From Enterococcus haemoperoxidus ATCC BAA-382 (GTDB lineage: Bacteria > Bacillota > Bacilli > Lactobacillales > Enterococcaceae), in the NCBI RefSeq assembly GCF_000407165.1, contig NZ_KE136479.1, positions 1,747,464-1,811,463 on the forward strand: a stretch of 64,000 bases of DNA, given 5' to 3'. Shown here in pieces: positions 1-64,000 of the stretch (position 1 is the first letter of the stretch; each line of letters starts with the position of its first letter). The notes under the pieces were generated by a model. It searched no databases, was not told the origin of the DNA, and was given only the letters and a program-made list of their open reading frames with translations. Position numbers and translations under genes: made by a program.

Positions 1-18
1 GAATGATGGAGCCTCACG

Positions 19-1200
19 ATGAGCTGGCCTAAAAGATTATCCAAACTGCATTATGTCGATTTTTATATTTTGATCCCTTATTTAATCTTATGTGTTGTAG
101 GTATTCTGATGGTCTATAGCTCAAGTTCCTATCAATTGCTGGACAGTGAATTAGGGACCGCAAGTAAAGCAATCAAACAATCAATGTATTTTCTTTTTAG
201 TTTGTTTTGCATGAGTTTTGTATATCGAGTCAATTTGAGCGTTCTTCGCAAACCCAAGATGATGTATTTCCTATTGGCATTAACATTTCTCTCAATTGTT
301 GCGTTGCCTTTTATCGGAACAAGCGTTGGTGGTGCAAAACGATGGATCAATTTAGGCGTTCTTTTATTTCAGCCGTCTGAGTTAGTTCCTTTAGTCCTTG
401 TATTGTACTTATCTTCTAACTTGTCTAAAAATGATACCTTAGTTCCATTTACGTTTAAAAACCACAAACGCTCGTTACTGGTTTCGATTTTCTTTATGTT
501 TTTTGTTGCTTTACAGCCAAATATAGCTGGTGCTTCAATGATTTTTATTCTTGTTTTAGTATTGTTTTTATTTAGTGGTCTTTCTCCTTTGTTTACATCA
601 CTTGCTTTAGTTGGCTTTGTTGCAATAAAACGGTTAGGGACGGTTCTTTTATTGTCGATTCCCACTGATTGGATGCCTCAAAAATTCAGCTATTTAGTAA
701 CACGTTTTGAAGTAATGCAAAATCCTTTTATTGATCCAACTGGCAAGGGATTTCAAACCTCTAATGCTTATTATGCCATGCATAATGGCGGTTTTTGGGG
801 CTTAGGTTTAGGAAATAGTATTCAGAAAAAAGGATTTCTTCCAGCAGCTGATACGGATTTTATTTTTGCTATCTGTATAGAAGAGTTAGGATTGATTTTT
901 TCTTTGGGTATTTTATTCGCCGTATTTTTTATTGTTGCTCGTTTGTTTTTATTAGCAATAAAATCAAAATACCTTTACTACTCTTACCTTTACATCGGAT
1001 GTGGAATGTTGCTTTTCCTTCAAGTTTCTGTAAACGTTGGTAGCCTGTTAGGTTATATCCCTATGACCGGTTTGACATTTCCTTTTATCAGTTACGGTGG
1101 GTCTAGTTTACTGATTTTAAGCATCACGCTTGGTGTTGCCTTGAATGCACGTGGAACAGAACTTAGAGAAACAATTAGACGACAAGGAGGCGTTGTATGA
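19..1200 (+). CDS. FtsW-like SEDS peptidoglycan polymerase
   Basis: 393 aa, polytopic. SEDS proteins polymerise lipid II glycan strands at the membrane with a class B PBP partner. Family marks seen: MVYSSSS after the first membrane segment (about residues 31-37), RWINLG and QPSEL near residue 120, the extracellular loop ADTDFIFA with the conserved catalytic-type Asp (about residue 280), and LTFPFISYGGSS near the C-terminus. The last motif and the N-terminus look more FtsW-like than RodA-like, but the paralogue call is an inference. A GGAG sits about 7 nt before the ATG. Its stop overlaps the start of the next SEDS gene (ATGA, 1197-1200), so the two are translationally coupled. Confidence 0.88.
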   Translation: MSWPKRLSKLHYVDFYILIPYLILCVVGILMVYSSSSYQLLDSELGTASKAIKQSMYFLFSLFCMSFVYRVNLSVLRKPKMMYFLLALTFLSIVALPFIGTSVGGAKRWINLGVLLFQPSELVPLVLVLYLSSNLSKNDTLVPFTFKNHKRSLLVSIFFMFFVALQPNIAGASMIFILVLVLFLFSGLSPLFTSLALVGFVAIKRLGTVLLLSIPTDWMPQKFSYLVTRFEVMQNPFIDPTGKGFQTSNAYYAMHNGGFWGLGLGNSIQKKGFLPAADTDFIFAICIEELGLIFSLGILFAVFFIVARLFLLAIKSKYLYYSYLYIGCGMLLFLQVSVNVGSLLGYIPMTGLTFPFISYGGSSLLILSITLGVALNARGTELRETIRRQGGVV

Positions 1201-2381
1201 GAAAATCATTAACAGCAAAAAGCGAACCAGTGAATTACGCCCTCTTGTTACCTGTTTTTTTATTGATACTCGTCGGATTTGTTGCTCAGTATGGTGCGTT
1301 TCATGCTGATCCAATGGTTGAATCGATTGCTCCGTTATTAAAAAAACAGCTTTTATGGACTATTTTAGGAATCGGAACAATGTTCGGTACTATGTTTATC
1401 CCTATCAAATATCTATGGAAATTAACACCCGCTTTATACGGCCTATCCTTGATTCTAATGGGATTGCTTATAAAGTTTCATGATCCTGTTATGGCAGCCG
1501 CTACAGGAACGAAACGTTGGCTTAGGCTAGGGCCTATCTCATTTCAACCATCAGAATTCATGAAGCTTGGCTATATTTTGATGTTAGCTTATATCGTTAC
1601 AAGAAGAAGACAACGCGCCACAACCCCTTCAACGTCAAAAGAAGATTTTCATTTGTTGGGTGAATTAGTTATTGTCAGTTTACCTGTTTTAGCTTTGATG
1701 TTTTATCAAAAAGATTTCGGTACAAGTTTAGTTTTCATCTCGATTTTTCTTGGTATCGTACTTGTTTCTGGCTGTTCTTGGAAAATTTTAACCGTTGGTT
1801 TCAGTATAATTGGTGTACTTGGTGTTAGTGGTATTTTGCTAGTCTTGACTGAACAAGGGCAAAAAATTCTTTCATTCCTGCATTTTAAACCTTATCAATT
1901 TAATCGAATTCATGCGTGGCTCAATCCTTTTGAATATGCGGATTCAATTTCATTTCAGCAAGCCCGTGGTTTGACCGCAATTGGGTCCGGTGAAATGTTA
2001 GGAAAAGGATTAACAAATTTGCAAGTCTATGTTCCTGTTCGTGAATCCGATATGATTTTCACTGTCATTGGAGAAGCTTATGGTTTTGTTGGGACTTGCG
2101 CATTGATTCTATTGTTCTTTTATTTAATTTATCAAATGTTGATTTGTACGTTAAATGCGAAGCGTGAATTTTATGCCTATATTACCACTGGTGTGATTAT
2201 GTATTTTTTATTTCATATTCTTGAAAATATTGGATCGAATATTGGTTTACTTCCGTTGACTGGGATTCCATTGCCTTTTATTAGTCAGGGTGGTACAGCT
2301 TATTTGGCTAATTTCATTGGGATTGGGTTGATTCTTTCGATGTATTATCAAAAGGAGAAAGTGGAAGTTGATTCAGTATAG
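1197..2381 (+). CDS. Second SEDS family protein (RodA/FtsW-like)
   Basis: 394 aa, about ten membrane segments. It shows the SEDS signatures KRWLRLG, QPSEFMK, a VRESDMIF loop that keeps the conserved Asp, and LPFISQGG near the C-terminus, where most relatives have SYGG. By family it is a glycan polymerase at the membrane. It starts inside the stop of the upstream SEDS gene (ATGA). The LTGIPLPF form is closer to RodA than to FtsW, so the pair may be one division-type and one elongation-type enzyme, or two specialised RodA paralogues. No PBP gene lies beside them. No clear terminator follows. Confidence 0.86.
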   Translation: MRKSLTAKSEPVNYALLLPVFLLILVGFVAQYGAFHADPMVESIAPLLKKQLLWTILGIGTMFGTMFIPIKYLWKLTPALYGLSLILMGLLIKFHDPVMAAATGTKRWLRLGPISFQPSEFMKLGYILMLAYIVTRRRQRATTPSTSKEDFHLLGELVIVSLPVLALMFYQKDFGTSLVFISIFLGIVLVSGCSWKILTVGFSIIGVLGVSGILLVLTEQGQKILSFLHFKPYQFNRIHAWLNPFEYADSISFQQARGLTAIGSGEMLGKGLTNLQVYVPVRESDMIFTVIGEAYGFVGTCALILLFFYLIYQMLICTLNAKREFYAYITTGVIMYFLFHILENIGSNIGLLPLTGIPLPFISQGGTAYLANFIGIGLILSMYYQKEKVEVDSV

Positions 2382-2730
2382 TACTTTTAATAAAAAAAGA
2401 AAATAGTCTGTTGTTCTCTTAGATAAAAGAAGATGCGACCTTGAAAAGTTAAAAGTAATGTTTAATTAGGCAATAGATTGATACCAAAAAAATCCGATGA
2501 AAAATAACTGCAATTTAGTCTAAAAAGTAAAAGTTACTCTGTTCAAGTCACAAAACGCATCCATGTTAGTTTATTACTGGAAGCTTGCGTAAGTATTGAA
2601 AGTAGTTCAATACAGATTGCAACATGCGTCAATAAAAATGACTATGGCCACTATATTCACTTGTCGCAAGTATCAAAAGAATGAACACTTAAATTTTTAA
2701 AAAATGCCGTTTCATTAAAACAAATAAAAA
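2382..2730. other. Gene-free interval with one short inverted repeat
   Basis: 349 AT-rich bases between convergent genes. I find no convincing coding frame. The only structure is a perfect inverted repeat, GTATTGAA (2593-2600) and TTCAATAC (2606-2613) with a 5-nt loop, weakly extended by TTGC/GCAA outside. It has no T-run on either side, so it is not a terminator. It may be remnant sequence. Confidence 0.5.
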
Positions 2731-2761
2731 AGCTGAACCCTTATGCATCAAGGGTTCAGCT
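2731..2761 (-). terminator. Terminator of the ireB-ruvX-DUF1292 operon
   Basis: A perfect 12-bp stem (2731-2742 with 2750-2761, 7-nt loop) lies 12 bp past the DUF1292 stop. On the minus strand it is followed by TTTTTATTTG. Confidence 0.9.
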
Positions 2762-2773
2762 ACTCTTTTAACT

Positions 2774-3082
2774 CTATTCTTCTTCTTCCGCCATGAAAGT
2801 ATTGAAAACTTCTTCAATCATGTCCCATTCAGCGTCTGTTTCGATTTGTTGTAATTCGCCTTCTGTTCCTTCGTTGTTTTCGATGTAAGCATATGCTTGT
2901 AATTCAACATCTTCTTCTTCTGGAACACCAGCTGGGTATAGAAGTACGTAGTTTTTACCAAATTCTTCTTGTCCGTCAACTGTCAATAAAATCTCATATA
3001 ATGTTTCGTTGCCTTGTTCATCAACTAAAGTGATGTGTTCATGTCCTTCGTGATCATGATCATGGTTATGTTCTTCTGCCAT
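2774..3082 (-). CDS. DUF1292 family protein (YrzB-like)
   Basis: 102 aa, very acidic, and cytoplasmic as no signal is seen. The N-terminus carries a His cluster ([12 protein letters not shown], residues 5-16) that could bind metal; the body matches DUF1292 ([16 protein letters not shown]). The function of the family is not known. It is the last gene of ireB-ruvX-DUF1292, a conserved Firmicutes trio, and lies 47 bp after ruvX. The start has a good GGAG site. Confidence 0.88.
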
Positions 3083-3129
3083 TTGTTTTGCTCTCCTTTT
3101 ATCTTACACTTGTTTTTTAAACAAGTCGT

Positions 3130-3558
3130 TTAAATTTTATTGCTAGCGCCATCTAGATAATTTTGTAAAATCATGACAGCAGCTACTTTATCGATTACTT
3201 TTTTTCTTTTAGCTCTTGAGGTATTTGCTTGCTCCACTAGCATGCGCTCTGCTTGAACAGTTGTTAAACGCTCATCTTGATAAGTAACCGGTATTTGGAA
3301 CATGTCTTCGATTTTCTTTCCGTATGCCATTGATGCTTCTGCTCTTGGGCCGATCGAATTGTTCATATTTTTGGGCAAGCCGACAACAAATCTAGTCACT
3401 TCGTATTCTTTGACTAATTCTGCTAAGCGTTCAAAGCCGAATTCTTCCTGCTCTTCATTGATGCGAATAATTTCTACACCTTGTGCCGTCCAGCCAAATG
3501 GATCACTAACTGCAATCCCTACTGTCTTAGAGCCGACATCAAGTCCCATTACTCTCAT
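3130..3558 (-). CDS. ruvX: Putative Holliday junction resolvase RuvX/YqgF
   Basis: 142 aa, a typical length. RNase H-like fold: [15 protein letters not shown] (residues 5-19, first catalytic Asp), [10 protein letters not shown] (about 58-67), and YQDERLTT with Glu/Asp metal ligands (about 98-105). The family acts in nucleic acid processing (16S rRNA 5' maturation and proposed junction resolution). It overlaps the ireB stop by 4 nt (3555-3558), which indicates coupling. Confidence 0.93.
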
Positions 3559-3824
3559 CGAATAGTGATTCCATGATCAGATAAGTAATATTTAACCAGC
3601 TCTTCCATGATCTCATCCCGTTCGTGACGACGAATCAAATTTCGAGCGTCCTGATAACGAGGAATGTAGGCCGGGTCTCCAGAAAGTAAATAGCCCACAA
3701 TCTGATTAATCGGATTATATCCTTTTTCCTCTAAAGCCTTGTATACAGTAGCTAGAGTCTCACTTACTTCCTTCTTACGACTGTCATCAAAATCAAAACG
3801 TACAGTTTCATCTGTAAAACCCAT
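3555..3824 (-). CDS. ireB: IreB family regulatory phosphoprotein
   Basis: 89 aa, DUF965 family. In E. faecalis, IreB is the substrate of the PASTA kinase IreK and phosphatase IreP and restrains cephalosporin resistance. The phosphoacceptors Thr4 and Thr7 are both present ([10 protein letters not shown]). The rest ([18 protein letters not shown]) is the conserved dimeric core. It is first in the operon and overlaps ruvX by ATGA. The kinase and phosphatase genes are not in this window. Confidence 0.95.
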
Positions 3825-4058
3825 TTATCTACACCTCACTTTTATTCTATTCATACAGTTTCATTCTACTAAAAACAAGCCAAAACTACAAACAAAACTT
3901 AACATTTTCTGTCATATATTAAAGATTTCCTTTAATTTTAACAGAATTGATGGCTTATGGAGCGGATAACTTGGTTTTTGCATTGATTTTGTCATCATTT
4001 TAATCTATTTTTTCCTAACGCTTGTTTTTTTATTGTATACTCTTTTAAAGGGATGAAT

Positions 4059-4703
4059 ATGAAATAAAGTAGTTTTTTTGTGCTTATTGGAATTAGTATT
4101 GTATTGATTGTGTTATTGATTTGCTCATTTCGGCTTTTATTAAAACAATCGAAAAAGCCAACAGGACTTTTAGGGATTTTGATGATGCGCCTTTGGAATA
4201 GTGTTTATCTACCTTTAGTAAAATGGGCAATAACTAAAATCGAGTTGACGGATCACTCGACTATTTTAGATATTGACGTTGGTAACGGTATTTCCAGTGC
4301 TTATCTTTTGGAACAAAGAAATACTCGATCCGTGACAGGTATTGATCTTTCTGAAGAGGCCATTTCACAAGCTAAGAAAAATTATTCAGATAAAATGCTT
4401 CATTTTGAAAAAATGGATATCCATGACCTTACTTTTGATTCTGAAACATTTGATCTTGTAACGGCGTTTCAAACGCATTTTCACTGGGATGACTTAGAGC
4501 AAGCCTTACATGAAATTTATCGGGTACTCAAACAAGATGGTGCTGTCATTTTTGCTTGTGAATCTGCAAAAATCAATTACTTTTTGCCAAAATTAAAAAA
4601 ATCAACTAATTTTCAAAAGTATATGTCTCAGTTCGGCTTCTCGATGACAAGTCAATCTACTACGGATCAATGGATCATGTATACGTTTAAAAAAATAAAA
4701 TGA
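4059..4703 (+). pseudogene. Class I SAM methyltransferase, likely disrupted by a stop at codon 3
   Basis: The best start is ATG at 4059, 6 nt after AAAGGG, and it is in frame with the domain, but codon 3 is TAA (4065-4067). The open frame then resumes at a GTG at 4080 and runs 207 aa. The protein has an N-terminal membrane segment (LIGISIVLIVLLICSF) and a Rossmann methyltransferase domain. Motif I reads LDIDVGNG instead of the usual LDIGCGNG, so the SAM loop is also altered. Post-motif features (VTAFQTHFHW) remain. It could be translated from GTG 4080, which has no good ribosome site. I judge it a recent pseudogene or a phase-off variant. The substrate is unknown. Confidence 0.6.
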
Positions 4704-4747
4704 TGTGACTAGGAAATAACTCTGTGAGTCACTTTCTAATCACATCA
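4701..4747 (-). terminator. Terminator of the argCBDF operon
   Basis: A long imperfect stem pairs 4701-4715 with 4733-4747. Read on the minus strand it is followed by TTTTATTTTTTT, which lies in the 3' end of the convergent methyltransferase frame. It is about 60 bp past the argF stop. Confidence 0.7.
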
Positions 4748-4805
4748 AATCCAGATAAATGGCGGGATCAGAAATTATTCCTTTTTACCCGCGCTTATCA
4801 TTTTT

Positions 4806-5738
4806 TTATAAGTTTGCCATAACTTTGACCATCAGTGCTTTTTGAGCATGAAGACGATTGGCCGCTTCTTGATAAATAGCAGAGTGTGCTCCATCAATAA
4901 TATCAACTGATACCTCTTCTCCTCTATGAGCAGGTAGACAATGCAGGAAGAGGTAATCTTTTTTCGCTTGAACGACTAGTCGGTTATTAACTTGAAACGT
5001 CTTAAAAACTTCTTCTCGTTCTTTTTGTTCAGATTCATCGCCCATACTTGCCCAGACATCTGTTACGATGACATCGGCATTTTTTGCTGCATGATCAGGA
5101 GTATTTACAATTTCAATTTTACTTCCACTTTTTTTGGCATTCTTTTTAGCAAGTTCAACAAATTCCGCTTTTGGTTCATACCCCTTTGGTGTTGCGATGC
5201 TCACGTCCATCCCAACTAAACTTCCACCAATCAAAAACGAATGGGCCATATTATTGCCATCACCGATATAGGCTAACTTGATTCCTTCCAGTTTGCCTTT
5301 TTGCTCATAAATCGTTTGAAAATCTGCTAGAATTTGGCATGGATGGTGATCATCCGTAAGTCCATTTATAATCGGAATGGATGCTTGCGCCGCTAGTTCA
5401 GCAACCATTTGATCAGAATAAGTACGTATCATGATAGCATCCACATAACTGGACATCACATTTGCTGTATCTTTGACAGGTTCTCCCCGGCCCATTTGTG
5501 TACTTTTTGAATCTAAAACAATCGCTTGACCACCAAGTTGAATGATTCCAGCTTCAAACGAAACCCGCGTTCTAGTACTGTTTTTTTCAAAAATCATCGC
5601 TAAGATTTTTCCAGCTAATACGCCTCGATATGCTTCTGGATTTGCTTTTATTGCCACAGCTAGCTCAATAATTGATAAAAATTCTTCTTTACTTACCTCA
5701 GTTAAATTCAAAATACTTTTACCATACATGGAATTCAT
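4806..5738 (-). CDS. argF: Ornithine carbamoyltransferase
   Basis: 310 aa. Converts ornithine and carbamoyl phosphate to citrulline in the cytoplasm. Carbamoyl-phosphate loop STRTR (residues 54-58), HHPCQ (about 131-135) and the ornithine loop with HCLPAHRGEE (about 265-274) are all intact. It is the last gene of argC-argB-argD-argF, 6 bp after argD, so it is the anabolic enzyme and not the catabolic arcB of the deiminase pathway. The GGGAGAG site sits about 9 nt before ATG 5738. Confidence 0.95.
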   Translation of the reverse strand: MNSMYGKSILNLTEVSKEEFLSIIELAVAIKANPEAYRGVLAGKILAMIFEKNSTRTRVSFEAGIIQLGGQAIVLDSKSTQMGRGEPVKDTANVMSSYVDAIMIRTYSDQMVAELAAQASIPIINGLTDDHHPCQILADFQTIYEQKGKLEGIKLAYIGDGNNMAHSFLIGGSLVGMDVSIATPKGYEPKAEFVELAKKNAKKSGSKIEIVNTPDHAAKNADVIVTDVWASMGDESEQKEREEVFKTFQVNNRLVVQAKKDYLFLHCLPAHRGEEVSVDIIDGAHSAIYQEAANRLHAQKALMVKVMANL

Positions 5739-5744
5739 TGTTTA

Positions 5745-6923
5745 TCACTCTCCCTTTTCTGAAAAGCCTATTTGTGACTCCAGATTGTTTAAGACTTTTT
5801 CAATGATCACTAAACCTTGATCAATTTCTTTTTCTGTGATCGTTAATGGTGGTAAAAGACGTAAAACTGTTTGACCAGCCTTTAATGCTAGCAACCCTTC
5901 GACTTCTAATTGCTCCAATACAACGCTCAAGGTATGTTGATCAGCTAACTCGATACCGATCATTAATCCTTTCCCACGAATCCCAGTGATCATTTTACTT
6001 TTTTCTGCTATTTGATTTAGACCAGAAAATAGCTGTCCACTTTTTTTCTGAGCATCCTGTAAAAATGCTGGTTGATTGATGCGCTCGACAACTTTACAAG
6101 CAACACTCATTGCTAATTTGTTACCGCCAAAAGTTGAACCGTGACTGCCTGGACCAAAAAAATTTGCTAAACTCCGTTTACCAAGCATTGCCCCAACAGG
6201 AATGCCGTTACCTAACCCTTTTGCCAATGTGAAAATATCTGGTTCGATTTGATATTGTTCATAAGCATAAAAGGTACCTGTTCGACCGATTCCTGTTTGA
6301 ATTTCATCGATGATCAACAAAGCCCCATGCTCTTTACAAAGAGACTGTACAGCTTGAATCCACGATACATCTGCCGGTAATACACCGCCCTCACCTTGAA
6401 TCAATTCTAGCATGACTGCTGCGGTTTGTTGATCGATTTCCATTTTTACTGGCTCTAGTTCATTAAAAGGGAGATAAATAAAATCAGGAACCAAGGGCTC
6501 AAATCCTGCATGAATACTATCTTGTCCTGTCGCGCTCATCGCACCGTATGTTCGACCATGGAAAGAATTTGTGAAGGTAATGATTTTACTTTTACCAGTT
6601 GCTTTGCGAGCTAATTTGATTGCAGCTTCATTCGCTTCTGCGCCACTGTTACAAAAATAACTAACATAGTCTTTTCCATTTGCTAACTTCTCAGCTACTT
6701 GTTCTTGTAAGTCATTTTCGTACAAATTAGGTGTATGCCATAACAGACTAGATTGTTCTAACAACACCTGATTCAGCTCAGGATCATTATATCCTAAATT
6801 CATTACCCCAATACCGCTTGTAAAATCAAGATACCTTTTTCCGGTTTGATCGATTAGCGTATTTTTAGAACCTTTGATCAACTCTAATTTTTTTCTTTGG
6901 TAATTCGGAAATAGGTAACTCAT
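5745..6923 (-). CDS. argD: Acetylornithine aminotransferase
   Basis: 392 aa, class III PLP aminotransferase. Converts N-acetylglutamate semialdehyde to N-acetylornithine. PLP lysine is in FTLAKGLGNG (K235); SGAEANEAA (about 93-101) and IIDEIQTGIGRTG (about 204-216) are the cofactor and active-site signatures. The start overlaps the argB stop (ATGA, 6920-6923) and has a strong AAGGAGG site. It could also serve succinyl-diaminopimelate chemistry, as some ArgD enzymes do. Confidence 0.94.
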   Translation of the reverse strand: MSYLFPNYQRKKLELIKGSKNTLIDQTGKRYLDFTSGIGVMNLGYNDPELNQVLLEQSSLLWHTPNLYENDLQEQVAEKLANGKDYVSYFCNSGAEANEAAIKLARKATGKSKIITFTNSFHGRTYGAMSATGQDSIHAGFEPLVPDFIYLPFNELEPVKMEIDQQTAAVMLELIQGEGGVLPADVSWIQAVQSLCKEHGALLIIDEIQTGIGRTGTFYAYEQYQIEPDIFTLAKGLGNGIPVGAMLGKRSLANFFGPGSHGSTFGGNKLAMSVACKVVERINQPAFLQDAQKKSGQLFSGLNQIAEKSKMITGIRGKGLMIGIELADQHTLSVVLEQLEVEGLLALKAGQTVLRLLPPLTITEKEIDQGLVIIEKVLNNLESQIGFSEKGE

Positions 6924-7672
6924 GCAAAGACCTCCTTAGATTTGATAATGGTTCCGGCATGTTGAATTTGATTTGTGATATGTACTTCTTTTACACCACC
7001 TTTGATGGCGGTTACAGCACTTTCTAATTTAGGCAACATTCCACCTTTGATGATTTTAGCTGTTTTAAGCATGGGAATTTCATTGGTAGAAAGTTCTTTC
7101 AGCCATTGATTTTCTTTTTTTACGCCTGGAACATCTGTTAGCAAATACAATTTTTCAGCCTGCAATTCCTCTGCTACTTTACAAGCTACATGATCAGCAT
7201 TAATGTTCAACCATTCTCCTTCTTTGGTTAAACCTAAAGGAGCAATAATAGGAATATGCTTCGTTTCAAGTAGATGTTCTAACAATTCCGTATCTACTTG
7301 TTTGACTTGTCCAACTGAACCTAATGTATTTTTATCAAGGAACGTTCCTGTAATGATTTGACCGCAAGATGCATTTAAACCAACAACTGAAAATCCCTCT
7401 TGTTGAAAATGAGTAGTGATCATTGGTTGTACTTGCCCGATCAACACCATTTGTGCAATATCCAATGCCTCTTCTGTCGTTACCCGCAATCCATCTTTTA
7501 TCACTACAGGTACATTCAAACGCTGCATCATTTCAGTAATATAATGTCCACCACCATGAACAATCACAATTTTTTTCCCATTTTTTTGCCAGCAATCGAC
7601 TTGTTCAAAAAATGATGTTGTTAAGTTATCGCTGGCTACTCCACCCATTTTTATAACAATGACCTTCTTCAT
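6920..7672 (-). CDS. argB: Acetylglutamate kinase
   Basis: 250 aa from ATG 7672 (MKKVIVIKMGG), which has GAGGAG 8 nt upstream; the frame is open further upstream but lacks a better site. Phosphorylates N-acetylglutamate. Amino acid kinase fold: KMGG (about 8-11), IVHGGG (about 37-42), ADHVACKVA (about 163-171) and KGGMLPK (about 213-219). This is the usual feedback step, but the N-terminal helix of arginine-sensitive enzymes is missing, so inhibition by arginine is uncertain. Confidence 0.94.
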   Translation of the reverse strand: MKKVIVIKMGGVASDNLTTSFFEQVDCWQKNGKKIVIVHGGGHYITEMMQRLNVPVVIKDGLRVTTEEALDIAQMVLIGQVQPMITTHFQQEGFSVVGLNASCGQIITGTFLDKNTLGSVGQVKQVDTELLEHLLETKHIPIIAPLGLTKEGEWLNINADHVACKVAEELQAEKLYLLTDVPGVKKENQWLKELSTNEIPMLKTAKIIKGGMLPKLESAVTAIKGGVKEVHITNQIQHAGTIIKSKEVFA

Positions 7673-7724
7673 ACTTACCGCTCCTCTACGTTTTAACTCT
7701 TCATTTTTACTTAATAATACATTT

Positions 7725-8756
7725 CTATGGATAAATCGGTAACTGATCCAGACCACATCGTTCATCAAATCCAGTAAAAATATTCAAATTTTGAATCGCT
7801 TGTCCAGCGGCACCTTTGCCTAAATTATCGAGAACAGTTACGATCGTGACCATATTCATTTTTGGATTATAAGATAGCCCAATATCGCAGTAATTCGAGC
7901 CAATCACTTGTTTTAGTACAGGATAATGACCTACCTCTTGAACCCGGATAAAAGGACTCTTTTCAAAATGTGCTTGATATAATTGAACTAATCTCTCGTC
8001 AGAAATCGGTTCTTGTAATTTAGCGTATGCAGTTAAGAAAATACCTCGAGTCACTGGAATCAAAGAGGTCGAGAATTGGATTGCTAAAAGTTGCGATTCC
8101 CATTTTTTTAACTGCTGAATAATTTCTGGAATATGCTGATGACTGTTCATTTTATACAACGTCATATTATCATGTGTTTCAGTAAAATGTGTTATTTGCG
8201 ACAAGCCTTTTCCTGCACCAGAAACACCTGATTTAGCGTCGATGACGATAGAATCTAAAACCAATTTATCCGCTTTTAATAATGGTGCCAAAGATAACTC
8301 TGCTGCGGTTGCATAGCAACCAGGATTAGCGACCCATTTTGATTCAGGATTTTCCCGATATTCGGCTAAACCATAATCAAATTTTTGAATCATATCCATC
8401 GGAGCTCCACTCGATCCATACCAATTTTCGTATTCTCCAATTTCTTTTAAACGAAAGTCTCCTGATAGATCGATCACCGGAAAGTCCGCTTCAATGAAAG
8501 GCAGTGCCAACTCTTTTGAAATACCAGAAGGTGTTGCTAAAAAGACTAGATCACTTTTTTCCATAATTTCATTTGGATCGATTTTTTCTAAAGGCAAAGA
8601 AATAAGTTGCTTCAAATGAGGGTTAATGTCCTCTAATGATTTTTTATTCATTGAATGACTATGGATCGAAACGACTTCAACAAATGGATGCTGTCTAAGA
8701 TAACGTAACAGTTCTAACCCACTATACCCTGTAGCCCCAACAATTGATACCTTCAT
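7725..8756 (-). CDS. argC: N-acetyl-gamma-glutamyl-phosphate reductase
   Basis: 343 aa from ATG 8756; a GTG three codons upstream (8765) is possible but less like the family. NADPH-binding VGATGYSG (residues 6-13) and catalytic Cys147 in NPGCYAT. It makes the semialdehyde used by ArgD. It is the first gene of the operon, 52 bp before argB, and its leader holds the operon promoter and ArgR-like boxes. The usual neighbour argJ is missing here and lies at 58.8-59.9 kb. Confidence 0.94.
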   Translation of the reverse strand: MKVSIVGATGYSGLELLRYLRQHPFVEVVSIHSHSMNKKSLEDINPHLKQLISLPLEKIDPNEIMEKSDLVFLATPSGISKELALPFIEADFPVIDLSGDFRLKEIGEYENWYGSSGAPMDMIQKFDYGLAEYRENPESKWVANPGCYATAAELSLAPLLKADKLVLDSIVIDAKSGVSGAGKGLSQITHFTETHDNMTLYKMNSHQHIPEIIQQLKKWESQLLAIQFSTSLIPVTRGIFLTAYAKLQEPISDERLVQLYQAHFEKSPFIRVQEVGHYPVLKQVIGSNYCDIGLSYNPKMNMVTIVTVLDNLGKGAAGQAIQNLNIFTGFDERCGLDQLPIYP

Positions 8757-8808
8757 CAGCTTCACTTCTTTTCTTTTTATTTTTTATCAAACGAGTGTTG
8801 TTTTTCAT

Positions 8809-8837
8809 ATTATAAATTTTCTCATTATACAAGTCAA
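8809..8837 (-). promoter_or_regulatory. Promoter of argCBDF
   Basis: On the minus strand: TTGACT (8837-8832), a 17-bp spacer, and a perfect TATAAT (8814-8809). It is 53 bp before the argC start. Confidence 0.85.
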
Positions 8838-8845
8838 TGGTTTTT

Positions 8846-8880
8846 TATAAATTTATACACCATTATTAAATAAATATACA
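8846..8880. promoter_or_regulatory. Tandem ArgR-like ARG boxes
   Basis: Two AT-rich boxes end in TATACA on the plus strand: 8846-8859 (TATAAATTTATACA) and 8867-8880 (TAAATAAATATACA). Their ends are 21 bp apart, two helical turns, just upstream of the -35. A third TATACAAG-type half lies between the -35 and -10. This fits ArgR hexamer binding and arginine repression (family knowledge); binding itself is inferred. Confidence 0.6.
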
Positions 8881-8924
8881 AAAAACACAACCGGTATCCA
8901 GCCTGTTTTGACTAAAAAAATAAG

Positions 8925-8957
8925 CCTGTAGAAAAGCTTGATTAGCTTTTCTACAGG
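8925..8957 (-). terminator. Terminator after the GyrI-like gene
   Basis: A perfect 14-bp stem (8925-8938 with 8944-8957) has a 5-nt loop. It is followed on the minus strand by TTATTTTTTTAG. Confidence 0.9.
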
Positions 8958-8993
8958 TCTAAAATAACGTTTGCGCCAACTATTTTTTCCTAT

Positions 8994-9383
8994 CTAAACA
9001 GAAAGGTAAATTACGATCGTCCCATCTGCTTTGTAATGTTCTACATCTGATAAATAGGTACGTCTTTTTTCCAATGCTTCGTCTTTCCAAATTTTCTGCC
9101 AAGCTTCTCCCACGCCTTTAGGGCTTGCCTCTGCTACTGAAACCTCTACATACTCACCGGTATGAATGACTGAACTTTCAGTAAAATCAGCTTGTTCGCT
9201 CCCTACCAACAAATCATAATCTCCTTGATAATTGCTTTCATAGTTCGAATAGACAGCGAAAAACTCTCCATCTAAATGCATTTCTGGGACTTTGTTCCAT
9301 AAAGCGATAATTTCATCTAAACGATGATTATTCGTGCGAATTTTCTTACCTTTTATTATTTTTTCCGTTAATTGAATGGTCAT
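8994..9383 (-). CDS. GyrI-like / effector-binding domain protein
   Basis: 129 aa, a stand-alone SOUL/GyrI-type small-molecule binding domain. Typical segments are GEFFAVYSNYESNYQGDYDLLVG (first part of the fold) and the alternating strand EYVEVSVAE. No DNA-binding domain is attached. Relatives bind drugs or hydrophobic effectors or act as toxin antagonists; the ligand here is unknown. It lies 99 bp after the DUF554 gene with no terminator between, so they may share a transcript. Confidence 0.75.
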   Translation of the reverse strand: MTIQLTEKIIKGKKIRTNNHRLDEIIALWNKVPEMHLDGEFFAVYSNYESNYQGDYDLLVGSEQADFTESSVIHTGEYVEVSVAEASPKGVGEAWQKIWKDEALEKRRTYLSDVEHYKADGTIVIYLSV

Positions 9384-9482
9384 TTAATTCACTCCTTCAA
9401 CATTTATAAGATGAGTTTAACATACAAATGATGACAACTGTCTGTCACTATTTCATTCAATTTTCTGGAGTATTTTTATTGA

Positions 9483-10199
9483 TTACAAATAAAATTGTAC
9501 CGTAACGATTCCAATCAAAATAAGAATGCCTGGCAAATAATTCGACACTCTGATTTTAGTGATGTCCATAATATTCAAGCCGATTGCAAAAATCATCAAA
9601 CCACCGATTGCACTGATTTCCCCCATTAATAAATCCAGTAACTCTTTAGGTATATAGCGCATTAAGACACTAGCAAACAAAGCAATAATTCCTTGATAAA
9701 GAAAAACAGGCACTGCAGAAAAAAGAACGCCAACACCCAATGTAGCTGTCAACATGATCGACATAAAGCCGTCCATTACAGCTTTTGTAAATAACGTTTG
9801 ATGATTATTCGCCACACCACTTTCGATTGCGCCAATGATTCCCATTGATCCAATAAGAAAAATCAACGATGCAGTCACAAATCCATCAGCAAAGTTGCTG
9901 TCTGGTTTTGCATAACGCTTTTCTAACTTTAAACCAAACTCATTCATCTTATCTTCAATCCCTATCGCTTCTCCTAACATTGCGCCTAAACATAAACTGA
10001 TCAGAATTACAATAAAAGAGGATGTTTTAAAAGCCATTTGAATCCCTAATACTAAAACCCCTAATCCAATACCTTTTGTTACGGTATCTTTCATTTGTTC
10101 GGAAATATTTCGTAAAACAGCACCAAGTAAACTACCCAAAATAATGGCTAAGCCATTCACCAAAGAACCCAATAAAATCATCTTTTTCATCCCAATCAT
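9483..10199 (-). CDS. DUF554 family membrane protein (YdfK-like)
   Basis: 238 aa, about seven membrane segments. It opens with the family motif LGSLVNGLAIILGSLLG and repeats a related Gly-rich segment (GSMGIIGAIESG) in the middle, as expected of an internally duplicated transporter-like fold. Function is not established. Start codons at 10199, 10190 and 10181 are all possible; none has a strong ribosome site. Confidence 0.85.
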   Translation of the reverse strand: MIGMKKMILLGSLVNGLAIILGSLLGAVLRNISEQMKDTVTKGIGLGVLVLGIQMAFKTSSFIVILISLCLGAMLGEAIGIEDKMNEFGLKLEKRYAKPDSNFADGFVTASLIFLIGSMGIIGAIESGVANNHQTLFTKAVMDGFMSIMLTATLGVGVLFSAVPVFLYQGIIALFASVLMRYIPKELLDLLMGEISAIGGLMIFAIGLNIMDITKIRVSNYLPGILILIGIVTVQFYL

Positions 10200-10405
10200 T
10201 CTGTACTTTTTCTTATTATACGATAAGAAGTGTCAAAGAGATATTCTAATGTCTAAATATTCTTGTAATTGACGCAAATGTCTATAGATTGTGCAGACTG
10301 CTTGATAGTTATTTTTCTTTTTATTGTTCCGTGCTATTTTTTCTTGCCATAATCAACTATACTAATCATAGATAAGATGACAGAACTTAAAAGTGAGGAA
10401 ACGAA

Positions 10406-11158
10406 ATGGCAACGATAGATATCGAAAAAGTCTTAGAGACTTGTTTACTAGCTGGGAAAATCATGCTGGAAAGTGATGCGGAAATGTATCGAGTAGAAGA
10501 TACCATGAGCCGAATTGCTTTAGCTTCAGGAGATTATCGTTTGGTCAGCTATGTCACACAAACTGGGCTTTTCGTGGGACTTGATGGCACATCAACGATT
10601 CGGATGGTTCAAATCTTAAATCGTTCGATCAATTTAGAAAAAGTGTCCAGAATCAATCAGCTTTCCAGAGAATATGTGACTGGACTTTATACATTAGATG
10701 AACTTCTAGAACAACTAAAAACGTTAGAACAAGAACGAAAATTCTTTCCTCTATGGCTGCGGTTTATCAGTGCTGCCGTTGTCAGCGGAACGATTATGAT
10801 TTTATTTGGCGGTGTTTGGTCCGATTTACTTTTAACTTGTTTAATCGGAGGACTCGGTTATATTCTTTATTATGCCAGTTTAAAAGTTTTACGTATCAAG
10901 TTTCTTTCTGAATTTTTAGCGGCCTTCTTTATTGGTTGCGCTGCTCTTTTGAGTAGTAAGATAGGATTAGGTGTTAATCAGGATATGATCATTATTGGTT
11001 GTGTGATGCCGCTTGTCCCAGGTGTTCAGATCACAAATGCCTTACGCGACTTATTAGCAGGACATTATCTTTCAGGCGTTTCTAGAGGAACTGAAGCAAT
11101 GATGACTTCTTCCATGATCGGTTTTGCCATTGCATTTGTTTTTCAATTGTTCTATTAA
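10406..11158 (+). CDS. Threonine/serine exporter ThrE, N-terminal half protein
   Basis: 250 aa, DUF1212/PF06738. A cytoplasmic region (about residues 1-110, with MLESDAEMYRVEDTMSRI typical of the family) is followed by five membrane segments. The motif VPGVQITNALRDLLAGHYLSG sits in the C-terminal part. In Corynebacterium one long ThrE protein exports threonine and serine; here it is split, and this gene is followed 52 bp later by the C-terminal partner. A good GTGAGGAAACG site precedes the ATG. Confidence 0.88.
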   Translation: MATIDIEKVLETCLLAGKIMLESDAEMYRVEDTMSRIALASGDYRLVSYVTQTGLFVGLDGTSTIRMVQILNRSINLEKVSRINQLSREYVTGLYTLDELLEQLKTLEQERKFFPLWLRFISAAVVSGTIMILFGGVWSDLLLTCLIGGLGYILYYASLKVLRIKFLSEFLAAFFIGCAALLSSKIGLGVNQDMIIIGCVMPLVPGVQITNALRDLLAGHYLSGVSRGTEAMMTSSMIGFAIAFVFQLFY

Positions 11159-11210
11159 AAAGGACATTCATCGGGTTAAGTAATTCAGTTTAAAATTCGG
11201 AGGTTTTCAA

Positions 11211-11687
11211 ATGACCAATTTACTAATTCAGTTTTCTTTTAGTTTTTTAGCATCAGCAGCTTATGCTATCATTACAAATGTACCTAGACGTTCATTGATT
11301 GCTTGTGGACTATCCGGAGCGTCCGGCTGGATGTTCTATTGGTTTGCCGTTCAATTAGGCGCTAATGCTGCCTTAGGTTCCTTGCTTGGAGCCTTAAGTG
11401 TAGCTGCTGTTAGTTTTATCTGTTCAAGAAAGTTAAAGCTACCTGTCACTATTTTTAACATTCCAGGCATGGTGCCTTTAGTTCCAGGAGGACTAGCTTA
11501 TCAAGCCGTTCGAAACTTAGTGATTGGAAACTATGAAACAGCCGTTTATTCAGCGGTACAAGCAATTATGATAGCAGGTGCTATTGCGTTAGGTTTAGTT
11601 TTATCCGAAGTTTTGAATCACAATATCAGGAACTTTAGAGAAAAACGTGATATTGTGAGTTTGATTAGAAAAAAAGAAGAGAAATAA
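11211..11687 (+). CDS. Threonine/serine exporter ThrE, C-terminal half protein
   Basis: 158 aa, DUF3815/PF12821, about five membrane segments. FNIPGMVPLVPGGLAYQAVRNLV is the counterpart of the VPGVQITNALRD motif in the upstream gene. The two halves probably assemble in the membrane as one exporter. A ribosome site CGGAGG lies 9 nt before the ATG. The charged C-terminus (REKRDIVSLIRKKEEK) is cytoplasmic. Confidence 0.88.
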   Translation: MTNLLIQFSFSFLASAAYAIITNVPRRSLIACGLSGASGWMFYWFAVQLGANAALGSLLGALSVAAVSFICSRKLKLPVTIFNIPGMVPLVPGGLAYQAVRNLVIGNYETAVYSAVQAIMIAGAIALGLVLSEVLNHNIRNFREKRDIVSLIRKKEEK

Positions 11688-11774
11688 ATCCACTAGTTAA
11701 ATAAGAAATACCGAGATGAGTTAATGAGTGCAGTCAATGTTCTTTCATATTCAAAATAAGAAAGGAACAAAAGA

Positions 11775-12203
11775 ATGATAAATAAAATCAGCCACTTAAC
11801 ACCAATTGAATTAGAAGAAATAGTTAAAATCTGGTTCAAAGCTAATTGTGAGGCACATCCGTTTATTCCAGAAAGTTACTGGAACCAAAATCTAGATTTT
11901 GTAAGAGCACAGTTGCCTAAATCTGAACTTTATGTGTATCGCGAAAATAACCAAATAATCGGTTTTATGGGGATGAATGACTCTTATATTGCCGGAATTT
12001 TTATCACGAGCAGTCATCGTAAACAAGGAATTGGTCAACAATTTTTGAATACAGCAAAACAAGCCCATGATACATTAAGCCTTTCTGTCTATGCAAAAAA
12101 TCAAATTGCCGTAAATTTTTATAAAAAACAAGGATTTCAACTACTCAATGAACAAATAGATGCTACTGGTGAACTCGAGTTTAAACTTATCTGGAAAAAA
12201 TAA
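11775..12203 (+). CDS. GNAT family N-acetyltransferase
   Basis: 142 aa, one GNAT domain. Acetyl-CoA loop motif is SSHRKQGIGQQFLN (about residues 78-91), followed by the SLSVYAKNQIAVNFYKKQGF strand-helix that closes the fold. By family it moves an acetyl group to an amine; the substrate is unknown (the form resembles YjaB-type enzymes). It has a GAAAGGAAC site and ends at a strong terminator. Confidence 0.85.
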   Translation: MINKISHLTPIELEEIVKIWFKANCEAHPFIPESYWNQNLDFVRAQLPKSELYVYRENNQIIGFMGMNDSYIAGIFITSSHRKQGIGQQFLNTAKQAHDTLSLSVYAKNQIAVNFYKKQGFQLLNEQIDATGELEFKLIWKK

Positions 12204-12206
12204 GTA

Positions 12207-12241
12207 AAAAAGTACCAGCCAATTTCTGGCTGGTACTTTTT
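12207..12241. terminator. Bidirectional terminator
   Basis: A perfect 14-bp stem (12207-12220 with 12228-12241) with A- and T-runs in its ends serves the GNAT gene on plus and the TIGR03943 gene on minus. Confidence 0.93.
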
Positions 12242-12244
12242 TAC

Positions 12245-13087
12245 TTAAAATGAACGATAAACATACTGATTTTTCGGTTCATCTACTTGTTTTACTTTTG
12301 TAACCTCTATAGTTGGAATTTCTCGTTTAAACGGAGCATAATATTCAGAATGAATCGTTCCTGTCAACTCTACCCAGTCATTATTATTAAATGTCTGATT
12401 TTCAGGCATATTCGTCAACAATCCGAATACTCCAGAATCTGCTACGCAATGAATAATACCAAATCGGAAAACAAAGGTATCTAGCTGTTCTTTTTGTTTA
12501 GAATTAAAGACAAATCCTTTATAAGAAATCGTCTTACCGATAAATTCACTTGGGTAATTGTAAATCAATTCCATCACTTCTAAATAATTTTCATCGGTGA
12601 TAGTTACGTGATTATCTTTGACATATTTCGTTAACGCTTGTTTCATTTGTTCATTATAGTCTGTTTTATCAAAATAAATACTAGTATCAGGTTTTAAAAA
12701 TTGTGTCTCTACATCTGGATCTCCAACAGATTCTTTACTCAAAGGAAAATTAAACCCTTTCGCTTCAACAATCGAAGTGTCCAAACTAATTGTAGGAAAC
12801 ATAAATCCTACGATCAATGGTAAAGATAATAAAAGATACGCAATTCCACGTTGATACGGTTTATTCAATCCATGATCATGACCTGCATGATTATGATGAT
12901 CTTCTGTCTTCTTATCCTCTTCTTTATTCCAAAGAATCAATTGAACGATTGCTAAAACAAAAGAAAGCGCCATTGATAAGATCGCTAAATAGCTATAATG
13001 GACATTAATATATTGATTTAATCTACCTGATACCTGCAAATACATCATTAATATTGTATACCCAATTAAAATCAAAAATCGAATCAT
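12245..13087 (-). CDS. TIGR03943 family permease subunit (YcgQ-like)
   Basis: 280 aa. Three membrane segments fall in about the first 110 residues; the rest is extracellular with an OB-like domain (YKGFVFNSKQKEQ, VELTGTIHSEYY). A His cluster (EDHHNHAGHDHG) lies in the loop before the third segment. It lies 15 bp after the permease gene, the standard pairing. The pair is of unknown substrate; the His clusters in both suggest a metal, which is inference. Confidence 0.87.
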   Translation of the reverse strand: MIRFLILIGYTILMMYLQVSGRLNQYINVHYSYLAILSMALSFVLAIVQLILWNKEEDKKTEDHHNHAGHDHGLNKPYQRGIAYLLLSLPLIVGFMFPTISLDTSIVEAKGFNFPLSKESVGDPDVETQFLKPDTSIYFDKTDYNEQMKQALTKYVKDNHVTITDENYLEVMELIYNYPSEFIGKTISYKGFVFNSKQKEQLDTFVFRFGIIHCVADSGVFGLLTNMPENQTFNNNDWVELTGTIHSEYYAPFKREIPTIEVTKVKQVDEPKNQYVYRSF

Positions 13088-13102
13088 CTGCTCTTTCCCT
13101 CC

Positions 13103-14011
13103 TTAGATTGCTAATGCGTACAGACTGACAACGACCGTAACAATTCCTACAAATTTCAACATAAACGACGTTTTAAAATAGCGTTTCATCATCAATAAAT
13201 TTTTAATGTCTACCATTGGTCCAAAAACGAGAAACCCGACTATAGGTCCGCTACCAAATAGACTTAATAATGACGAACCGATAAATGCATCTGCTTCAGA
13301 ACACAAAGACAATGTCGCTGCTAAAACAAGCATGACTAAAATAGCTAGAATCTTAGTATGACCTAGTTGTAATATAGCGCCTGTTGGTAAATAAGTCTGC
13401 ATTGCAGCAGCTAATAAAGAACCAAAAATCAAATAACGACCTGAATCAAAAAATTCATCGATCCCGTGCGTCAAAACAGACCAACATTTATGCCAAGATG
13501 CTTCATTTTCGTGATGCTGATGTCTATGTTCTTCTAAGGTACATACATGATCAAGTTCCGCTTGCTGTAAAATAGGTTCAGAATTAAAATAAGCCAGCCA
13601 AACACCAACGACTAATGCAACAAGCATACTTCCTACAACACGCCAGATAACAAATTTAATAGAATTGCTAAAAGCAATGTACGTAGAAAAAAGAACAATT
13701 GGATTAATGATTGGGGCTGTGATCATAAATGCAAATGCTGTGTATGTGGGCACATCCTTTTTAACAAATTGATGAACAATCGGTACGATGCCACATTCAC
13801 AAGATGGGAAAAAGAACCCTAATAAACTGCCAACGATAATTGACAAAAATTTATTTTTCGGCAGTATTTTTTTTACTCTTTCTGGTGTTAAAAATACATG
13901 TAATGCTCCTGATATCACGCAACCAAGCATAACAAAAGGTAATGCTTCAATCACGATTGACAGAAAAATAGTGCCCATTTGTAAAACTGAATGAGGTAAA
14001 AACTGAAACAT
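13103..14011 (-). CDS. PF03773 family permease (YcgR-like)
   Basis: 302 aa from ATG 14011, chosen for its AGGAGG site 6 nt upstream; the frame is open 22 codons further. About eight membrane segments. The family motif FFPSCECGIVP (about residues 65-75) and LSLCSEADAFIGSSL are intact. The central hydrophilic loop is rich in His and Cys (HVCTLEEHRHQHHENEASWH). Relatives include putative arsenic (ArsP) and metal permeases. It is the first gene of the two-gene unit with the TIGR03943 partner. Confidence 0.87.
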   Translation of the reverse strand: MFQFLPHSVLQMGTIFLSIVIEALPFVMLGCVISGALHVFLTPERVKKILPKNKFLSIIVGSLLGFFFPSCECGIVPIVHQFVKKDVPTYTAFAFMITAPIINPIVLFSTYIAFSNSIKFVIWRVVGSMLVALVVGVWLAYFNSEPILQQAELDHVCTLEEHRHQHHENEASWHKCWSVLTHGIDEFFDSGRYLIFGSLLAAAMQTYLPTGAILQLGHTKILAILVMLVLAATLSLCSEADAFIGSSLLSLFGSGPIVGFLVFGPMVDIKNLLMMKRYFKTSFMLKFVGIVTVVVSLYALAI

Positions 14012-14092
14012 GGAATTCCTCCTACTGCTAAAAATAACACCAGTAATCATATGTTTTACGGATGCTTTTTTTAACATTCCAAAATATAATTA

Positions 14093-14121
14093 ACTATACT
14101 GCACCTATTACAAAAAAACAA
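14093..14121 (-). promoter_or_regulatory. Probable promoter of the YcgR/YcgQ-like pair
   Basis: Minus strand TTGTTT (14121-14116), 17 bp, TATAGT (14098-14093), about 80 bp before the permease start. I saw no good Zur or AdcR palindrome next to it. Confidence 0.5.
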
Positions 14122-14172
14122 GACAAGCCAGCATATATTAAAATATCTATAATATATTCGTTGAATAACAAA

Positions 14173-14212
14173 AAGAGTAAGCCAAAACTTGAAACATCGT
14201 TGGCTTACTCTT
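14173..14212 (-). terminator. Terminator of the walRKHIJ operon
   Basis: A 13-bp perfect stem (14173-14185 with 14200-14212) is followed on the minus strand by TTTTGTTATTC. It is 7 bp past the walJ stop, so the operon ends here with no htrA gene attached. Confidence 0.88.
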
Positions 14213-14218
14213 AAATTA

Positions 14219-15025
14219 TCAAATCGCAAATAGTTCTGATGCCGATTCCGGATCTGTATCGTAGACATTAAAATCAAAATTAACGCCCAATCCCTTTTCA
14301 GCTAAAATCGACTCCATCGCCATTCTGGCATGCTCTTTGGTATTATTTTCCTTGCTCAAATGGCCTAAATATATCCGTTTCGTATGATCTCCGATTACAT
14401 CAGCCATTGCCAAAGCACCGTCATCATTAGATAAATGACCTTTATCTCCTAGAATTCGTTGTTTTAAACTCCAGGGGTATGGACCCATCCGCAAAATTTC
14501 TAATTCATGATTACTTTCAATCAGGTACGCATCAGCATCTTTGATCGTCCCACGAATATGGTCACTACAGTAACCTGTATCTGTCAACATCACAAAGGAA
14601 CGATTGTCTTTATAAAAACGATAAAACTGTGGCGCAGCGGCATCATGAGATACACCAAAACTCTCAATATCCATATCACCAAAGGTCAAGAACTTCCCCA
14701 TATCAAAGATATGTTTTTGTTCAAGTGCCACATTTCCGATCAACGGATCCATTGCTGCCCACGTTTTTTCATTCGCATAAACATCTAATTTATATTTTCT
14801 AGCTAGAACGCCAACCCCATGAATATGATCGCGATGCTCATGTGTCACTAAGATAGCATCCAAATCCTCTGGTTTACGGTCCACTTCCGCTAGTAATGAT
14901 GTGATTTTTTTTCCACTTAATCCTGCATCAATAAGCAACTTTTTGTTCTCAGTCTCAATAAAAAGCGAATTACCAGTGCTGCCGCTTGCAAGAATGCTGA
15001 TGTTAAAAGCTTTTTCTTGGCTCAT
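14219..15025 (-). CDS. walJ: MBL-fold metallohydrolase WalJ/YycJ
   Basis: 268 aa. Metallo-beta-lactamase fold with THEHRDHIHG (about residues 60-69), the classic HxHxDH metal motif, plus LTDTGY and YLGHLSKEN later metal-binding segments. Relatives (VicX/WalJ) are 5'-to-3' exonuclease-like enzymes tied to DNA metabolism and to the WalRK regulon. It is the last gene of walR-walK-walH-walI-walJ, 53 bp after walI. Confidence 0.92.
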   Translation of the reverse strand: MSQEKAFNISILASGSTGNSLFIETENKKLLIDAGLSGKKITSLLAEVDRKPEDLDAILVTHEHRDHIHGVGVLARKYKLDVYANEKTWAAMDPLIGNVALEQKHIFDMGKFLTFGDMDIESFGVSHDAAAPQFYRFYKDNRSFVMLTDTGYCSDHIRGTIKDADAYLIESNHELEILRMGPYPWSLKQRILGDKGHLSNDDGALAMADVIGDHTKRIYLGHLSKENNTKEHARMAMESILAEKGLGVNFDFNVYDTDPESASELFAI

Positions 15026-15078
15026 TTTTCTATTCGCTTCCCTTCATTAGTCTACAGCTACTTATTATACAACCATCT

Positions 15079-15960
15079 CTACTGATTTTCCACCTTTGGT
15101 ACAGTATTATTTGTGATGATTGTATTGCTCATGGCATTCACTTGCTCAATTTGCAAATTACTACCACTAGACTTGACACCGACAAACCACACAGGAACAT
15201 ACACATTTTTCTCACGAATTTTATAAATCCTTGTATATGCTAACTCTCTAAATGAAATCTTAGCATTACTCGGAATTTTGTTATTGATATACAACGTTTC
15301 AATAGCATCACGTTCAGAAGACAAATCCATCTTATCTCGTAATTCTTCCATGGCTTGAATATGAGTTTGTGTATACTTGTAGATTTTGTGTAAACCATCT
15401 GTTTCATCTGATTTTTCCAATTTCAGAGAAATTTGTGCGGTATCATCTTTAAAAGGGATTCCTTTATAGCTTTGAGATACAATTATTTCCGGAAATTCTC
15501 CATTTAAAGTAGAAAAGTCAGGTAAATAACGGTATTGACTACCGAATAAGACACTGTCTTTATCATTCAAAAAAGCTTCTAAGGACTTCCCAATATTCTT
15601 TTCATCAACAAAATAGCTCATTTGAGTATAATTCATCTGAGGGTAAACCGTTAGTGAATTATCGATCATTTCAATGCCATTCTTAAAAAAATTACGGTCT
15701 CTATTTTCCCGCTCACTTTGAATTGCTTCATAAAAGTTCGTTTGTTCACCGCTTAAATAATAGCCCTCTTTTTTTTCTCCAGAAAGAGTACCTTTAAAGG
15801 TGATTCCATCTTTGTCTAAACGTTTTTCAATACTGTCTGTTTGATCAGAAAAAGAAACACTGCTCTCTTCTTTTATCCCTTTTTGATAAATGCCGAAAAG
15901 AAACATATTCAAGCCCAAAAAGGCTAGGAAAAAAATCCACTCAATTCGTTTGAAGTCCAT
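15079..15960 (-). CDS. walI: WalRK regulatory protein WalI (YycI)
   Basis: 293 aa from ATG 15960, which has GGAGGTGG 6 nt upstream; the frame runs further up but that is inside walH. One N-terminal membrane anchor (WIFFLAFLGLNMFLFGIY) and an extracellular YycI domain. With WalH it contacts the WalK sensor and tunes its activity (restraining in Bacillus). Its ATG shares a base with the walH stop (TAATG). Confidence 0.92.
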   Translation of the reverse strand: MDFKRIEWIFFLAFLGLNMFLFGIYQKGIKEESSVSFSDQTDSIEKRLDKDGITFKGTLSGEKKEGYYLSGEQTNFYEAIQSERENRDRNFFKNGIEMIDNSLTVYPQMNYTQMSYFVDEKNIGKSLEAFLNDKDSVLFGSQYRYLPDFSTLNGEFPEIIVSQSYKGIPFKDDTAQISLKLEKSDETDGLHKIYKYTQTHIQAMEELRDKMDLSSERDAIETLYINNKIPSNAKISFRELAYTRIYKIREKNVYVPVWFVGVKSSGSNLQIEQVNAMSNTIITNNTVPKVENQ

Positions 15961-17267
15961 TATTCCACCTCCAAATTGGCCAGTTTTTCCAATAATTCGC
16001 GCTCTGGATACCATTTGTTATCATAGCGGATGTACCACTCTGGAGTCAGATCAACAACTTGTGTTATTTCTTCGATTTTATGCCAAGTATAGCCAATTAC
16101 CATTGAATTGATTTTTTCTGAGTTAGCACCATTTGCAATCAATTGCTCCAGTAAACTTTCAGTACTCTTCAAGACAACTTCTTCCTCTGATGGAATCGGT
16201 ACTTGGATCGTATCAACACTGGTCTCAATTACTACTGTTGATTTTTCAGCTTTATCATTACCGATCGTGATCCGAACTTGACCTTTATCATTTTCACTAA
16301 AGACGGGGAATCCTTCTACAAATGTTCGATAATTGATTTCAGCATCCGTCCGGTCAAAGTAACGGATATTCCCCATATTCGTTCCTAATTTTTTTATATA
16401 TTTGAAACTATCTGAGTAGATATTGTCTTTTGCTGTTCTAGACACTAATTCTCCATTAAAGTGGATCGTTCCCAATTTTTCATCAGCTGTTAATCGTTCA
16501 CTCCCACTTGTATAGGACAAGTCTTTGCTATCTTCGTTTGTTTGAATATCTTCAACATTAGCGAAAAAAGCATTACGGAATTTTGTTACAGGCTGAGATG
16601 CTAAAATGTAGCTATATTTTTTCATTTTAAGATCTTCTGATAAATAATAATGCTTCCCAGCAACAGCTTGTTGCTCTGAAATTTGGCTATATTGTATACC
16701 AACTTTGTTCATTAAGGTTAATACTTTTTCAGTATCGATTGTAATTGATGCTTCATAGACATCTTTACGGTTAAAATCCAAAAAACGAATCTTATTATGA
16801 GTTAAATCCACTTGAATACACGTAAAGTAACTATCATCGATGCTGATATCCGCTGATTTCAACCCTAAATTATAAACAGAAATATATTCACTTAACAAAA
16901 ATGGCCCTTCGTATAGTAGTTCAAATCCTTGTTCCATTGACAAGTTTTTTTCAAACTGTTCTGAATCTCCTACCACGGTTTGCATCAAGTTCCCAAAAGA
17001 ACTATGCTTTATTTCATTTTGAATATTTGTGATCAGATTCTCACTCGTATTCATTTCCGACTTTCCATCCTGCATACGAATTAAACGTAACGGTAAAAAT
17101 ACATCCGTATCCACTCGTTCATTTACAACTGCTGTCGTAAGTTGAGAGTCATTTTTGATAGGCTGTTCTTTTTTTGAGGAACTAAGCCAAATGCTAACTG
17201 AAAAATACAAACTGAGTAGTACTAAGAAAATCAAGCCGAATCTTACGATTTTTTCTGTTATTTTCAT
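15960..17267 (-). CDS. walH: WalRK regulatory protein WalH (YycH)
   Basis: 435 aa from ATG 17267, which makes an ATGA overlap with the walK stop; a GTG two codons up (17273) lies closer to the AGGAGG and cannot be excluded. One N-terminal membrane segment (FGLIFLVLLSLYFSVSIWL) and a large extracellular three-part YycH domain. It works as a membrane partner of WalI and WalK in sensing the cell-wall state. Divergence in sequence is normal for this family. Confidence 0.92.
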   Translation of the reverse strand: MKITEKIVRFGLIFLVLLSLYFSVSIWLSSSKKEQPIKNDSQLTTAVVNERVDTDVFLPLRLIRMQDGKSEMNTSENLITNIQNEIKHSSFGNLMQTVVGDSEQFEKNLSMEQGFELLYEGPFLLSEYISVYNLGLKSADISIDDSYFTCIQVDLTHNKIRFLDFNRKDVYEASITIDTEKVLTLMNKVGIQYSQISEQQAVAGKHYYLSEDLKMKKYSYILASQPVTKFRNAFFANVEDIQTNEDSKDLSYTSGSERLTADEKLGTIHFNGELVSRTAKDNIYSDSFKYIKKLGTNMGNIRYFDRTDAEINYRTFVEGFPVFSENDKGQVRITIGNDKAEKSTVVIETSVDTIQVPIPSEEEVVLKSTESLLEQLIANGANSEKINSMVIGYTWHKIEEITQVVDLTPEWYIRYDNKWYPERELLEKLANLEVE

Positions 17268-19093
17268 TCCCACCAGTCCTCCTCATATGGTTCATAAGGC
17301 AGGGAGATATAAAAAGTAGAACCTTGACCTTCCTGACTTTCCACCCAAATCGCGCCATTGTGTGCTTTCACTACTTCTCTTGAAATAGCAAGCCCCAGAC
17401 CCGTCCCACCTTGTTCTCTAGCACGTGCTTTGTCAACACGATAGAAACGCTCGAAGACCTTGTTAACATCTTTTTTAGGGATACCCAATCCTTGATCGGT
17501 TACACTGAAAACAACATTATTATGGGTTTCAAGTAGACGGCACGTAATTTCTCCGCCATCTGGTGAGTATTTGATTGCATTATTCAAAATATTATCTAAC
17601 ACTTGCATCACTTTATCCGTATCTAATTCCACCCACAAATCACGTTTTGTGAATTCGCGATGAATCGTATACTTTTTATCATTTGATTCAACCATCATAT
17701 CAAACCGATCTAAAACAAAATTGATCAATTCATTGAAATTGACATATTCCAACTGTAATTCACCATTGCCGGAATCCATTCTTGAAAGATTTAATAAATC
17801 ATTGATCATACGAATCATTCGATCCGTTTCTTCCAGTGTTACTTTCAAAAAGTTAGGCGCAATTTCAGGATTTTCCCATGCCCCTTCACTTAAAGCTTCA
17901 ATATAACTACGCATACTCGTTAATGGCGTACGTAGCTCATGAGAGACATTCGAAACAAATTCTCGACGTTCACGTTCATTTTTCTCTTGTTCTGTTACAT
18001 CATGTAATACACAGACAAGTCCCGTAATAAATCCAGATTCTCGACGGATCATTGCAAAATCAACACGAATAATCATTTGATCTTCTTCCATTGACGATGC
18101 GGAACGATCAATTAAAATCTCTTCTGGCTCTTCTAACAATTTTCGCAATGTATAATCTGTTTCAATGTCTAATAGTTCCAGTAAAGAAGAACCAATTACG
18201 TCTTCGTCTTTCACATTCAATAAAGACAGGGCCATTTCATTGATTGTAATAACTTTGCCTCGTCGATCTGTTGCAATAACCCCATCTGTCATGTGGGCCA
18301 GTACACTATCTAAACGATTACGCTCAGCTTCCATCGTTTCTTGTGCTTCTTCGATCCGTTCAGAAAGCTGATTGAACGTTTCTGCCAATTGCCCTAATTC
18401 ATCTTTATCATAAACTTTAACTTTGCCAGTGTAATCGCCTTTAGCAATTCGTAAAGCTTGTTCTCGCATTTCTCCAATTGGTTGAGTAATCGATCTTGCA
18501 ATCAAAATTGTAACGATGATCGAGATCGCACCTGCTATTATTGAGGCAGTAAAAAAGATCCGAGCCGTATCAGTGATCTCCTGATATTTGTTTTCCGTAT
18601 TACTTTTAACGTAAAGAACCCCGATGACTGTGTCGCCAGTCGGGGATTGGATAGGCTGAACATTAATGTATACACGTTTATCATTATCAATGGCTGAATA
18701 TTTTTTGGCACTGAAGTCATTCAAGTCTCGATAATCATTTTTCTTGCCAACAATTCCTTGTCGATTTAAATCGCTGGTTGCCCTTACGATTCCTTTATCA
18801 TCTACCACACGGGCTTCAATCGTCTCAGAAGCTGAAAAATCACTTAATGTTTTTTTCAAATTGGCATCGATTTCTGTTCGATCACGATCTTTTTCGCCGA
18901 GCTTGGGACTAAGAGTGCTGGCTAATTGGTTTACCTGCCGATCAACATTTTGTTTATAATCGTTAATTGTTGTCGATTCCAGTTCACGGATGAAATATCC
19001 GCCGATAATTTGGATCGCAATCAATAATAACAAAATAAATGATAATGCAATCTTAAAATTTACCGATTGAAAAAAGTGAACTTTTTTCTTCAT
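17264..19093 (-). CDS. walK: Cell-wall sensor histidine kinase WalK
   Basis: 609 aa, full length. Order: membrane segment (about 14-34), extracellular Cache-like domain (35-180), second segment (182-199), HAMP (about 200-252), PAS (about 262-367), HisKA with phospho-His385 in SHELRTPLTS, and HATPase with NNAIKYSPDGG (N box), DQGLGIP and GGTGLGLAI (G boxes). It phosphorylates WalR and controls autolysins and wall metabolism. It starts 6 bp after walR. Confidence 0.96.
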   Translation of the reverse strand: MKKKVHFFQSVNFKIALSFILLLLIAIQIIGGYFIRELESTTINDYKQNVDRQVNQLASTLSPKLGEKDRDRTEIDANLKKTLSDFSASETIEARVVDDKGIVRATSDLNRQGIVGKKNDYRDLNDFSAKKYSAIDNDKRVYINVQPIQSPTGDTVIGVLYVKSNTENKYQEITDTARIFFTASIIAGAISIIVTILIARSITQPIGEMREQALRIAKGDYTGKVKVYDKDELGQLAETFNQLSERIEEAQETMEAERNRLDSVLAHMTDGVIATDRRGKVITINEMALSLLNVKDEDVIGSSLLELLDIETDYTLRKLLEEPEEILIDRSASSMEEDQMIIRVDFAMIRRESGFITGLVCVLHDVTEQEKNERERREFVSNVSHELRTPLTSMRSYIEALSEGAWENPEIAPNFLKVTLEETDRMIRMINDLLNLSRMDSGNGELQLEYVNFNELINFVLDRFDMMVESNDKKYTIHREFTKRDLWVELDTDKVMQVLDNILNNAIKYSPDGGEITCRLLETHNNVVFSVTDQGLGIPKKDVNKVFERFYRVDKARAREQGGTGLGLAISREVVKAHNGAIWVESQEGQGSTFYISLPYEPYEEDWWE

Positions 19094-19099
19094 AAATCA

Positions 19100-19804
19100 C
19101 TACTCCTGTTCAGGGTTTCGAAGATAATAACCAACACCACGACGTGTGACTAAATAAGTCGGATGACTTGGACTGTCTTCGATCTTCTCTCTTAAACGGC
19201 GCACGGTCACATCCACTGTTCGAACATCACCAAAATAATCATAACCCCAAACAGTTTGAAGTAAATGTTCACGAGTCATTACTTGACCGATATGTTTAGC
19301 TAAATAATAAAGCAATTCAAACTCACGATGAGTCAGCTCAATTTTTCCTCCACGTTTTGATACCATATAGGCATCTGGATGGATCGTTAAATCTCCGATC
19401 GTAAGTTCCGATTGAGTAGTTGATTCTGCTTCTTTTGCACTTGTTGCACCACGACGTAAATTTGCTTTGACACGGGCCACAAGTTCTCGGTTAGAGAATG
19501 GTTTTGTCACATAATCATCTGCTCCTAATTCTAATCCTAAAACCTTATCGATCTCTGAATCTTTAGCAGTTACCATAATGATTGGCATATCATAAGTTTT
19601 ACGAACTTCTCTGGCAACTTCCAGACCATCCATTTTTGGCAACATCAAATCTAAGATAATTAAATCTGGCTCTACTTCTTTGACTTTTTCAACAGCTTCT
19701 TCACCATCATAGGCAGTGAATACTTCATATCCTTCTTTAGTAAGATTGTATTTCACAATCTCTGAAATCGGCTTTTCATCATCTACAACTAATATTTTTT
19801 TCAT
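19100..19804 (-). CDS. walR: Response regulator WalR
   Basis: 234 aa, OmpR family. Receiver domain with DDE (residues 8-10), phospho-Asp52 in ILDLMLP and Lys in MVTAKDS, then a winged helix (about 133-230; [30 protein letters not shown]). It is the essential regulator of wall hydrolase genes. It is the first gene of the operon. The ribosome site lies in a short inverted repeat right before the ATG, described separately. Confidence 0.97.
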
Positions 19805-19806
19805 AT

Positions 19807-19820
19807 AAGAGGCACCTCTT
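19807..19820 (-). promoter_or_regulatory. Inverted repeat covering the walR ribosome-binding site
   Basis: In mRNA sense, AAGAG-GTGC-CTCTT lies immediately before UAU-AUG. The SD core AGAGG is in the left arm, so a 5-bp hairpin with a 4-nt loop would hide it. It is small, and a role in regulation is only a suggestion. Confidence 0.35.
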
Positions 19821-19927
19821 TTTTCTTTTGTCTTTTCGTAATCTAAACATATTCTCCCTCATTATACCTTATTTTGTCCACTGTTTCATCTTTGACAAAA
19901 GAGTCCTTACTCTTTCTTATCTATATC

Positions 19928-19957
19928 TTGCAAAAACAAAGGTTTTCTGGCTATAAT
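19928..19957 (+). promoter_or_regulatory. Promoter of the S66 carboxypeptidase gene
   Basis: TTGCAA (19928-19933), an 18-bp spacer and TATAAT (19952-19957), 34 bp before the ATG. Confidence 0.65.
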
Positions 19958-19990
19958 TAAGAATAAGTTTTTTAAAAGGAAGCGATAAAA

Positions 19991-20950
19991 ATGAAAGCAC
20001 CACGATTACAAGCAGGTGATGAAATCCGAGTCATCGCGCCATCTACTAGTTTTGCACGTTTGAGTGATTTGGGGATTACGTCCGCTGAGAAAAAATTGAC
20101 GGATTTAGGATTCAAAGTTACTTTTGCTGAACACACAAATGAACAAGATGTTCTTGGCTCTTCTTCAATCATGAGTCGTGTCAAAGATTTACATGCCGCT
20201 TTTTCAGATGACAATGTCAAAGGAATTTTAACAGCGATCGGTGGGTTCAATAGTAATGAATTATTGCCTTATCTTGATTTTGAACTAATCAAACGTCACC
20301 CAAAAGTTTTTTGCGGTTATAGTGATATCACCGCATTGTGTAATGCGATCACAGCTAAAACGAAGTTATTGACGTATGTTGGCCCGCATTTTTCTAGTTT
20401 TCAAATGGATGAACTGCAAGATTATCAAACTGAAACCTTTTTGCACGCAACGACTGATGAGAAAGCGTTTGACGTATCTGCCTCTGAATCATGGAGCCAA
20501 GACGAATGGTATTTACCTGATCCCAAAAGGACATTATTTGCCAATGATTGGAAAGTTTACAGCCATTCTGAACCTGTGACGGGTACTTGTTACGGTGGTA
20601 ATTTAGGTACTTTCCAATTGCTTTTTGGTACTCGTTTTTTACCAGATCTCGAACGATCGATTTTATTTGTTGAAAATGCTGAAGAAAATGATTACCATGA
20701 TTTTGCTCGTGGACTAGCTGCCTTACTTCAAGTAGTAAAGCACCCACAAGCCTTGCTGATTGGGCGTTTTCCTAAAGAAACAGACATGACAGAAGAACGG
20801 CTTTTAGCGATTTTATCAAAGTATCCTTTATTACGAGAGATTCCTGTGATTTATGATATGAATTTTGGTCACACGCAACCTATTTTTACGATTCCAATCG
20901 GTGATCAAGCAACAGTTGATACAACAAACAAGAAAATCACCTTTTTCTAA
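19991..20950 (+). CDS. S66 family LD-carboxypeptidase / MccF-like peptidase
   Basis: 319 aa. Serine peptidase of family S66: nucleophile Ser111 in GYSDITAL, Glu in the segment LFVENAEEND (about 226-235) and His in FGHTQP (about 296). The LdcA branch trims tetrapeptides during wall recycling; the MccF branch cleaves microcin C-like compounds. The length and the GGFNSNELLPYLD segment fit either, so I do not assign a symbol. It has its own promoter and terminator, with divergent walR. Confidence 0.85.
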   Translation: MKAPRLQAGDEIRVIAPSTSFARLSDLGITSAEKKLTDLGFKVTFAEHTNEQDVLGSSSIMSRVKDLHAAFSDDNVKGILTAIGGFNSNELLPYLDFELIKRHPKVFCGYSDITALCNAITAKTKLLTYVGPHFSSFQMDELQDYQTETFLHATTDEKAFDVSASESWSQDEWYLPDPKRTLFANDWKVYSHSEPVTGTCYGGNLGTFQLLFGTRFLPDLERSILFVENAEENDYHDFARGLAALLQVVKHPQALLIGRFPKETDMTEERLLAILSKYPLLREIPVIYDMNFGHTQPIFTIPIGDQATVDTTNKKITFF

Positions 20951-20954
20951 ATAA

Positions 20955-21006
20955 AAACCCTTTAATGCTTGCTTCGCTCAACAGCCGAACAAACATTAGA
21001 GGGTTT
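20955..21006 (+). terminator. Terminator of the S66 peptidase gene
   Basis: AAACCCTTTAATG (20955-20967) pairs with 20994-21006, then TTTATTTTTTT on the plus strand. Confidence 0.85.
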
Positions 21007-21057
21007 ATTTTTTTAGATTTTTCTTCTTTTATATTCAGTTAGCATTTGTATATAAAA

Positions 21058-21091
21058 AAGGGCTTGATAGAATGATTCTACCAAGCACCTT
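21058..21091 (-). terminator. Terminator of the aquaporin gene
   Basis: An interrupted stem of AAGG, CTTG and TAGAA with their complements, with a short loop, is followed on the minus strand by TTTTTTATA. It is 6 bp past the stop. Confidence 0.8.
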
Positions 21092-21097
21092 TCATTT

Positions 21098-21763
21098 TTA
21101 CTCTTCAGTATCAAGTAAGTATTTGCTAACTAAAGCAGCAAGTACACCACCGATAAGCGGCGCTACAATAAATACCCAAACTTGAGATAATGCTTCTCCT
21201 CCAGCAAAAATTGCTGGACCTAAGCTTCTCGCTGGGTTGACAGATGTACCAGTTAGCGGAATTCCCACTAGGTGAATCATTGTTAATGTCAAACCAATCA
21301 CGATTCCGGCCAATTTCGCATTGCCTTTTTTAGCACTTGTGACAGTCATGATAACCAAAACAAAAATAAATGTTAAAATAATTTCCACGGTTAAAGCACC
21401 AACTGCACTAAAGTCACCAAAACCATTTTGACCTAAGTTTGTTGTTTCTCTTCCAGATGCATTCAAAATTGATAATAATGCAAAAGAAGCAATCAAACCA
21501 CCAATGATTTGACCAACGATATAATAAACCAAATCCATAGTTGAGATTCGTTTATTGACCCACATACCCAATGAAACTGCTGGATTTAAATGAGCACCAG
21601 AGATCGTACCAATGCTGTAAGCTGCTGCAATGATCGTCAAACCAAAAGCCAAAGCGATTCCTGTTGTACCAATTCCTTCAATCCCGCCTCCTAAAACAGC
21701 GGTTGCTGTACCAAAGAAAACTAGGATAAATGTTCCTAGACATTCTGCAATTGCTTTTTTCAT
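21098..21763 (-). CDS. MIP family aquaporin, AqpZ-like
   Basis: 221 aa from ATG 21763 (MKKAIAECLG), which has AAAGGAGGG 7 nt upstream. Six membrane segments and both half-helix NPA boxes, HLNPAVS (about 62-68) and SVNPARS (about 176-182). The His in MIHLVGIPLTGTSVNPAR is the AqpZ-type constriction residue, while GlpF has Gly there, so a water channel is more likely than a glycerol facilitator. A single gene with its own terminator; a near-perfect palindrome lies upstream. Confidence 0.88.
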   Translation of the reverse strand: MKKAIAECLGTFILVFFGTATAVLGGGIEGIGTTGIALAFGLTIIAAAYSIGTISGAHLNPAVSLGMWVNKRISTMDLVYYIVGQIIGGLIASFALLSILNASGRETTNLGQNGFGDFSAVGALTVEIILTFIFVLVIMTVTSAKKGNAKLAGIVIGLTLTMIHLVGIPLTGTSVNPARSLGPAIFAGGEALSQVWVFIVAPLIGGVLAALVSKYLLDTEE

Positions 21764-21802
21764 AGATTTCCCTCCTTTCACTTTATTCTTAAACAGATTA
21801 CC

Positions 21803-21828
21803 ACAATCATGAAAATTTTCGTGATTGT
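21803..21828. promoter_or_regulatory. 26-bp near-perfect palindrome upstream of the aquaporin gene
   Basis: ACAATCA at 21803-21809 and TGATTGT at 21822-21828 flank GAAAATTTTC; only one base pair of the 26-bp dyad fails. It overlaps or lies just downstream of a possible TTGAAA -35 on the minus strand. No T-run follows. Best guess is an operator for an unknown regulator. Confidence 0.5.
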
Positions 21829-21908
21829 TTCAACTAAAATTGAGAGAAAGTTCAATGAGTAATATCTCAATATAATTGATATCTCTAATCATAAGAGGTA
21901 AATAAAAA

Positions 21909-21954
21909 AAATACCAACAAAAAGCATCTAATAAACGCTCCTTTGTTGGTATTT
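21909..21954 (-). terminator. Terminator of the DUF1836-degV unit
   Basis: A perfect 13-bp stem (21909-21921 with 21942-21954) is followed on the minus strand by TTTTTATTTACC. Confidence 0.9.
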
Positions 21955-21958
21955 AAAT

Positions 21959-22816
21959 TTAGTCTAAAAGTTGGATTCCGATCCCTAAAAGTCCTGGTCC
22001 TGTATGAACAACTAACGCTGGGCTGATCGTTCCAAAATAAATTTTCTCAGCTTGAGGAAACTGTTCATTCAATTTTTCATAAAAACGTTCTGCTTCTTCT
22101 ACCGCTTGCCCTTGGGCAACCGCTAAAACGAATTTCTTATGATCACCAACAAACGCTTTTACTAATTCAAACGTTTTATCTAAGCTCTTCTTTCTACCGC
22201 GCGCTTTAGCTACAGTATGATAAACACCTTCGCCGTTACAAGAAATGATTGGATTTAGTTTTAGTGCATTTCCTAAAATTGAAGCAACCAATCCAATTCG
22301 GCCACCTTTTTGCAAATATTCTAGCGTTGCAACATTGAAAAAGACTTTCGCTTTAGCTACATTGTTCGTTAATTTCGTTTTGATTTCATCCCACGGAAGG
22401 TCTGCTTCAATCAACTTAGCTGCTTCAATCGCTTGAAGGCCGCTTCCGATTCCGATATTTTTTGTATCTAAAACTAACGTTTCCAATCCTTCAAATTCTT
22501 CTGCAATCAAGCGAACCACATTGAATGTTCCACTCAATCCACTGGAAATCGTAACAGCTAAAACTTTTTCATACCCATCTGCTTTGATTTTTTCAAAAAT
22601 TTTCGTGATTGTTTCACCATCTGGCAATGATGTACTTGGAATTTCCACAGATAAACGCTCATAAACTTCCTCTGGTGTGATATCTACTTTATCTGTGTAA
22701 ATACGATCTTTATAAATAATTTGCAACGGAATCATATACATTCCATATTGTTCGACTAATTCCTTAGGCACATCTGTCCCTGAATCTACTAATAATGCAA
22801 TTTTTTCTTTATTCAT
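21959..22816 (-). CDS. DegV family fatty-acid-binding protein
   Basis: 285 aa from ATG 22816, which overlaps the DUF1836 stop; an ATG five codons up (22831) is an alternative. DegV/FakB proteins carry a fatty acid for the kinase FakA. Family segments: LLVDSGTDVP (start of the fold), PSTSLPDGE with the Thr-Ser pair, VLAVTISSGLSGTF (about 86-99), and LVVHTGPGLLGIGI at the C-terminus. Paralogues differ in the acyl chain bound; this cannot be read here. Confidence 0.9.
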   Translation of the reverse strand: MNKEKIALLVDSGTDVPKELVEQYGMYMIPLQIIYKDRIYTDKVDITPEEVYERLSVEIPSTSLPDGETITKIFEKIKADGYEKVLAVTISSGLSGTFNVVRLIAEEFEGLETLVLDTKNIGIGSGLQAIEAAKLIEADLPWDEIKTKLTNNVAKAKVFFNVATLEYLQKGGRIGLVASILGNALKLNPIISCNGEGVYHTVAKARGRKKSLDKTFELVKAFVGDHKKFVLAVAQGQAVEEAERFYEKLNEQFPQAEKIYFGTISPALVVHTGPGLLGIGIQLLD

Positions 22817-23378
22817 CCGCTTGTTCTCCATCTTCTTCTAAGTTTTTTTGTGCTAATTCAATGACCTTTTCAGTAAATAATTTGGTCGCAAAAGATAACG
22901 TTGCACCTTTTACAATTAAAAATTCTACAGGTATTGGTTGATCGAATGCTGCGACTGGTTCATTCCCTAACGCTTGAGCAACAACCACTGCTAAGGCTGC
23001 TTCTTGCTCATCGCAAAAAAGATTATAGGCTTCACGAATCCCAACTGCTGCACCTTGATAAACAATACCTTGTTTGATTTCTGGTATAGTTAAAACTTGC
23101 TTTAAAAGGGTAATAGCTATTAAGAAAGCTAAATGCTTTTGATTGTAACGTTTTTTATTCGGTGCTGGAATCAGTCCTAATTTCACATAATTATTGACCA
23201 TCGATGAAGTTAGCAAGGTATGCTTTTTCTTTAAAATAACAGGTGACAAGTATCGTTCAACAAGTGTGATTACTTGATCCATATATAACTCTAATTCGGG
23301 TAATTCGTGCCATCTCGGCAAGTGGACATCCACCAATTCTTTTCCCCAAACTTCTAAAGAGGATTTTATTTCATTCAC
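22809..23378 (-). CDS. DUF1836 family protein
   Basis: 189 aa, cytoplasmic. The central part (MVNNYVKLGLIPAPNKKRYNQKHLAFLIAI) has the look of a MerR-like winged helix: a helix-turn-helix followed by a KRY-type wing. That part of the family is widely seen beside degV. It could be a regulator, perhaps of its own operon, since a 21-bp palindrome abuts its promoter; this is inference. It overlaps degV. Confidence 0.8.
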   Translation of the reverse strand: MNEIKSSLEVWGKELVDVHLPRWHELPELELYMDQVITLVERYLSPVILKKKHTLLTSSMVNNYVKLGLIPAPNKKRYNQKHLAFLIAITLLKQVLTIPEIKQGIVYQGAAVGIREAYNLFCDEQEAALAVVVAQALGNEPVAAFDQPIPVEFLIVKGATLSFATKLFTEKVIELAQKNLEEDGEQADE

Positions 23379-23405
23379 AAGATCCCTCCTTCTATTTACT
23401 AAAAC

Positions 23406-23434
23406 ATTTTAACATTCTTTTGAAAAACATTCAA
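23406..23434 (-). promoter_or_regulatory. Promoter of DUF1836-degV
   Basis: Minus strand TTGAAT (23434-23429), 17 bp, TAAAAT (23411-23406), 27 bp before the start codon. Confidence 0.75.
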
Positions 23435-23454
23435 TCTAGTTTTTAAAACTAGAT
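23434..23454. promoter_or_regulatory. Perfect 21-bp palindrome abutting the DUF1836 -35 box
   Basis: ATCTAGTTTT and AAAACTAGAT around one central T. It ends exactly where the -35 hexamer begins. A regulator site is likely; which protein binds is unknown, with DUF1836 itself a candidate. Confidence 0.6.
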
Positions 23455-23469
23455 AAATACTAGAAATAA

Positions 23470-23503
23470 AAAACAAGCTTTCCTGTTTAAGAAAGCTTGT
23501 TTT
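23470..23503 (-). terminator. Terminator of the MarR gene
   Basis: A perfect 13-bp stem (23470-23482 with 23491-23503) with an 8-nt loop is followed by TTTATTTC on the minus strand. Confidence 0.92.
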
Positions 23504-23524
23504 GACGTATCTAATCACCATTTA

Positions 23525-24151
23525 TTAAAAATCATTAAAACCATCGTCGTCTTCAGTATTGCGTTTGAACGGATCAAATCCAAATTTACCTCTGTGTGGA
23601 AAATCAGGTGAACCAAACATATTGCGAGGATCAAAAGATGCATCCATTTTACCAGGACCACCACCAAATCCATGGCCTCCATGTCTACCACGTCTATGGT
23701 GACCTCTAAAATCACGCTCTTCTTCTGGAATTTCTGCTTCCAAAGCTTCGAGTAATTTATTCATAATACCTTTAAATGATTCTTGTTCTGATTCAGACAA
23801 TACATCAAAAATTGTTTCTTCTTCTTGCTTACTATTATCTGCTGCTACCATTCCTGCTTCTGTTAAGCGAATCACCATCACACGTCGGTCGCTTTCTAAA
23901 GGTTCACGACTGATATAACCATTTTTCTCTAACTTACCTAATAGTTCTCCTAAAGATTGCGGACGCATATCCAGTAAGTAAGACAATTCTTTTTGAGTTG
24001 TTTCTGGTTTTATTTTTAACAAATTCAAGACTCGCCCCTGCCCTCTATGTGGATTGCCAAAAGGACCGTGCTCTCTGCGACGTTTCATAAAATACCTTTG
24101 CATCATTGCTTGTAAACTTAGAAACTGTTCCATCAATGTTTGCTCTTCCAT
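23525..24151 (-). CDS. MarR family regulator with a Gly/His-rich tail
   Basis: 208 aa from ATG 24151, preceded by GGGGGA at 8 nt. Winged helix at about residues 35-125 (LLKIKPETTQKELSYLLDMRPQSLGELLGKLEKNGYI, then the DRRVMVIRLTEAG wing). After about residue 145 a low-complexity tail begins, rich in Gly, His, Arg, Phe and Asp (RGHHRRGRHGGHGFGGG), ending acidic (DDDGFNDF). The tail could bind metal or be a flexible contact region. Its promoter carries two palindromes, so autorepression is likely. No exporter gene is adjacent. Confidence 0.88.
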   Translation of the reverse strand: MEEQTLMEQFLSLQAMMQRYFMKRRREHGPFGNPHRGQGRVLNLLKIKPETTQKELSYLLDMRPQSLGELLGKLEKNGYISREPLESDRRVMVIRLTEAGMVAADNSKQEEETIFDVLSESEQESFKGIMNKLLEALEAEIPEEERDFRGHHRRGRHGGHGFGGGPGKMDASFDPRNMFGSPDFPHRGKFGFDPFKRNTEDDDGFNDF

Positions 24152-24180
24152 GATCGATTCCCCCATAAGATAATATAATT

Positions 24181-24225
24181 CAGGTACCTGTCTTATATTA
24201 TAAAGGTACCTTCTTAATATGTCAA
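24181..24225 (-). promoter_or_regulatory. marR promoter with two GGTACC operators
   Basis: A consensus promoter on the minus strand: TTGACA (24225-24220), 17 bp, TATAAT (24202-24197). A 10-bp palindrome AAGGTACCTT (24203-24212) fills the spacer next to the -10, and a second, CAGGTACCTG (24181-24190), lies just past it. Centres are 22 bp apart, two turns, on one DNA face. Confidence 0.8.
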
Positions 24226-24284
24226 ATACTTACAAAAGAAGCCATCAGAAAGAACTCAACGAGTCTACTTCTGATGGCTTATAA

Positions 24285-24926
24285 TTAGATTTTTTTTAGT
24301 TCGCGTTTTCCAGCAACAATTCCAATTAAAAAGAATAGTTCTAATAAAACAAAAAACAGAATAAAACTATGCATAAAAAATGCTTCAGGCAATACATTTA
24401 TGATAGGGTCAGTAGCTGGATCAAATAACCAATCGTCATTATTAAAAAATACACCATGAAATGCTACAAAAAATTGGTCAAAACCAATTGCCATCAATAC
24501 CCCAAAAAATACTGGAATAATAATACCCCATTGAAAAGGACGAATCAATCGCCACACTCGTTTTACCTTGACCAAGCGAAAAACAAAGAAAATACTTGGA
24601 ATCACGGTTACAAGTAATACGCTATAACAGAGTAGAAAAAGTCGTTTTACTTCATAAAAATGGAATGCACCGCTTTTTGATGATGGAAAATCAGGTAATT
24701 GTAGCGTGTGAATGAATGGATTATTTAAATAGGCCATCAATTGATCAAAGTTTTTTAACAATGTTGGCTTGTCCATATCTACATAATCTAGAATCTTCAA
24801 CGAATCAATATCAAAAACATATAATAGACGAAAATTAATGGTGATCGTAATGCTTAAAGAAATGATGGTCAAAATCAGACAAACGATTCCGGCACGTTCG
24901 CGCCAGATCCAACTTTTTTCTTTCAT
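24285..24926 (-). CDS. TIGR01906 family integral membrane protein
   Basis: 213 aa from ATG 24926 (MKEKSWIW); the frame is open far upstream, but that stretch overlaps the HAD gene. Four membrane segments: about 11-33, 102-123, 137-156 and 178-200. The long extracytoplasmic loop between the first two contains the family-typical YMNKP-like region (here LMAYLNNPFIHTLQLPDF). Function unknown. It starts 1 bp after the HAD phosphatase stop, as in related genomes. Confidence 0.85.
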   Translation of the reverse strand: MKEKSWIWRERAGIVCLILTIISLSITITINFRLLYVFDIDSLKILDYVDMDKPTLLKNFDQLMAYLNNPFIHTLQLPDFPSSKSGAFHFYEVKRLFLLCYSVLLVTVIPSIFFVFRLVKVKRVWRLIRPFQWGIIIPVFFGVLMAIGFDQFFVAFHGVFFNNDDWLFDPATDPIINVLPEAFFMHSFILFFVLLELFFLIGIVAGKRELKKI

Positions 24927-24927
24927 A

Positions 24928-25698
24928 TCAAAAAGCCCATTCATCCAAAGAATCAACAATATACGTCGGTTGTTCTGGCAAATTCGGTACAGCTGATTTT
25001 GCTGTAAATCCAGATAAAACAAGTAAACTATCAATTCCATTTTGAAGACCAGACTGAATATCTGTTTCATAATTGTCGCCAACCATAATGACATCTTCTT
25101 TATTCATTTTCATGACTTTTAACGCTTCATTCATAATGACCGCATTCGGTTTACCAATCATGATCGGATCTGTTTGCGTTGCGGTTTGAACTAAAGAAAT
25201 AAATGAACCTGCTCCTGGCAACAAGCCGCGTTCTGTCGGGATGCTCTTATCTGGGTTTGTCCCAATAAACGTTGCGCCATTGCGGATACACAAAGCAGCC
25301 GTTGCAAATTTTTCATAATTTATATCTGTGTCTAGTCCAACAACCACGTAATCCGGCTTTTCTTCATCCCACTCAAAACCTGCAGATAAAATCAAATCAA
25401 CAAGTCCGGATTCTCCAATCACATAGACTCGGTTTCCTTTGCCTTGTTCTTTCATGTAATCGATTGTTGCAAGACTTGCTGTATAGACCGTTTTAGGCGA
25501 TACGTGAATATCAAATTCCTGAGCTAGTCGATCAGAAACTGCCTCAGGCGTTTTTGTCGTATTATTGGTCACAAAAAGAAAAGGCAATTTCAATTCCTGC
25601 AGCTGTTCCACAAATCGCTTTCCTGCTGGAATAGCTTCTTTCCCTAAATAGATCGTACCGTCTAAATCAATTAAATATCCTTTATAATGCTTCTTCAC
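24928..25698 (-). CDS. HAD hydrolase, NagD-type (TIGR01457)
   Basis: 256 aa. HAD motifs in order: DLDGTIYLG (Asp12 nucleophile), FVTNNTTKT (motif II, Thr/Asn), KPNAVIMNEAL with Lys (motif III, about 178) and GDNYETDIQSG (motif IV, about 202). A cap domain lies between. Relatives dephosphorylate small sugar or nucleotide phosphates. It lies 6 bp after the YutD gene. Confidence 0.9.
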   Translation of the reverse strand: MKKHYKGYLIDLDGTIYLGKEAIPAGKRFVEQLQELKLPFLFVTNNTTKTPEAVSDRLAQEFDIHVSPKTVYTASLATIDYMKEQGKGNRVYVIGESGLVDLILSAGFEWDEEKPDYVVVGLDTDINYEKFATAALCIRNGATFIGTNPDKSIPTERGLLPGAGSFISLVQTATQTDPIMIGKPNAVIMNEALKVMKMNKEDVIMVGDNYETDIQSGLQNGIDSLLVLSGFTAKSAVPNLPEQPTYIVDSLDEWAF

Positions 25699-25704
25699 AA
25701 ATAA

Positions 25705-26364
25705 TTACTCCTCACGTTGGCGAATTGTAAATGAACGGCCTTTATTAGCCGCATTCTCTTTCTTTCCAATAACTGCTTTTTTAGGTTCATTTTCTTTGCG
25801 ATTTTTGATCACGGGCTTCATTTTATTCGTTACAGGCACACGTTTTTCTTCTGTATGGGCTTGATTTTGATGGACTGATTTTTTTGTTGGTTTCTTACGT
25901 CGAGTTTGTTGTTTTTCGCGTTTTCCGCCAACTCTCTCGATCACAAAATAAGCACAGCCAAAATTACAGTACTCATATAAATAATCTTCTAGTGTATCGA
26001 TTCTTTGTTCAGGAGCGGCTTTACGGTTGGACTCATTAAAAAAGCCTTTCAAACGCAGTTGATCGTAGCCCCAGTCTCCCACAATGTAATCATATCTTGA
26101 AAGAACATCACTAAAACGTTCTCCTAATCGTTCTCCATCAAAAGCTTCCCGATGATTTTTTACTAAAAGATATTGACGGTCGCCGATCGTGACATGTACA
26201 TCGTCAACAAGCGTTACGATTTCGCCTTTTTTCTTCTCTTTGACAGGTTCTTCTTTTATCTCTTCAAGGACAGCTGTGATTTCTTCTGTTAAAGTCGCTG
26301 CTGGTTCTTCTTTATGTTTAACTGGTTTCGTTGATTTGTATGGTTTTTTTACTTTTTCTGTCAT
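25705..26364 (-). CDS. YutD-like protein
   Basis: 219 aa. The YutD domain spans about residues 45-150 (VTIGDRQYLLVKNHREAFDGERLGERF and YVIVGDWGYDQLRLKGF-like segment, DYLYEYCNFGCAYFVIER). It is flanked by a charged N-terminus rich in Glu/Lys and by a basic C-terminal tail (about 155-219) that could bind RNA. Function unknown; this gene, the HAD gene and TIGR01906 form a tightly packed set. Confidence 0.88.
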   Translation of the reverse strand: MTEKVKKPYKSTKPVKHKEEPAATLTEEITAVLEEIKEEPVKEKKKGEIVTLVDDVHVTIGDRQYLLVKNHREAFDGERLGERFSDVLSRYDYIVGDWGYDQLRLKGFFNESNRKAAPEQRIDTLEDYLYEYCNFGCAYFVIERVGGKREKQQTRRKKPTKKSVHQNQAHTEEKRVPVTNKMKPVIKNRKENEPKKAVIGKKENAANKGRSFTIRQREE

Positions 26365-26398
26365 TATCTCACCGCCTTGATTTTATTATACCTTGTTT

Positions 26399-27778
26399 TT
26401 ATGGGATTGGGTAGTGCTCGTTCAAGTAGTTGCCTAAAACTGTTCGGATAAATTCTGGAAAGATAAATTCAACTTCTCCCACAAGCTCAATTGTCGGAAA
26501 AAAGGGAATGAACATGAAATGATCAACAGTTGTAAATGTATACTTATGTCCAAGATCAACGGGCTCATTTTGCCATAAGACTTGTTTTTTCTGTTTATCG
26601 TATCGGATCCCATCATAATATAATTCTCCAAATACTTTACCACGAAAGCCCATTCCTGTGATTGGGAACTTCCGTAAATAGTGCCGATTTTTTTCCATTT
26701 CTCTGACCATCCGAATCAGTTCAGCACCAGACAAAGTCACACGAATCAAATGCATTGGATGTGGCAAAGATTGATGAAGCTGATCTGCATCAACGATTCC
26801 TTTTGGAATGTCTGATAAAAATAAACCATTGTTTAAAATTGCAGCATCTGTCTGCCCTGTTTCTTCCAAAGCTTTTAAAGTCGTTACGATCAAAGGCTGT
26901 TCAGCATTTAAATTCACTAATAAAGGATGAGAAATTGCCGCGATTTTCTTAGCTTTCAATAACTGATGACCTAACGTCATATAGTTCTCTATTTCACTTT
27001 GGTCTTTGGATAAAATAGGTAGCTTTGCTGTCGGCACTGCTTTGGCTTCGCTATGGATAATTTTTCCATTCTCGATCGTTAGATGAACTTCTCCTATATA
27101 ATAGCCAAACTTACCTGCAGCAGAAAGTTGTGTGCCGTTGATTTTTTCACCCTCTTTAAATAAATGATGTGTGTGGGAACCTAGCAAAACATCGATTTCT
27201 GGAAATTCATTTGCAATTTTAATATCTTCATCGATGCCTAAATGGCTCATTAGGACTAAAATATCGCACTGCGGTTGAACATCTCTGATTAATTGTGGTA
27301 GCATTTCTTTTGTTGGACGAATATCCCAACCATTTGGATTATAAGTCAAAGGAAAAGGTGCAGTTAAAGCAATCAAACCGATTTTCGTTTTTTCATTTGT
27401 TTCAATAATTTTATAAGGACTCGCCCAAACAGGTGCTTCTTTCGTTTCTAAGTCAAATAAATTTCCTAATAAAACATCAAAATTTCGGTGATCATATAAA
27501 TGGTTTAACTGCTCTTTAGAATTTCCAATCCCTTCATTATTTCCAATCGTTGCTGCATCATAGCCAATCTCGTTCATCAGTTCAATATTCGCTTGACCAT
27601 CTGTTGCTTCGGTCAAAGGGTGCCATCGATCAATAAAATCTCCTAAATCGACAGTTAAAACAGTTTTTCTAGATTTCATATATTTTTCTTTTTGACCTAT
27701 CAAATATCTTCTGATCTTGGGCCAATTTTCTAAATGTGAATGCAAATCATTCGTGTGAAAGATGACGACTTCTTCCAT
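26399..27778 (-). CDS. Bifunctional metallophosphatase/5'-nucleotidase (YunD-like)
   Basis: 459 aa from ATG 27778, with GGGGG 8 nt upstream. N-terminal calcineurin-like domain: HTNDLHSHLENW (about 7-18), VDLGDFIDRW, IGNNEG and LLGSHTHH metal motifs. C-terminal 5'-nucleotidase domain from about residue 290 (LNNGLFLSDIPKG, TGMGFRGKVFGE). There is no signal peptide, so unlike secreted UshA types it is cytoplasmic. It opens the minus-strand run that includes yutD, 34 bp ahead of it. Confidence 0.88.
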   Translation of the reverse strand: MEEVVIFHTNDLHSHLENWPKIRRYLIGQKEKYMKSRKTVLTVDLGDFIDRWHPLTEATDGQANIELMNEIGYDAATIGNNEGIGNSKEQLNHLYDHRNFDVLLGNLFDLETKEAPVWASPYKIIETNEKTKIGLIALTAPFPLTYNPNGWDIRPTKEMLPQLIRDVQPQCDILVLMSHLGIDEDIKIANEFPEIDVLLGSHTHHLFKEGEKINGTQLSAAGKFGYYIGEVHLTIENGKIIHSEAKAVPTAKLPILSKDQSEIENYMTLGHQLLKAKKIAAISHPLLVNLNAEQPLIVTTLKALEETGQTDAAILNNGLFLSDIPKGIVDADQLHQSLPHPMHLIRVTLSGAELIRMVREMEKNRHYLRKFPITGMGFRGKVFGELYYDGIRYDKQKKQVLWQNEPVDLGHKYTFTTVDHFMFIPFFPTIELVGEVEFIFPEFIRTVLGNYLNEHYPIP

Positions 27779-27870
27779 TGTATTGCCCCCTGATTTCAGT
27801 ATATAAAAATATAGTACCATACTTCTGGATAGAGTATAATAAAGTAACCACACTGATTAAGGAGAAAAAA

Positions 27871-28338
27871 ATGAAAATAAATGTTCCTTTTGGCTCAATT
27901 TGGTTAGATGCTGATGATGAAGGTCTAAGCGCTGTTTCTTTTTTTGAACTGGCTAACCATAAAACGAACCCTTTTACTGAGCTTGCTGCTAAAGAACTCA
28001 CCGAATATTTTGCTGGTCAACGTACGTATTTTACTGTTCCGTTATCGATTAACCGCGGTACTCAATTTCAAAGACAAGTCTGGAGGGCACTTTCTCAAAT
28101 TCCTTTCGGTGAAACACGCAGTTATTTAGAGATCGCTCAAGCAGTCGATTCACCGAAAGCCGTTCGAGCAATCGGTCAGGCAAATAGTAAAAATCCATTT
28201 CCTATTATTGTTCCCTGTCATCGAGTGATAGGTAAAAATGGCAAATTAACAGGTTACCTAGGTAGTTCTGAGCATGATGGACTTAGCATCAAGAAGTTCT
28301 TGTTAAAGATTGAAAATGTACCCCTCGATAAGATATAA
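27871..28338 (+). CDS. ogt: Methylated-DNA-protein cysteine methyltransferase
   Basis: 155 aa from ATG 27871, behind TAAGGAG. Removes alkyl groups from O6-alkylguanine by suicide transfer. The C-terminal domain has the acceptor Cys116 in IIVPCHRVI, and the Asn hinge and Arg finger in KAVRAIGQANSKNP (about 96-109). The N-terminal domain is short and typical of Ogt. It runs divergently from the yunD-like gene with 92 bp between. Confidence 0.92.
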   Translation: MKINVPFGSIWLDADDEGLSAVSFFELANHKTNPFTELAAKELTEYFAGQRTYFTVPLSINRGTQFQRQVWRALSQIPFGETRSYLEIAQAVDSPKAVRAIGQANSKNPFPIIVPCHRVIGKNGKLTGYLGSSEHDGLSIKKFLLKIENVPLDKI

Positions 28339-28349
28339 ACTTTCTTAGA

Positions 28350-28404
28350 ACAACAAAAAAAGGGAAAACAAAACATCGTTCGTTTTGCTTCCCTTATTTG
28401 TTGT
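28350..28404. terminator. Bidirectional terminator between ogt and asp23
   Basis: A long interrupted stem runs from ACAACAA (28350-28356) to TTGTTGT (28398-28404), enclosing AAGGGAA/TTCCCTT and CAAAAC/GTTTTG pairs. It lies between convergent genes. Confidence 0.82.
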
Positions 28405-28443
28405 CTTAAATCGAATGAACATTCACTACTAAATTAGAACAAA

Positions 28444-28866
28444 TTAATTATTTCCCTTAGTTTCATCGCTGTCTTTACCACGGTATTTTTCCAAATATTG
28501 CTCCTTGGTCATAACATCATCTACGCTCATATTAAATTCGACAAGTTCTAAACCAGTCATATGTGCTATCGCTTCTTTGACTTTTTCAACCGTTTGATCA
28601 AAAACTGATGAAATATTAACATCGTATTTGCAAATCACGGATACATCAACAGCTACTTGTTTAGTTCCTACTTCAACTCCAACGCCCTTAGTGACATCTT
28701 CATTATCTCTAAAACGGTCTGCAAAATCGGTAAAAAGGTTGCCACTCAAACCTAAAATTCCATCAATATCGGAAATAACGACACCAACGATTTTTTTGAT
28801 TACGACATCACCAAACGTTAATTTTGCTTTTAGTCCACCTGTGTTGTTTTCTACTGTTTCTGCCAT
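28444..28866 (-). CDS. Asp23/Gls24 family envelope stress protein
   Basis: 140 aa from ATG 28866; an ATG two codons up is too close to the AAGGAG. Asp23 domain: LTFGDVVIKKIVGVVISDIDGILG (about 15-38) and the VAVDVSVICKYDVNISSVFDQTVEKVKEAI body. In S. aureus Asp23 is tethered to the membrane by AmaP, and in E. faecalis Gls24 proteins are starvation and bile stress proteins. It is the third gene of amaP-DUF2273-asp23. Confidence 0.9.
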   Translation of the reverse strand: MAETVENNTGGLKAKLTFGDVVIKKIVGVVISDIDGILGLSGNLFTDFADRFRDNEDVTKGVGVEVGTKQVAVDVSVICKYDVNISSVFDQTVEKVKEAIAHMTGLELVEFNMSVDDVMTKEQYLEKYRGKDSDETKGNN

Positions 28867-28891
28867 TTGCATTCACTCCTTCAATATAATT

Positions 28892-29125
28892 TTAAATTCC
28901 CATCATAGACCTAACTGAATCTATCAAGGAATAAATATCCAAATCTTCATCTCGCATTTTCCCTATAATATATCCGACTGCTGCAAAAATCAGCAAGACC
29001 AATGTTTTACCAAAACCAATCAGCAATAAAAGAATGGCTAGTAGTAAAAACAAAAATGTCCAAATAATCCGGAAACGATAAGGTTTGAGTTGCTTCATCC
29101 AACGTTCTTTTTTTTCTTGATCCAT
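28892..29125 (-). CDS. DUF2273 small membrane protein
   Basis: 77 aa with two membrane segments (about 16-36 and 37-53), a basic N-terminus and an acidic C-terminus. It is the usual middle gene of amaP-DUF2273-asp23 operons and likely part of the Asp23 membrane assembly. It lies 12 bp after amaP and 25 bp before asp23, with a GGAGGGAG site. Confidence 0.9.
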   Translation of the reverse strand: MDQEKKERWMKQLKPYRFRIIWTFLFLLLAILLLLIGFGKTLVLLIFAAVGYIIGKMRDEDLDIYSLIDSVRSMMGI

Positions 29126-29137
29126 GACGTCTCCCTC

Positions 29138-29701
29138 CTAAATCACCCGTGATTGTTTTTTGCCGAAAGTTGTAGATTCTGTTGGTTCTTTTTCTCTTAA
29201 ATGCACTATTACTTGGCTGTCGATTGATTCTAAAGCTGTGTTTAGTGCATTTTGTATTGTGTCTTTTATTTCTTCTCCTAAGGGTTGGAAACGTTCTTTG
29301 CTTCTGACGTCTACTCTTAGTTTAACAGCTACTTTTTCCTTGCCTTTGATTTTAACGGTCATTTTAGTTTTATCTGGATGAATAATCGTGCTATAGGCAT
29401 CTTGCACAATTTGTTCTACAGTACTTTTTGGTATTTCGATTCGGTTCTTGCCTTCTTTCACAACCAAACGTTTCCTTCTTCCAGAAACAGAAAGAACAAC
29501 AATCAAACTGATAAATAAAAGACCACCTAAAATAAGTAAAATCCATTCAAAGAACGTGAATAGCCAAGGATAATTGTAGAGTAACTCGTTTACTTCATAA
29601 GACAACCAAGGAATGTCGATTAACTGACTAAGTAACCCTAATGTTCCGACAAACAATAGGAGTATAATGAATGCAAAAATAATTTTCAGCAATCGTTTCA
29701 T
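29138..29701 (-). CDS. amaP: Alkaline shock membrane anchor protein AmaP
   Basis: 187 aa. Two N-terminal membrane segments (about 5-24 and 50-72), then a cytoplasmic Asp23-like domain (from about 83) ending in a Gln/Arg-rich tail. It recruits Asp23 to the membrane (known in S. aureus). First gene of its operon, with AAAGGAGGG before the ATG. Confidence 0.9.
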   Translation of the reverse strand: MKRLLKIIFAFIILLLFVGTLGLLSQLIDIPWLSYEVNELLYNYPWLFTFFEWILLILGGLLFISLIVVLSVSGRRKRLVVKEGKNRIEIPKSTVEQIVQDAYSTIIHPDKTKMTVKIKGKEKVAVKLRVDVRSKERFQPLGEEIKDTIQNALNTALESIDSQVIVHLREKEPTESTTFGKKQSRVI

Positions 29702-29743
29702 ATGCTTCCCTCCTTTAAGACTAGTTGTTTTGCTGTTAACTAA

Positions 29744-29772
29744 ATTGTAACGCCTACAAAAAAGTATTACAA
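29744..29772 (-). promoter_or_regulatory. Promoter of amaP-DUF2273-asp23
   Basis: Minus strand TTGTAA (29772-29767), 17 bp, TACAAT (29749-29744), 43 bp before the ATG. It is a housekeeping-type promoter; enterococci lack SigB. Confidence 0.65.
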
Positions 29773-29822
29773 AAGATATGAATTTCTTTTTTTGTTATAC
29801 GCATAGTTTTTTATCAAACAAA

Positions 29823-29878
29823 ACGGCTGAACTCCAATATTCTAGCGATTTATCTGCCAGAATCCTTCGTTCAACCGT
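29823..29878 (-). terminator. Terminator of the AI-2E family gene
   Basis: A large interrupted hairpin: ACGG/CCGT, TGAA/TTCA and ATTCTaGC/GCcAGAAT, followed on the minus strand by TTTTGTTTGATAAAAAAC. Confidence 0.75.
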
Positions 29879-29886
29879 GATTTTAT

Positions 29887-31068
29887 TTATTCATCTAAAT
29901 ACTCTTCTTTAGAAAACTCGGTGTCTTCATATTCACCACTATCTCCATAAAATTGATTATATCGTTGTTTAAATTTACGGAAAATATACGTCACCAGAAC
30001 TTTGGCAATTGCATAAATTGGAATACCAAAAATTAATCCGAACATCCCTAACAAATCGCCCATTACTAATAAAACGATCACGATTGTTAATGGATGTACA
30101 ACTAATCGTTTCCCCATCACTTGTGGTGCAATCAAATGTCCGTTAAGCATTTGAACGAGCATCCAAACCAGACTCATCTTAATAAACATACCAAATGACA
30201 CCATCAATGCAACGATAGCTGCTGGTACAAAGGCAATCACAGGCCCAATATACGGAATAACCGCTGTGATCCCTACAATGATCGATAACGTTCCAGAATA
30301 AGGCACTTTAATCAGCCAAAATCCGATAAATGTTAAAATACCGATTGCAATCGACACTAAAATTTGTCCTTTTAAATACGCACCAACTTGGCTGCTCATT
30401 GTTGCCCCGATTTCTTTGGCATCACCTCTAAAACGTGGTGGTATAATTTTTAAAACAAAGGAGAAAAACTTCTGATCATCTTTTAATAGGAAAAAAGTAA
30501 TGATCGGAGCCGTTACCATCACCAGAGCAAAACCAGTAAGCGTAGAGAAGACCGTTGAAGCTCCTTCCACAGCTTTGCTAAAGTAACTACCGATTCCATC
30601 TGAGATATTATCAAACCATCGCTGTATTGCGTCTAAAGCATTCGCTAAAGGTTTCTCCAATGCTGAATTATGGAAGAAATCCGTCACCATCTTGTTCAAA
30701 TCATCCATATACTGTGGGAAACTTTCTATCAAACCTTCTACTTGTTTTTGCAAAATCGGAACAACTAAAATAATACCGACAACGATCAATGTAATCAAAA
30801 TAATAAAAATAGCTGAAACGCCATAAACTCGTTTCACTTTGTGTTTTTCCAACCAATTGACGACTGGATTAAATAAATAATATAAAATCAATGCTAAAAT
30901 CGTTGGTCCAATAATCGTTTTGAAAACAACCCCAATCGGTCCAAATATAAAGCCAACCTGATGAAAAATAAAAATCACTGCGCCTAATAACAATAACGCA
31001 ACTAGCGTGAATAATAAATTTTTTCCACCAAGAAATTTGATCCAGCGTGTTTCTTGTTTCTTTTCCAT
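29887..31068 (-). CDS. AI-2E family transporter (YtvI/PerM type)
   Basis: 393 aa, about eight membrane segments. The paired N-terminal segments, the cytoplasmic region with LIESFPQYMDDLNKMV, and the C-terminal motif GPVIAFVPAAIVAL plus VMGKRLVVHPLTIVIVLLVMGDLLGMFGLIFGIP are diagnostic. Family members export AI-2 or act as Na+/H+ antiporters; the substrate here is unknown. The C-terminus is acidic. Its leader has a promoter and a fragment of the repeat seen before dapA. Confidence 0.88.
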   Translation of the reverse strand: MEKKQETRWIKFLGGKNLLFTLVALLLLGAVIFIFHQVGFIFGPIGVVFKTIIGPTILALILYYLFNPVVNWLEKHKVKRVYGVSAIFIILITLIVVGIILVVPILQKQVEGLIESFPQYMDDLNKMVTDFFHNSALEKPLANALDAIQRWFDNISDGIGSYFSKAVEGASTVFSTLTGFALVMVTAPIITFFLLKDDQKFFSFVLKIIPPRFRGDAKEIGATMSSQVGAYLKGQILVSIAIGILTFIGFWLIKVPYSGTLSIIVGITAVIPYIGPVIAFVPAAIVALMVSFGMFIKMSLVWMLVQMLNGHLIAPQVMGKRLVVHPLTIVIVLLVMGDLLGMFGLIFGIPIYAIAKVLVTYIFRKFKQRYNQFYGDSGEYEDTEFSKEEYLDE

Positions 31069-31086
31069 TTGCTTCCCTCCTAAAAA

Positions 31087-31125
31087 TAAAAGTGCACTGG
31101 GCTTGCTAAACTTCAGTAGTGGCGC
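31087..31125 (-). repeat. 3' fragment of the leader repeat family (copy E)
   Basis: In mRNA sense this segment ends in AGCCCAGTGCACUUUUA and runs into UUUAGGAGGG of the AI-2E family gene. It lines up with the 3' ends of copies A (before dapA) and C (before the keto-acid decarboxylase), all with GCCC, about 7 nt, CUUUUA and then the SD. The upstream hairpin of the repeat is missing. Partial and diverged. Confidence 0.45.
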
Positions 31126-31142
31126 ATGAACATCACCTCTTT

Positions 31143-31171
31143 ATTGTATCGAAAAAAAACTTATCTGTAAA
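31143..31171 (-). promoter_or_regulatory. Promoter of the AI-2E family gene
   Basis: Minus strand TTTACA (31171-31166), 17 bp, TACAAT (31148-31143). The transcript would have a leader of about 70 nt that contains copy E. Confidence 0.65.
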
Positions 31172-31200
31172 AAAATAATCACTTCATTAAATTAAACAAA

Positions 31201-31238
31201 AAATCACTCAGCCATTTAGATAACTGACTAAGTGATTT
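31201..31238 (-). terminator. Terminator of dapA-rnjB
   Basis: AAATCACT (31201-31208) pairs with AGTGATTT (31231-31238), with a weaker inner stem; the minus-strand side continues into TTTTTGTTTAA. Confidence 0.75.
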
Positions 31239-31243
31239 TTTGT

Positions 31244-32932
31244 TTAATTCGCTGATTTGCGTCCTTTTCGTTGTGTTGCTTCCATAATTACAGGAAGAAT
31301 CACTGGACGGCGTTTTGTTTGTTCAAACAAGTAACGGCTCAATTGTTCCCGAATATCTTGTTTTAATTTGCTCCACTCAAAATCGCTACTTTCAAGATGT
31401 TTTTCAACGATTTCCGTTACGATACTGCTACTTTCTTTCATCAAATCTTTGCTTGTTTTGACATAAACAAAACCTCTTGATGTGATTTTAGCAGGTGAAA
31501 CAATACGTTTTTCACGACGATTGATTGTTACAACGGCTACGAAAATACCATCTTCAGATAAGATTCTACGATCACGAAGCACGATATTACCGATATCGCC
31601 AACACCAATTCCATCGATCATGATATTATCAGCCGTTGTGCTACCGGCAACGTTCATTTTCTGTTTGCTATATTCAAGGATATCTCCTCGACCAGTAATG
31701 AAAATATTTTTGTATGGAATACCCAATTCATGTGCCAAATCAGCATGTGCTGCTAATTGACGATATTCACCTTGAATTGGAATAAAGTGTTTAGGTTTCA
31801 TCAAGTTCAACATCAATTGCAAATCATTTGGACTTGCGTGACCAGAAACACGTAAATTATCTGAGATTTGTTTCACCACACCACCAGCGCGGTATACGAT
31901 ATCTTCTGTTTTTGCTACGGCTGTCTCCATCGCAGTTGTAGGCGTTGTCGTGATATACACTAAATCACCTTCTTTGATTTTGATAACACGATGTGTGCCA
32001 TTGGCCATTTTTTGTAGTGACTTGATCGGCTCACCCATTGTTCCTGTTTCTAAAATCACTAATTGATCCGCTTGATATTTTTTCATGTCTTTCACACTAA
32101 CGATCAAATCTTCACTCGGTAATTTTAGTTTGTCTAATTTGATAGCAGTATTAATAATTCTTTGGAAATCTTGACCTGTTAAAACGATTTTACGGTCAGA
32201 TCGATGAGCTGCATCTAAAATTTGTTGGACGCGCTGTAAATTACTAGCAACACAAGCCACGATAATTCGACCTTCCCAGTAACGAATCGTATCAAAAACT
32301 TCATCCGCTATCTGTAGTTCAGAAACAACTTGAGCTGGGTTTTCAGCGTTCGAAGAATCACTCAATAAAGCCAAGACACCTTCATTACCGATTTCAGCCA
32401 AACGACCAAAATCTGTCTGATACATTGGAATTGCGCTTTGATCAAATTTGAAATCTCCTGTGTAAACGATATTGCCTTCTTTAGTTTTCAAATTGATTCC
32501 GATAGAATCTGGAATCGTATGTGTAGTACGGAAAAAACTGATCGTAGCATGTGCAAAATCGATTTCTGTATGTGCATCCACTACATGAAAATCATTAAAT
32601 TCTTTTGAATCTGCGTGATCTCCTACGTTTAATTTTGCTAACTCGATTGTTAATTCGGTACCGAATACTGGTACATGAACTTTAGATAAAAGATACGGTA
32701 ATGCTCCAATTGCATCGGCATGACCATGTGTTAAGAAAATCCCAGCAACACGGTCAATATTTTCCACCAAATACGTAAAATCGGGAATTACCACATCAAT
32801 TCCTAATAGCTCATTTTCTGGATATTTTAATCCACAATCCAGTACAAAAATTTCATCTTCCACTTCTGCGATGTACATATTTTTACCATTTTCACGAACG
32901 CCGCCTAAGGGAACGATTTTTATTGTACTCAC
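31244..32932 (-). CDS. rnjB: Ribonuclease J2
   Basis: 562 aa from GTG 32932, which has GAGAGG 8 nt upstream; GTG 32941 overlaps that site. MBL plus beta-CASP RNase J. The metal motif is HGHADAIG (about 72-79), where active J1 enzymes have HGHEDHIG: the last His of HxHxDH is Ala. This is the J2 pattern, which forms a complex with RNase J1 and has weak activity itself. TGDFKFDQ, SGHAS and a C-terminal dimer domain remain. It lies 31 bp after dapA. Confidence 0.9.
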   Translation of the reverse strand: MSTIKIVPLGGVRENGKNMYIAEVEDEIFVLDCGLKYPENELLGIDVVIPDFTYLVENIDRVAGIFLTHGHADAIGALPYLLSKVHVPVFGTELTIELAKLNVGDHADSKEFNDFHVVDAHTEIDFAHATISFFRTTHTIPDSIGINLKTKEGNIVYTGDFKFDQSAIPMYQTDFGRLAEIGNEGVLALLSDSSNAENPAQVVSELQIADEVFDTIRYWEGRIIVACVASNLQRVQQILDAAHRSDRKIVLTGQDFQRIINTAIKLDKLKLPSEDLIVSVKDMKKYQADQLVILETGTMGEPIKSLQKMANGTHRVIKIKEGDLVYITTTPTTAMETAVAKTEDIVYRAGGVVKQISDNLRVSGHASPNDLQLMLNLMKPKHFIPIQGEYRQLAAHADLAHELGIPYKNIFITGRGDILEYSKQKMNVAGSTTADNIMIDGIGVGDIGNIVLRDRRILSEDGIFVAVVTINRREKRIVSPAKITSRGFVYVKTSKDLMKESSSIVTEIVEKHLESSDFEWSKLKQDIREQLSRYLFEQTKRRPVILPVIMEATQRKGRKSAN

Positions 32933-32963
32933 TAACTTCACCTCTCTATATTCTCATACTGAA

Positions 32964-33836
32964 TCAAAGATCCAGTATGCTTAAAATTTTCGCTTTTTCT
33001 TCAGTTGTACAAGATACAAGAGGTAAACGTAAATCCCCAACGGAAATGCCCATTTCGTTCAACACTGCCTTTACAGGTGCTGGTGAAGGAACCGAAAACA
33101 AAGCATTCATCTTAGGTAACAACTGCCGCTGAATGCTTGCAGCCGTTTTGACTTCTCCACGATCTAATGCCTGGAACATATCGTACATTTCAGTACCGAA
33201 CACATGGCTTGCGACCGAAATCACCCCTTGTCCACCTATCGCTTTTATTGAAAAAGCTAAGGAGTCTTCTCCAGTATACACTAAAAAGTCTTTTGGTGCC
33301 TTTTCTATCAACTCAGTCAATGCATCTAAGCCGAAACATTCTTTAATTGCAATCACATTTTCTAACTCAGATAAGCGCAAAGTTGTTTCGACATCAAGGC
33401 TTGCTACGGTTCTTCCTGGAACATTATATAGAATAATTGGCAAGTCACTCGCCTCAGCAATTGCCTTAAAATGTTGATACAGACCTTCTTGATTTGGTTT
33501 ATTGTAATAAGGTACGACTGCTAACCCTGCATCGATTCCTCTAATAGCTGATAATTCTTTTACAAATTCAACAGAATCACGTGTATCATTGGTTCCCACA
33601 CCACAAATAATCGGCACTCTTCCATTAACTAAGCGAATCACTTCATTGAACAACTCAATTTCTTCATCATGAGTCAATGTTGGCGATTCACCTGTCGTTC
33701 CGGCTAAAATAATTCCTTCTGTATGATGATCAAGCAAATGTTCAACCAACTGAGGCAGCTTAGCAAAATCGATTGCGCCGCTTTCATCAAAAGGTGTGAC
33801 CATTGCTGTAATTATCGTTGCATTTTCTAAATTCAT
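32964..33836 (-). CDS. dapA: 4-hydroxy-tetrahydrodipicolinate synthase
   Basis: 290 aa. Condenses pyruvate with aspartate semialdehyde, the first committed step to lysine and diaminopimelate. Schiff-base Lys165 in VIAIKECFG, Tyr137 in ILYNVPGRT, and the TTGESPTL loop (47-54) are present. It is followed by rnjB and preceded, across a 416-bp repeat-filled leader, by asd. The AGGAGG site lies 8 nt before the ATG. Confidence 0.95.
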
Positions 33837-33856
33837 ACTTACTACCTCCTAATTTT

Positions 33857-34036
33857 AAAAGCGTAGCGGGCTCATTTAGGCTCGACTGGAAAATAGGAAA
33901 ATACGTTTGTGACGCTTTTTGTCACAGGCAGATTTTATCTTTTTCCCGAAACCTTTAATCCTTAGAGCTTTAGCTCATCGGAATTGATGAGATCGAAGCA
34001 GAGCATAGTGACTAACCCGCGAAGCTAGGTAACGTT
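33857..34036 (-). repeat. Structured leader repeat, copy A (before dapA)
   Basis: About 180 nt, read on the minus strand. It starts AACGUUACCUAGCUUC and ends in GCUUUUAA next to the dapA SD. Closing pair GCGGG/CCCGC (34020-34016 with 33870-33866). Main hairpin: UGUGAC (33926-33921), loop AAAAAGC, GUCACA (33913-33908), with GGAAAA and UUUUCC pairing outside. Relative to copy B it has an extra 60-nt arm with the hairpin CTCATC/GATGAG. No T-run follows it. Confidence 0.7.
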
Positions 34037-34155
34037 AAAAGCTAAAAGAGCTCAGTCAGACTCGGCAAGAAAATAGGAAATAATGACTGAGGTGCTTTTT
34101 ACCTCATTCATTATTTATCTTTTCTCCGAGAGGCTAGCTCTTGAAGCTAGATAAC
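34037..34155 (-). repeat. Structured leader repeat, copy B (before dapA)
   Basis: About 119 nt, directly joined to copy A. Closing pair AAGAGCT/AGCTCTT (34142-34136 with 34052-34046). CTCGG/CCGAG (34130-34126 with 34065-34061), then a long arm ending in UGAGGU, loop AAAAAGC, ACCUCA (34106-34088). The 5' side can instead form a local hairpin CTAGCT/AGCTAG (34150-34134), which excludes the closing pair. Confidence 0.7.
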
Positions 34156-34230
34156 ACATGGCAAAATAACTTGTACACTCTTGACCGAAAAACAGATCTA
34201 AGGATTTTTCCCGTCCTTCATATTTTATAT
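34156..34230 (-). repeat. Degenerate leader repeat, copy F
   Basis: On the minus strand the 3' part (UUUUUCGGUCAAGAGUGUACAA and on to GUUAUCUAGC of copy B) lines up closely with the sequence of copy D that precedes copy C at 35.6 kb. The hairpin core is only partly recognisable. Together F-B-A form a tandem array between asd and dapA. Confidence 0.5.
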
Positions 34231-34252
34231 TTCAAAAAAATCCAGATACTAT

Positions 34253-35308
34253 TTAAACCCTCACTAAATCCATCTCATGCAGTGTTTCCGCAATTTGAAC
34301 TGAATTCCAAGCAGCACCCTTTAATAAATTATCAGAAACAACCCACATATGATACCCCTTGTCAATATCGATATCTTGACGAATTCTCCCTACAAATGTT
34401 TCTTTGCGATCGATACTCGTTAAAGCTTGCGGATAAAGTTGTTGACTTGGATCATCTTGCAAAACTGCACCTGGAGCATCAGCGATTAATTGTTTGATTT
34501 TGCTCACGTCAGAACCATCTTCTTTGACCTCAATATAAATTGATTCAGAATGACCAGACAATACAGGAATACGAACACACGTGGCTACAACTTTAATACT
34601 GTCATCTTCCATGATTTTTTTCGTCTCATTGATCATCTTCCATTCTTCATACGTATAATCAGCATCTGCAAAGACATCAATCTGGGGTAAGGCGTTAAAT
34701 GCGATCGGATAATGTTTTTTGTCGCCACCCGATGGTAAAATATCAGCTTCTAATTTGTCAGCAGGCGTGCCGTTGATATACGCTAACGCTTGTGATTTCA
34801 GCTCTTCCATCGCATTGATTCCTGCTCCGCTCACAGCTTGATAAGTTGATACGATCAAACGGTCCAAACCATAAGCTTGTCTGATTGGTTCAAGAGCTAC
34901 CATCATTTGAATCGTCGAGCAATTTGGGTTAGCAATGATCCCTTTATGACGCTTTAACGCATCAGGATTGACTTCTGGGACAACTAAAGGGACTTCTGGG
35001 TCCATTCTGTAATGACTAGTATTGTCTACTACAACAGCTCCACGTTTAACTGCTTCTGGAGCATATTGTTTTGAAATATTTCCGCCAGCACTGAATAAAG
35101 CAATATCTATATCTGTAAATGACTCAGGCACTAACTCTTCAATTATAAGAGTTTGTCCTTTAAACGTTACTTCTTTTCCCGCTGAACGTTTTGAAGCTAA
35201 AAGTTTAACCTGATTTATTGGTAATGATGTTTCTTCCAACATTTCGATCATTTTAGTGCCCACAGCACCAGTTGCGCCTACCACGGCAACATTATAATTA
35301 CTTTTCAT
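34253..35308 (-). CDS. asd: Aspartate-semialdehyde dehydrogenase
   Basis: 351 aa. Reduces aspartyl phosphate; the product feeds DapA and the threonine/methionine branch. NADP-binding VGATGAVG (residues 10-17), catalytic Cys130 in NPNCSTIQ, and [11 protein letters not shown] (about 242-252) with the active-site His. Start is at a clear GAGAGGAG site. A 7-bp inverted repeat lies in its upstream region. The next gene in the same direction is dapA, after the repeat array. Confidence 0.95.
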
Positions 35309-35372
35309 ACTTATTGATCTCCTCTCAAATTCCTGAAGAAAGTTGCTTTTTCTATTTTACCATAATATTGTC

Positions 35373-35394
35373 TTTTACTACATAGGAAGTAAAA
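35373..35394. promoter_or_regulatory. Inverted repeat upstream of asd
   Basis: TTTTACT (35373-35379) and AGTAAAA (35388-35394) are separated by 8 nt, 65-86 bp before the asd start. No T-run. It may be an operator in the asd promoter region; weak evidence. Confidence 0.35.
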
Positions 35395-35559
35395 TGATTT
35401 TGCTTTAATTTTGTCATAAAAGAAAAAGAAAAATTTGTTTCATAACATTTCAAATCATTTTTTAATGACGTTCTTATGATTCGAGCATCATAGTCGACTA
35501 AATTTTTTTGCAGTTTTATACTGGCTCTGCGGCTTATTTTTTGTTGGCATTGTCTTGTT

Positions 35560-35638
35560 AAATCTTTTGGGAAAAGATGATTGAGGTAAAAAAACTTAGT
35601 TCTATTTTTCTATCAAGATTGGACAAACTATTATGCCA
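35560..35638 (+). repeat. Degenerate leader repeat, copy D
   Basis: Plus strand. It begins near TTTTGGGAAAAGATGATTG, keeps GAGGTAAAAAAACTTA (a decayed form of the TGAGGT-AAAAAGC-ACCTCA hairpin of copy B) and TATTTTTCTATCAAGATTGG, and then joins copy C. Its 3' part lines up closely with copy F. The stem is no longer fully paired. Confidence 0.5.
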
Positions 35639-35765
35639 AACGTTATCTAGCTTCAAGGATTGAAGATCTTTTGGAAAAAACGGAAATGGAACGAGGCAAA
35701 AAGTGACAACGTCAATGTTTCCTATTTTCCTGTTAGAACTGAACGTGCCCGTTACACTTTTAAAT
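35639..35765 (+). repeat. Leader repeat, copy C (before the keto-acid decarboxylase gene)
   Basis: Plus strand, 127 nt. It starts AACGTTATCTAGCTTCAAG as in copies A and B, keeps GGAAAA/TTTTCC (35673-35678 with 35725-35730), GGAAA/TTTCC inside, and AAAAAG at the apex. It ends GTGCCCGTTACACTTTTA next to TTAGGAGG, as in copy A. The apical stem is less regular than in A and B, so this copy has diverged. Confidence 0.6.
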
Positions 35766-35779
35766 TAGGAGGATGCTCA

Positions 35780-37426
35780 ATGTACACCATATCAGATTAT
35801 TTATTGGATCGTTTAAAGGAATTAGGAATCGATGAAGTATTTGGGGTTCCTGGAGATTATAATTTGCAATTTTTAGACCATATCACAGCGCGAGAAGACC
35901 TAAAATGGATCGGTAATGCCAATGAGTTAAATGCTGCATATATGGCTGATGGGTATGCGCGAACTAAAGGAATTTCAGCTTTTGTGACGACATTTGGTGT
36001 GGGAGAATTAAGTGCTGTCAATGGTTTAGCAGGTAGTTATGCGGAAAATGTACCTGTTGTTGAAATTATTGGTTCACCGACAACAACTGTTCAAAACAAT
36101 AAAAAACTTGTTCATCACACTTTAGGCGATGGTGATTTCCTGCGCTTTGAAAAAATGCATGAAGAAGTAACAGCTGCAATCGCTCATTTGACTATAGAAA
36201 ATGCCACCTCAGAAATCGACCGAGTATTGACTATTGCAATGACAGAAAAACGTCCAGTTTATATTAATTTACCAATTGATATAGCTGAAACAAAAACAAA
36301 CAAACCGAATAAACCTTTACAAAAAATGACAGAAAGATTAACAGAAGCTGAAGCAACTATTTTAAGCAAAGTTGAAAAAGCTCTACAACAAGCAGAAAAT
36401 CCAGTTATCATTGCTGGACATGAAATTTTAAGTTACCATATAGAACATCAATTAAACGAGTTCATCCAAAAATTTAATTTGCCAATTACGACATTACCCC
36501 TAGGAAAAGGCGCATTTGATGAAGAAGATTCTCACTATATGGGAACATATTCAGGATCACCTACTGAAGAGCCTCTGAAAAGTCGTGTTGATAATGCAGA
36601 TCTTGTTTTACTTTTAGGCGCAAAATTGACGGACTCAGCAACATCTGGTTTTAGTTTTGGTTTTACAGACAAACAAATCATCTCGATTGGCGCAACAGAG
36701 GTCTTATTTTATGGTGAAAAACACGAAGCAATTCAGTTAGATCGTTTCGTTTCTGCTTTATCAACGCTATCATTTTCTAGATTCACAGGAGACTTACTTC
36801 CAGTAAAACGTATATCCAAAGTAGAATTCAAAGATGAACAACTGACTCAAAAACGGTTCTGGAAAATGGTAGAAACTTTTCTATTGCAAGGAGATACTGT
36901 GGTTGGCGAACAAGGAACTTCTTTCTTTGGGCTAACAAATGTTCCGCTAAAAAAAGACATGCACTTTATCGGACAGCCATTATGGGGATCGATTGGTTAT
37001 ACTTTCCCTTCTACTTTAGGTAGTCAAATCGCAAATAAAGATAGTCGTCACCTGTTGTTTATCGGAGATGGTTCGTTGCAATTGACTGTTCAAGAATTAG
37101 GGACTGCAATTCGAGAAAAACTGACACCCATCGTTTTTGTGATCAATAATAACGGTTATACGGTTGAACGCGAAATCCATGGTGCTACCGAGCAATACAA
37201 CGATATTCCCATGTGGGATTATCAAAATCTGCCGCTAGTCTTTGGCGGAACTAGTCAAACTGTGGCAACTTACAAGGCGACTACAGAAGCTGAATTAGCT
37301 GAAGTGATGAAGTCTGCTAGAAAAGATACTGAACGATTACAATGGATCGAAGTGGTGATGGATCAAGAAGATGCCCCTTTGTTATTGCAAAAATTGGCCA
37401 AGATTTTTGCAAAACAAAATTCGTAA
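35780..37426 (+). CDS. kdcA: ThDP-dependent branched-chain 2-keto acid decarboxylase (KivD/KdcA-like)
   Basis: 548 aa from ATG 35780, behind TTAGGAGG; the frame is open further up through the leader repeat but has no site. It matches what I recall of Lactococcus KivD/KdcA along the whole length: MYTISDYLLDRL, FGVPGDYNLQFLD, NANELNAAYMADGYAR with the ThDP Glu (residue 49 region), the HHTLGDGDF pair of His, and the ThDP motif GDGSLQLTVQELGTAIREKLTPIVFVINN. It would turn keto acids from Val/Leu/Ile or Phe into aldehydes. Indolepyruvate or pyruvate decarboxylase activity is possible. The leader contains repeat copies D and C. Confidence 0.85.
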   Translation: MYTISDYLLDRLKELGIDEVFGVPGDYNLQFLDHITAREDLKWIGNANELNAAYMADGYARTKGISAFVTTFGVGELSAVNGLAGSYAENVPVVEIIGSPTTTVQNNKKLVHHTLGDGDFLRFEKMHEEVTAAIAHLTIENATSEIDRVLTIAMTEKRPVYINLPIDIAETKTNKPNKPLQKMTERLTEAEATILSKVEKALQQAENPVIIAGHEILSYHIEHQLNEFIQKFNLPITTLPLGKGAFDEEDSHYMGTYSGSPTEEPLKSRVDNADLVLLLGAKLTDSATSGFSFGFTDKQIISIGATEVLFYGEKHEAIQLDRFVSALSTLSFSRFTGDLLPVKRISKVEFKDEQLTQKRFWKMVETFLLQGDTVVGEQGTSFFGLTNVPLKKDMHFIGQPLWGSIGYTFPSTLGSQIANKDSRHLLFIGDGSLQLTVQELGTAIREKLTPIVFVINNNGYTVEREIHGATEQYNDIPMWDYQNLPLVFGGTSQTVATYKATTEAELAEVMKSARKDTERLQWIEVVMDQEDAPLLLQKLAKIFAKQNS

Positions 37427-37455
37427 CTCCTCGATCACTGTTCTATTAGAATCTA

Positions 37456-37483
37456 TTGACTTTTTAAGGTATTTTGTTATAGT
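37456..37483 (+). promoter_or_regulatory. Promoter of luxS
   Basis: TTGACT (37456-37461), a 16-bp spacer, TATAGT (37478-37483), 38 bp before the ATG. No terminator is seen between the decarboxylase gene and this point. Confidence 0.65.
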
Positions 37484-37521
37484 TAAAAGCGACATTTACT
37501 TAATGTGAAGGAGTGAATAAT

Positions 37522-37980
37522 ATGGCACGTGTTGAAAGTTTTGAATTAGATCATAATACAGTTAAAGCCCCTTATGTTCGTTTAGCGGGTACTGAAAAAA
37601 ATGGTGAAGCCTTGATTGAAAAATATGATCTTCGTTTCTTACAGCCAAATGAAGACGAATTACCTACAGCTGCTGTTCATACATTAGAACATTTATTAGC
37701 AGTAAATTTACGTGATCACTTAGAAGGAATCATCGATATTTCCCCTATGGGTTGTCGTACTGGTTTTTACATGATTATGTGGAACGAGCATTCACCAAAA
37801 GAAATTCGTGATGCTTTAGTGAAAGTATTGAACTTTATTGTTGAAACAGATTTTGTTCCTGCGGTTTCCGCTAAGGAATGTGGAAACTATAAAGACCATT
37901 CTTTATTTTCCGCACAGGAATATGCGAAGATTGTGTTGGAAAAAGGTATTAGTTTAGATCCTTTTGAACGTATTTTATAA
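37522..37980 (+). CDS. luxS: S-ribosylhomocysteine lyase
   Basis: 152 aa from ATG 37522, with AAGGAG 8 nt upstream. Cleaves S-ribosylhomocysteine to homocysteine and the AI-2 precursor DPD. Metal ligands His53 and His57 with base Glu56 in HTLEH, catalytic Cys78 in MGCRTGFY, and third ligand Cys120 in ECGNY are all in place. Complete and standard. Confidence 0.97.
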   Translation: MARVESFELDHNTVKAPYVRLAGTEKNGEALIEKYDLRFLQPNEDELPTAAVHTLEHLLAVNLRDHLEGIIDISPMGCRTGFYMIMWNEHSPKEIRDALVKVLNFIVETDFVPAVSAKECGNYKDHSLFSAQEYAKIVLEKGISLDPFERIL

Positions 37981-37991
37981 AAAATTGAAAC

Positions 37992-38028
37992 AAAGACCAA
38001 ACCTCCGTATAATGCAGGTTTGGTCTTT
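37992..38028. terminator. Bidirectional terminator between luxS and the ZIP gene
   Basis: A perfect 13-bp stem (37992-38004 with 38016-38028). The plus side ends in TTTTAG, the minus side in TTTGTTTC. Confidence 0.9.
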
Positions 38029-38031
38029 TAG

Positions 38032-38859
38032 TTATCCTAAAGCAACATCTAAAATCATCATGATAATAAAGCCAAGCATCACACCAAAAACAGCAAAATG
38101 TCGTTTACTGGTCACTGTCTGCTGTGCTTCTGGAATCAATTCTTCCACAACTACATAAATCATCGCACCTGCTGCAAATGCTAACGCATATGGCAAAAGC
38201 AATGTAACTTTTGTCACTAGAACTGCTCCAATGATCCCAGCAATCGGTTCAACGATCCCTGAAGCTTGCCCGTAGAGAAATGCTTTCTTTCGGCTTAGAT
38301 TTTCTTGTCTTAATGGAATCGACACAGCTGCTCCTTCTGGGAAATTTTGTATTCCAATCCCTAAAGCTACAGAAATCGCTGCTAATACTGCTTTTGGCGG
38401 ATCATCAGCTGAATTTGCTGCACCAAACGCCACTCCTACTGCTAAACCTTCAGGAATATTATGTAAAGTAATAGAAAAAACCAACAAAATCGTCCGTTTT
38501 AAATGACTTGGCAAACCTTCTTTTTCATGATTTGGCCCAAAATGCATGTGTGGCAACGTTTTATCTGCAATATACAAAAACAATCCTCCCAAACCAAAAC
38601 CAAAACTAACAACAAGCCAAGCTATGTTGCCATTTTCTTCTGCCTGTTTGATTGCTGGATCTAACAAAGACCAAAAACTTGCAGCGATCATCACACCAGA
38701 TGCAAAACCGAGCATCATATTTAGAACATCTTTTTTGATTTCTTTGAAGAAGAAAACCAGTCCAGCCCCCAATGCTGTCATAAAATAAGTGAACCCTGTC
38801 CCTACCAATGCTTGCTGCCAAGCTTCTAAAGATAACAGCCAATTAGTAATTACAAACAC
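38032..38859 (-). CDS. ZIP family metal transporter
   Basis: 275 aa, eight membrane segments. Metal-binding helix motifs HNIPEGLAVGVAFG (about 141-154) and IQNFPEGAAVSIPLR (about 177-191) are the ZupT/GufA-type signatures. A His-containing loop (HMHFGPNHEKEG) lies between the third and fourth segments. It takes up zinc or other divalent cations. The start is GTG 38859 with an SD crowding it (GATGAG); the next in-frame Met is residue 27, inside the first hairpin, so GTG is preferred. Confidence 0.88.
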   Translation of the reverse strand: MFVITNWLLSLEAWQQALVGTGFTYFMTALGAGLVFFFKEIKKDVLNMMLGFASGVMIAASFWSLLDPAIKQAEENGNIAWLVVSFGFGLGGLFLYIADKTLPHMHFGPNHEKEGLPSHLKRTILLVFSITLHNIPEGLAVGVAFGAANSADDPPKAVLAAISVALGIGIQNFPEGAAVSIPLRQENLSRKKAFLYGQASGIVEPIAGIIGAVLVTKVTLLLPYALAFAAGAMIYVVVEELIPEAQQTVTSKRHFAVFGVMLGFIIMMILDVALG

Positions 38860-38944
38860 CTCATCTTTCCAAAATACTTTTCTTAGCTTAACTTTATCAT
38901 ATCAATGATTTTATGACCACGCCTAAAGTAAAAAATGCTTTCAG

Positions 38945-38973
38945 TTGGTACAAAAATGGAGAAAGAGTATACT
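38945..38973 (+). promoter_or_regulatory. Promoter of the pyruvate oxidase gene
   Basis: TTGGTA (38945-38950), 17 bp, TATACT (38968-38973), 37 bp before the ATG. Confidence 0.65.
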
Positions 38974-39010
38974 TGATATAGAAGGTACTTTTAGAAATGG
39001 AGTGAGCCAA

Positions 39011-40738
39011 ATGACAGAAACAATCAATGCTGCCGTTGCTATGATCAAAGTATTGGAAAGTTGGGATATCGATCATATTTATGGCATTCCTGGCGGATCT
39101 TTTAATTCCACCATGAATGCTTTGTACAAAGAAAAAGAAAAAATCACTTATATTCAAGTTCGTCATGAAGAAGTCGGTGCTTTAGCTGCAGCCGCAGATG
39201 CTAAATTAACTGGAAAAATAGGGGTGGCTTTTGGCTCAGCAGGTCCTGGGGCTACACATTTGATCAATGGATTATATGATGCACAAATGGATCACGTCCC
39301 AGTCTTGGCACTCTTGGGACAAGTCGCTACAAATTCGATGAACTACAACTCCTTCCAAGAATTAAACGAAAACCCAATGTTTGCTGACGTAAGTGTCTAT
39401 AACCGAACAGTTATGACACCAGAAAGTTTACCACATGTCGTAGATGAAGCGATCAAAGCAGCCTATAAAAACAAAGGGGTTGCAGTTGTAACAATTCCCG
39501 TTGATTTCGGCACAAAAGAAATCCCTCTATTAGATGTTTCGACCGCTAAGAACCATCAACAGGGATTGCTCATGCCAAATTATGATGACCTTAAAAAAGC
39601 GATTCCTCTAATCGAAGCAGCCGAAAAGCCTATTCTTTATATTGGCCAAGGGACACGTAATGCTTGGCCAGAAATCAGAACGTTCTCTGAACACTTTTCA
39701 ATGCCCGTTATTTCAGCTGTTCTAGGAAAAGGAATTGTTCCAGATGCTTATGAAAACTTTCTTGGTTTTGCCGCTCGTGTCGCAACCAAACCTGCCAATG
39801 AAGCCTTAGCAGAAACGGATTTGATCATATTTGCCGGCAGTGACTTTCCTTTTGCAGCGTATTTCTTTAACCCTGATGCTAAATTCGTTCAAATCGATAT
39901 TGATTCGACAAAGTTAGGACGTAGACATAAAACAGATGTCGCAATCTTAGGAGATGCCAAAGAATCATTGAAGCGAATGGTTGATTTAGGCAGTTCTCGG
40001 CCAGTAGATAGATGGCTAAAAGCCAATCAAAAAAATAAAGAAAATTGGATTGCATGGTTAAGAAGTTTCGATGATAAAACTGATAAACCACTTCGCGTAG
40101 AACCTGTTTTTAAAGAAATTCGTAGAATAGCAGATGAAGATGCAATTTTTGTAACAGATGTCGGGAACACAACAATTCATGCGATTCGTCTTTTAGATAT
40201 GAACGGCAAACAAAAATTTACAACGTCTGGATGGTTTGCTACGATGGGCAATGGTGTACCAGGTGGAATTGCTGCCCAACTTAGTTACCCTTATCGCCAA
40301 GTATTCACCTTAAGCGGTGACGGTGCGTTTGCCATGGTCATGCAAGATATCATCACCCAAGTAAAATACAAACTACCTATTATCAATGTTGTGTTTTCAA
40401 ATGACTCTTTTGGTTTTATTGAAGCTGAACAAGAAGATAGTGAGCAAAAGAAATTTGGAGTATATTTAGAAGGAGCTGACTTTGGAAAAGCTGGCGAAGC
40501 GCTTGGCGCCCAAGGTTTTACCATTACAGAATATAGCCAATTGGAACCAGCTTTTGAAGCGGCTAGAAAAAGCACACGTCCAGTTGTAATTGATGTGAAA
40601 ATCCGAAATACCCGACCTTTACCTGTTGAGGAACTGGTCTTAGACCCTGAAAAATTCAGCGAAAATGAAATCAATGTATTTAAAGAAAAATATGAAGTTC
40701 ATGATATGCCCGTGTTGAAAGAGTTATTAAAGAATTAA
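39011..40738 (+). CDS. spxB: Pyruvate oxidase
   Basis: 575 aa from ATG 39011, behind GGAGTGAG; an upstream open stretch is non-coding promoter. ThDP/FAD enzyme that turns pyruvate, phosphate and O2 into acetyl phosphate, CO2 and H2O2. Seen: YGIPGGSFNSTMNAL, VRHEEVGALAAAADAKLTG with the ThDP Glu (about 60), FGSAGPGATHLINGLYDA, and GDGAFAMVMQDIITQVKYKLPIINVVFSN (about 435-463). The body matches Lactobacillus and Streptococcus Pox proteins. No catalase gene is near. Confidence 0.9.
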   Translation: MTETINAAVAMIKVLESWDIDHIYGIPGGSFNSTMNALYKEKEKITYIQVRHEEVGALAAAADAKLTGKIGVAFGSAGPGATHLINGLYDAQMDHVPVLALLGQVATNSMNYNSFQELNENPMFADVSVYNRTVMTPESLPHVVDEAIKAAYKNKGVAVVTIPVDFGTKEIPLLDVSTAKNHQQGLLMPNYDDLKKAIPLIEAAEKPILYIGQGTRNAWPEIRTFSEHFSMPVISAVLGKGIVPDAYENFLGFAARVATKPANEALAETDLIIFAGSDFPFAAYFFNPDAKFVQIDIDSTKLGRRHKTDVAILGDAKESLKRMVDLGSSRPVDRWLKANQKNKENWIAWLRSFDDKTDKPLRVEPVFKEIRRIADEDAIFVTDVGNTTIHAIRLLDMNGKQKFTTSGWFATMGNGVPGGIAAQLSYPYRQVFTLSGDGAFAMVMQDIITQVKYKLPIINVVFSNDSFGFIEAEQEDSEQKKFGVYLEGADFGKAGEALGAQGFTITEYSQLEPAFEAARKSTRPVVIDVKIRNTRPLPVEELVLDPEKFSENEINVFKEKYEVHDMPVLKELLKN

Positions 40739-40740
40739 AA

Positions 40741-40774
40741 AAACAGCAGATGCACTTTTCCGCATCTGCTGTTT
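40741..40774. terminator. Bidirectional terminator of pyruvate oxidase and csbD-like genes
   Basis: A perfect 13-bp stem (40741-40753 with 40762-40774) with an 8-nt loop and T-runs on both strands. Confidence 0.93.
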
Positions 40775-40787
40775 TTTTATAGTTCAT

Positions 40788-41042
40788 TTATTTATCATCA
40801 TGTTTATGGAATTTTTCTTTGATATCTTCAAAACCTTCTTTGATTTTGTCGCCAAGTTTTTCAGCGCCATCTTTGATATCATCACCGGCATCACGAGCTT
40901 TGTCTTTTACATCGCCAAAAGCTGATTGCGCTTTGCCTTCAAGTTCTTTGCCTTTATCATCTGTTACTTTACCTTGAACTTCTTTAGCTGTTCCTTCAAC
41001 TTTGTCTTTTGCATCATTTACGCGTCCATTTAAATCTGCCAT
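40788..41042 (-). CDS. CsbD family stress protein
   Basis: 84 aa, hydrophilic, Lys/Asp/Glu-rich with repeated KDKVEG and KDKARD-type units. CsbD family ([35 protein letters not shown]). It is a general stress marker of unknown mechanism, probably disordered and cytoplasmic. Single gene with an AGGAGG site. Confidence 0.9.
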
Positions 41043-41139
41043 GTGAAAAACCTCCTAGTTAATTTATATTACATAACTAGCATAGCATCATTTTTGACAT
41101 GCTACAAACGATTCGCTTTGTTTTTTATCACTGAATACT

Positions 41140-41739
41140 TTAGAGCTCACTCAACCACCGTTTTGCTTGATTGATTTCATCCATGGTTATTTGATGACCT
41201 GAATTAGTGGGCATAATGGTAACCGTCGCCTGCCTATTTTTTAATTGTTGAATCAATTGATCTGACGCTTCCTTAGATACGATGGGATCATTTTCACTCA
41301 CGGATAGCCAGATTTTTTTATCTGAAAGTGGAAAATTCTGGCTATCAACACCTAAGGACATTGGATGAAGTAAAATTGCTTGTTTAATAGCAAAATGGCG
41401 CTCTAATAAGATATGAGCTGCAATATTTGCCCCATTTGAATAACCAACAATGACCCATTCTTCTAACTGGATCCCTTTTTTCTCACTAACTGATAAGATC
41501 ATCTGAATGAGTCGGTCACTTTCTTCTTCCAGACTAACTAAGTCAAACTGATTTAATCCATTGCGTTTAAAAAATCGATTCATCCCCGATTCTTGAATTG
41601 TCCCACGAAAAGACAATACTGTTGCTTCTTCATCTAAATAGCGAGCAATCTCCACTAATGACGTTTCATCACCGCCAGTTCCGTGAAGTAATAATAATTT
41701 TTTCCCATACGAAGCACCTTTTTCAAATAGATAATGCAT
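41140..41739 (-). CDS. Alpha/beta hydrolase, phospholipase/carboxylesterase type (MhqD-like)
   Basis: 199 aa. Oxyanion LLLHGTGGDETS (residues 16-27), Ser nucleophile in GYSNGA (about 107), Asp in SENDPIV (about 154) and His in NSGHQ (about 183) make a full triad. The form is that of the small esterases linked to quinone and aldehyde stress. It runs next to the WYL regulator gene (113 bp upstream, same strand) and near the VOC gene, which suggests one detoxification unit. Confidence 0.82.
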   Translation of the reverse strand: MHYLFEKGASYGKKLLLLHGTGGDETSLVEIARYLDEEATVLSFRGTIQESGMNRFFKRNGLNQFDLVSLEEESDRLIQMILSVSEKKGIQLEEWVIVGYSNGANIAAHILLERHFAIKQAILLHPMSLGVDSQNFPLSDKKIWLSVSENDPIVSKEASDQLIQQLKNRQATVTIMPTNSGHQITMDEINQAKRWLSEL

Positions 41740-41851
41740 TTTTACTCCTCCTTTTCCATTTTTTTAAAATAAGTTATCTACCAATACACTTACTTTTTGT
41801 AAGTGAATTTCATTTTAACATCTTTTATGTCATTTGTCACTTTACAAAACG

Positions 41852-42793
41852 TTATAACTGATACAAATATTCAGCAAGAGATGACGCTTTTTTTAATAGA
41901 CTTTCCTTAAGTTGAATTGGCTCTATTTGTATAATGGCTGTTCCAAAACGAAGGAAATAATCCGTAATAAATTCCTCTTCTGTCTTATGATAATAACCAT
42001 TAATGAGATAATTTCCCTCAGATACTTGGATTGACATTGAGGGGTAATTTTCCTTAGAGAAAATATCTTTGCCTTTTTCATTAACTTTGATTGAAAATGA
42101 CAGTTTTTTTTCGCTTTGATAAAAGGTTTCGGCTTTTTCTAGCAGTGTTTCAAGTGATAACGCCGCTTGGGTGTTTTCTTCTTCAAGTGACATGATTTTA
42201 TCGCAACGAATGACACGAATTTGTTGTGTTTCATTATTCCAAATTCTAGCATACCATTGACCAAACTTAGATGAAAGCTGTACAAATTGAGCCTTGATCG
42301 ACACGATTTCTTGTTTTTTTGCATACTGAACGTTAAAAACTTTTTCATGAAGGATTCCTTCAACGATTTCTTTTAAATACTGACTCGCGTTACTATGGTT
42401 GACTTGTTCAAGCATGATGATTCTGCGCATTAACAAAAGCTCTTGCTGTAATTTCTCTGGTAAAACCTGACTATATTTTAATTCAAGGGTGCTACTTTCC
42501 ATGTTAAAAGGAGTAGATCGATAGCCTTTTAGTGTTAACAAAGCAAAATAAAGAGCATAAATTTCACCTTTCGTAAACAACCCAGGAGCCACTATACGGG
42601 TATCTAATAGCTGATACTTGCCATATCTTCCAAGTTCCGAATAAATCGGCAAACCAATTTCTTCAAGAGACTGTATATCTCTTAATGCGGTGCTTTTTGA
42701 AATACTATATCGTTCTATCAGTTCTTTTAAATTGAAACTATTTTTATCAGCTAAAAAAAGAATCATATCATTTATTCGTTCTGCTTTTTTCAT
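41852..42793 (-). CDS. DeoR/YafY-type HTH and WYL domain regulator
   Basis: 313 aa from ATG 42793, preceded by AGGAGGGG. N-terminal HTH (KAERINDMILFLADKNSFNLKELIERYSISKSTALRDIQSLEE, about 2-44), then a WYL domain (about 135-215; WYARIWNNETQQIRVIRCDKI) and a C-terminal extension. WYL domains sense small ligands or nucleic acids. Its upstream region holds a 17-bp inverted repeat shared with the divergent VOC gene. Confidence 0.85.
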   Translation of the reverse strand: MKKAERINDMILFLADKNSFNLKELIERYSISKSTALRDIQSLEEIGLPIYSELGRYGKYQLLDTRIVAPGLFTKGEIYALYFALLTLKGYRSTPFNMESSTLELKYSQVLPEKLQQELLLMRRIIMLEQVNHSNASQYLKEIVEGILHEKVFNVQYAKKQEIVSIKAQFVQLSSKFGQWYARIWNNETQQIRVIRCDKIMSLEEENTQAALSLETLLEKAETFYQSEKKLSFSIKVNEKGKDIFSKENYPSMSIQVSEGNYLINGYYHKTEEEFITDYFLRFGTAIIQIEPIQLKESLLKKASSLAEYLYQL

Positions 42794-42807
42794 AACCCCT
42801 CCTAAAA

Positions 42808-42824
42808 GTATCATGTTTTGATAC
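42808..42824. promoter_or_regulatory. Inverted repeat between the WYL regulator and VOC genes
   Basis: GTATCA (42808-42813) and TGATAC (42819-42824) with a 5-nt gap; an AGTATACT palindrome follows at about 42833. It is placed to control both divergent genes. Binding by the WYL protein is inferred. Confidence 0.5.
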
Positions 42825-42877
42825 CTTTAAAAAGTATACTAAAAGTGGAAAGAAAATAAAAGAAATGAGGAATTGAT

Positions 42878-43321
42878 ATGACTTTAGAAATTGCGGTATT
42901 TTTATCCATGAATGGACGTGCTTGGGAGGCTTTAACTTTTTATAAAAAGCATCTAGGTGCTGAAGAATTACTCGTCGTAACGTATGAGGATATGGCAAAA
43001 AGAGACGAGACCTTTCAATTAACAGAGGAAAATAAACAGTTGATTTCCCATTCAGTTTTAAGAATCGGTCAGACTAAAATCATGATTGCTGAAGATGCAA
43101 TGGATTCTAGCCAGCTCTATACAGTCGGCAATAATTTTTCTTTGTGTATTCAAAGTGCCGATTTAGCTGAAATTCAAACTTTTTATTCTAATCTAACGTC
43201 AGATGATCGAGTTAAAATCATCGTACCGCTGAATCAAAATATTTTTAGTGGTGCGTATGGAATTTTAGAAGATCCATTTGGGATACAAATTCAGTTGATG
43301 CATGACGAACGTTTAAAATAA
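42878..43321 (+). CDS. VOC family protein (PhnB/glyoxalase-like)
   Basis: 147 aa. Two paired beta-alpha-beta-beta-beta units: FLSMNGRAWEALTFYKKHLGAEEL (about 5-28) and NNFSLCIQSADLAEIQTFYSNL (about 87-108), ending EDPFGIQIQLMHDE with the Glu-type metal position. It belongs to the PhnB or 3-demethylubiquinone-like branch with unknown substrate. It is divergent from the WYL regulator. Confidence 0.82.
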   Translation: MTLEIAVFLSMNGRAWEALTFYKKHLGAEELLVVTYEDMAKRDETFQLTEENKQLISHSVLRIGQTKIMIAEDAMDSSQLYTVGNNFSLCIQSADLAEIQTFYSNLTSDDRVKIIVPLNQNIFSGAYGILEDPFGIQIQLMHDERLK

Positions 43322-43410
43322 ACCATATATTTATCTAGAAGTAAACAATATAAAACAATATAACATGCATTTCTTGATTGCTTATTGTTTAGTTGTTTTC
43401 CATTTCTTTT

Positions 43411-43726
43411 TTAGCTTATGCCAGTCAACCAATCGTCCCTGGATCATCTTCTAATTTTGGCATCACAATATATTGTTCTAATGGTGGTGTTTTCACAAAA
43501 CCATTAGAACAATTTTTCAAATTCACGACAAATTTTTTCTAGCATATGACACCGTTTCATCACGCCACCACCAAAAATCATCACATCTGGCGCAATTACT
43601 AACGCCATTGTCTTCACTTTTTTTAGGAAAACTTACTTTTTCAATAATGTATAGATCATCATTCCCAAAACCACATACAAATTTTGTGTCGCCTGCTTCG
43701 ATACTGCCTAAAAATTTTTTCTTCAT
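43411..43726 (-). pseudogene. Decayed ROK fructokinase with a large internal deletion
   Basis: The N-terminus (MKKKFLGSIEAGDTKFVCGFGNDD, from ATG 43726) is a ROK sugar kinase start, but the phosphate loop reads AGDT where AGGT is expected. At about 43615 the frame shifts into VIAPDVMIFGGGVMKR (a different frame), a C-terminal segment of such kinases. Roughly 200 middle residues are missing. A second frameshift at about 43510 precedes NGFVKTPPLEQYIVMPKLEDDPGTIG, the true C-terminal end, then stops. It lies 44 bp past galM, so it is a relic of a galM-kinase unit. Confidence 0.85.
43473..43512. repeat. Perfect inverted repeat inside the kinase pseudogene
   Basis: 13-bp arms 43473-43485 and 43500-43512 with a short inner GTG/CAC stem. 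It spans the second frameshift. See the finding on templated mutation. Confidence 0.8.
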
Positions 43727-43769
43727 CTTTGCACACTCAATTGTCTTTTCTATGATCCTATATTTTGAT

Positions 43770-44810
43770 TCAATTAATTTTAAAAATTGTGCGACTTTTA
43801 TATGCGTTTTCTGGATACAAAATAATATCCCCAAAGTCTTCAAATTCAATGGCTCCAGGACTAACCTGAGTCTCTAACGTGAGTCCACCATGATTGACTA
43901 ATTTCTTACCTCGAACCTCGGGGCCAGTTTCACCAAACTGCGCTGTGAAAATGACTACAGCTGGTTGATCAGTATACATCTCAACGGAAAGATCTTTTTT
44001 TGGTGCCGTAATAATTGCCTGTGGTTTATTAAAACCAGTTTGATTCAACATAAATGGATGATCCAACCCATTGACCAAAGTGTTTTGATCATAACTAGTT
44101 TCAAAAACTTGATTCATGCTCTTTGATTTTCTAAAATCGAAAGGAGTCTCCTTAACTGAGCGTAATTCACCCGTAACAGTTGTATAACTATCTACCACTG
44201 CAAATCGGTCTGCATCCACAAATAACCCGTGCTCACCAACTGATTGTGTAACATCACCTGTCAAATTAAAATAGACATGATTTGTTGGATTATATAACGT
44301 TGGTTGATCTGTTTCAGCTTGATAATCGATGATCCATTCATTTTCGTTTGTTAATGTGTACGTTACATGAGCTTTTAACTCTCCTGGAAAACCATTTTCT
44401 CCATCTGAACTCACATAAGAAAATGCCACAGAAATATGGTTACTTTTTTCTTCTATTTCAACTTCCCAAATCTTTGCCTCAAAACTTTCAGCCCCACCAT
44501 GCAACGTATGGCCATTTTCGGGAGAAACGGGTAATTGATAGTTTTGGTCATTAATTGAGAACGAACCATGCTTGATTCTTCCAGCAACACGTCCGATCGT
44601 TGCCCCAAAATACATATCTTTAGCCAGATATTCTTCCCCAGTCTCAAAACCTAACACAATATTACGCTTTTCTTCATTAACTGGTACGATCAAATCAACG
44701 ATTCTGGCGCCTAAGTCTGTGACATTCATTGTCAAACCATTATCGTTCGTAAGCGAATACAAAATAGCATTTTCTCCAAATTTTTGATTGCTGATTTTCA
44801 ATACTTTCAT
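43770..44810 (-). CDS. galM: Aldose 1-epimerase
   Basis: 346 aa from ATG 44810 (MKVLKISNQ), preceded by GGAAGAGAG; 29 codons of open frame upstream have no support. Interconverts anomers of galactose and other aldoses. Substrate pocket residues appear in GRVAGRIKHG, HTLHGG (about 99-104), NPTNHVYFNL (catalytic His, about 175) and LTLETQ (catalytic Glu, about 313). Complete. A ruined kinase gene follows. Confidence 0.93.
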   Translation of the reverse strand: MKVLKISNQKFGENAILYSLTNDNGLTMNVTDLGARIVDLIVPVNEEKRNIVLGFETGEEYLAKDMYFGATIGRVAGRIKHGSFSINDQNYQLPVSPENGHTLHGGAESFEAKIWEVEIEEKSNHISVAFSYVSSDGENGFPGELKAHVTYTLTNENEWIIDYQAETDQPTLYNPTNHVYFNLTGDVTQSVGEHGLFVDADRFAVVDSYTTVTGELRSVKETPFDFRKSKSMNQVFETSYDQNTLVNGLDHPFMLNQTGFNKPQAIITAPKKDLSVEMYTDQPAVVIFTAQFGETGPEVRGKKLVNHGGLTLETQVSPGAIEFEDFGDIILYPENAYKSRTIFKIN

Positions 44811-45003
44811 CTCTCTTCCGTTTGAAATCGATTTTCCAACACAGTGAACTAATACTATTCTATCATCTTTGACGCTATTTTTTTCTTCAACGCTCATTTT
44901 AAACTACTTTTGTTTAAGTTTACAATATTTTTGTCAAGTTGCACTTAATGAAATAAATGCGTTTCTCTTTTAGCAACGTGAATCTTTTTTGATTCGATAA
45001 AAA

Positions 45004-45045
45004 ACGAGGTATTCCATTTCGAATAAACAGAACGGAATACCTCGT
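45004..45045 (-). terminator. Terminator of the cation ATPase gene
   Basis: A perfect 12-bp stem (45004-45015 with 45034-45045) is followed by TTTTTTATCG on the minus strand. Confidence 0.9.
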
Positions 45046-45062
45046 CATTTTTTTATTAAATA

Positions 45063-47693
45063 CTATAACCTTTTCAACTTTCGTGTTATTTGTTTTTCAA
45101 ACTCTACGACTATGAATACAAAAATTCCTGAAAGTAACGCCAATTTTATATAAGGCCAACCAATAACGGCTGTTCCTAATGCTAGATGCATGATTGGTGT
45201 AACTATCAACAATGCTTGTAAAATAAATAAAATCAGTAGTGACAACCATAAAACTTTATTTGAAAGTATACTTTTATTAATCGAAAACTGGTAAATTTCC
45301 CGGCAATTGATCATATAAAAAACTTGACCAAACACAATCGTCGTAATCAATGTCGTCTGCATAACAGCTTCAGACGCATTACGTCCTTCTAAGAATACAT
45401 TAACGAGAAAACCTAAAGCGGCTAATAAAAGAGACACGTAAACGATACGGAAAACAGCATATCTATCTAAAATATTTTCCCTAGGATTACGTGGAGGTTG
45501 CTCCATTCCATTTTTTGCCAATGGCTCAAAACCTAATGCAAAGGATAACGTAATCGTGGTCACCATATTCAGCCATAAAATCTGTACAGAGGTCAACGGT
45601 AGCGGTCTATCTAATAATAAGGACACAACTACTAATAACCCTTGTGCAAAAGCCGTCGGCAAAGAAAAGTAAATTGTTTTTTTCAAGTTTTCATAAACGC
45701 GCCTACCTTCTTTGATTGCTAAGGTGATAGTTGCAAAATTATCATCTGCTAAAACCATATCTGCTGCAGCTTTGGTCACTTCAGTCCCTTTGATTCCCAT
45801 AGCGATACCGATATCTGCTTGTTTCAGTGCTGGTGCATCATTAACTCCATCCCCTGTCATCCCGACGATTTGCCCATTTTTTTGAATTGCGTGAACTAAG
45901 CGCAATTTATGCTCAGGCGTTGTTCTAGCATAGACATCATTGGTTAAAACAATATCTGCTAGTTCATCGTCACTAAGCTGTTCAATATCTTTTCCTACTA
46001 AGGCATTATTATAATTTTCAAGGCCAATTTCTTTCGCTATTGCCACCGCAGTATCTTTATGATCTCCTGTAATCATTTTTACTGAAATTCCCGCTTTGCG
46101 ACTGTTTCGAACTGCTTCGATCGCTTCTTTTTTTGGCGGATCGATAATGCCGAATAATCCAGCAATAATCATCCCACTTTGTAGATCTTCATGAGCAAGG
46201 GTTGTTTGAGCTTTCGTTACTTCTTTAAAAGCTGCTGCTAAAATCCGTTGTCCTTTGGTAGCTTGTTGGCTAATTTTTTGCTGCCAATATCCTTCTTCAA
46301 ACGTTTCGGTACTTTCATCAGCTAACTGATAGTCCACCATATTCAATAGAACATCTGGCGCACCTTTCAAATAAATATAACGTTTATCTTGAATCTCGAC
46401 TAGTGTAGCCATGTACTTGTATGATGAATCGAATGGAATTTTGCTAATATCGTGTTCTTCTTCAACAAGTGCAGTATGATTAGCCCAGTCTAGCAAAGCA
46501 CCTTCTGTTGGATTACCAATCACTTCCCTTACACCGTTTTTATAAGTGATTTTGGTATCGTTACAATAAGAAGCAATTTCTGCCATTTTTCTTACAGATT
46601 CATCTTTTTCCACCTGCCGAATAGAAGCTACTTCTACTTCTTCTAAAGTTGTATCAATTGTTTCTTTCGCAGTAACGAGTGCGACAACTGCCATTTCGTT
46701 TTTGGTTAGCGTTCCTGTTTTATCAGAACAGATAACTCCCATGCTACCTAATGTTTCAACAGCCGGCATTTTCTTGATGATCGCATGCTGGCGTGCCATT
46801 CGTGTCACCCCCACTGATAAAATAATAGATAAAACAGCTGGTAACCCCTCTGGCACAGCTGAAACTGCTAAAGCAATCATAGACGAAAGTAATTCACTTG
46901 CCGATAACTCACGGAAAAACAAACTGAACACAACAAGAAAGAGGATCAACGCCATTAAAAACAGAAAAATTTGTTTATTCAATAGCTTCATCTTTTTGAT
47001 CAATGGTGTTTCATTCGTCCCTACGTTCTTCAAGTGCTGATTGATCTTACCGATCTCTGTTTGATCGCCGATTTGAATAACGATTCCTTTACCCGTCCCA
47101 CTATTGACCAATGTCCCGGAATAAGCCATATTTATATGGTCACCCAAATCTTCCTCTTCTTCAAGAGTGCGATTACTTTTCTCAACAGGAGTTGATTCAC
47201 CTGTTAAAATAGCTTCATCGATCACTAAGTTATATGCGTCAATCACGCGAAGATCGGCTGGAACGATATCTCCTGGGCTTAAATAGACAATATCTCCTGT
47301 AACTAAAGATTCAGCTTTGACTGTTTCTTTTTCCCCTTCTATTAAAATAACCGCTTCCGAGCTCATCATAGAGGTAAGACTATCTAAAGAGTCAGTAGCT
47401 TTTGCTTCTTGTACATAACCGATAACTGCATTGATGATAACCACCAGTAAAATAATCGCCATATCAATAAAATCACCACTGACTCCTTTTAATACTGCAG
47501 ATACAAGCAATACATAGATGAGCAAATCATGAAAATGATGAAAAAACTTTTTCAGTTTGCTCGCTTCTTTTTCTTTAGAAAGAGTGTTACTTCCTTCTTC
47601 TTGTTTCGCTTTTCTTACAGATCTGTCGAGCCCATTTAGACTAGATTGTAATGCTGTTAACACTTGCTCCGCTGTCATTTTATACCACGTCAT
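45063..47693 (-). CDS. P-type cation-transporting ATPase, PacL/Ca2+ type
   Basis: 876 aa, full length. P-type ATPase: TGESTPVEK in the actuator domain (about 164-172), PEGLP in M4 (about 285-289), phosphorylation site CSDKTGTLTKNE (about 320), KGAPDVLL and MITGDHK, and hinge GDGVNDAPAL (about 616). Residues for calcium-type coordination fit the SERCA/PacL class, but the ion is inferred. The C-terminus has the usual M5-M10 cation ATPase domain. Single gene. Confidence 0.92.
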   Translation of the reverse strand: MTWYKMTAEQVLTALQSSLNGLDRSVRKAKQEEGSNTLSKEKEASKLKKFFHHFHDLLIYVLLVSAVLKGVSGDFIDMAIILLVVIINAVIGYVQEAKATDSLDSLTSMMSSEAVILIEGEKETVKAESLVTGDIVYLSPGDIVPADLRVIDAYNLVIDEAILTGESTPVEKSNRTLEEEEDLGDHINMAYSGTLVNSGTGKGIVIQIGDQTEIGKINQHLKNVGTNETPLIKKMKLLNKQIFLFLMALILFLVVFSLFFRELSASELLSSMIALAVSAVPEGLPAVLSIILSVGVTRMARQHAIIKKMPAVETLGSMGVICSDKTGTLTKNEMAVVALVTAKETIDTTLEEVEVASIRQVEKDESVRKMAEIASYCNDTKITYKNGVREVIGNPTEGALLDWANHTALVEEEHDISKIPFDSSYKYMATLVEIQDKRYIYLKGAPDVLLNMVDYQLADESTETFEEGYWQQKISQQATKGQRILAAAFKEVTKAQTTLAHEDLQSGMIIAGLFGIIDPPKKEAIEAVRNSRKAGISVKMITGDHKDTAVAIAKEIGLENYNNALVGKDIEQLSDDELADIVLTNDVYARTTPEHKLRLVHAIQKNGQIVGMTGDGVNDAPALKQADIGIAMGIKGTEVTKAAADMVLADDNFATITLAIKEGRRVYENLKKTIYFSLPTAFAQGLLVVVSLLLDRPLPLTSVQILWLNMVTTITLSFALGFEPLAKNGMEQPPRNPRENILDRYAVFRIVYVSLLLAALGFLVNVFLEGRNASEAVMQTTLITTIVFGQVFYMINCREIYQFSINKSILSNKVLWLSLLILFILQALLIVTPIMHLALGTAVIGWPYIKLALLSGIFVFIVVEFEKQITRKLKRL

Positions 47694-47840
47694 AACGACT
47701 CCTCCTCAATAGTTACTTAATACTTCATTAAAGTTTACAAAAATAAAAGAATAATTCATACTAATAACCCCTTCACTTAAGTAAAAAACCAGTATTTCTT
47801 AAACACTAGACTATAGCCGTTTTCAAATAGTAAAAAAAAT

Positions 47841-47870
47841 AAGACCCAGCTCATAAATGAGTTGGGTCTT
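47841..47870 (-). terminator. Terminator of the rpmE2 unit
   Basis: AAGACCCA and CTCAT pair with ATGAG and TGGGTCTT (47841-47870), then ATTTTTTTTAC on the minus strand. Confidence 0.9.
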
Positions 47871-47889
47871 ATAACCATTGCTGTTTGAA

Positions 47890-48159
47890 TTAACCTTCTG
47901 GGTTTGCGTTGGTATCTTTGATACCATACTTTTTGTTGAAACGGTCCACACGTCCGTCTGCTTGTGTAAATTTTTGACGACCAGTATAGAATGGATGAGA
48001 ATCAGATGTTACTTCGACACGAATCACTGGGTAAGTGTTTCCGTCTTCCCACTCAGCTGTTTCATCAGAGTGCTTAGTAGAACCTGATAAAAATTTAAAG
48101 CCTGTAGTTGAGTCCATAAAAATAACTGGGTGATATTCTGGATGGATATCTTGTTTCAT
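47890..48159 (-). CDS. rpmE2: 50S ribosomal protein L31 type B
   Basis: 89 aa. Type B form: [24 protein letters not shown] with none of the four Cys of zinc-binding type A L31, plus the longer C-terminus ([23 protein letters not shown]). In Bacillus the type B form is zinc-repressed; here it may simply be the normal form. It follows rho by 98 bp on the same strand. Confidence 0.96.
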
Positions 48160-48257
48160 AGTCTTTTCGCTCCTTTGCCCTGATCCATTTGCTGCATCAG
48201 AGTTTATTTGTCGGTATACAACAGTACTATAATAGCATGATTCGTTTATCGATGCAA

Positions 48258-49550
48258 TTATCTTTTAGTATTTTTTTTCGCTTGTCTGCCAAACGAAACA
48301 TCATGGAAATCTTCAAAGAACTTCTGATTATTTTTTGTTTTACGTAAAAACTTAACGAATTGCTCTGTATATTCTAAAGAATCACCTGTCATATGATTAC
48401 GCAACTTCCAAGTTTCTTCTAACTGCTCAGCCGACATTAGCAAATCTTCTTTACGTGTACCAGATTTTTTGATATCGATTGCAGGGAAAATACGGCGGTC
48501 TGCCAAGTCACGAGATAAATGCAGCTCCATATTCCCAGTTCCTTTGAATTCTTCGAAAATAACGTCATCCATTCGACTTCCTGTATCCACTAATGCTGTG
48601 GCAAGAATCGTCAAACTTCCACCCTCTTCAATATTTCTAGCAGCACCAAAGAAGCGCTTAGGTTTATAAAAAGCCGCAGGATCGATCCCACCACTTAATG
48701 TACGACCACTTGCTGGAATTACTAAGTTGTAAGCGCGAGCTAAACGCGTAATACTATCCATCAAAATAACAACATCTCGTTTATCTTCAACTAAACGCAT
48801 TGCACGCTCCAAGACTAATTCAGAAACACGTGTATGATTTTGTGGTTGTTGATCGAAAGTTGAAGAAACTACATCGCCTTTAACACTACGCTCTAGGTCT
48901 GTCACTTCTTCTGGACGTTCATCGATCAACAGTAAAATCAATTCTACATCTGGGTAATTTTCTGAAATACCGTTAGCAATTTCTTTCAACACGCTTGTCT
49001 TACCTGCTTTTGGAGGAGCCACGATTAGTCCTCGTTGTCCAAAACCAACAGGAGAAAAAATATCGATCATGCGTGTCGATAATCTACCTGGCGTTGTTTC
49101 TAATTTGATTTGTTTTTCGGGGTACAGCGGTGTTAATGCTGGGAAATGTGGACGTTCTTTTGCTTCTTCTGGATCTTTGCCGTTGACACTTTCAACATGC
49201 ATCAAGCCATAATAACGTTCTGATTCTTTTGGAGGTCTGGCTTTCCCGGCTACTTTGTCGCCATTACGTAAACCAAATCGGCGAATTTGAGAAGATGAAA
49301 TATAGATATCTTCTGCACTAGGTCCATAATTGATTGGTCGTAAAAAACCATAGCCGTCTTGAGAAACAATATCCAAAATCCCTTCCATAAAGAAAAAACC
49401 TTGTTTCTCAGCTTGTGCTCTAATAACAGCTAAAGATAACTCTTTTTTATTCATTTGACTATAATAAGGGATCTTGAACTCTTTAGCATAGGAATAAATA
49501 TCTTTTAATGTACTATTCTCAAGCTCCGCCATTGTTAAATAGTCACTCAT
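48258..49550 (-). CDS. rho: Transcription termination factor Rho
   Basis: 430 aa. N-terminal helix bundle (about 1-50), cold-shock-like RNA domain ([19 protein letters not shown], about 53-71), then the hexameric ATPase with Walker [10 protein letters not shown] (about 178-186), Walker [10 protein letters not shown] and the Q/R loops. Its start overlaps the murA2 stop (ATGA, 49547-49550). Confidence 0.97.
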
Positions 49551-50827
49551 TTAGCCACCTCGATTTCCTCTTCTGTTTCAATCATTTGGATATCCGCACC
49601 AAGTGCAGTTAATTTTTCAATAATGTGGTCATAGCCACGTAAAATGTATTCAACATTATAAATTGTTGTTGTGCCAGTTGCCATCAACCCAGCGATTACC
49701 AAACAAGCACCAGCTCTAAGATCTGAAGCCACAACTTCTGCACCATGTAATTGTGTCGGGCCATTAATGACAATCATATTTCCTTCGATCGATGCATCTG
49801 CACCCATTCGCACAAGTTCTGGGATATGTTTAGTCCGTTGTGCATAAATGCTATCAATAACTTCACCTGTACCTTTGGCTTTTAACATCAAAGGAGTGAT
49901 CGGTTGCTGCAAATCTGTCGCAAAACCTGGATAAGGATAGGTTTTAACTGTTGTCATTTTTAAATCATGAGAGGGGTGTACTTCGATCATATCTTCTTCG
50001 ATCGTCATTTTTACGCCCATTTCTTGTAATTTAGCAATAAAACTTTCTAGATGTTCATAAATCACATTACGAACTTTTACGCCTTCACCCATTGCTGCAG
50101 CTAAGGCTAAATAAGTTCCTGCTTCAATTCGGTCAGGAATGATCGAATGACGGCAGCCGTGTAATTTTTCAACGCCTTCGATTCTAATAATATCTGTACC
50201 TGCACCACGAATGTTTGCTCCCATATTATTCAATAAAGTTGCAACATCGATAATTTCTGGCTCGCGAGCTGCATTCTCAATGATTGTCTTGCCTTCTGCT
50301 TTAACAGCCGCTAACATCACATTGATCGTAGCGCCAATCGAAACCATATCCATAAAGATTCTCGTTCCATGAAGTCTGTCTTCTGTTCTTAAATACATGG
50401 CCCCATGTTCGTTTGTTACTTGAGCACCAAGTGCTTCAAATCCTTTGATATGCAGATCGATTGGACGCGGTCCAAGGTAACAGCCACCTGGAAGTCCAAC
50501 GACTCCTTCACCAAATTTACCTAGTAATGAGCCCATAAAGTAATAGGAAGCACGAAGACTATTGATTTTGCCTTTAGGCATCGGAACGGAAACGATTTCT
50601 GTTGGATCGATAACGAGTGTATTGTCGGTAAATGTTGTTTTAGCACCCATAATTTCTAAAATTTCAATTAATGAATGTACATCTTGAATATCAGGTACAC
50701 CATCTAATGTTACGGGCGAATCAGCCAAAATAGCTGCTGGAATCAAAGCTACTGCACTGTTTTTTGCTCCGCTGATCGATACTTCTCCAGTTAATGGACG
50801 ATTGCCATTGATTACGATTTTTTTCAT
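49547..50827 (-). CDS. murA2: UDP-N-acetylglucosamine 1-carboxyvinyltransferase
   Basis: 426 aa. First step of peptidoglycan precursor synthesis from UDP-GlcNAc and PEP. Lys22 in GAKNSAVAL and catalytic Cys116 in [11 protein letters not shown] are present; that Cys is the fosfomycin target. Placement before rho and fba matches the second Firmicutes paralogue (MurZ/MurA2), so I use that name. Its stop overlaps the rho start by 4 nt. Confidence 0.93.
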
Positions 50828-51029
50828 TTATTATTCTCACCTATCTATGTAAAACAAATAGTTTTATTTTTTTGTAATATACCCAAACTATTCTAACACA
50901 TTAAGGAACAATAAAAAAGCCAACAGTTATTCGCATTAGGTTATTTTTCTTCATTTACATGATTTCAACTTATTTTTTAACATTTTTGAACGAAAATATA
51001 GATGCAAACGATCTTTTTAGAAACAAAAA

Positions 51030-51062
51030 AACTGAAACAACAGATTTACTGTAGTTTCAGTT
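51030..51062 (-). terminator. Terminator of fba
   Basis: AACTGAAAC (51030-51038) pairs with GTTTCAGTT (51054-51062), with inner CAG/CTG, and TTTTTTGTTTC follows on the minus strand. Confidence 0.88.
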
Positions 51063-51082
51063 AGTATTAATTATAAAATTAA

Positions 51083-51949
51083 TTATGCTTTGTTAGCAGA
51101 ACCGAACCATTCGATACGTTGTTCTACTAATTCAGTAACAGCTTTTGTTCCTGGTGCTAATAATTTACGAGGGTCAAATCCTTTACCTTCAAGATCTTTG
51201 CCTTCTTCGATGTATTTACGAGTTGCTGCTGCAAATACTTCTTGACACTCAGTGTTAACGTTGATTTTAGAAACGCCCATTGAGATTGCTTTTTGAACTT
51301 GTTCTAAAGGAATACCTGATCCACCGTGTAATACTAATGGAATGTCACCAACAGCGTCAGCGATTTCTTGTAAGTGGTCAAATGCTAATCCAGTCCAGTT
51401 GTCTGGGTATGAACCGTGGATGTTTCCGATTCCGCATGCTAGGTAATCAATACCTGTAGCAACCATTTGTACACATTCTTGAACGTCAGCTAATTCGCCA
51501 GAACCGATGATTCCGTCTTCTTCGCCGCCGATCGAACCAACTTCACATTCTACAGAAACGCCTTTAGCGTGTGCTTTAGCAACAACATCTTTTGCTTTTT
51601 CGATGTTTTCTTCAAATGGTAAGTGAGATCCGTCAAACATAACTGAAGTGTAGCCGATTTCGATACATTCTAATGCATCTTCATATTCACCGTGGTCTAA
51701 GTGAAGAGCTACTGGTACAGTGATGCCCATTGAATCGATCAAGTCTTTTACTAAATCGTAACATACTTGGTATCCGCCCATGTATTTAGCTGCACCCATA
51801 GAAGTTTGGATCAAAACTGGCGCTTTTTTAGCTTCTGCAGCTTCAAGAATCGCTTTTGTCCATTCTAGGTTGTTTGTGTTGAATCCTCCGACACCGTAGC
51901 CGCCTTTGCGAGCTGCTTTAAGAAATTCTGTTCCTGATACTAATGGCAT
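51083..51949 (-). CDS. fba: Class II fructose-bisphosphate aldolase
   Basis: 288 aa. Zinc aldolase of glycolysis. Motifs: YGVGGFNTNNLEW near the start, LHLDHGEYEDAL (catalytic Asp and Zn His, about 82-93), EVGSIGGEEDG (about 133-143), and LHGGSGIP (about 209-216). The codon choice is strongly biased, as expected for a highly expressed gene. A strong AGGAGG site precedes the ATG. Upstream lies an 8-bp inverted repeat. Confidence 0.97.
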   Translation of the reverse strand: MPLVSGTEFLKAARKGGYGVGGFNTNNLEWTKAILEAAEAKKAPVLIQTSMGAAKYMGGYQVCYDLVKDLIDSMGITVPVALHLDHGEYEDALECIEIGYTSVMFDGSHLPFEENIEKAKDVVAKAHAKGVSVECEVGSIGGEEDGIIGSGELADVQECVQMVATGIDYLACGIGNIHGSYPDNWTGLAFDHLQEIADAVGDIPLVLHGGSGIPLEQVQKAISMGVSKINVNTECQEVFAAATRKYIEEGKDLEGKGFDPRKLLAPGTKAVTELVEQRIEWFGSANKA

Positions 51950-52027
51950 AATAAAATTCCTCCTAAGTTTTAAAAAAACTTTATTTGTTAAGGCTATCCT
52001 TAACCAACAGTTATATTTTAGCAGACT

Positions 52028-52049
52028 TTTTAGTACTTTTCTACTAAAA
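52028..52049. promoter_or_regulatory. Inverted repeat upstream of fba
   Basis: TTTTAGTA (52028-52035) and TACTAAAA (52042-52049) with a 6-nt gap lie where the -35 of a TAAAAT-type promoter would be. More short dyads (CTTTTGT/ACAAAAG) lie just upstream. Possible operator. Confidence 0.4.
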
Positions 52050-52122
52050 CTGACTTTTTCAGAAAACTTTTGTCCATAGTTTCACAAAAGTGCAGACACT
52101 TACTGCATTTTGTCCAAAAAAA

Positions 52123-52154
52123 GAATGAAGGGCTATTTAATAATACCTTCACTC
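52123..52154 (-). terminator. Terminator of the LRR protein gene
   Basis: GAATGAAGG (52123-52131) pairs with CCTTCACTC (52146-52154) and is followed by TTTTTTTGG on the minus strand, 93 bp after the stop. Confidence 0.75.
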
Positions 52155-52246
52155 TTTTAAAAATTATTATGAAATTTTTTAATCGAAGTCAAACTAACAC
52201 AAAATTATAAAACCCGTATTCTTTGTGCTTACTTCCGTTTATTTGT

Positions 52247-53125
52247 CTATTTCCAGATAATTGGGATTTCTGCGTCACCTTTGTAAGAAAAATTACCTTT
52301 CTTGATTTCCCAACTAAATTCAAGAAACTCTTCACCTTCATAACCCTCTTCTTCATTAGGATTTTCAATGTCCGTCCATTTTAAAACTCCATCTTCCACG
52401 CTTCCAGCAAAATACTGAATTTCTGCTCCTTCGAATTGTTTAGATAAAGTAACTGGATCGATCATCTGATAGCTAGTCATACCTTTCTTCAAAACAATTG
52501 GTTGCAACTTACCTCTAGTCTCTATCCGTACATTTTCAAGATTTGGCATGTTATTCAGCGCTGAAATATCAAGCAATGCCAAGTTGTTAGTAATTCCGCT
52601 ACCTTTTTCTCCCATAACGCTTTTATTAGCATAAAGTTGTATGTTTATCCTTTTAACTTTAGTTAATTTAGAAAAATCTGATAAATCTGGTATTGAACCC
52701 CCAACTCCTATTTCAAGTTCTTCTACTTTAGTTAAATTTGACAACGGGCGAAAATCAGAAATATTTCCAAATTCTATATAAACTCCTTTGGCATTTTCAA
52801 CATATTGTGCCCCTTCTAAGGATGTATCTTCGTCAAAGAACTCTGTTTCCACGACATCCAAATATTTCATATCACTTTTCTTAATTAAACCATAATTATC
52901 CAAAAGTTCTTGAGCATCGTTCGCTCTATTTTCTTCTCCCATTTCCTCTAAATGATGAATAGTAGCTCCCGCAAAAGCATTTCTCAGAGCAGGACTTGGT
53001 ACATATGCATAATCTGATTCATAAATACGCTTCGTTTGTTTCTCAGCGTTCACCGTTGTTGTTACTCCACCAAGTAATAAACCAACTATCACTAAAGCAA
53101 CCCTTATTAACTTTTTCTTTTTCAC
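52247..53125 (-). CDS. Secreted leucine-rich-repeat protein
   Basis: 292 aa. A Sec signal peptide (KKKKLIRVALVIVGLLLGGVTTTVNA, no lipobox Cys) is followed by an internalin-like segment. About 3-4 LRR units run from residue 112 to 205: ISDFRPLSNLTKVEELEI, PDLSDFSKLTKVKRINIQL, LLDISALNNMPNLENVRIET. The N-terminal cap (SPALRNAFAGA) resembles the calcium-free cap of such proteins. The C-terminal part is strand-rich (about 210-292). No LPXTG, so it is released or held by other contacts. The partner is unknown. Confidence 0.78.
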   Translation of the reverse strand: MKKKKLIRVALVIVGLLLGGVTTTVNAEKQTKRIYESDYAYVPSPALRNAFAGATIHHLEEMGEENRANDAQELLDNYGLIKKSDMKYLDVVETEFFDEDTSLEGAQYVENAKGVYIEFGNISDFRPLSNLTKVEELEIGVGGSIPDLSDFSKLTKVKRINIQLYANKSVMGEKGSGITNNLALLDISALNNMPNLENVRIETRGKLQPIVLKKGMTSYQMIDPVTLSKQFEGAEIQYFAGSVEDGVLKWTDIENPNEEEGYEGEEFLEFSWEIKKGNFSYKGDAEIPIIWK

Positions 53126-53349
53126 TTTATCACTCCTTGATATTTTTGTTCAAAACTAATTTTATATCAAAAAGTTATTTTTTTAAACAAAAACTATTGC
53201 AGATTTCATCCCATAAATCCGAAATATATTTTAAGTTATTGATTTTAAACCAGTATTTTTAATTATCAATCATCCATCAAAGTCCAAATTTAAACATTCC
53301 CCGTTTTGTATCAATCAAGCTTTCTAACACTTTCAAAAAATAAAAAAAC

Positions 53350-53386
53350 ATCTGAATTGCAAGAAATCAGTTCTCACAACTCAGAT
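53350..53386 (-). terminator. Terminator of the YitT gene
   Basis: ATCTGA/TCAGAT with inner TTG/CAA and AGAA/TTCT pairs, then TTTTTTTATTTT on the minus strand. Confidence 0.8.
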
Positions 53387-53393
53387 AGGTTCT

Positions 53394-54323
53394 TTACTTT
53401 TTCTTATTTTTCTTTAATTCAGGGAAACTCCCCGTACTTTTAAAGATCCGTTGTTCATCTTCATTTGCAAATCGTCCTAATACAGAATGCGTAGGAATAA
53501 TATTCATAAAAGCATTTTCATCAACTTCATAAACGATTTGCTCCAAATCATACAGTTCGTAACGTGTGATCACCATCATGATCATTCGTCCTTCAACGCC
53601 AGAATATCCGCCCATCGATGGTAGCAAGGTCATCCCACGAATCATCTGTTTTGAAATTGCCTGAGTCACAACTTCAGGCTGAACTGTTACAATCATCGCA
53701 GTAACTTTTTGATGACTAGTATGGATCGTATCAACCACTTGAGTCATACAATAAATCGAAATAATCGTATATAACGCACTTTCCCAATCAAAAACAAAAC
53801 CAGCTATTGCCACAATGATTCCATTCAACATAAACATATAATTGCCGACAGTTTTCCCAGTCGTCTTCGATAGAACTAATGAAATAACGTCCATTCCACC
53901 CGTTGTAAAGCCCATTTTAAGCGATAAGCCTGCACCAATCCCAATCAGCACGCCACCAGCAATCGCATTCATCAACGGATTCGTTGTGATCACTTCGATT
54001 GGAATCAAAATAGTTGTCAGTGAAACCCACGCTACATTTAAAAAACTGTATATCGTTGATTCTTTTCCAAGTTTCATAAATCCTAACACAAAAATTGGAA
54101 TATTTAATAGCAAAATAAAAAGACCTGTATCAATCGTAATCCCAAGATGTGTGTGTAATAACGTTGCAATAATTTGGGCAACACCATTCATTCCAGCAGA
54201 AAAAACTTTGGCTGGTATCAAAAAAAAGTTCAAGCTGATCGCTACTAAAATCCCAGTAACAAAAATAACAGCAAACTTCTTCAATGTTTCACTTTGTTTA
54301 TATGGAATAACCCATTTTCTCAT
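53394..54323 (-). CDS. YitT family membrane protein (DUF161-DUF2179)
   Basis: 309 aa from ATG 54323, with GGGGAAGG 6 nt upstream. Five or six membrane segments (about 19-180) in the DUF161 part, with KMGFTTGGMDVISLVLSK as the family signature. The cytoplasmic DUF2179 domain (about 225-290) carries TLLPSMGGYSGVEGRMIMMVITR. Function is not established; the C-terminal domain looks ligand-binding. Single gene. Confidence 0.88.
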   Translation of the reverse strand: MRKWVIPYKQSETLKKFAVIFVTGILVAISLNFFLIPAKVFSAGMNGVAQIIATLLHTHLGITIDTGLFILLLNIPIFVLGFMKLGKESTIYSFLNVAWVSLTTILIPIEVITTNPLMNAIAGGVLIGIGAGLSLKMGFTTGGMDVISLVLSKTTGKTVGNYMFMLNGIIVAIAGFVFDWESALYTIISIYCMTQVVDTIHTSHQKVTAMIVTVQPEVVTQAISKQMIRGMTLLPSMGGYSGVEGRMIMMVITRYELYDLEQIVYEVDENAFMNIIPTHSVLGRFANEDEQRIFKSTGSFPELKKNKKK

Positions 54324-54574
54324 CCAAGACCTTCCCCTCATATAAAAATCCTTCAGTCCTTAATCTAGCTTCTATGTTTACTTTCTTAGATAAAATCCCT
54401 CGAATTAGGATAACAGTTTGCTCAAAAAAAGAAAAGAAAAAAAGATGATAATGAGGATTATTTTAGTCTTATCCATCCTTCCTCAACTCTCCAACTGATC
54501 TTTGCATTTTTTACTTGTTTCTTCCTTATTTAATGGTACTATAAAAGTAAGAAATAATGAGAGGAGATTATCCA

Positions 54575-55069
54575 ATGGCAGCAAAAGAAGCTAGTTTTGA
54601 TGTAACATCTGAGATAAATATGGAAGAAGTCAAAAATTCGATCCAAATCGCACTGAAAGAAATCAAAAATCGTTTTGACTTCAAAGGATCGATCGCAGAT
54701 ATAAAGTTAGAAAATAATAAGTTAGTGGTAGTTGCAGAAGATGACTATAAAATCGAGCAAGTAAAAGATGTCTTGTTCAGTAAGTTAGTGAAACGTGAGG
54801 TCCCTATTAAAAATATCCACTTCTCAACAAGCGAAAAAGCACTTGGTGGCGCTGCCCGTCAATATGGTGATTTGATTAGTGGAATAGATCGTGATAATGC
54901 TAAAAAAATCAATGTCGCAATCAAAAATTCCGGTATTAAAGTCAAATCACAAATTCAAGAAGACCAAATCAGAGTGACCGGCAAAAGCCGTGATGATTTA
55001 CAAAAAGTAATTACATTGCTTAGAAATTTAGATTTACCTGTAGAATTACAATTTACGAATTTCCGTTAA
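54575..55069 (+). CDS. YajQ family nucleotide-binding protein
   Basis: 164 aa from ATG 54575, with GAGAGGAG 9 nt upstream. YajQ/UPF0234: two ferredoxin-like domains, starting KEASFDVTSEINMEEVKNSIQIA and ending VITLLRNLDLPVELQFTNFR. The family binds nucleic acid or cyclic di-GMP in some species. Enterococci mostly lack cyclic di-GMP enzymes, so another ligand is likely. Confidence 0.93.
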   Translation: MAAKEASFDVTSEINMEEVKNSIQIALKEIKNRFDFKGSIADIKLENNKLVVVAEDDYKIEQVKDVLFSKLVKREVPIKNIHFSTSEKALGGAARQYGDLISGIDRDNAKKINVAIKNSGIKVKSQIQEDQIRVTGKSRDDLQKVITLLRNLDLPVELQFTNFR

Positions 55070-55070
55070 T

Positions 55071-55122
55071 AAAAAGCATAACAAACTGAAACATTTTTGT
55101 TTCTCAGCTTGTTATGCTTTTT
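55071..55122. terminator. Bidirectional terminator of yajQ and asparaginase genes
   Basis: A perfect 14-bp stem (55071-55084 with 55109-55122) with an inner GAAAC/GTTTC pair, with T-runs on both strands. Confidence 0.93.
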
Positions 55123-55125
55123 TCG

Positions 55126-56091
55126 CTATTCACTTAAGAAATCAAATAAGGATTGCGAGTCTTTTCCACTATTTAAACCAACAATCAAGCGAATACGAGC
55201 TTTTGGTCCATTTAACCCTCTAGAAAAAACAATGCCCATTTTCTTTAGATTAACGCCACCACCTTCATAGTCATAAATATCTTCAGCAATTCCATTCGAA
55301 CAGCGAGAAACTAAAACGATTGGGATATTTCTAGCTAAGAGCCGCTCTAGTGAAGGTAATGTCTCAGGTGGAAGATTCCCTGCACCCAAAGCTTCTATCA
55401 CAATACCATCTGTTTTGTCATTATCCACTAAATCAAATAAACTACCATCCATCCCAGCATAGGCTTTGATTACATAAACCTCTCCTGTGACTTCTTCAAT
55501 ATCACAAATTTCTTGTGGGCGTACTTCACTGGCAAAAAAAGTTCGTTCCTTAGCAATCATACCAATCGGTCCAAAAGTCGGTGTGCGAAACGTTGCAACG
55601 TTTGTGGTATGGGTTTTTGTCACATAACGAGCTGTATGAATTTCATCATTCATCACAACCAGTACGCCTTTGCCAAACGATTCATCTGAACAAGCCGTCC
55701 AAACTGCACTAATAAAATTATATAACCCATCTGTCCCGATTTCGTTACTTGAACGCATGGCACCTGTCAATACAACAGGAATTTTATTTTCTAATGTTAT
55801 ATCTAAAAAATACGCTGTTTCTTCTAATGTATCTGTTCCATGAGTGATTACGACGCCATCGATCTCTTCAGTATACGCTTTTTGGATACGCTCCTTTAAT
55901 TCCAACATTCGTTCTAAAGTCATGTGAGGAGAAGGGATATTAAAAATCGGCTCTACGATTAAATTTACTTTCCCTGCTAATAATTCTTCTTGGTCTAGCA
56001 GTGGATTCATATTGTTTGTTGTGACATTTCCATCTGCCTCTTTTGACATCGATATCGTGCCGCCTGTATGTAACACTAGGATTGTTTTCAT
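55126..56091 (-). CDS. ansA: Type I (cytoplasmic) L-asparaginase
   Basis: 321 aa from ATG 56091, with AGGGAGA 6 nt upstream. Hydrolyses asparagine. First catalytic Thr in LHTGGTISM (Thr12 region) and second in THGTDTLEE (about 81-89). No signal peptide, so it is the cytoplasmic form. The C-terminal domain has GAGNLPP and VSRCSNG. Single gene. Confidence 0.92.
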   Translation of the reverse strand: MKTILVLHTGGTISMSKEADGNVTTNNMNPLLDQEELLAGKVNLIVEPIFNIPSPHMTLERMLELKERIQKAYTEEIDGVVITHGTDTLEETAYFLDITLENKIPVVLTGAMRSSNEIGTDGLYNFISAVWTACSDESFGKGVLVVMNDEIHTARYVTKTHTTNVATFRTPTFGPIGMIAKERTFFASEVRPQEICDIEEVTGEVYVIKAYAGMDGSLFDLVDNDKTDGIVIEALGAGNLPPETLPSLERLLARNIPIVLVSRCSNGIAEDIYDYEGGGVNLKKMGIVFSRGLNGPKARIRLIVGLNSGKDSQSLFDFLSE

Positions 56092-56275
56092 TTTTAATCT
56101 CCCTATGATAATTTTATTCAATTAAACTGACGAATTTTTGCTCAAAAAAGAGCCGATATTCAGATCGTCGGCTTTTTTATAGTCATGATACTCACTAAAA
56201 ATAAAGAGTCACTTTTACATATCAATTCTTGTTTTAGTATACCAGTAAGAGCTATTTTTTCCTATCATCAACTGC

Positions 56276-58633
56276 TTAATCCAACTGCCAAAATTCCTGT
56301 ATGAGCTGCTTAGTTTGTTCATGCGAATAAGAAGTTTGAACCTGATTCCAATGAGGTGGAAAAAAACGTTGAACAGCGGCTGTTGAGAAACGCTGATCCA
56401 AAAGTAAAACGATGCCCTTATCCTCTGTATCCCTAATCACTCTACCAGCCGCCTGTAAAACTTTATTCATGCCAGGAATTTGATAAGCAAATTGAAATCC
56501 TTGATTTTTTTCCAGATCATAATAGCCTTTGATCAGCTCTTGCTCATGATTGATTTGCGGTAATCCCACGCCAACAATTGCCGTACCAATCAAACGACTA
56601 CCTTTTAAATCGATGCCTTCTGAAAAAATCCCTCCTAAGACACAAAAGCCAACCAATGTTTCTGTCGGTTCTACCACAAAATCAGCTAAAAAAGCTTCGC
56701 GTTCCGCTTCATTCATCATGCTAGCTTGAATCTTGGATTTGACATGAGGATTTTTTTCTCGGAACATTTCATAAATTATATCCATGTAAGAATAGGACGG
56801 AAAGAAAACAAAATAATTCCCTTTTTTTGCTTGAATCATGTTGGTCAGACTTTCAATGATTTTTTCATAGCTATTCACACGTTCTTTATAAGTCGTCTGG
56901 ATATACTTTTCAATCACTAATAATTGGTTTTCTTTTGGAAAAGGACTTGGAATTCGATAACGTAAACTTTCCTCTCCGCCACCTAAAATTTCTTGATAAT
57001 AATCCAACGGCGTTAAACTTGCTGAAAATAAGACACTGGCTTTCCCTTTGTTTAACTTTTGCTGCAAAAGATAGTTTGGGTCGATACAAAATTGCTTGAC
57101 GATGATGTCGTAATTTTGACAATTTACGTATGTACAATAATGATCATCATACCCTTCACTGATCTTAGTATAATTCAATACCTCAAAATACACAGACAAG
57201 ACATGATTCAACTCAGGATGATCTTGATTTTCTGGAAGCCATTCTTTGATCTTCTCGGCTAGTGAATAAGCTACTTTCACAAGAGAGTCGATCGGCGCAT
57301 TTTGATGTAAAAATTCTTTTCCTTCTTCATCACAGACTTGTTTGATTCTTTCAAATTCTTTTTCGATTTTGTTAAGTGCTCTAATCAGCTTGGTTTGTTT
57401 TTTATCCAGTACTTGTTTCAGCGCCAAAATCTTACTTTTAGACAAAACCGCCGAATACATTTCCCGTGAACGATTCACTAAATTGTGGACTTCATCTACT
57501 AAAAAAATATTTTCTTTCACTTCTGATTGTTCCTCAAAAAAACGTCTTAAATAAACAACAGGGTCAAATAAATAGTTATAATCGCAAATCACTAAATCAC
57601 ACCATAAACTAACATCTAGAGATAGTTCAAACGGACATAAGGTATGTTTACGAGCGTAGTGTTCAATGATCTCACGTGTAAATTGATTTTCATTGTTTAA
57701 CAAATCCCATAAGCCTTCATTCAACCGATCATAATAGCCATTAGCAAAAGGACATGCTTCTGGTGTGCAATTCCGTTCTGTTAAGAAACATATTTTATCT
57801 TTTGCTGTTAAGGTGACACTCTTTAGCTGCATGTCCTTTTGTTTCATTGCTTCCACAGCATCTTCGGCTACTTGTCGCGTAATTGTTTTAGCCGTTAAAT
57901 AAAAAGCTCTTTCGGCTTGTTCTTCCCCAATTGCTTTTAGCGTTGGAAATAAAGTCGAAATCGTTTTTCCCGTTCCAGTTGGCGCTTCAACAAAAAGTTT
58001 TTGATCGCTTAAAATCGTTTTATATACTGCAACAGCCAACTCTCTTTGACCTGCTCGATAATCGCCATATGGAAAAGGTAATTTTTGCAACGATTGATTC
58101 CGAATTTTACGCCAATTAGCTTTAAAAATCAGCCATTGTTCATATTTTTGTGTCAGCTCGTCAAAGAATTCTTTTAGCTCTTCTTTAGTAAATTCTTTTT
58201 CTTGCCGGGTGATTTCTTCGGTTGTTGTTTGATAGTAGGTCAATTGTAATGTGATTTCATCCAACTCTTCCTGCTGGCAATAAATATGCCCATAGCACAT
58301 CACTTGATACCAAAACATGTCTATTTGTTCTTCTAATAATTCTGAAAACGCGGGTTCTGAAGTTTTAATTTCATCGATTACAGTTCGTTTTTTTTCATCA
58401 ATAAAAATGCCGTCTGCACGACCTTCAATTATGTAAGTTTGCTTGTTTAATTCTATGTTTATAGCAAGTTTTATTTCTTTTTGGTAATTTTCACCGGCTG
58501 TTTTTTGAAGCTTCCGATGGATCTTAGCGCCTTCCAAAGCTGTATGTTCACTACTGTGTCTAGCGTCAATACTCCCTCTGCGTAAAATAAACTCCACTAA
58601 TCTTCGGACTGCGATTCTTGGCGTATTCTGCAT
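56276..58633 (-). CDS. XPD/DinG-family helicase with N-terminal PD-(D/E)XK nuclease domain
   Basis: 785 aa from ATG 58633 (GTG 58645 is less likely). N-terminal Cas4-like nuclease domain: IIEGRADGIFIDEKKRTVIDEIKT (about 69-92, Asp, Glu and Lys of the PD-(D/E)XK motif). Then Walker A APTGTGKTI (about 217-225), four Cys in KICFLTERNCTPEACPF and HTLCPF that fit the Fe-S site of XPD helicases, the DEVH box in FLVDEVHN (about 378), and QAAGRVIRD as motif VI. Probably acts on damaged or recombining DNA. Single gene. Confidence 0.87.
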   Translation of the reverse strand: MQNTPRIAVRRLVEFILRRGSIDARHSSEHTALEGAKIHRKLQKTAGENYQKEIKLAINIELNKQTYIIEGRADGIFIDEKKRTVIDEIKTSEPAFSELLEEQIDMFWYQVMCYGHIYCQQEELDEITLQLTYYQTTTEEITRQEKEFTKEELKEFFDELTQKYEQWLIFKANWRKIRNQSLQKLPFPYGDYRAGQRELAVAVYKTILSDQKLFVEAPTGTGKTISTLFPTLKAIGEEQAERAFYLTAKTITRQVAEDAVEAMKQKDMQLKSVTLTAKDKICFLTERNCTPEACPFANGYYDRLNEGLWDLLNNENQFTREIIEHYARKHTLCPFELSLDVSLWCDLVICDYNYLFDPVVYLRRFFEEQSEVKENIFLVDEVHNLVNRSREMYSAVLSKSKILALKQVLDKKQTKLIRALNKIEKEFERIKQVCDEEGKEFLHQNAPIDSLVKVAYSLAEKIKEWLPENQDHPELNHVLSVYFEVLNYTKISEGYDDHYCTYVNCQNYDIIVKQFCIDPNYLLQQKLNKGKASVLFSASLTPLDYYQEILGGGEESLRYRIPSPFPKENQLLVIEKYIQTTYKERVNSYEKIIESLTNMIQAKKGNYFVFFPSYSYMDIIYEMFREKNPHVKSKIQASMMNEAEREAFLADFVVEPTETLVGFCVLGGIFSEGIDLKGSRLIGTAIVGVGLPQINHEQELIKGYYDLEKNQGFQFAYQIPGMNKVLQAAGRVIRDTEDKGIVLLLDQRFSTAAVQRFFPPHWNQVQTSYSHEQTKQLIQEFWQLD

Positions 58634-58772
58634 GTTCGATCCCACCTATCATGTTCTTATTATAGAACATACATTCGTAAAATAAAAGAGGAGAAAGCAA
58701 AACTTTTACATTTAGAAATAAGGTGGGTTCGTCCAATCATTTTTTCAAGAGACTAACTGCAAAGAAAAAGAC

Positions 58773-59930
58773 TCAAGTCGAATAATCACTATTTATTTTG
58801 ACATACTCATAACTTAAATCGCAACCAATCACTTCAAAATTTTCTGTTCCTTGATGTAGATCAACCGTTAAATGAATATCTTCATTTTGTTCGATGTATG
58901 TTGCAATTTTGTTAATGTGTTGCTTTTCTTCATTATTATTTGAAAAAATCGGATACTGTCCATAATAAATTTCTACTTTATTCTGGTCAAAAATCAACCC
59001 TTCTGTTTTCCCAAGAGCCATTGCGATTCGTCCCCAATTAGGATCATGTCCAAATAAAGCCGTTTTTACTAAAGGTGAGTTGATGATTGATTTGCCAGCA
59101 TTTTTAGCTTGTTCTTTACTTTCAGCATTTTTAACGGTAACAAACATCGTTTTTGTAGCACCTTCTGCATCTCTTACAACATCTAACGCTAATTCTTTAC
59201 AAATTTCATTCAAGGCTTTTTGCAATTCGGTTTTCTCAACTTCATGATGACTACTGGCTAAAAATGCGACTGTGTCACTAGTGCTTGTATCCGTATCAAT
59301 ACTAATTGTATTGAAAGAGTGATCGACTGCTATTTTCAACATAGAATAAATTTCTTGTTTCTCCACTTTTGCATCAGTCAAAATATACGCTAACATCGTC
59401 GCCATATTCGGTTCGATCATCCCTGAACCTTTGACGATTCCTAAAATCGTTGCATCCCCGACTTTTAGACTACGAACCTTGATTCGCTGATCGGTTGTTA
59501 AAATTGCATGGGCAAAATCTTCATAATTCTCTTTTAAATGAATTGTTTCTTTTTCTAAATATTCTTCAATAATATCGATTGGCAATTGCGGCCCTATCAC
59601 GCCTGTTGAAGAAGGCAGAATATTTTCCTTTGAAATCGTCAATTTGTCAGATAATCGCGCTAAAATCTTGTATTCATTTTCTCTTCCCGTTTGTCCAGTT
59701 GCAACATTGGCGATACCACTTGTCACTACAACTGCTTGCAATTCAGCGTTTTTTACATGATCCTTCCCGATAGGTATGCATTCACCACAAAATGTGTTTT
59801 TTGTAAAAACTGCCGCAGCATGACAAACTTCATCCGCTACAATCAATCCAAAATCTTTTCTTTTTTTCTTTATCCCAACATGTGTTCCATAGAACTTAAA
59901 TCCCTTCGGTACGTTTTCATACTTTCCCAT
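58773..59930 (-). CDS. argJ: Bifunctional ornithine acetyltransferase / N-acetylglutamate synthase
   Basis: 385 aa from ATG 59930, with AGGATGG about 8 nt upstream. Autocleaving enzyme that moves acetyl from N-acetylornithine to glutamate. The self-cleavage nucleophile is Thr178 in GMIEPNMATML, preceded by KGSGM. The oxyanion segment is SGIANVATG, where family members usually have SGNANACTG. It completes the argCBDF pathway but stands alone here with its own promoter. Without an argA or argE seen, recycling by ArgJ is the only acetyl supply visible. Confidence 0.93.
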   Translation of the reverse strand: MGKYENVPKGFKFYGTHVGIKKKRKDFGLIVADEVCHAAAVFTKNTFCGECIPIGKDHVKNAELQAVVVTSGIANVATGQTGRENEYKILARLSDKLTISKENILPSSTGVIGPQLPIDIIEEYLEKETIHLKENYEDFAHAILTTDQRIKVRSLKVGDATILGIVKGSGMIEPNMATMLAYILTDAKVEKQEIYSMLKIAVDHSFNTISIDTDTSTSDTVAFLASSHHEVEKTELQKALNEICKELALDVVRDAEGATKTMFVTVKNAESKEQAKNAGKSIINSPLVKTALFGHDPNWGRIAMALGKTEGLIFDQNKVEIYYGQYPIFSNNNEEKQHINKIATYIEQNEDIHLTVDLHQGTENFEVIGCDLSYEYVKINSDYST

Positions 59931-59998
59931 CAATAACACCATCCTGTACATGATTAACTTACGTGAAGCAAAGCGTTTTATTTCTTTAATTTTATAAA

Positions 59999-60027
59999 AG
60001 TATAAATCAAAGTAGAAGGATAGTCAA
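59999..60027 (-). promoter_or_regulatory. Promoter of argJ with ArgR-like sequence upstream
   Basis: Minus strand TTGACT (60027-60022), 17 bp, TATACT (60004-59999). Upstream (about 60070-60120) lie several TGTATA/TATACA motifs like those before argC. This suggests shared control with argCBDF. Confidence 0.7.
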
Positions 60028-60128
60028 TGGATTTTATATCACAAAATTACCACAAAAAGGATTTTTATACTTAAATAAGCAAAAAATATGCATATTAATG
60101 TATAAACAATGTATTTTCACAACAAAAA

Positions 60129-60152
60129 AGCACCCAGATTTCTCTGGATGCT
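60129..60152 (-). terminator. Terminator of the BI-1 family gene
   Basis: AGCaCCCAGA (60129-60138) pairs with TCTGGaTGCT (60143-60152), then TTTTTTGTTG on the minus strand. Confidence 0.88.
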
Positions 60153-60170
60153 CTAATGTTAATCAACTGA

Positions 60171-60851
60171 TTAATTATTTTTACCAAATATGCGTAAGAA
60201 CGCTAAGAACAAGTTAATGAAATCAAGGTATAATTGTAACGCAAAGAATACCGCAATCCCTGTTCCTGCTTGTCCGCCTGTTTCATTGTAAACTTGACGA
60301 ATTTTTTGATTATCATACGCTGTAATTCCAGCAAAGATCAATACCATCAAAATAGAAATGAAAAATGAAACTGCGCTACTGCGTAGGAAAAAGAAATTGA
60401 TGACCATTGCAATAATAATTCCGATCAATGCGCTATACGCTGCATGTCCCATTGCTGATAAGTCTTTCTTCGTAAACATTCCAACTAAAGACATTGCACC
60501 AAACGTTGCAGCAGCACTCACAAAAGCACTCACAACAGTTGCTTGAGCATACATTAGTAATGTCGCAGATATTGTTACACCATTTAAGATGGAATAAATT
60601 AAAAATCCGCTAACTGCTAAACTAGGATTCTTTTGTGCTTTTAGTCCTAGGAATAAAACTAAACCAATTTGTAAAATCCATAATCCAAAAAACAAGGCTG
60701 ATGAGTTTAACAACGTAACTAAAACAACTGGGTAAACGGTTAAGATCAGGTATGATACTAGTGCACTAACACCAATTCCCATTGCTAAAAATGCGTAAAT
60801 TTTTGAATAAAACTTATTTAAGCCAACATTGGCTACTGCTCCATTATTCAT
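60171..60851 (-). CDS. BI-1 (Bax inhibitor-1)/YetJ family protein
   Basis: 226 aa, seven membrane segments. The family signature AGITAYDNQKIRQVYN (about 175-190) holds the Asp pair tied to pH-dependent calcium leak in B. subtilis YetJ. LYLDFINLFLAFLRIFG closes the chain. By family it is a calcium leak channel or stress protein at the membrane. Its start overlaps the MaoC gene stop by 8 nt. Confidence 0.88.
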   Translation of the reverse strand: MNNGAVANVGLNKFYSKIYAFLAMGIGVSALVSYLILTVYPVVLVTLLNSSALFFGLWILQIGLVLFLGLKAQKNPSLAVSGFLIYSILNGVTISATLLMYAQATVVSAFVSAAATFGAMSLVGMFTKKDLSAMGHAAYSALIGIIIAMVINFFFLRSSAVSFFISILMVLIFAGITAYDNQKIRQVYNETGGQAGTGIAVFFALQLYLDFINLFLAFLRIFGKNN

Positions 60852-61326
60852 CTATATCTCCTTCTTTCTCCACTAAATCTGCTAATGTTACTTGGGGTGG
60901 TTGTACCATTACGACCGCGTCAAGCACTCGATCTTCTTCTTCATTGACAGCTTCAATCGAAATCGTCACAACATCTTTCATCTTATCTACCTTGATCACT
61001 TCAAACTGAAACGTCAATGTCTCATAATGAAAAACTGGCTCCACAAAGTTCACAGAAAAATTGACAACATGGGATCCTGGTCCTGGTAAATGCTTTGAAA
61101 TTGCACTCGTGATGATTCCCATGAGCATGATCGATGGAACGATTGGCTTACCATATTCTGTTTTTTGGGCATAATCATGTTGGATATATAAGGGATTGGC
61201 ATCGTTTGTTAAGCCCAAATAAAGAAGTAAATCTTTATCTTCGATTGATTCGGTTAAAGACAGCGAATCGCCTTCCTCAATATCTTCGATGGTTTTGCCT
61301 AATTTTCTCGGTTTTCCGATATTCAA
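60844..61326 (-). CDS. MaoC family hot-dog hydratase
   Basis: 160 aa. MaoC-like R-specific enoyl-CoA hydratase fold: LGLTNDANPLYIQHDYAQKTEYGKPIVPSIM (about 37-67) carries the Asp/His catalytic pair and the overhanging segment. The hot-dog helix is PSIMLMGIITSAIS. It may serve fatty-acid metabolism; no fatty-acid gene is near, so the role is open. It overlaps the BI-1 gene by 8 nt, an unusual pairing. Confidence 0.82.
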   Translation of the reverse strand: MNIGKPRKLGKTIEDIEEGDSLSLTESIEDKDLLLYLGLTNDANPLYIQHDYAQKTEYGKPIVPSIMLMGIITSAISKHLPGPGSHVVNFSVNFVEPVFHYETLTFQFEVIKVDKMKDVVTISIEAVNEEEDRVLDAVVMVQPPQVTLADLVEKEGDIDE

Positions 61327-61391
61327 ATTAGTACACCTCCACTAATGATAAGATAATTGTACCAAAATGACGACAAAAGGCAAGTTAAAAA

Positions 61392-61447
61392 GAAGAAGCT
61401 TCAACAAATCATAAAAATGCATTGTTGAGGCTTCTTCAATGTTATTT
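61392..61447 (-). terminator. Terminator of murC
   Basis: A 16-nt stem (61392-61407 with 61432-61447) with few mismatches is followed by TTTTTAACTTG on the minus strand. Confidence 0.9.
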
Positions 61448-61453
61448 TTTATT

Positions 61454-62791
61454 TTATAAAACACTTCTTGTTGTATTACTTAATAAAGTTTCATATGCTT
61501 GCTCAAATTTTTGAACATCACCAGCACCCATAAAGACCATTACAGCATTTTCATGATCTAAAAGGGGTGAAACATTCTCTTCTTTGATAACTTGGCCGCC
61601 TTTTTGGATTTTATTGCCTAAATCCTCGATTTTAACATTGCCTTGTTGTTCCCTTGCCGAACCAAAGATATCACAAAGATAAACAGCATCCGCCAAATCC
61701 AATGCCTCTGCAAACTCATCCATCAACGCAATTGTACGAGTGAATGTATGTGGTTGAAAGACAGCAATGATCTCTTTGTCTGGATATTTTTGACGTGCAC
61801 CATCGATTGTTGCAATGATTTCTGTTGGATGGTGAGCATAATCATCAACAATGATCATATCAGAAACTTTTTTCTCAGTAAAACGACGTTTCACACCTTC
61901 AAACGTCAACATTTCTTCTGCCACTTTGTTCATATCTAATTTTTCAAAATAGGCTACTGCAATCACACCTAAGGCATTCATGATATTATGTTGACCAAAT
62001 GCAGGTAAAACAAAATGACCAACAAATGCATCATGGTGGTAAACATCAAAAGAAGAACCTTGCGTTGTTCTTTTGATATTCTTAGCCTGAATATCATCAT
62101 CCTCTGCTAAACCATAATAGTAAATCGGTACATCCGTTTCTAGCATACGCAAATATTTATCATCCCCATATGCAAAAATTCCTTTTTTAACTTGTTTTGC
62201 CATTTTCTGGAACGCAGAGAATACGTCTTCTATACTCTTAAAGTAATCAGGATGATCAAAATCGATATTCGTCATGATTGCATAATCTGGAGAATAAGCA
62301 AGAAAATGACGGCGATATTCACAAGCCTCAAAAGCAAAAAACTCAGCATTAGGGTCGCCATGTCCTGTACCATCACCAATCAGGTAACTGGTTGGCGCAA
62401 TTCCTGTTAAGATATGAGAAAGTAATCCTGTTGTACTTGTTTTCCCATGAGAGCCAGTTACTGCGATGCTTGTATACGGTTGGATAAAACGGCTAATGAA
62501 ATCATGATATCGAATGATTTCCGCACCCAATTCTTTGGCACGAACTAATTCTTCATGTGTATCTGGAAATGCATTTCCTGCAATAATAATCATATCTTTC
62601 GTAATATTGTCAGCATTGAAAGGTAAAATTGTAATACCAGATTTTTCTAAATCACGTTGTGTAAAGAAGTATTCTTCCACATCTGAACCTTGCACCTGAT
62701 ACCCTTTTTCAAATAAAACTAACGCTAATGAACTCATCCCAGAACCTTTTATCCCAACAAAATGATGTAACTTATTCTCTAAATTGCTCAT
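61454..62791 (-). CDS. murC: UDP-N-acetylmuramate-L-alanine ligase
   Basis: 445 aa. Adds L-alanine to UDP-MurNAc. N-terminal Rossmann [11 protein letters not shown] (about 13-23), ATP loop [12 protein letters not shown] (about 107-118), [10 protein letters not shown] (about 148-157) and the C-terminal [10 protein letters not shown] (about 325-334) are intact. Single gene with its own terminator; the neighbour upstream is the unknown protein at the window edge. Confidence 0.97.
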
Positions 62792-63081
62792 TCTAATCCT
62801 CTTCTCTTAAAATCTATATAAAACGTAGCTTTTTTAAACACTTTTCAACAGTACGAAACCCATTATCGTATAAAAATATGAAATAATCAACTAAAAAAAC
62901 AGCGAATCCACTAGTTTTAACTTGTATAACAGACTTTAACCGTTATTTATTTTCTTCATCACTGATTATATACTCATTCATCAACTATCATTGTGTGCCA
63001 TACTAATTCTACCTCTTTACTGGCTGGAAGATTAAATTACCTTTTGGTCCCTGTGCCTGATACTTACATCACAGTAAAAAG
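62792..63081. other. Gene-free interval upstream of murC
   Basis: About 290 AT-rich bases. The murC promoter must lie here, but no hexamer pair with good spacing stood out. I see no coding frame and no large repeat. Confidence 0.5.
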
Positions 63082-63112
63082 CTGAGACAAAACCAATTTG
63101 GCTTTGTCTCAG
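63082..63112. terminator. Terminator of the unknown gene at the window edge
   Basis: CTGAGACAAA (63082-63091) pairs with TTTGTCTCAG (63103-63112). Minus side runs into CTTTTTACTG, plus side into AAATTTTTT. Confidence 0.88.
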
Positions 63113-63119
63113 AAATTTT

Positions 63120-64000
63120 TTACTTAAAATACTTGCTATTTTCTAGCTCCATGCTTGAATCTTCAATAATTCCACTTAGAGATTTATCTAAGATCCCACG
63201 TTTTTTTTCTTGCTCAGCTTCTGCTACTTTTTGACCATAAGCTGTCTGACTTTTCGCATTCTGTTTTGCCGTCTTAAGCTCTTTTCTAGAACGCGGTAAT
63301 GTATGGCTAATATCTTCTTCTTTACCAAAACGCTCCATATCAGGTTTGATTTGTTGATATTGACGTCTTGTCACAGGAATTTCAGGTGATCCTTTAGGGA
63401 TATTGAACTTTTGAACCGTTGGGTCTTCATTCCCTTTCACTTGAAATGCTGCCGGTTCATCGTCAAAAAGTAAATACGAATTTTGATCCTTTTTCATCGC
63501 TTCAGCTAATTCTTCTTCTGTCAAAGCAGGAGCTTTTTCTTCTGGAATGACAGAAGCTGGAATATATTTCGGAACAAAATAGGAACGGGTATCATATGTA
63601 AAATCTTTTGAAAACGCCGCTTTATTTTTACTAGAAGATGGCTGTGAACCAAAACCATAAGAACTTCTTTTAGGCATATTGCCAAACAGATTGTTTTTTT
63701 GCTTTGGAGAAGTTGGTTTATTATGCGTCATCATATAATTCGGTAAATTAGATTTATGACGGGCTAATTCTGCTACTTGTTCTTGACTATGTGAAACATG
63801 TTGGTTGTTGGTTTGTGTTGGTTGTTTGTGCAACACTGGCTGAACACTTATCGGATCGATTACTGGTGCACTTTGTTGTGGTTGTGATGTTGTTTTAGAG
63901 AGCATTGGATCTTCTTGAAACAATGTTCGTTTATTTTCAGAAACTAATTTCACGCCTAAGTCATCGTCATAAGCTGGAAAACGAAAATGTTTTCTTTTAA
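63120..64000 (-). CDS. Unknown, mostly disordered protein (5' end outside window)
   Basis: Partial: the frame stays open through base 64000, so the start is not here; a GTG at 63953 is internal. The visible part (about 293 aa) is rich in Gln, Pro, Ser and Lys, with no membrane segment or signal. It begins KRKHFRFPAYDDDLGV; later parts include a short hydrophobic-acidic segment (ALTEEELAEAMKKDQNSYLLFDDEP), VTRRQYQQIKP and a charged coiled-coil-like stretch (RSRKELKTAKQNAKSQTAYGQKVAEAEQEKKRG). I do not recognise a domain. It lies directly upstream of murC, so a wall or division link is possible but unproven. Confidence 0.75.
   Translation of the reverse strand, partial: KRKHFRFPAYDDDLGVKLVSENKRTLFQEDPMLSKTTSQPQQSAPVIDPISVQPVLHKQPTQTNNQHVSHSQEQVAELARHKSNLPNYMMTHNKPTSPKQKNNLFGNMPKRSSYGFGSQPSSSKNKAAFSKDFTYDTRSYFVPKYIPASVIPEEKAPALTEEELAEAMKKDQNSYLLFDDEPAAFQVKGNEDPTVQKFNIPKGSPEIPVTRRQYQQIKPDMERFGKEEDISHTLPRSRKELKTAKQNAKSQTAYGQKVAEAEQEKKRGILDKSLSGIIEDSSMELENSKYFK

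Follow-up and report, generated by a model that had tools for sequence, protein, structure and literature searches.

Background

The EFAR repeats of Enterococcus faecalis were reportedly the subject of a paper of 2007. Efa-1 of the same species, 163 bp long and present in 65 intergenic copies, is described as a pair of adjacent stem-loops (PMC2267715). Efa elements are stated to prefer the vicinity of the 3' ends of coding sequences (CDSs), and preliminary data are mentioned by which Efa RNA may raise the stability of co-transcribed mRNA (PMC1590033). In Streptococcus pneumoniae, the BOX elements are small, modular intergenic repeats of variable tandem number that can alter the expression of their neighbors (PMC3049150), and they are over-represented between convergent genes (PMC3049150, Table 1). 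ERIC, YPAL and similar MITE-like palindromes are described as non-autonomous, hairpin-forming and co-transcribed, and for YPAL, sites with and without the element have been described (PMC2229807). In the portions of the open-licence literature consulted, we recognized neither a published repeat targeted to Shine-Dalgarno (SD) sequences nor an enterococcal leader repeat.

The window studied here is a 64,000-nt stretch of the Enterococcus haemoperoxidus ATCC BAA-382 genome (contig NZ_KE136479.1), and its asd-dapA leader carries copies of a dispersed, near-palindromic repeat of about 118 nt. Like Efa/Efa-1 (EFAR) as published, this repeat is a dispersed Enterococcus hairpin that has a second stem-loop in some copies; this likeness was judged from published descriptions and one E. 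faecalis record. It differs from Efa, which is described as lying near CDS 3' ends (PMC1590033), in that most copies precede SDs in sense orientation. Efa-1 is given as 163 bp of paired stem-loops; unit A of the window has 178 nt with an extra hairpin and unit B has one hairpin in 118 nt; the body of the repeat is usually a single 118-nt hairpin, which is sometimes arrayed. Modularity and variable tandem number are common to this repeat and to BOX, a comparison made by description only, although the SD side dominates here. The repeat resembles ERIC and YPAL in being apparently non-autonomous, hairpin-forming and co-transcribed, but a fixed spacing of a few nucleotides to the SD does not appear in the part of their description consulted (PMC2229807).

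The asd-dapA leader

Read from the sequence, the gap between asd and dapA is 416 nt long (33837-34252), as originally given. The dapA gene (32964-33836, minus strand) is an open reading frame (ORF) of 290 aa that matches NCBIfam TIGR00674 with 324 bits against a cut-off of 206. The asd gene scores above its own NCBIfam cut-off, the RNase J gene behind dapA is also confirmed by NCBIfam, and dapA orthologues are found in 22 of 22 genomes of the genus.

The original prediction had placed three related units, F, B and A, in tandem on the minus strand of this gap. B and A are real. Repeat unit B (34034-34155, minus strand) consists of a 118-nt body and a 4-nt linker, and is matched by our covariance model at 34153-34036 (124.9 bits, E = 1.2e-32). 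Repeat unit A (33856-34033, minus strand) is 178 nt long by sequence, including an extra internal hairpin, and is matched at 33974-33856 (96.6 bits, E = 1.3e-24); both units are among the 35 members from which the model was built, so their matches are partly by construction. The extra hairpin module in unit A covers about 58 nt (33952-34009, minus strand), its approximate limits having been set by eye against unit B. The apical arms that had been reported (UGAGGU/ACCUCA in B and UGUGAC/GUCACA in A), the common loop AAAAAGC and the proposed closing stems are all present in the sequence. Unit A ends at its 3' side in GCUUUUAA and, as had been claimed, directly adjoins the dapA SD, AGGAGG (33845-33850, minus strand). 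The third member of the series, the F segment (34156-34252, minus strand), is not recognizable as a unit and gives no model match at E <= 0.05; it is probably the decayed remnant of an older unit. In the related genome G019, a longer remnant occupies the position of the F segment (by eye, with a second nhmmer piece merged).

No Rfam family covers the asd-dapA leader region at the gathering threshold, and a permissive scan of 33500-34700 gave seven matches that were all far below gathering scores. The lysine riboswitch, the T-box and other known RNAs, the first two of which had shown no recognizable core in the original prediction, are ruled out for the region by these scans. A terminator scan flagged only the apical-arm hairpins (four sites, against 1.2 in shuffles). 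Elsewhere in the window, an Rfam L31-Firmicutes ribosomal protein leader was matched at 48170-48202 (minus strand) with 34.3 bits, just above its gathering score.

A dispersed family with covarying structure

The leader DNA was found by blastn at 61 places in its own genome. The covariance model, which was built on a 35-unit alignment with a 37-pair structure, gave 130 matches there, a few being antisense twins of others. For the analyses of position, 146 matches were curated by hand; 14 antisense twins and 8 further matches, weak or partial, were removed (22 in all), which left 124 copies on 78 stretches. Same-strand copies less than 300 nt apart were merged, yielding 83 clusters, 26 of which contain two to five copies each. 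The covariance-model search of enterococcal genomes that had been proposed found matches in all 22 genomes of the genus searched, with 3 to at least 150 per genome; when filtered more strictly, matches remained in 50 of 105 genomes from the family, spread over 7 of 17 genera. In the close species E. crotali, E. ureilyticus, E. termitis and E. moraviensis, the dapA leader carries the element in all four.

The compensating change first noticed between the stems of A and B extends to covariation beyond chance in the 35-unit alignment, where a covarying secondary structure is clear on three of five measures and weak on two. Pairing was seen in 91.0% of cells compared with 80.0% in column shuffles, 167 cells were changed on both sides compared with 60.4, and the covariation score was 0.365 compared with 0.183; none of 500 shuffles reached any of these values. 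When partners were slid by one to three columns, only 36-52% of cells paired. On the two weak measures, 20 pairs had both partners changed, compared with 17.1 in shuffles (a value reached in 26 of 500), and 46 further pair types were seen, compared with 45.2 (reached in 225 of 500). The alignment also contains conserved unpaired blocks, GAU and CCUA, and a loop that is mostly AAAAAGC; by eye, these blocks are altered in several of the copies found in other genera.

A linker module that recurs between or ahead of units has the variable form GCTTTGAAACACAG...GAACGTTGTTACC (L265, L267, L285, L288, L290 and others, by eye). Given this module, the repeat family looks modular.

Position relative to Shine-Dalgarno sequences

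In 66 of the 83 clusters of the E. haemoperoxidus genome, a start codon with its SD follows the 3' end of the element in sense, at a distance of 14-23 nt and most often of 18 nt. The first SD-like motif begins 4-6 nt after the element in 58 of those 66, and AGGAGG is present in 53. A leader was called from an SD pattern followed by an ORF of at least 40 codons, and two versions of the script gave counts of 67 and 68 among the 83 clusters, the 68 including two at distances of 46 and 55 nt. Classified by 3' end, 67 of the 83 are leaders, 3 lie at an antisense stop codon and 13 at neither. No start codon was found by the script for 15 clusters, some of which look like leaders by eye, and 19 of the 83 also begin near an upstream stop codon. 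Element and downstream gene point the same way in 75 of 81 scorable clusters. As a control, 91,498 positions were scanned, of which 448 (0.5%) have a start 14-23 nt ahead of them; every seventh position was taken on both strands of the stretches from the same genome, the element leaders themselves included. In the relatives G006 and G013, the distance from cluster end to start codon is 14-22 nt for 39 of 43 high-scoring clusters, these copies having been drawn from the best-scoring matches rather than at random and one of the 43, at a stretch edge, not being examined. Placement is thus strongly non-random, and the random scatter in both orientations that the original prediction had named as evidence against a leader-regulatory class was not what we observed.

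The genes that follow have little in common. From 68 downstream genes, 30 were picked by eye and scanned against NCBIfam; 26 match families of unrelated function, and no common function was found among the 30. Of these 26 matches, 21 are at or above the curated cut-off, and five are below every curated cut-off (L117 and L147, which both run off the end of their stretch, L125, L163 and the decarboxylase gene of the window). Genes starting 14-23 nt behind an element include dnaA, ligA, nfo, tsf, hslV, aroC, pyrB, menB, lgt and those for ribosomal proteins L9 and L25, ornithine carbamoyltransferase and a V-ATPase subunit.

Filled, empty and decayed sites

Orthologous leaders at dapA, dnaA, nfo and gatD were compared across 22 genomes. 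The dapA leader contains the element in 16 of them, in one to four copies of which the last is always against the SD, and both copy number and subtype vary between species. In a four-gene tree, the 16 genomes make up exactly one clade (the crown), and the remaining six, G017 and G012 among them, fall outside it. At dnaA, a forward match of at least 33 bits occurs in 13 of 22 genomes, in 10 of them against the SD, and the SD context TTAAGGAGGTCAC is common to the filled genomes and to the empty G012. A copy stands at the nfo SD in 11 of 22 genomes, and the others have displaced copies, 3' remnants or none; the clean nfo site of G010, which lies inside the crown, is probably a later loss. Between murT and gatD, names taken from NCBIfam matches below curated cut-offs, copies are found at the SD in G000 (one) and G011 (four). 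The copy in G000 has split the murT-gatD coding overlap just before the SD, and 9 of 22 genomes have a clean empty overlap (by eye).

Filled and empty orthologous sites, a feature of MITEs, were also called by script. Among 49 filled clusters at the four loci, the script matched 20 to near-empty orthologous sites, giving 90 pairs; many of these share a filled site and some are not at SDs. In 82 of the 90 pairs (19 filled clusters and 26 empty loci), nhmmer gives no piece within 60 nt on the empty side, and remnant pieces are present in the 'empty' partner of the other 8. At all four loci, dapA, dnaA, nfo and gatD, the empty sites too possess an SD, so the element need not have supplied it. No clear target-site duplication was seen by eye at the compared sites, where the junctions are A+T-rich and ambiguous.

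Decay is apparent by eye as half copies or 3' remnants at gatD, nfo and a permease leader. Half-elements stand before gatD in G008, G013, G006, G019, G014 and G003 (L327, L328, L329, L330, L332 and L334, by eye, L328 and L329 having no nhmmer match). The apical-arm motif AATGAGG of the half-element, close before the gatD ATG, may now serve as the SD.

Strand asymmetry and SD accessibility

If the leader RNA is constrained, G-U pairs are expected to outnumber A-C mismatches on the sense strand, because an A-C mismatch is the same mutation seen on the other strand. On the leader strand, the G-U:A-C ratio was 176:163 in the element's own genome (122 rows) and 53:69 in G006 and G013 (98 rows), and a clear sense-strand excess of G-U was found in neither set. 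A weak lean towards G-U was present in dapA leaders (45:34, p = 0.26) and dnaA leaders (22:12, p = 0.12). The ratio was reversed in more distant genomes (32:98, 75 rows), which is suggestive only, as 20 A-C cells come from one pair, the rows are related, and the genomes individually gave 20:34, 1:15, 5:46 and 7:6.

Folding without an alignment gave a similar picture. The sense strand was the more stable one in just 20 of 84 leader copies of the own genome and in 0 of 7 E. faecalis copies, and the antisense strand was more stable on average in all ten sets, not significantly so in G089. The sense strand still folds strongly (mean -32.5 kcal/mol). Since the antisense strand is the one transcribed when the element sits behind a stop codon, the clade with SD-side copies usually transcribes the weaker strand. 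With no G-U excess and a more stable complement, the covariation does not imply selection on RNA structure of the leader strand, which the original prediction had drawn from it.

Predicted accessibility of the SD was equal with the element and with a shuffled element (medians 0.31 and 0.33, p = 0.71), and was lowered relative to a control in which the flanks were joined (0.31 against 0.41, p = 0.016). Pairing of the conserved CCUA block with the SD was considered and is unsupported by folding.

Other genera and E. faecalis

Four more distant genomes (G005 of the same genus and G093, G065 and G089 of other genera) were represented by 40 clusters chosen from the listed matches. Only 2 of the 40 are leader-type, ending 28 and 19 nt before the start; in 16 the 3' side runs up to, or nearly to, the stop codon of an opposed ORF, and 22 have neither arrangement. 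Among 30 further copies, six each from G005, G093, G065, G089 and G031, there is one leader. At L447 (G065:C1:2731600-2733500), in another genus, eight tandem copies end at the stop codon of an opposed ORF.

The E. faecalis record NZ_CP143580.1 has 9 weak model matches at E <= 0.002. Eight of these places were checked; none of the 8 is a leader and 5 abut an antisense stop codon. The nearness to CDS 3' ends that is described for Efa is thus found in the E. faecalis record and partly in the distant genomes, and is rare in the E. haemoperoxidus genome, where 3 of 83 clusters have their 3' end at an antisense stop codon. The extra hairpin of unit A has 78% identity to the same record over query positions 151-222 of 311, a related module being present in the E. 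faecalis repeat. The best reading of these sequence resemblances is that the repeat of the window is distantly related to an E. faecalis repeat that fits the Efa (EFAR) family. NZ_CP143580.1 is a 747-kb 'plasmid' record with the typical chromosomal genes metK, adhE, tgt, udk and proC, and may be a chromosomal piece.

Origin and role of the leader copies

We consider it probable that the units are a non-autonomous, mobile palindromic repeat of the Efa/EFAR kind with an SD-side niche in one clade, and no dedicated dapA switch; 'mobile' rests on the comparison of filled and empty sites. The original prediction had left a choice between a dispersed structured repeat settled in leaders and a new cis-regulatory RNA. 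It is the former that agrees with the 61 blastn places, the 130 model matches, the co-orientation in 75 of 81 clusters and the filled and empty sites, and the latter that conflicts with the unrelated downstream genes, the G-U:A-C ratio of 176:163 and the greater sense-strand stability in only 20 of 84 copies. A riboswitch-like RNA binding a ligand for the control of lysine or diaminopimelate synthesis is very improbable. A covarying structure in the dapA leader of 16 of 22 genomes is what such an RNA would present, but the element also precedes dnaA, nfo, tsf, ligA, aroC, the L9 and L25 genes and others, a gene list that argues against a lysine-specific class; its dapA copies vary by species in number and subtype, and it has neither an Rfam match nor a sense-strand G-U signal.

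Under the favored reading, copies would multiply in tandem and spread to new sites, presumably mobilized in trans by an enzyme. In the three sampled genomes of the clade, most copies stand in sense, with the 3' end usually 4-6 nt before an SD of the type also present at empty sites, and the most likely cause of this placement would be an insertion preference for the sequence at the ribosome-binding site. After insertion, the copies would decay. The hairpin would join the 5' leader with a near-neutral effect on expression, having no role there as a ligand sensor or conserved regulatory RNA. Targeting is preferred over selection at the SD as the most likely cause of the niche. More tentatively, and as something we hold slightly short of an even chance, the element may be guided to ribosome-binding sites, in sense and a few nucleotides before the SD, in scores of leaders (dnaA and ligA among them) of one clade, the family having switched from the stop-codon side to the SD side.

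Several observations pull the other way. Retention at dapA in all 16 crown genomes, with changing copies, could reflect a benefit, and the tight spacing fits selection for SD function as well as it fits targeting. The folding strength of the sense strand, the weak G-U lean at dapA and dnaA, the SD accessibility lowered relative to joined flanks and the copies that do not obey the placement rule also count against the favored reading. One alternative is a leader module that spread as a mobile repeat and was kept because its SD-side hairpin adjusts translation or the stability of mRNAs, possibly with the help of an RNA-binding protein or RNase. The spacing of 14-23 nt to the start codon, the conserved unpaired GAU/CCUA blocks with their mostly AAAAAGC loop, the retention at dapA in 16 of 16 crown genomes and the preliminary mRNA-stability data mentioned for Efa RNA (PMC1590033) speak for it. 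We regard it as unlikely, however, given that the leader strand has no G-U excess and its complement folds better on average, that SD accessibility equals that of a shuffled element, that the GAU/CCUA blocks differ in several other-genus copies, and that many genomes have no copy, or a displaced or reduced one, at nfo, dnaA and gatD. It is improbable, too, that an ordinary repeat inserted at random, with selection sparing only the copies off genes, promoters and SDs. Leaders between promoter and SD are short, and the 19 of 83 clusters that begin near an upstream stop agree with little allowed space. Such a repeat, however, predicts common antisense and promoter-upstream copies, in place of which 75 of 81 are co-oriented, and its non-leader copies should be younger and higher-scoring, whereas non-leader and leader copies have medians of 108.4 and 104.0 bits (p = 0.89). 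Moreover, the gatD copy entered coding sequence right at the SD, and the distant genomes, presumably under the same selection, rarely have the element at SDs (2 of 40).

A genuine preference of the element for SD-side insertion would be unusual among the targets chosen by bacterial mobile DNA, and would amount to a natural rewiring of many leaders at once; if selection keeps the element at the SD, one leader hairpin would be common to scores of genes. In either case, covariation in a leader need not indicate a riboswitch, as a proliferating palindrome leaves just such a signal; the balance of G-U and A-C and the folding of each strand help to separate the two.

Further copies in the window

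The original observation was largely right, and is more general than the dapA leader. A model match at 42760-42872 (minus strand, E = 0.0036) overlaps coding sequence and was taken as chance. Two copies that the original prediction had missed, as it had the extra hairpin in unit A, lie together on the plus strand (35541-35762) in the divergent leader of an indolepyruvate-decarboxylase-like gene (35780-37426, plus strand, 548 aa; NCBIfam TIGR03393, E = 3e-170, below the curated cut-off). The first of them is degraded (35541-35641, 29.1 bits, E = 2.3e-5), and the second (35644-35762, 61.9 bits, E = 1e-14) ends 17 nt short of the decarboxylase start codon.
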